This document shows, piece after piece, positions 1 to 13,264 of a DNA stretch of 13,264 nucleotides. The translations under genes and the position numbers were made by a program. Location of the stretch: positions 1-13,264 of the forward strand of contig DAZF01000047.1 of the NCBI GenBank assembly GCA_002507205.1, given 5' to 3'. The notes beneath the pieces were generated by a model, which saw only the letters and a list, made by a program, of their open reading frames with translations, was not told the origin of the DNA and searched no databases. The first letter of the stretch is position 1; the number at the start of each line of letters is the position of its first letter. The DNA comes from Methanolobus sp. UBA32 (GTDB lineage Archaea > Halobacteriota > Methanosarcinia > Methanosarcinales > Methanosarcinaceae).

Positions 1-581
1 ACATCAAGGATTTCCTGTTTTGTATCCGGCCCTGTCATTGTTACGGGTTCATCAAGGAGAAGTGCTCTTGGTTTTGCGGCAAGCTGCCTTGCCATTACAA
101 CCCTCTGTTTTTCCCCGCCGCTCAGGAGGTTGGTCGAGTGAAGGGCTTTGTTTTCCAGGCCAACGAGTTTCATGTACGGCATAGCTTCTTCTAAGAGCTC
201 CTCATACTCTTCGGTTCCGGTGCTCGGAATGGCTTCATGCCCTATTCTGAGGTAATTCAGTTTCCTCATGATATTTTCTATTGCAGGACCGTTCCAGAGT
301 CCGAAGTTTCGCTGAAGGTGTATCGCGGTTACACTTTTTAGAAACTTTTCTCCCTCATATCCCGAATCCGGGGCAACAATCTTTCCATCGATTTCTACAG
401 TCCCGTCATTGAAAGGTTCTACTCCACGGATAATCCGCAACAGAGTCGATTTTCCACTTCCGCTTCGACCTGTAATTCCAAGGATCTCTCCATCCTCCAC
501 CGTGAGGTCGATATGGTCCAATACCCTTATTTTTTCGGAGCGTACCTCATAATCTTTTACCAGATTGGAAATTCTGATCAT
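1..581 (-). CDS. ABC-type ATPase, AtwA-like (methyl-CoM reductase component A2 family), N-terminal part only
   Basis: The reading frame is open from the start at 581 to the left edge, giving 193 N-terminal residues; the C-terminus is outside the window. It encodes one complete set of ABC nucleotide-binding motifs: Walker [13 protein letters not shown], a Q-loop region ([12 protein letters not shown]), ABC signature LSGGEKQR and Walker B ALLLDEP. There is no membrane segment. The start is chosen at 581, not at the ATG at 587, because AGAGGT lies six bases upstream of 581 and directly abuts 587. The wording around the motifs (IRGVEPF after Walker [19 protein letters not shown] after Walker B) recalls the methanogen proteins called methyl-coenzyme M reductase component A2 (AtwA), ATPases with two ABC domains that help reductively activate methyl-CoM reductase. 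If so, a second ABC domain should follow to the left. The family call is from memory of sequence style; an ABC transporter ATPase is the alternative. Confidence 0.7.
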
Positions 582-946
582 AATCATACCTCTTAGTGTT
601 AATTGCAAGTTAAAGAGCCCGACGTGGGGGTTGAAAGCTTTGTTCTTCCTTTAAGAATCTGTTTGCGCTTTCCTGTTTTTTTGGACTCCATGAAACTAAC
701 AAACATTATGTATTGAAACAGGATTACTAAAATAGGACTCAAATATTAACTTTTAATCTATTTATTATAATTGGCTGCCTGTGAGCTGCCTGCAAATCGC
801 TGAAATACATATCCAAGAAAGTTAAGCACAAGATTGTTTCTAAGTATAAAAACGGTTTCAGAAATAAAAAGTTTAGGTATGTATAAATGAACAGTGTAAT
901 TTAAGTGTAAAATAAAAATTCTGCGATGCAACCTATGTTTATGAAT
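582..946. other. intergenic region between the MTH865-like gene and the ABC ATPase gene
   Basis: This 365-base gap holds no convincing gene. Near its right end a T-rich run on the minus strand (about 909-920) could end the MTH865-like transcript. AT-rich, TATA-like stretches on the minus strand lie around 757-772 and 880-890 and could serve the ABC ATPase gene, which would then have a long leader. The octamer GCTGCCTG occurs twice (774-781 and 785-792). No tRNA-like or strongly folded RNA was recognised. Confidence 0.5.
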
Positions 947-1186
947 TTAAAGCCCGGCTCTTTCAACCAGGAGATTTGCTATATCTTTTACATCTTTGAA
1001 CGGAAAGTCTTTTTCAGTAATAAGACTTCTTGCTTCTGCTGCCGTAACCTCAGTGCCGCCTATTATGCATGTGGTATCCAGTCCTTCGGGTAAAGCAGCA
1101 ATCAGTTCTTCAAGTGAGTTAATTGGAAACCTTGCGTCTTTAAGAATTTCAATTATTTGTTCATAAACCTCTTCTCTTACGTTCAT
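947..1186 (-). CDS. MTH865-family small protein
   Basis: This encodes 79 residues starting MNVREEVYEQ and ending LLVERAGL. It resembles the MTH865 family of small helical proteins, whose Methanothermobacter member has a solved structure but no known function. The family marks visible are the FPINS.EEL.AALP stretch, DTTC, the VTA.EA segment and a conserved DFPFK followed by a C-terminal helix ending in AGL. The frame is open upstream to an ATG at 1294, but a strong AGGAGG lies just before the ATG at 1186, and the upstream extension is a lysine-rich low-complexity stretch, so the longer start is rejected. It is a single-gene unit, with gaps of about 360 bases on both sides. No function can be assigned. 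Confidence 0.85.
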   Translation of the reverse strand: MNVREEVYEQIIEILKDARFPINSLEELIAALPEGLDTTCIIGGTEVTAAEARSLITEKDFPFKDVKDIANLLVERAGL

Positions 1187-1546
1187 TTTTTCCTCCTCTT
1201 TCTTCTGCTGGACCATTTTCTTATTCTGCACCCGTATCTCTCTTTTTAGTAGTCTCTTATTTATCTCCCTTATTATAGTATCCTTAATCTGCATAACTTA
1301 ATCTACACATTGAAGAGACTGCTGGGACTTATTTGCTTTATTTTTTATTCATTTATCCCACAGAAAACGACAGAAAAAATCGACAGATAAAGCCTGGTTA
1401 ACATCTTTAAAACAGACTTAAAAAATGAATGTTAAAAAATAATATTCAAAATAATATTTAATATGTTTGAGTGGAACTGATTAAGTGCAGATACTTTTTA
1501 AACTGCAAAAAAACAGGCAGCACACCATAAACTACTGAAAACGGAA
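1187..1546. other. intergenic region, MTH865-like promoter and GGGP synthase terminator
   Basis: This 360-base gap contains the ribosome binding site of the MTH865-like gene (AGGAGG, about 1191-1197 on the minus strand) and an AT-rich block at about 1425-1465 with AATAATATT repeated, which could hold its TATA element. Near the right end lies the T-run that probably ends the L40e/GGGP synthase transcript. I see no further gene. Confidence 0.5.
1503..1522 (-). terminator. T-run terminator of the L40e/GGGP synthase operon
   Basis: On the minus strand, about 34 bases after the GGGP synthase stop, seven T residues (1507-1513) are flanked by CTGC and GCAG. A T-run of this kind is the usual archaeal intrinsic termination signal; the flanking inverted bases are probably too short to matter. 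Confidence 0.45.
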
Positions 1547-2290
1547 TCATCTTTTTATGGCTGATACAATCTCAGCCACCTTTGCAGCAACGTCTTTTAC
1601 TTCTTCAACAATTGTGCCGGTGACGATCATATCCGCACCCGCAGAGGTACAGAGTTTTGCAGCTTGCGCGTCTCTGATCCCGCCGCCAACAATGAGCTTG
1701 TTTTCTCCGAGTACATGTTTAACAGCCCCTATCATTTCGGGGTTGACAGGTGTATCGGCCCCTGACCCTGCTTCAAGGTATGTATAATGCATGCCAAGGT
1801 ATTTGCCTGCAAGGGCATAAACCGCAGCAATTTCAGGCTTCTTCCTGGGGATCAGTTTTGCGTCTCCTACCCAGCCAACAGTGCCTCCAGGCTCAACTAT
1901 CAGGTATGCCATGGATATTGGTTCTATCTGGCTTCTGTATACAAGCGGAGCTCCAAGCACCTGGTTTGTAATTACATATCCTATATCTCTGGAGTTCAAA
2001 AGGCTCATAAAAAATACTGCATCTGCGTATTTGCTGAGCCCGGCCGAACTTCCCGGGAAAAGGATGGTAGGGACGTTTATATTTTCTTTTATTTTTATTA
2101 CAGTCTCATCTAACAGGGTCCCCGACGCGCCGGTTGAGCCCCCTATCATGATGGCATCAGTGCCCCCTTCAACTGCTGCAAGAGCAATTTCGGCGGCCCT
2201 ATCAGGCGCCTGAGACGCTGGGTCGATAAGGGTAAGATGAACTTTTCCGTCCTTTTCAATAATCTTCTGGAGGTGTGCTTCCACCTGCAA
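1547..2290 (-). CDS. geranylgeranylglyceryl phosphate synthase (GGGP synthase, PcrB family)
   Basis: The enzyme joins geranylgeranyl diphosphate to sn-glycerol-1-phosphate through an ether bond, the first committed step of archaeal membrane lipid synthesis. The 247-residue protein is full length for the family and has its TIM-barrel motifs: LTLIDP near residue 19 with the metal-binding Asp23, IMIGGSTG (47-54), YLEAGSGA (171-178), and the phosphate-binding VGGGIR (201-206) and VTGT (223-226). The start is a TTG at 2290; no in-frame ATG lies near, and GGGAG at the end of the preceding L40e gene may act as its ribosome binding site. A GTG at 2284 is an alternative start. Only six bases separate it from the L40e stop, so the two form an operon that couples a ribosomal protein with lipid synthesis. 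Confidence 0.95.
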   Translation of the reverse strand: MQVEAHLQKIIEKDGKVHLTLIDPASQAPDRAAEIALAAVEGGTDAIMIGGSTGASGTLLDETVIKIKENINVPTILFPGSSAGLSKYADAVFFMSLLNSRDIGYVITNQVLGAPLVYRSQIEPISMAYLIVEPGGTVGWVGDAKLIPRKKPEIAAVYALAGKYLGMHYTYLEAGSGADTPVNPEMIGAVKHVLGENKLIVGGGIRDAQAAKLCTSAGADMIVTGTIVEEVKDVAAKVAEIVSAIKR

Positions 2291-2296
2291 AAAAGA

Positions 2297-2458
<162 letters not shown>

Positions 2459-2482
2459 CTATTACTTTTTATTATCAATACG

Positions 2483-2490
2483 GTATATAG
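2483..2490 (-). promoter_or_regulatory. candidate TATA box for the L40e operon
   Basis: CTATATAC on the minus strand lies about 40 bases upstream of the L40e start, which would place the transcript start about 13-15 bases before the ATG. Another TATA-like stretch (about 2512-2519) is a second option. Confidence 0.35.
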
Positions 2491-2718
2491 CCCGCTTAAT
2501 GGATGTTAAGACATATAATGTTTTTCATCAAAAATTTCCGCTGCTTATTGTGTTTGCAATCCGTTTTTCTCTTCTCTCTCATGACCTGATTTTTCCTTTT
2601 TAGCATTCCATACTCAAAGTTTATTTATGGGTTTATTGTTTACTCCGTACCTGTACAGGCTGAAGTTACAGGTTGTGCATAATATTAATTGTACTTTATT
2701 TGATGGTAATGATCTTAT

Positions 2719-2771
2719 AATGCCGGCATTTCTGGCAGTGAACTCATTATATTGCCAGTAGCAGACTGGCA
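2719..2771. repeat. cluster of TGCCA/TGGCA palindromes
   Basis: AATGCCGGCATT at 2719-2730 is a perfect palindrome. It is followed by CTGGCA (2732-2737), and by TGCCAGT (2753-2759) and ACTGGCA (2765-2771), which form a perfect seven-base inverted repeat with a five-base spacer. TGGCATTAAA (2767-2776) recurs as TGGTATTAAA (2787-2796) exactly 20 bases on. The arrangement looks like repeated regulator half-sites upstream of purB, but no known operator is recognised. Confidence 0.5.
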
Positions 2772-2810
2772 TTAAAAATTCGTAAGTGGTATTAAAGTTG
2801 CATAATTCAC

Positions 2811-2867
2811 GAATTACTCAGGCTAAGGGTAATCTAGTCTAAGGACAATCTTAGCCTGGAGTAATTC
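2811..2867. repeat. 17-base near-perfect inverted repeat upstream of purB
   Basis: GAATTACTCAGGCTAAG (2811-2827) is matched by its reverse complement at 2850-2867 with one extra G, around a 22-base loop that itself contains further CTAAG copies. Transcribed, it would fold into a strong hairpin. It lies 115 bases before the purB start with no T-run after it, so a terminator is unlikely; a regulatory leader structure, an operator or a remnant of a small mobile element are the options. Confidence 0.7.
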
Positions 2868-2908
2868 AAGCAAAAATAACAGGTTCAGAGCATTAAAGAC
2901 TGGAATTA

Positions 2909-2934
2909 CATCCAAGTTAAACATCCAAGTTAAA
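2909..2934. repeat. tandem 13-base direct repeat
   Basis: CATCCAAGTTAAA occurs twice back to back, without mismatches, 48 bases upstream of the purB start. It may be a slippage duplication or a pair of binding sites in the leader. Confidence 0.8.
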
Positions 2935-2981
2935 TCAAACCCGGGATTTGATTAATTCCCGATTCCAGTAAGGTGATTGAT

Positions 2982-4319
2982 GTGGCTATCCATCCTATAG
3001 AATACCGATACGGTACAGCGGAAATGAAGTATGTATGGAGTCAGGAAAACAGACTTGCTAAGATCTTACAGACCGAGGCAGCCCTTGCCCGGGCAGAAGC
3101 TGATATGGGACTTATCCCTGCAGAGGCAGCTGAAATCATATCCGAATGCATTACCTATGTAAAAGCAGAAAGGGTCGATGAAATCGAAGCTGAGATCCAT
3201 CATGATATGATGGCTGTTGTTGTTGCGATTTCAGAGAAATGCAGGGATGACGCAGGAAAGTGGGTCCACTTCGGAGCAACTTCAAACGATATGCTCGATA
3301 CGGCAACAGCTCTCCAGATAAAAGATGCAATTAATATACTGGAAGATAAGCTCAAAGCCCTGCTCAAAGTTCTGGTAAACCAGGCAGAAGTCCACAAGAA
3401 TACGGTATGTTGCGGAAGGACTCACGGGCAAATAGGTGTTCCGACAACCTACGGACTTCGTTTTGCAATCTGGGCTTCCGAGGTCTCAAGGCACCTTGAC
3501 CGCCTCTATGAACTGACTCCAAGGGCTACCGTAGGGCAGATGACGGGAGCTGTCGGGACTCAGGCAGCTTTTGGAAAATCAGGGGTACTGATCCAGAAAC
3601 TTACAATGCAGCACCTCGGAATAGGGTCGGTGGATGTCTCAAACCAGATCATCCAGAGGGACAGGCACGCCGAGTTTGTTATGTGGATGGCAAATGTAGT
3701 TACAACACTGGACAAGATCGGGATCGAAATCAGGACTCTTCAACGCAGTGAGATCGCCGAGATAGAGGAAAGTTTCGGGAAAAAGCAGGTAGGTTCATCC
3801 ACCATGCCTCACAAGCGTAATCCTATCAAGTCCGAACAGATATGCGGTCTTGCAAGGATTGTGCGTGCAATGATCGAACCAGAACTCCAGAATAACACTC
3901 TCTGGGATGAAAGGGACCTGACCAACTCCTCATGCGAAAGAATAGTTTTCCCTGAGGCATGTGTTCTTACAGATCACATAATAAAACTCGCAATTGGTGT
4001 AATCGAGAACCTCAGGTTCTACCCTGAGAACATCCGCCGTAACCTTGACCTTCTCAGAGGTCTGAACATGGGTGAGGCTGTAATGATAGAACTTGCAAAA
4101 CGTGGTGTCGGTCGTCAGGAAGCCCACGAGCTTGTGCGTTCCAGTGCAATGGAAGCCCACGAAACAGGTAAACACTTCAAGGCCATCCTGCTGGCAAATC
4201 CAAACGTTGCAAACTACCTGAGTGAAGACGATATTATCAATCTTGTAGACCCGGACAGGTACATTGGTACTGCCGTGGAACAGGTAGAGGCAGTAGTTGC
4301 CAAGCTGAAGAGGAATTGA
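2982..4319 (+). CDS. purB: adenylosuccinate lyase
   Basis: PurB removes fumarate from SAICAR in the purine pathway and from adenylosuccinate on the way to AMP. The protein has the fumarase/aspartase superfamily layout: HFGATSND near residue 96, GRTHGQ with catalytic His148, and the signature loop GSSTMPHKRNP (271-281) with the mobile catalytic serine. At 445 residues it is normal length. The start is placed at the GTG at 2982 (protein MAIHPIEYRYG), because AAGGTGA lies five bases upstream; a GTG at 2973 would add three residues but overlaps that binding site. It stands alone, facing the histidine kinase gene with 14 bases between stop codons. The repeat-rich region upstream may control it. 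Confidence 0.95.
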   Translation: MAIHPIEYRYGTAEMKYVWSQENRLAKILQTEAALARAEADMGLIPAEAAEIISECITYVKAERVDEIEAEIHHDMMAVVVAISEKCRDDAGKWVHFGATSNDMLDTATALQIKDAINILEDKLKALLKVLVNQAEVHKNTVCCGRTHGQIGVPTTYGLRFAIWASEVSRHLDRLYELTPRATVGQMTGAVGTQAAFGKSGVLIQKLTMQHLGIGSVDVSNQIIQRDRHAEFVMWMANVVTTLDKIGIEIRTLQRSEIAEIEESFGKKQVGSSTMPHKRNPIKSEQICGLARIVRAMIEPELQNNTLWDERDLTNSSCERIVFPEACVLTDHIIKLAIGVIENLRFYPENIRRNLDLLRGLNMGEAVMIELAKRGVGRQEAHELVRSSAMEAHETGKHFKAILLANPNVANYLSEDDIINLVDPDRYIGTAVEQVEAVVAKLKRN

Positions 4320-4333
4320 TTTCCTCTTTTAAT

Positions 4334-6967
4334 CTATTTTTCAAGGTCCTGTTTTACAAACTCTATCTCGTTTTTCATTTGTTCCAGCAGATCGGGAATA
4401 ATTTCTCCATTGATCTCAATGGCCTCTTCAAGTTCCTTTGCCAGATTGCCGAGGATATTAAAATTAATATTAAGTGCAGCTCCTTTCATCTTATGGGCAT
4501 GAGCTTTTACTCCCTGTACATTTTTATTTGAAAGGTCTGTTATTATATCTTCCAGATTAGATGTAATAGATCCAATGGCCATGGAAGTCAACATGCAGTA
4601 CAATTCTTCATTCTCATTTATTGCTTCCAATAATTTATCTTTATCGAAATGTACAGGCTTAATGGAAGCATCAATGCCATCGTCATTCCTATTGATCTCT
4701 ATCATGAAAAGCCATTTATCCAGGATGTGCTGAATCACGTTGGAAACGATGGGTTTGGTGATCTGATCATCCATGCCTGCTTGCAGGCAGCGTTCCTTTT
4801 CACCCTTAAATGCATTTGCAGTAATGGCTATAATTGGTGTGCGTATTCTATTTTGTGACTCCAGTTTTCTGATTTCCCGGGAGGCGTCGTAACCATCCAT
4901 TTCAGGCATTTGTATATCCATGAAGATAAGATCAGGCTTCTTTTCGTTGAATATCCGAATGACTTCTGTTCCAGTCCCTGCTTTCAATATTTCTGCTTTA
5001 GGTAGTAATCTGGAAATAATGATTGAAGCCAATTCCATATTTGTCTGATTGTCTTCAGCTATTAATATGGAATATTTTGCTTTCTTCTTATCTTCTATGA
5101 GAACTGTGCAGGGATTTTCTGGAACATCTGTAGTAATTGTTTCTTCTTCTTCTTTTACAGGGAGAACAACCATAAAATAAAATGTGCTTCCTTTTCCAGG
5201 TTCGCTTTCAAGCTCAAGCTTAGACCCCATCATTTCCAGAAGTCTGTTTGAGATGGTTAGTCCAAGTCCGGTTCCGCCATATCTGCGGCTTATGGATCCG
5301 TCTTCCTGTGAAAATGAATCGAATATCCTGCTTCTGTTCTTTTCTGCAATTCCGATTCCGGTATCTTTTACTGAGAATGTCAGCCCAACCTTATACGTGT
5401 TATCAGGGACTGTGGATGTTTCAACTTTAAGTTCGATTTCCCCTTTCTCAGTGAACTTAATGGCATTACTCAACAGATTGATCAGTATCTGTCTCAATCG
5501 CAAATCGTCAACAATAATATGTTGTGGTAGTTCAGATACTACGTTCAATTTAAGCTCAAGCTTTTTTTCATGTGCTTTGTATTTTACAACATCTGTAATT
5601 TGGTTAAGCAACTCTACAAGGTCTGTTATTTCAGGGTCAAGTTCCAGTTTTCCGGCTTCAATTTTTGAAAAATCCAGTACATCATTGACCAGATCGAGTA
5701 ATGTATTTGCAGATGTATAAACTGTTTTCATGTAATGCAACTGAGAATCTGTAAGTTCAGTTTCCATCAGTATATCTGAAAAACCAATAACTCCATTAAG
5801 GGGTGTGCGAATCTCATGGCTCATGTTGGCAAGGAACTCACTTTTGGCACGATTTGCCATTTCTGCCTGAGCGGCCATGTTTTGTGCACGGGCTGTGGCT
5901 TCCTCAAGATATCTGTTAGTTTCAAGCAGTGTTTCTTCTGCTTTTTTCTTCTCCGTGATATCTCGGAGGGCGATCATTTGTCCTATTATGTTCTCATTAT
6001 CATCTAAAAGCGAAAGAAAATCCACATTCAACCAGACATATGCCCCATCAATGTTCCTGTTTACCTCGATACTGCCTATTCCATCCGTATTCTGCCTGTT
6101 GTTAATAAGTTCTGGCCATAAAACCAGTACTTTGGAAGCATGTTTTCCAATGTCCTCTGATGTAAGCTCAAGATATCTCATGGCGGAATGATTATAATCA
6201 ACTATTCTTTGCATTCCATCGAGAACTATTACTCCGTCAGGCAGTTTCCCGAATAATAAACTACGTGCCAGAGGAGCTACGTCCAATAGTTTGTAGTGAG
6301 TCATTCCTATATAGATCAACAGACCACTAAATGCAAGGGAATAAGGAATAGGATCAAGACCAAGTGGTACCATCTTGCCAATGTAAAGTAATAATGCTAA
6401 AAAAGGAACCAGTGTACCGATCATTACTATGGTGACCTGCTTTCGAAAAGCGGGTATTATTTCCAGCCACATTTTCAGAAGAAGGATTATGCTGAAAATG
6501 ATGCAGGCAATTCCATAGAACTGCTGAACCCCATACCATATGCCTGGTTCGAATACAAGGCTGGGGAATATGGTTTCAGAGCTCAGGAATATCCCTTTGT
6601 GATATAATGTGTGTTTTCCGGTGGTAAACACAAGAATCAGAGTAATCAATGGAATAGCAAAGGTTGCAACAATTGCAGCTGTGCTCAACCAGTGTTTTTT
6701 TCCTGTGTATTTAATCGCAAAAATAAGCATAAAAGCGGGTATAAATGGAATTCCGATGTATTCAAGTTTATAGAACGTTAAAGCAGAATTCAATGTTGTT
6801 GACGATATCTCTAATGCATAGAAAAACGCATAAATTATGCTAGAACCTAATAGTAAAGAAAAACAGGTGGCACCGGCAGTGTCTTTATGCTTAGGAATGT
6901 GGAATACCAGTACACTCAGGATACATGCCAGAACAATTAAGGGGATTGCATAGTAATTGAGGTACAT
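4334..6967 (-). CDS. hybrid sensor histidine kinase: 7TM sensor, PAS, HisKA, HATPase, REC, Hpt
   Basis: The 877-residue protein carries a complete phosphorelay. About seven hydrophobic segments fill residues 5-225, as in the histidine-kinase 7TM N-terminal domain. A PAS domain follows (about 240-340), then HisKA with phospho-acceptor His384 in [10 protein letters not shown], and an ATPase domain with N-box (NLLSNAIKF, 497-505), G1 DTGIGI (535-540) and G2 GGTGLGL (564-570). A receiver domain (about 632-750) has Glu638/Asp639, phospho-acceptor Asp684 in [10 protein letters not shown], Thr716 and Lys738. A C-terminal Hpt domain has His825 in HKMKG. All key residues are present, so it should be active. 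The ligand and the final response regulator are unknown; none is encoded nearby. The ATG at 6967 has only a weak purine-rich site upstream (AGAAGAAG). Architecture of this type is common in Methanosarcinales and probably bacterial in origin. Confidence 0.93.
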
Positions 6968-7094
6968 GTTGCTTCTTCTGCTGCATCATACAGCATTTTT
7001 GTAATTGTTTTTCAGATATTGAAATATAGGCCCATTTTCAGATGATTCTGATTATGAGCTTATAAAATCTATAAGGGAGTATTATATTACATGT

Positions 7095-7137
7095 CTATAA
7101 TATATAAATTTATATTGTTGTATGAATTATATATTCA
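7095..7137 (-). promoter_or_regulatory. candidate promoter region of the histidine kinase gene
   Basis: Several TATA-like runs on the minus strand (TTTATATATTATAG at about 7095-7109, and AATATATAAT near 7127-7136) lie 130-170 bases upstream of the kinase start. If used, the transcript has a long leader, which is frequent in Methanosarcina. TTTCA-ATATC-TGAAA within the leader could form only a small hairpin. Confidence 0.35.
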
Positions 7138-7175
7138 AATTGGTTGACTCTGTGCCTGAGTACAATTGAATAGAG

Positions 7176-7190
7176 CAAAATAAAAAAGTG
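7176..7190 (-). terminator. T-rich terminator after uvrA
   Basis: About 26 bases after the uvrA stop the minus strand reads ACTTTTTTATTTTGC, a T-rich run without a strong stem, typical of archaeal termination. It suggests that uvrA and the kinase gene are separate transcripts. Confidence 0.45.
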
Positions 7191-7215
7191 TGTGAGTTGT
7201 ATGGGTATATCCCTA

Positions 7216-10041
7216 CTACAGCATTTTCTTTAAGAACTTCCCTGTATAGGAAATATCGCTTTTTGCCACTTCTTCAGGAGTTCCCTGTGCAATAACTTCT
7301 CCACCACGGTCCCCGCCCTCTGGCCCGAGGTCTATTATCCAGTCTGCAGTCTTTATTACATCGAGGTTGTGCTCGATGACTATTACTGTGTTGCCTGCAT
7401 CCACAAGTCTCTGGAGAACCTCTAAAAGCTTTTTTACATCGTCAAAGTGAAGACCTGTAGTGGGTTCATCCAGTATGTGAACTGTTTTACCTGTTGAGCG
7501 TTTACTTAGTTCGGTTGCGAGTTTCACTCTCTGTGCCTCTCCGCCTGATAGTGTGGTGGATGACTGTCCCAGTTTTATATATCCAAGACCCACATCGTTG
7601 AGTGTCTGGAGCTTGCGGCTGATGGTTGGAACGTTCTCAAAGAATTCCAGAGCTTCTTCAACTGTCATGTCAAGGACTTCGGCTATATTCTTGTCCTTAT
7701 AGGTTACTTCGAGAGTTTCCCTATTGTAACGCTTGCCGTGACAGACCTCGCATGGGACGTAAACATCAGGCAAAAAATGCATTTCGATGGTGATTATGCC
7801 ATCACCTGAGCATGCTTCGCATCTGCCGCCACGAACATTGAAACTGAAACGTCCGGGTTTGTAACCTCTAGCACGTGACATCTTTGTCTGGGAGAAGAGT
7901 TCCCTGATGGGTGTGAATAGATTAGTGTAAGTTGCAGGATTTGACCGGGGTGTGCGGCCGATGGGTGACTGGTCTATGGTTATGACCTTGTCCACATTGC
8001 CAAGTCCATCTATGGAGCTGTATTTTCCTGGTATGTCCCTTGCTTTGTTGAGTTGCTTTGCAAGCACCTTGTTAAGTGTTTCATTGATGAGCGTACTTTT
8101 TCCTGAACCTGATACTCCGGTGATACAGAGAAGAATGCCAAGGGGGAATTCCACATCAATTGACTTGAGGTTGTTCTGACTTGCACCTCTGAGGACCATA
8201 GTGCCGGTAGCTTCCCTTCTGCTCTCCGGGACCTCTATCTTCACTTTTCCGCTCAGATATTTTCCGGTTGTAGAACTCTTGTTCTTCATTATTTCTTTAG
8301 GAGTTCCTTCGGCAACAATTTCCCCTCCATGTATGCCTGCCCCGGGTCCCATATCAACAACATAGTCGGCATTTGTTATGGTTTCCTCATCATGCTCGAC
8401 CACTATCACGGTATTTCCTATATCTCTAAGGTGTTTTAATGTTGTAATGAGCCTGAGATTATCCCTCTGGTGCAGGCCGATACTTGGCTCGTCAAGTATG
8501 TAGAGTACGCCCATAAGACTGGATCCTATCTGTGTTGCAAGCCTGATACGCTGTGCCTCGCCTCCGGAAAGCGTTGCAGCAGACCTGCTGAGCGTCAGAT
8601 AGTCCAGACCCACATCAACAAGGAATCCGAGTCTTGCCTTGATCTCTTTGAGTATGAGGCGGGCGATGGTATATTCCCTGTCGTTGAGTTTTGTTTCCAG
8701 TTCCTTGAAGAATTCCAGTGCTTCCTCAACGGACATTTCAGTAACATTGATTATGTTCTTTCCATCAATGGTTACGGCAATACTCACTGGTTTGAGTCTC
8801 TTGCCATGACAGGTCAGGCATGGTTTTGTGCTGATGTACCTGCTCATCCTTTCTTTGCTGTTCTCTGATTCCGTACCTTCGTATACCTTGGAAAGATTTG
8901 CAATAACTCCCTTGAAGCGGCCTTTGTGTTTCCACATACCGCCATTCTTTCCTACATGGACAAAAGGAATGAGTTCTTCACTGCCATTGAATATTATATG
9001 CTGTATTCCTGGGTCCAGTTCCTCAAAAGGAGTGTCCATTGAGAATCCCATGTAATTCGCCAGTGATTGGAGTGACTGCATGTAATATCCGTCAGCCTTC
9101 TTGCTGTACCAGGGTTCCACTGCTCCTTCATTAAGCGATAATGTCCTGTCGGGAACTATCAGGTCAGGATCGAATTCCATTGATGTTCCAAGGCCGTGAC
9201 ATTCGGGGCATGCACCCTGTGGACTGTTGAATGAGAATGCTGCAGGTTCCATTTCTTCAAAACCGATGCCACATTCGGGACATGCGAGTTTCTCGCTGAA
9301 TGTCAGTTCCTCACCATCGATGACCTGGACTGTGAGTGTGCCTCCGCTTTTCTCAAGTGCGGTTTCCACGGAATCAGATAGTCTTTCTTCAATTCCTTTT
9401 TTGATGACAAGCCTGTCAACAACGATGTCAATATTATGCTTGAAATAACGCCCGAGTTCTATATTCTCAACATCATCCAGCGTGTGTACTTCATCATCTA
9501 TGCGCACACGTGTGAAACCCTCGGCCAGCAGGTCAGTGAGGAGTTTCTTGTATTCGCCTTTTCTCTCTCTCACAAGCGGAGCAAGTACGTGTATCTTCGT
9601 GCCCTCTCGCAGGTTCATGATGCTGTCAACAATCTGGTCAACACTCTGTGTCTCGATTATCCGTCCACAATCGGGGCAGTGCCTTATGCCGATACGGGCA
9701 AAGAGCAGTCTCAGGTAATCATAAATTTCAGTAACAGTGCCCACCGTAGAGCGAGGGTTCTTGCTTGTGGTCTTCTGCTCAATGGATATGGCAGGGGACA
9801 GCCCTTCGATGTACTCCACATCCGGTTTTTCCATAAGCCCCAGGAACTGCCTGGCATACGCTGAGAGTGATTCCACATACCTGCGCTGTCCCTCTGCGTA
9901 AATTGTATCAAAAGCAAGTGATGATTTGCCTGACCCGCTAAGCCCGGTAATGACAATAAGCTTGTCACGGGGCAGGGTGAGGTCAACATTCTTAAGGTTG
10001 TGCTCCTTAGCACCTTTTATCCTGATGCTGCTCAAAGACAT
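7216..10041 (-). CDS. uvrA: excinuclease ABC subunit A
   Basis: UvrA is the damage-sensing ATPase that loads UvrB on damaged DNA in bacterial-type nucleotide excision repair. The 941-residue protein is full length and has both ABC modules: Walker [10 protein letters not shown] (33-41) and GVSGSGKST (642-650), signatures LSGGEAQR (491-498 and 831-838), and Walker B ILDEP (515-519 and 856-860). Zinc-binding pairs are all present: CPDC (122-125) with CLTC (408-411), CPEC (254-257) with CPEC (278-281), and CEAC (741-744) with CEVC (764-767). It starts at ATG 10041 and ends in TAG. Neither uvrB nor uvrC is beside it in the window. Archaea that have UvrABC are thought to have gained it from bacteria; no break in base use is obvious here. 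A 23-base part (8767-8789) is repeated at the right edge of the window. Confidence 0.97.
8767..8789. repeat. 23-base exact repeat, internal copy (in uvrA)
   Basis: This stretch lies within uvrA codons about 418-425 (VSIAVTI) and is identical, in the same plus-strand orientation, to the last 23 bases of the window. The uvrA frame runs through it undisturbed and reads as normal family sequence, so this copy is the authentic one. Confidence 0.9.
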
Positions 10042-10101
10042 TGTTTATCTCATGAGGTTGATTAATAGGTATAGTTTACGGTGAACTGCACAAAATTTAA
10101 A

Positions 10102-10117
10102 AAGAGTTTATACTCTT
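10102..10117 (-). promoter_or_regulatory. inverted repeat overlapping a TATA-like element upstream of uvrA
   Basis: AAGAGT and ACTCTT form a perfect six-base inverted repeat around four bases. Read toward uvrA it contains AGTATAAAC, about 65 bases before the start codon, so it could be the TATA region and a binding site for a repressor at once. No known archaeal damage regulator site is recognised. Confidence 0.3.
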
Positions 10118-10387
10118 GCATTCTCTCGGTTTGCTGCATTCTTTTTTTGCATGCTGCGGATCAAGGTTATGATCTTTACTTTTCTCTCGAATTCTGTCAT
10201 TGAGTTGTTAATTGGAATTTTGGATATATACGGGTGATGTAAGCGGGGTGAAAGTATTATATTAGTGGTATCTTCACTTCCTGTTCAAATGATAGGATAC
10301 ATACTTCAACTGGTTTAGTTTGAGAATTATCGCAATGAATAGAGCTGAAATATTAATATGCAGTAGTATTTATTTATATGTATTCAT

Positions 10388-10432
10388 AATTTATATATAC
10401 ATAAACACTAACTATATATTATAAAAATATTC
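10388..10432 (+). promoter_or_regulatory. AT-rich promoter region of the membrane protein/actin operon
   Basis: TTTATATATA (10390-10399) and CTATATATTATAAAAATA (10412-10429) are strong TATA-like elements 50-85 bases before the start at 10476. The second would put the transcript start near 10440-10445. Confidence 0.45.
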
Positions 10433-10442
10433 AATACACGTA

Positions 10443-10472
10443 ATGGAATCAAAATTCAGATACTATTTTTGA
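10443..10472 (+). other. possible nine-codon leader ORF
   Basis: ATG at 10443 opens a nine-codon frame (MESKFRYYF) that ends at TGA 10470-10472. One codon later, in the same frame, comes the ATG of the membrane protein gene, which has no visible ribosome binding site of its own. Chance is quite possible at this length. Confidence 0.15.
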
Positions 10473-10475
10473 TCG

Positions 10476-11207
10476 ATGATATTCCTCTCTGGCATCATTT
10501 TATCCATCAGTGCAATCGGGTTTGCTATAATGGTTCATCTCAGGAGGACATCTGATCCTTCTGAAATAATAACCACTTATGGTCTTCTGGGCATTGGATT
10601 TTCCTTTGTATTACTGGGAATAAATCTGATGCTCAGCCAGCGCAGACCTTACGGCCTTTATAGTAATTGGGTTATGATATTCGGATTCCTGTCTTCAATT
10701 TGCGGAGTAGTTTACTTTGCAACTATCTATTCAAACAACTGGGTGTATCCAAATGTTAGCTATGTATTTTTTTCATATGCTGCAGGCATCTGTCTCCTTT
10801 CAGGAAATGCCTTTGGAAACGCAGTTCTAAAGCTTATTGAAGAGCGTTCCAAGCTGGTGCTTGAAACAGATACGGTCAATCAGTATTCCATTGAGGATAT
10901 TGAAAAAGAAGTCGAAAAGACTTTGAATGAGTCTTTATCCGGCAATAGTAGTTTTTCGACATTTAATTTGGGTATAAAGGAAGATAAATCTGATTTTGTT
11001 CTGGAAAAAGCTCTAAAGGAATCACCACAGAGCAAAGTTAAATTGAAAGATAGTATCAGGGAAGTCGAATTTCTGCAAAACACCATTAGTGGAAAGGTCA
11101 AAGTGAGCGATTGTGGTATTGATCTGACGAGCAAAATGCTAAGTGCAACGATGAAACAGAGTGCTGCGGCACAAAATAAAACCTTATCAGATAAACTTAA
11201 AATTTAA
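10476..11207 (+). CDS. four-transmembrane protein with long cytoplasmic tail, unknown function
   Basis: The 243-residue protein has four hydrophobic segments (about 2-20, 34-54, 64-85 and 94-116) and then a charged, hydrophilic tail of about 125 residues. The positive residues in the middle loop (SQRRPYG) and after segment 4 suggest that the tail is cytoplasmic. The tail has Glu/Lys-rich stretches that could form helices (139-150 and 171-200). No enzyme motif is seen. The general plan recalls four-helix membrane proteins of haloarchaea, but I cannot name the family with confidence. It is 19 bases upstream of the actin-like gene, so the two are surely cotranscribed; a role as membrane anchor or regulator of that filament protein is my inference. 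The ATG at 10476 has no clear ribosome binding site; a short in-frame ORF ends just before it. Confidence 0.8.
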   Translation: MIFLSGIILSISAIGFAIMVHLRRTSDPSEIITTYGLLGIGFSFVLLGINLMLSQRRPYGLYSNWVMIFGFLSSICGVVYFATIYSNNWVYPNVSYVFFSYAAGICLLSGNAFGNAVLKLIEERSKLVLETDTVNQYSIEDIEKEVEKTLNESLSGNSSFSTFNLGIKEDKSDFVLEKALKESPQSKVKLKDSIREVEFLQNTISGKVKVSDCGIDLTSKMLSATMKQSAAAQNKTLSDKLKI

Positions 11208-11226
11208 TTCAATCAGGAGATAAAAC

Positions 11227-12278
11227 ATGGCAAAAGGACTTGATGTTGGAACTATGAATATAATAAGTGCAGAGAAAGGAAAAGGAGATTCAATTTCATT
11301 TGCACAGCAAAGAAATGCGTTTTTGGAAATGGAAGCGGGGGATCTGGCACAAAACATGCTGGACAGCGCCAAGATACTATACACTCAAAAGGATAACATG
11401 ATCAATGTACTTGGGGAAGATGCTTTCAAGTTTTCAAATGTGTTCAACAAGTCAATTAGAAGGCCAATGAAACAGGGAATTATCAGTCCTGACGAAAAAG
11501 AATCCATTCCGATGATCAAACTGATCATTGAGAGAGTATTAGGTAAGCCTGAAAAAGAGGGAGAGATCGTATACATTTCTGTTCCTGCAAGTCCTGTTGA
11601 CAGCAAGGTCAACGTACTGTATCACAGCAAAACCGTTGAAGCTCTGGCAAAAAGATTCGGTTATCAGACCCATTTGATCGATGAGGGTCTGGCAGTTGTA
11701 TTTTCCGAGCTTGGAGACTTCAATTTTACAGGTATTGGAATTAGTGTGGGAGCAGGCATGACTAATATAACAGTTGCCTATCTTGCAACTCCTGTAGTCT
11801 CATTTAGTATTGCAAGAGGCGGAGACTGGATGGATGAACAGGTGTCCAGTGCTACCGGAGTAGCAAATGAAAGAATAACTCAATAAAAGAAAGTGATTTT
11901 TCATTAAGCTCAGAGTATGAGATTGGAAGCGTTCAGGGTGCACTTGCCCTCTATTACGATGCTTTAATAACTTATATCATTGCAAATCTGAAACGAAAAC
12001 TCTCCGAAGTAGCTCCACCAGATGCTGAATTCCCAGTTGCGATCGCAGGTGGCAGCAGCCGGGCAAGAGGATTCATGGAAATGTTCGAAATGAGAATAAA
12101 TGAAGCTAACCTTCCTATAAATATCTCAAAAGTAAAGAAGAACAAATATGTTTTATCAGACTCTAAAGACCCTATATATTCCATCGCAAGAGGATGTCTG
12201 ATTGCAACTCTTACAAGAGAAGATGCTGAAATGGTTGAAGCTGTAGAGGCTAAACCTGAGAAGGTAGCTTCGGCTTAA
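11227..12278 (+). CDS. actin/MreB-like ATPase, interrupted by a -1 frame change
   Basis: Two frames together encode one actin-superfamily protein of about 350 residues. The first, 11227-11886, gives 219 residues with phosphate-1 GLDVGTMNI (4-12), a central IYISVPASP-type strand (115-123), DEGLAVVFS (152-160), phosphate-2 ISVGAGMTN (172-180) and ARGGDWMDEQ (196-205). It stops at TAA 11884 after ITQ. The family continues at once in the -1 frame (IKESDFSLSSEYEIG...) to TAA 12276, including the adenosine motif AIAGGSSRARGF. One missing A in the run near 11882-11888 would explain it. MreB and archaeal actin homologues form filaments that shape cells or move cargo. The start has TCAGGAG with good spacing. 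It follows the membrane protein gene by 19 bases. The usual Asp of phosphate-2 is Ser173 here. A sequencing error, a real mutation or recoding are all possible; I favour an error, since the second half shows no decay. Confidence 0.85.
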
Positions 12279-12280
12279 CC

Positions 12281-12297
12281 TTCTTTTCTTTTTTATT
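12281..12297 (+). terminator. T-rich terminator after the actin-like gene
   Basis: Immediately after the TAA at 12276-12278 the plus strand reads TTCTTTTCTTTTTTATT, a pyrimidine run without a stem, as expected for archaeal intrinsic termination. Confidence 0.5.
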
Positions 12298-12437
12298 CAG
12301 GCCAAAATCCCCCAGTGTTTTGTTTTATTCTCTTTTAGAATTTCAGCAAACTCATTCAAATAGAATTACTTGCCTGAATTATCAGGATTAATGGACTAAG
12401 TGATTAATTAAGGTCATTTTTTTGTATCTCTTCCAAT

Positions 12438-12480
12438 CCACTACAGTTTCCTGACGCTTATCTATATAAATCTATAGTGG
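12438..12480 (+). promoter_or_regulatory. flavodoxin promoter: TATA box framed by an inverted repeat
   Basis: TATATAAA at 12463-12470 is 45 bases before the flavodoxin ATG, giving a leader of about 20 bases. CCACTACAG (12438-12446) and CTATAGTGG (12472-12480) are inverted copies with one mismatch on the two sides of the box, which could be an operator. The sequence does not match a redox operator that I can name. Confidence 0.5.
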
Positions 12481-12514
12481 ATAAACTAGATTATCAAAAA
12501 ACAGAGGTATCTAT

Positions 12515-13009
12515 ATGAAGACACTTGTTACATACATGACCCAGACCGGAAACACAAAGAAGATTGCAGAAGCCATTTACGGAGAACTTGAAGGGGAAAA
12601 GGAGATTAAACCAATAGGTGAGGTAACAAACCTTGAAGGATATGACCTTACTTTCATAGGTTTCCCTGTATTGCAGTTCGATGTTCCTCCTAAGGTGAAA
12701 ACCCTCTTATCAGAGAAAACATCCGGCAAGAACATTGCCATATTCATGACCCACGCTGTGCCAGAAGGATTCGAAGCAATCCACTCATGGACAGGTTCCG
12801 CTTCAGAGGCTGCTGCCGGTGCCAATGTTCTTGGTTCATTTGATTGTCAGGGAGAACTTGCCCAGCCTGTTATTGACATGCTCTTAAAGGCAGACGACCC
12901 GCAGATGAAAGCATTCGGTGAGATGGGTCCATCCACAAAAGGACAGCCGGATGAATCCCGTGTACAGAAGGCAAAGGAATTCGCAAAGGAAATCCAGGCT
13001 AAATTATAA
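12515..13009 (+). CDS. flavodoxin family protein
   Basis: Flavodoxins are small FMN-binding electron carriers of the cytoplasm. The 164-residue protein has the flavodoxin fold marks: an N-terminal strand MKTLVTYM followed by the FMN phosphate loop TQTGNT (9-14), a second strand YDLTFIGFPV (43-52), and a third strand KNIAIFMTHA (72-81). The length is normal. GAGGT lies seven bases before the ATG at 12515. It begins its own transcript behind a clear TATA box and is followed after 65 bases by a four-cysteine protein gene, which suggests a redox pair. The exact partner is unknown; in methanogens such proteins may exchange electrons with ferredoxin or iron-sulfur flavoproteins. Confidence 0.92.
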   Translation: MKTLVTYMTQTGNTKKIAEAIYGELEGEKEIKPIGEVTNLEGYDLTFIGFPVLQFDVPPKVKTLLSEKTSGKNIAIFMTHAVPEGFEAIHSWTGSASEAAAGANVLGSFDCQGELAQPVIDMLLKADDPQMKAFGEMGPSTKGQPDESRVQKAKEFAKEIQAKL

Positions 13010-13074
13010 TTACCTGTCTAACTTATCTTAATCTGTAAAAACGTCGATATACAAAAGAACGGAGGGGATAATGT

Positions 13075-13264
13075 ATGGCAGACCAGAAAAAAGCTCCAGT
13101 ATTCTGTGAGAACTACTGTCTTGTATGCAAAGGTGCACGTGCCGGTAATGGCTTTTTCAAGGCAATCCAGAACCTTGAACTCAAGATATTCGGCAAGAAT
13201 GGTTGTCCCTGGGGTAAGGCAAGAACAGAATACTATGGTGTAATGGTTACGGCAATACTCACTG
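13075..13264 (+). CDS. small cysteine-rich protein, unknown function, N-terminal part
   Basis: A frame opens at ATG 13075 behind a strong GGAGGGG and runs off the right edge. The first 56 residues begin MADQKKAPVF and include Cys11, Cys15, Cys18 and Cys44, in the pattern C-x3-C-x2-C with a later NGCPWGKARTEYYGV. Four cysteines with this spacing suggest a metal or iron-sulfur site. It lies 65 bases after the flavodoxin gene with no promoter seen between them, so it is probably cotranscribed and may work with it in electron transfer (inference). From 13242 on the sequence is a copy of part of uvrA, so the codons after Val56 are probably not genuine. An ATG at 13071 is in another frame and soon stops. 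Confidence 0.7.
   Translation, partial: MADQKKAPVFCENYCLVCKGARAGNGFFKAIQNLELKIFGKNGCPWGKARTEYYGVMVTAILT
13242..13264. repeat. 23-base exact repeat, terminal copy (matches inside uvrA)
   Basis: The last 23 bases of the window are identical to 8767-8789 in uvrA, read on the same strand. The match begins within the small cysteine-rich gene right after the plausible family sequence EYYGV. A match of this length is not expected by chance in 13 kb, so a chimeric read or an assembly artefact at a contig end is likely. Confidence 0.9.

Follow-up and report, generated by a model that had tools for sequence, protein, structure and literature searches.

The locus

The window, which is the whole stretch of 13,264 nucleotides from Methanolobus sp. 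UBA32 that was analysed, carries two same-strand genes between uvrA and a flavodoxin gene: a membrane protein gene of the DUF7139 family and a gene for the actin-like protein volactin. The features discussed below are as follows.

7216..10041, minus strand: uvrA, intact upstream neighbour, used as context and phylogenetic marker and lying outside the module
10443..10475, plus strand: stretch with which the DUF7139 gene begins in the annotation of 14 of 19 aligned relatives, interrupted in the window by an in-frame TGA
10476..11207, plus strand: remaining DUF7139 open reading frame, with four predicted transmembrane helices and most of the probably cytoplasmic tail (PF23600, 28.8 bits)
10860..11204, plus strand: tail region with segments conserved in volactin-linked proteins, corresponding to predicted helices 150-166, 206-215 and 224-260 of the relative P0124
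11227..11886, plus strand: volactin 5' part, matching positions 1-217 of PF25216 and cut short by a TAA
11887..12278, plus strand: volactin 3' part, matching positions 221-320 of PF25216 and read in another frame owing to a one-base shift near 11880
12515..13009, plus strand: flavodoxin gene, intact downstream neighbour, context only

The preliminary description had placed here, at 10476..12278, an operon of a four-helix membrane protein and an actin/MreB-like ATPase. The second protein is indeed actin-like, and both of its pieces belong to the Pfam family Volactin (PF25216), with 264.3 bits (E=2.4e-78) for positions 1-217 and 95.9 bits (E=4.4e-27) for positions 221-320, well above the family cut-off of 35 bits; the assignment to volactin is that of this family match. 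The match to the MreB family is far weaker (E=1.6e-8 vs. 2.4e-78). A grouping with Hsp70, which had been named as the result that would speak against a filament protein, was not found: Hsp70/DnaK is not the best family or fold match, and an actin fold is predicted for an intact volactin relative.

The layout of the pair was recognised correctly in that a membrane protein frame is followed on the same strand by the actin-like frame, which opens at ATG 11227, 19 bases after the end of the first. A single intact actin-like frame spanning 11227-12278 is not found in the window: translation stops early, at TAA 11884-11886 after 219 codons, and the rest of volactin, up to 12278, lies in another frame beyond a one-base frameshift near 11880. 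A programmed frameshift was considered and rejected, as by eye there is no usual slippery heptamer around 11880 and the break is absent from the aligned relatives.

The membrane protein frame (10476-11207) has 243 codons and matches DUF7139 (PF23600) with 28.8 bits (E=1e-6) against a cut-off of 30; its intact relative P0124, from Methanolobus mangrovi, reaches 33.7 bits. In 14 of 19 aligned relatives, the annotated start lies at least 11 codons farther upstream, and the window has an in-frame TGA at approx. 10473-10475 within that upstream stretch. Because the other five relatives start at the window methionine (P0133, P0134, and P0136) or further in (two proteins), this TGA would count as a lesion only if translation really begins at the upstream site. 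A TAG-encoded pyrrolysine does not apply, since the codon is TGA. At the other end of the gene, a 5-base deletion near 11200 shifts the C-terminus, and the last residues present in the intact relative are lost. The 19-base gap described earlier is real in the window, but it is a product of this deletion: the intergenic distance is 3 bases in the intact relative and ranges from -17 to +3 in 13 Methanosarcinaceae loci (L001-L006 and L008-L014). Viral relatives of the membrane protein were not confirmed, and Foldseek returned no fold match for it in the PDB at E<=0.001, which is not evidence of a new fold.

Elsewhere in the window, positions 4334-6967 (minus strand) encode a hybrid histidine kinase of 877 residues, in which a 7TM sensor is combined with PAS, kinase, receiver, and Hpt domains. 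The purB-like gene at 2973-4319 (plus strand) has a dS of 1.16 to the nearest relative, compared with 0.53-0.61 for its neighbours, and on this sequence comparison may have been replaced by a different copy. In three Methanolobus genomes that lack the operon (loci L100, L101, and L102), the site between uvrA and the flavodoxin gene holds open reading frames that look, by eye, transposase- or sensor-like.

Decay or error

Positions 2983-13243 of the window are collinear with the nearest relative found, genome G157, at 87% identity. Compared with that relative, the operon carries three differences that affect its frames, namely the upstream nonsense codon and the 5-base deletion in the membrane protein gene and the one-base frameshift in volactin. 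The dN/dS ratios against G157 are 0.091 for the DUF7139 gene, 0.017 and 0.054 for volactin on either side of the frameshift, and 0.025 for uvrA. These low values argue against long-standing decay and so point either to recent decay or to errors.

There is an even chance that the lesions are sequencing or assembly errors and that the operon is intact in the organism. The low ratios on both sides of the frameshift, which leave no room for old decay, fit such errors, as does the nature of the lesions: two of the three are small indels, and the third, the TGA, is no lesion at all if translation begins at 10476. Against errors stands their distribution, as all of the lesions fall within approx. 1.8 kb of approx. 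10.8 kb of coding sequence while the neighbouring frames (uvrA, the histidine kinase, purB, and the flavodoxin gene) are open; the chance that three random lesions would all fall in the 1.8 kb is approx. 0.005, or approx. 0.03 for the two indels alone. Moreover, the search left 17 of 27 Methanolobus genomes with no sign of the operon, and G134, a genome of the same family, carries a volactin with several stop codons, which is a separately decayed copy and not the same break as that in the window. The window locus is most likely a damaged version of an ancient archaeal module of two genes, and as the pair is not intact in the window, it may do nothing here.

Conserved adjacency of volactin and DUF7139 genes

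When genome contigs were searched with an alignment of volactin, 244 relatives came up, and the best 80 were kept. Among these best 80 of 244 loci, the gene immediately upstream of volactin on the same strand encodes a DUF7139 protein in 72 cases (71 found by a search model that was trained on many of the same proteins, plus L015 added by hand). A model built from only 20 proteins of the Methanolobus/Methanosalsum type already matched 52 loci at E<1e-3, and PF23600 itself matches all 57 aligned partner proteins at E<=0.01. Of the eight other loci, three lie at a contig end, one has the partner directly downstream (L046), and two have it farther upstream, at 1.7 kb (L052) and 0.9 kb (L063); L053 and L073 have no DUF7139 partner within 8 kb of volactin.

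Genome samples give a similar picture. In an even sample of the phylum, volactin is present in 48 of 216 genomes, and in 40 of these 48 a same-strand DUF7139 gene lies upstream at a distance of no more than 1.5 kb; the other eight are G134 and seven genomes, five of them of the Halorubrum type, in which both genes are present but unlinked. Volactin occurs in 12 of the 145 Thermoplasmatota genomes. The DUF7139 gene adjoins it in 11 of them, upstream in seven (including G435, whose volactin is split), downstream in two (G329 and G370), and divergently oriented in two (G338 and G354); in the twelfth, G319, volactin sits at a contig end. In all 11 Haloferacaceae loci picked from the 66 genomes of this family with volactin, the partner with its tail precedes volactin on the same strand, though in one, L209, which is probably a repeat of L052, the distance is 1.7 kb. 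Thus, the conserved adjacency by which the preliminary description proposed to check its pair is borne out. A third conserved partner gene was not found, as the downstream genes vary in length and strand between loci.

Several loci depart from the simple pair. In L046 (8001-12294), a DUF7139 gene stands between two volactin-family genes. In G435, two volactin gene ends lie approx. 326 kb apart on contig C1 (positions 1435032 and 1109139; L149), as if the gene had been split by rearrangement. L153 and L154, from two genomes, contain second volactin-like genes in much longer open reading frames (1184 and 775 codons, respectively) that have no adjacent DUF7139 match.

Joint presence and absence

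In Methanosarcinaceae, volactin is matched in 26 of 111 genomes. One of these is G134, whose volactin fragment (L155, contig C75), with its several stop codons, is apparently an independent pseudogene within the family; the other 25 matches are nearly full length, two of them (G017 and G275) reading past one stop. The partner adjoins volactin in all 25 genomes with the full-length gene, although in G275 it is cut by a contig end, and a volactin-type partner occurs in none of the 85 genomes that lack volactin.

Some DUF7139-like match is present in 23 of these 85 genomes, and 24 of the proteins were examined, with one second match in G271 left out. L141 and L142 carry a CHAD domain according to Pfam, a CHAD model made from these two matches 19 of 20 others, and L143 and L144 appear alike by eye. 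The volactin-type tail was detected in none of 20 Methanosarcinaceae paralogs at E<1e-3, the best value being 0.07. A DUF7139-type membrane domain joined to CHAD (L141, L142, and L212-L230) thus occurs in many genomes without volactin. Locus L211 (G241, contig C90) has a 226-codon DUF7139-type frame with neither CHAD nor the volactin-type tail, in a genome without volactin.

Within Methanolobus, 10 of the 27 genomes hold the operon. Its presence was mapped on a uvrA tree of 25 genomes and the window, nine of the genomes holding the operon; G238 (no uvrA match) and G232 (split uvrA) were left out. The distribution requires 8 changes, at least 6 of which are forced by supported branches, and its scatter is about that of shuffled labels (mean 7.6 changes). 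Some absences may be gaps, as an incomplete genome could lose two neighbouring genes together; if only the near-single-contig genomes G076, G143, G148, G229, and G242 are counted as absences, 4 changes remain on the protein uvrA tree. The operon is found at another place in some Methanolobus species, and its DNA is closer to that of the nearest relative than the flanks are (dS 0.24-0.38 vs. 0.53-1.16). Horizontal spread of the operon among Methanolobus is not claimed, as vertical descent is still compatible with the outcome of the tree test (p-AU 0.192).

In Haloferacaceae, volactin is present in 66 of 148 genomes. By hand count, two or more DUF7139 matches occur in all 66 of these, compared with 31 of the 82 genomes without volactin.

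Topology and tail of the partner protein

The preliminary description of a four-helix protein with a tail of approx. 125 residues agrees with the structure predicted for P0124 from 57 sequences (mean pLDDT 73), in which four long helices extend to approximately residue 145 and are followed by a tail of approx. 115-130 residues. Model confidence is low in the tail, where block means are mostly 42-75; the tail would contain three helices, at residues 150-166, 206-215, and 224-260. Its expected cytoplasmic location is likewise favoured, as a positive-inside count puts both ends of the protein on the cytoplasmic side for all 57 partners; this result is favoured by the terminal stretches being longer than the loops, and counting loops only gives 21 for, 8 against, and 28 tied.

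The tail is only moderately conserved, with two invariant columns among the 57 proteins (L211 and L233 of P0124). Among full-length test proteins, a model built from 25 linked haloarchaeal tails matches, at E<1e-3, all seven unlinked proteins of the Halorubrum type and all seven Thermoplasmatota-type proteins beside volactin (L046 and L145-L150). It does not match L151 and L152, which come from genomes without a volactin match, nor any of the paralogs compared (0 of 17 of the CdpA type, 0 of 4 with DUF1508, and 0 of 4 with CHAD). Another 17 haloarchaeal-type paralogs, of which six come from genomes that lack volactin, are matched by neither this nor the reverse model at E<1e-3. The reverse model, built from 43 other tails, recovers 8 of the 25 linked haloarchaeal tails at E<1e-3 and 19 of 25 at E<0.1, a threshold at which it also takes three unrelated paralogs.

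Profile comparisons link the tails of several groups. Those of ANME and Thermoplasmatota match the tails of Methanosarcinaceae at 98.5%, Archaeoglobi at 92.6%, and haloarchaea at 86.6%, and all non-haloarchaeal tails together match the haloarchaeal ones at 59%, compared with 8% for the unlinked set. Taken alone, the Methanosarcinaceae tails match the haloarchaeal tails at 1.7%; comparisons with the tails of CdpA, CHAD, and DUF1508 proteins give 0.0-0.1%. The reverse-model test and the profile comparisons include two wrong-frame rows (L106 and L119), and the tails of L151 and L152 are shortened there. Judged by these sequence models, the tails of volactin-linked proteins form a separate family.

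Long-tailed DUF7139 proteins of another kind occur at haloarchaeal-type loci (L121-L124 and L156-L169); Pfam finds six DUF1508 repeats in L121, and several others are similar by eye.

Relation to CdpA and to other actin-like systems

CdpA is the organiser of the haloarchaeal FtsZ ring and is located at the division ring together with FtsZ1, FtsZ2, and SepF. We take it to be HVO_0739, which combines DUF7139 with DUF7140. It resembles the volactin partner in having an N-terminal DUF7139 domain, which in the window copy scores just under the family cut-off, followed by a cytoplasmic tail, and some homologs of the partner bear the UniRef name 'Cell division protein A N-termi...'. In contrast to CdpA, the volactin partner has another tail and lacks DUF7140, which Pfam finds neither in the window protein nor in any of the 57 partner proteins. 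HVO_0739 is reported as a predicted membrane protein that is down-regulated with SepF and FtsZ2 when cdrS is repressed (PMC8406309).

DUF7140 forms the C-terminal domain of L105 and is present in 35 of the 216 genomes of the even sample; those sampled genomes that could be assigned, from their loci, to Methanolobus, Archaeoglobaceae, or Methanophagales gave no match to it. In a tree of the DUF7139 domain without the tails, 19 CdpA-type rows lie on one side of a branch with an SH-aLRT support of 98, and the unlinked proteins are likewise separated (96). The volactin-linked proteins require 4 changes on this tree, with the other groups lying among them; the tree has few columns and several long branches, and its root is not established. 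This picture fits a volactin partner that is the older form. A further, tentative proposal is that DUF7139 could be an ancient archaeal membrane module for holding filaments, with volactin as its first client, and that CdpA might be a duplicate whose tail was swapped for one directed to FtsZ and SepF, with DUF7140 added, the CHAD and DUF1508 proteins representing further swaps. If this were true, one anchor domain would have switched from the actin to the tubulin cytoskeleton.

Bacterial MreB is likewise an actin-fold filament with membrane partners. The window protein differs in its weaker match to that family, and, in agreement with the preliminary description, MreC, MreD, and RodZ are not among the six window proteins scanned with Pfam. 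The filament proteins MamK and BeeR show 20-21% identity over the aligned part, and their partners and functions differ from those considered here. Among the closest counterparts is volactin of Haloferax volcanii (VolA, HVO_2015), with which the window gene shares the Pfam family PF25216 over both pieces and the actin fold predicted for an intact relative; the window copy differs in being broken by the frameshift. Going by the Haloferacaceae genomes, H. volcanii would be expected to have its tail-bearing DUF7139 gene next to HVO_2015. Synteny of the salactin gene is reported to be poor even within Halobacterium (PMC10746226), which could count against the generality of an anchor pairing.

A probable membrane partner for volactin

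Volactin forms dynamic filaments in H. volcanii cells; these span the cytoplasm, contact the membrane with their tips, and vanish quickly before cytokinesis is complete. The protein appeared to be essential and affects cell shape, and binding factors that are as yet unknown have been suggested (PMC10869688). In the accessible portions of this account no membrane anchor of volactin is named, and a DUF7139 partner appears neither there nor in those of PMC7617734. In the literature titles and abstract openings covered, which take in few subscription papers and no preprints, no mention of the pairing of volactin with DUF7139 was found, and it may have been described elsewhere.

Volactin and the DUF7139 protein are very probably functional partners, to judge from comparative sequence data. 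That the DUF7139 protein is, more specifically, the membrane anchor of volactin is a somewhat better than even proposition, on the strength of the family identities, the conserved adjacency, the joint presence and absence, the volactin-specific tail, the predicted topology, and the attachment of filaments by their tips (PMC10869688). In such an arrangement, the transmembrane domain would keep the complex in the membrane, while the short helices of the tail would bind volactin and either attach the filaments, probably at the tips, to the membrane or start their assembly at that site. CdpA, which joins the same domain to another tail, plays much this part for the FtsZ ring of haloarchaea. Of the archaeal cytoskeletal module with a four-helix anchor or controller that had been put forward, the conserved partnership stands; the window copy is broken, and the anchoring, the binding of tail to volactin, and the co-transcription of the two genes are deduced.

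The same protein might instead regulate volactin, acting in nucleation, capping, disassembly, or sensing of the membrane state, with membrane contact following as a by-product. This is the less probable reading, with perhaps one chance in a few of being correct. The gene linkage and the tail data fit regulation equally well, a low-confidence tail with three predicted helices would suit a regulatory peptide, and the fast loss of filaments before cytokinesis ends, together with the suggested binding factors (PMC10869688), also fits it. The comparative data separate neither reading from the other, but the attachment of filaments by their tips in that same account makes a tether the simpler guess.

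It is very improbable that the gene neighbourhood reflects only an inherited old order of genes whose products have no physical link, for although the adjacency could descend mostly from one ancestral arrangement, close relatives do not count as independent cases, and incomplete genomes can lose neighbouring genes together, the adjacency survives changed gene orders (downstream and divergent in Thermoplasmatota, and in L046), both genes change together several times in one genus (4 times when only near-single-contig absences are counted), and the tail tracks volactin even in genomes where the two genes are unlinked.

With the DUF7139 protein as the probable anchor, one gene family that stands beside volactin across Halobacteriota and Thermoplasmatota can now be named, and its role can be tested in an established model. 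The pairing also connects an actin system with CdpA, a protein of the FtsZ ring, by way of a common membrane domain and thus bears on how archaeal cytoskeletal filaments are recruited to the membrane. Moreover, the Methanolobus lineages that lack the pair, a condition seen repeatedly in the genus, provide natural knock-outs.
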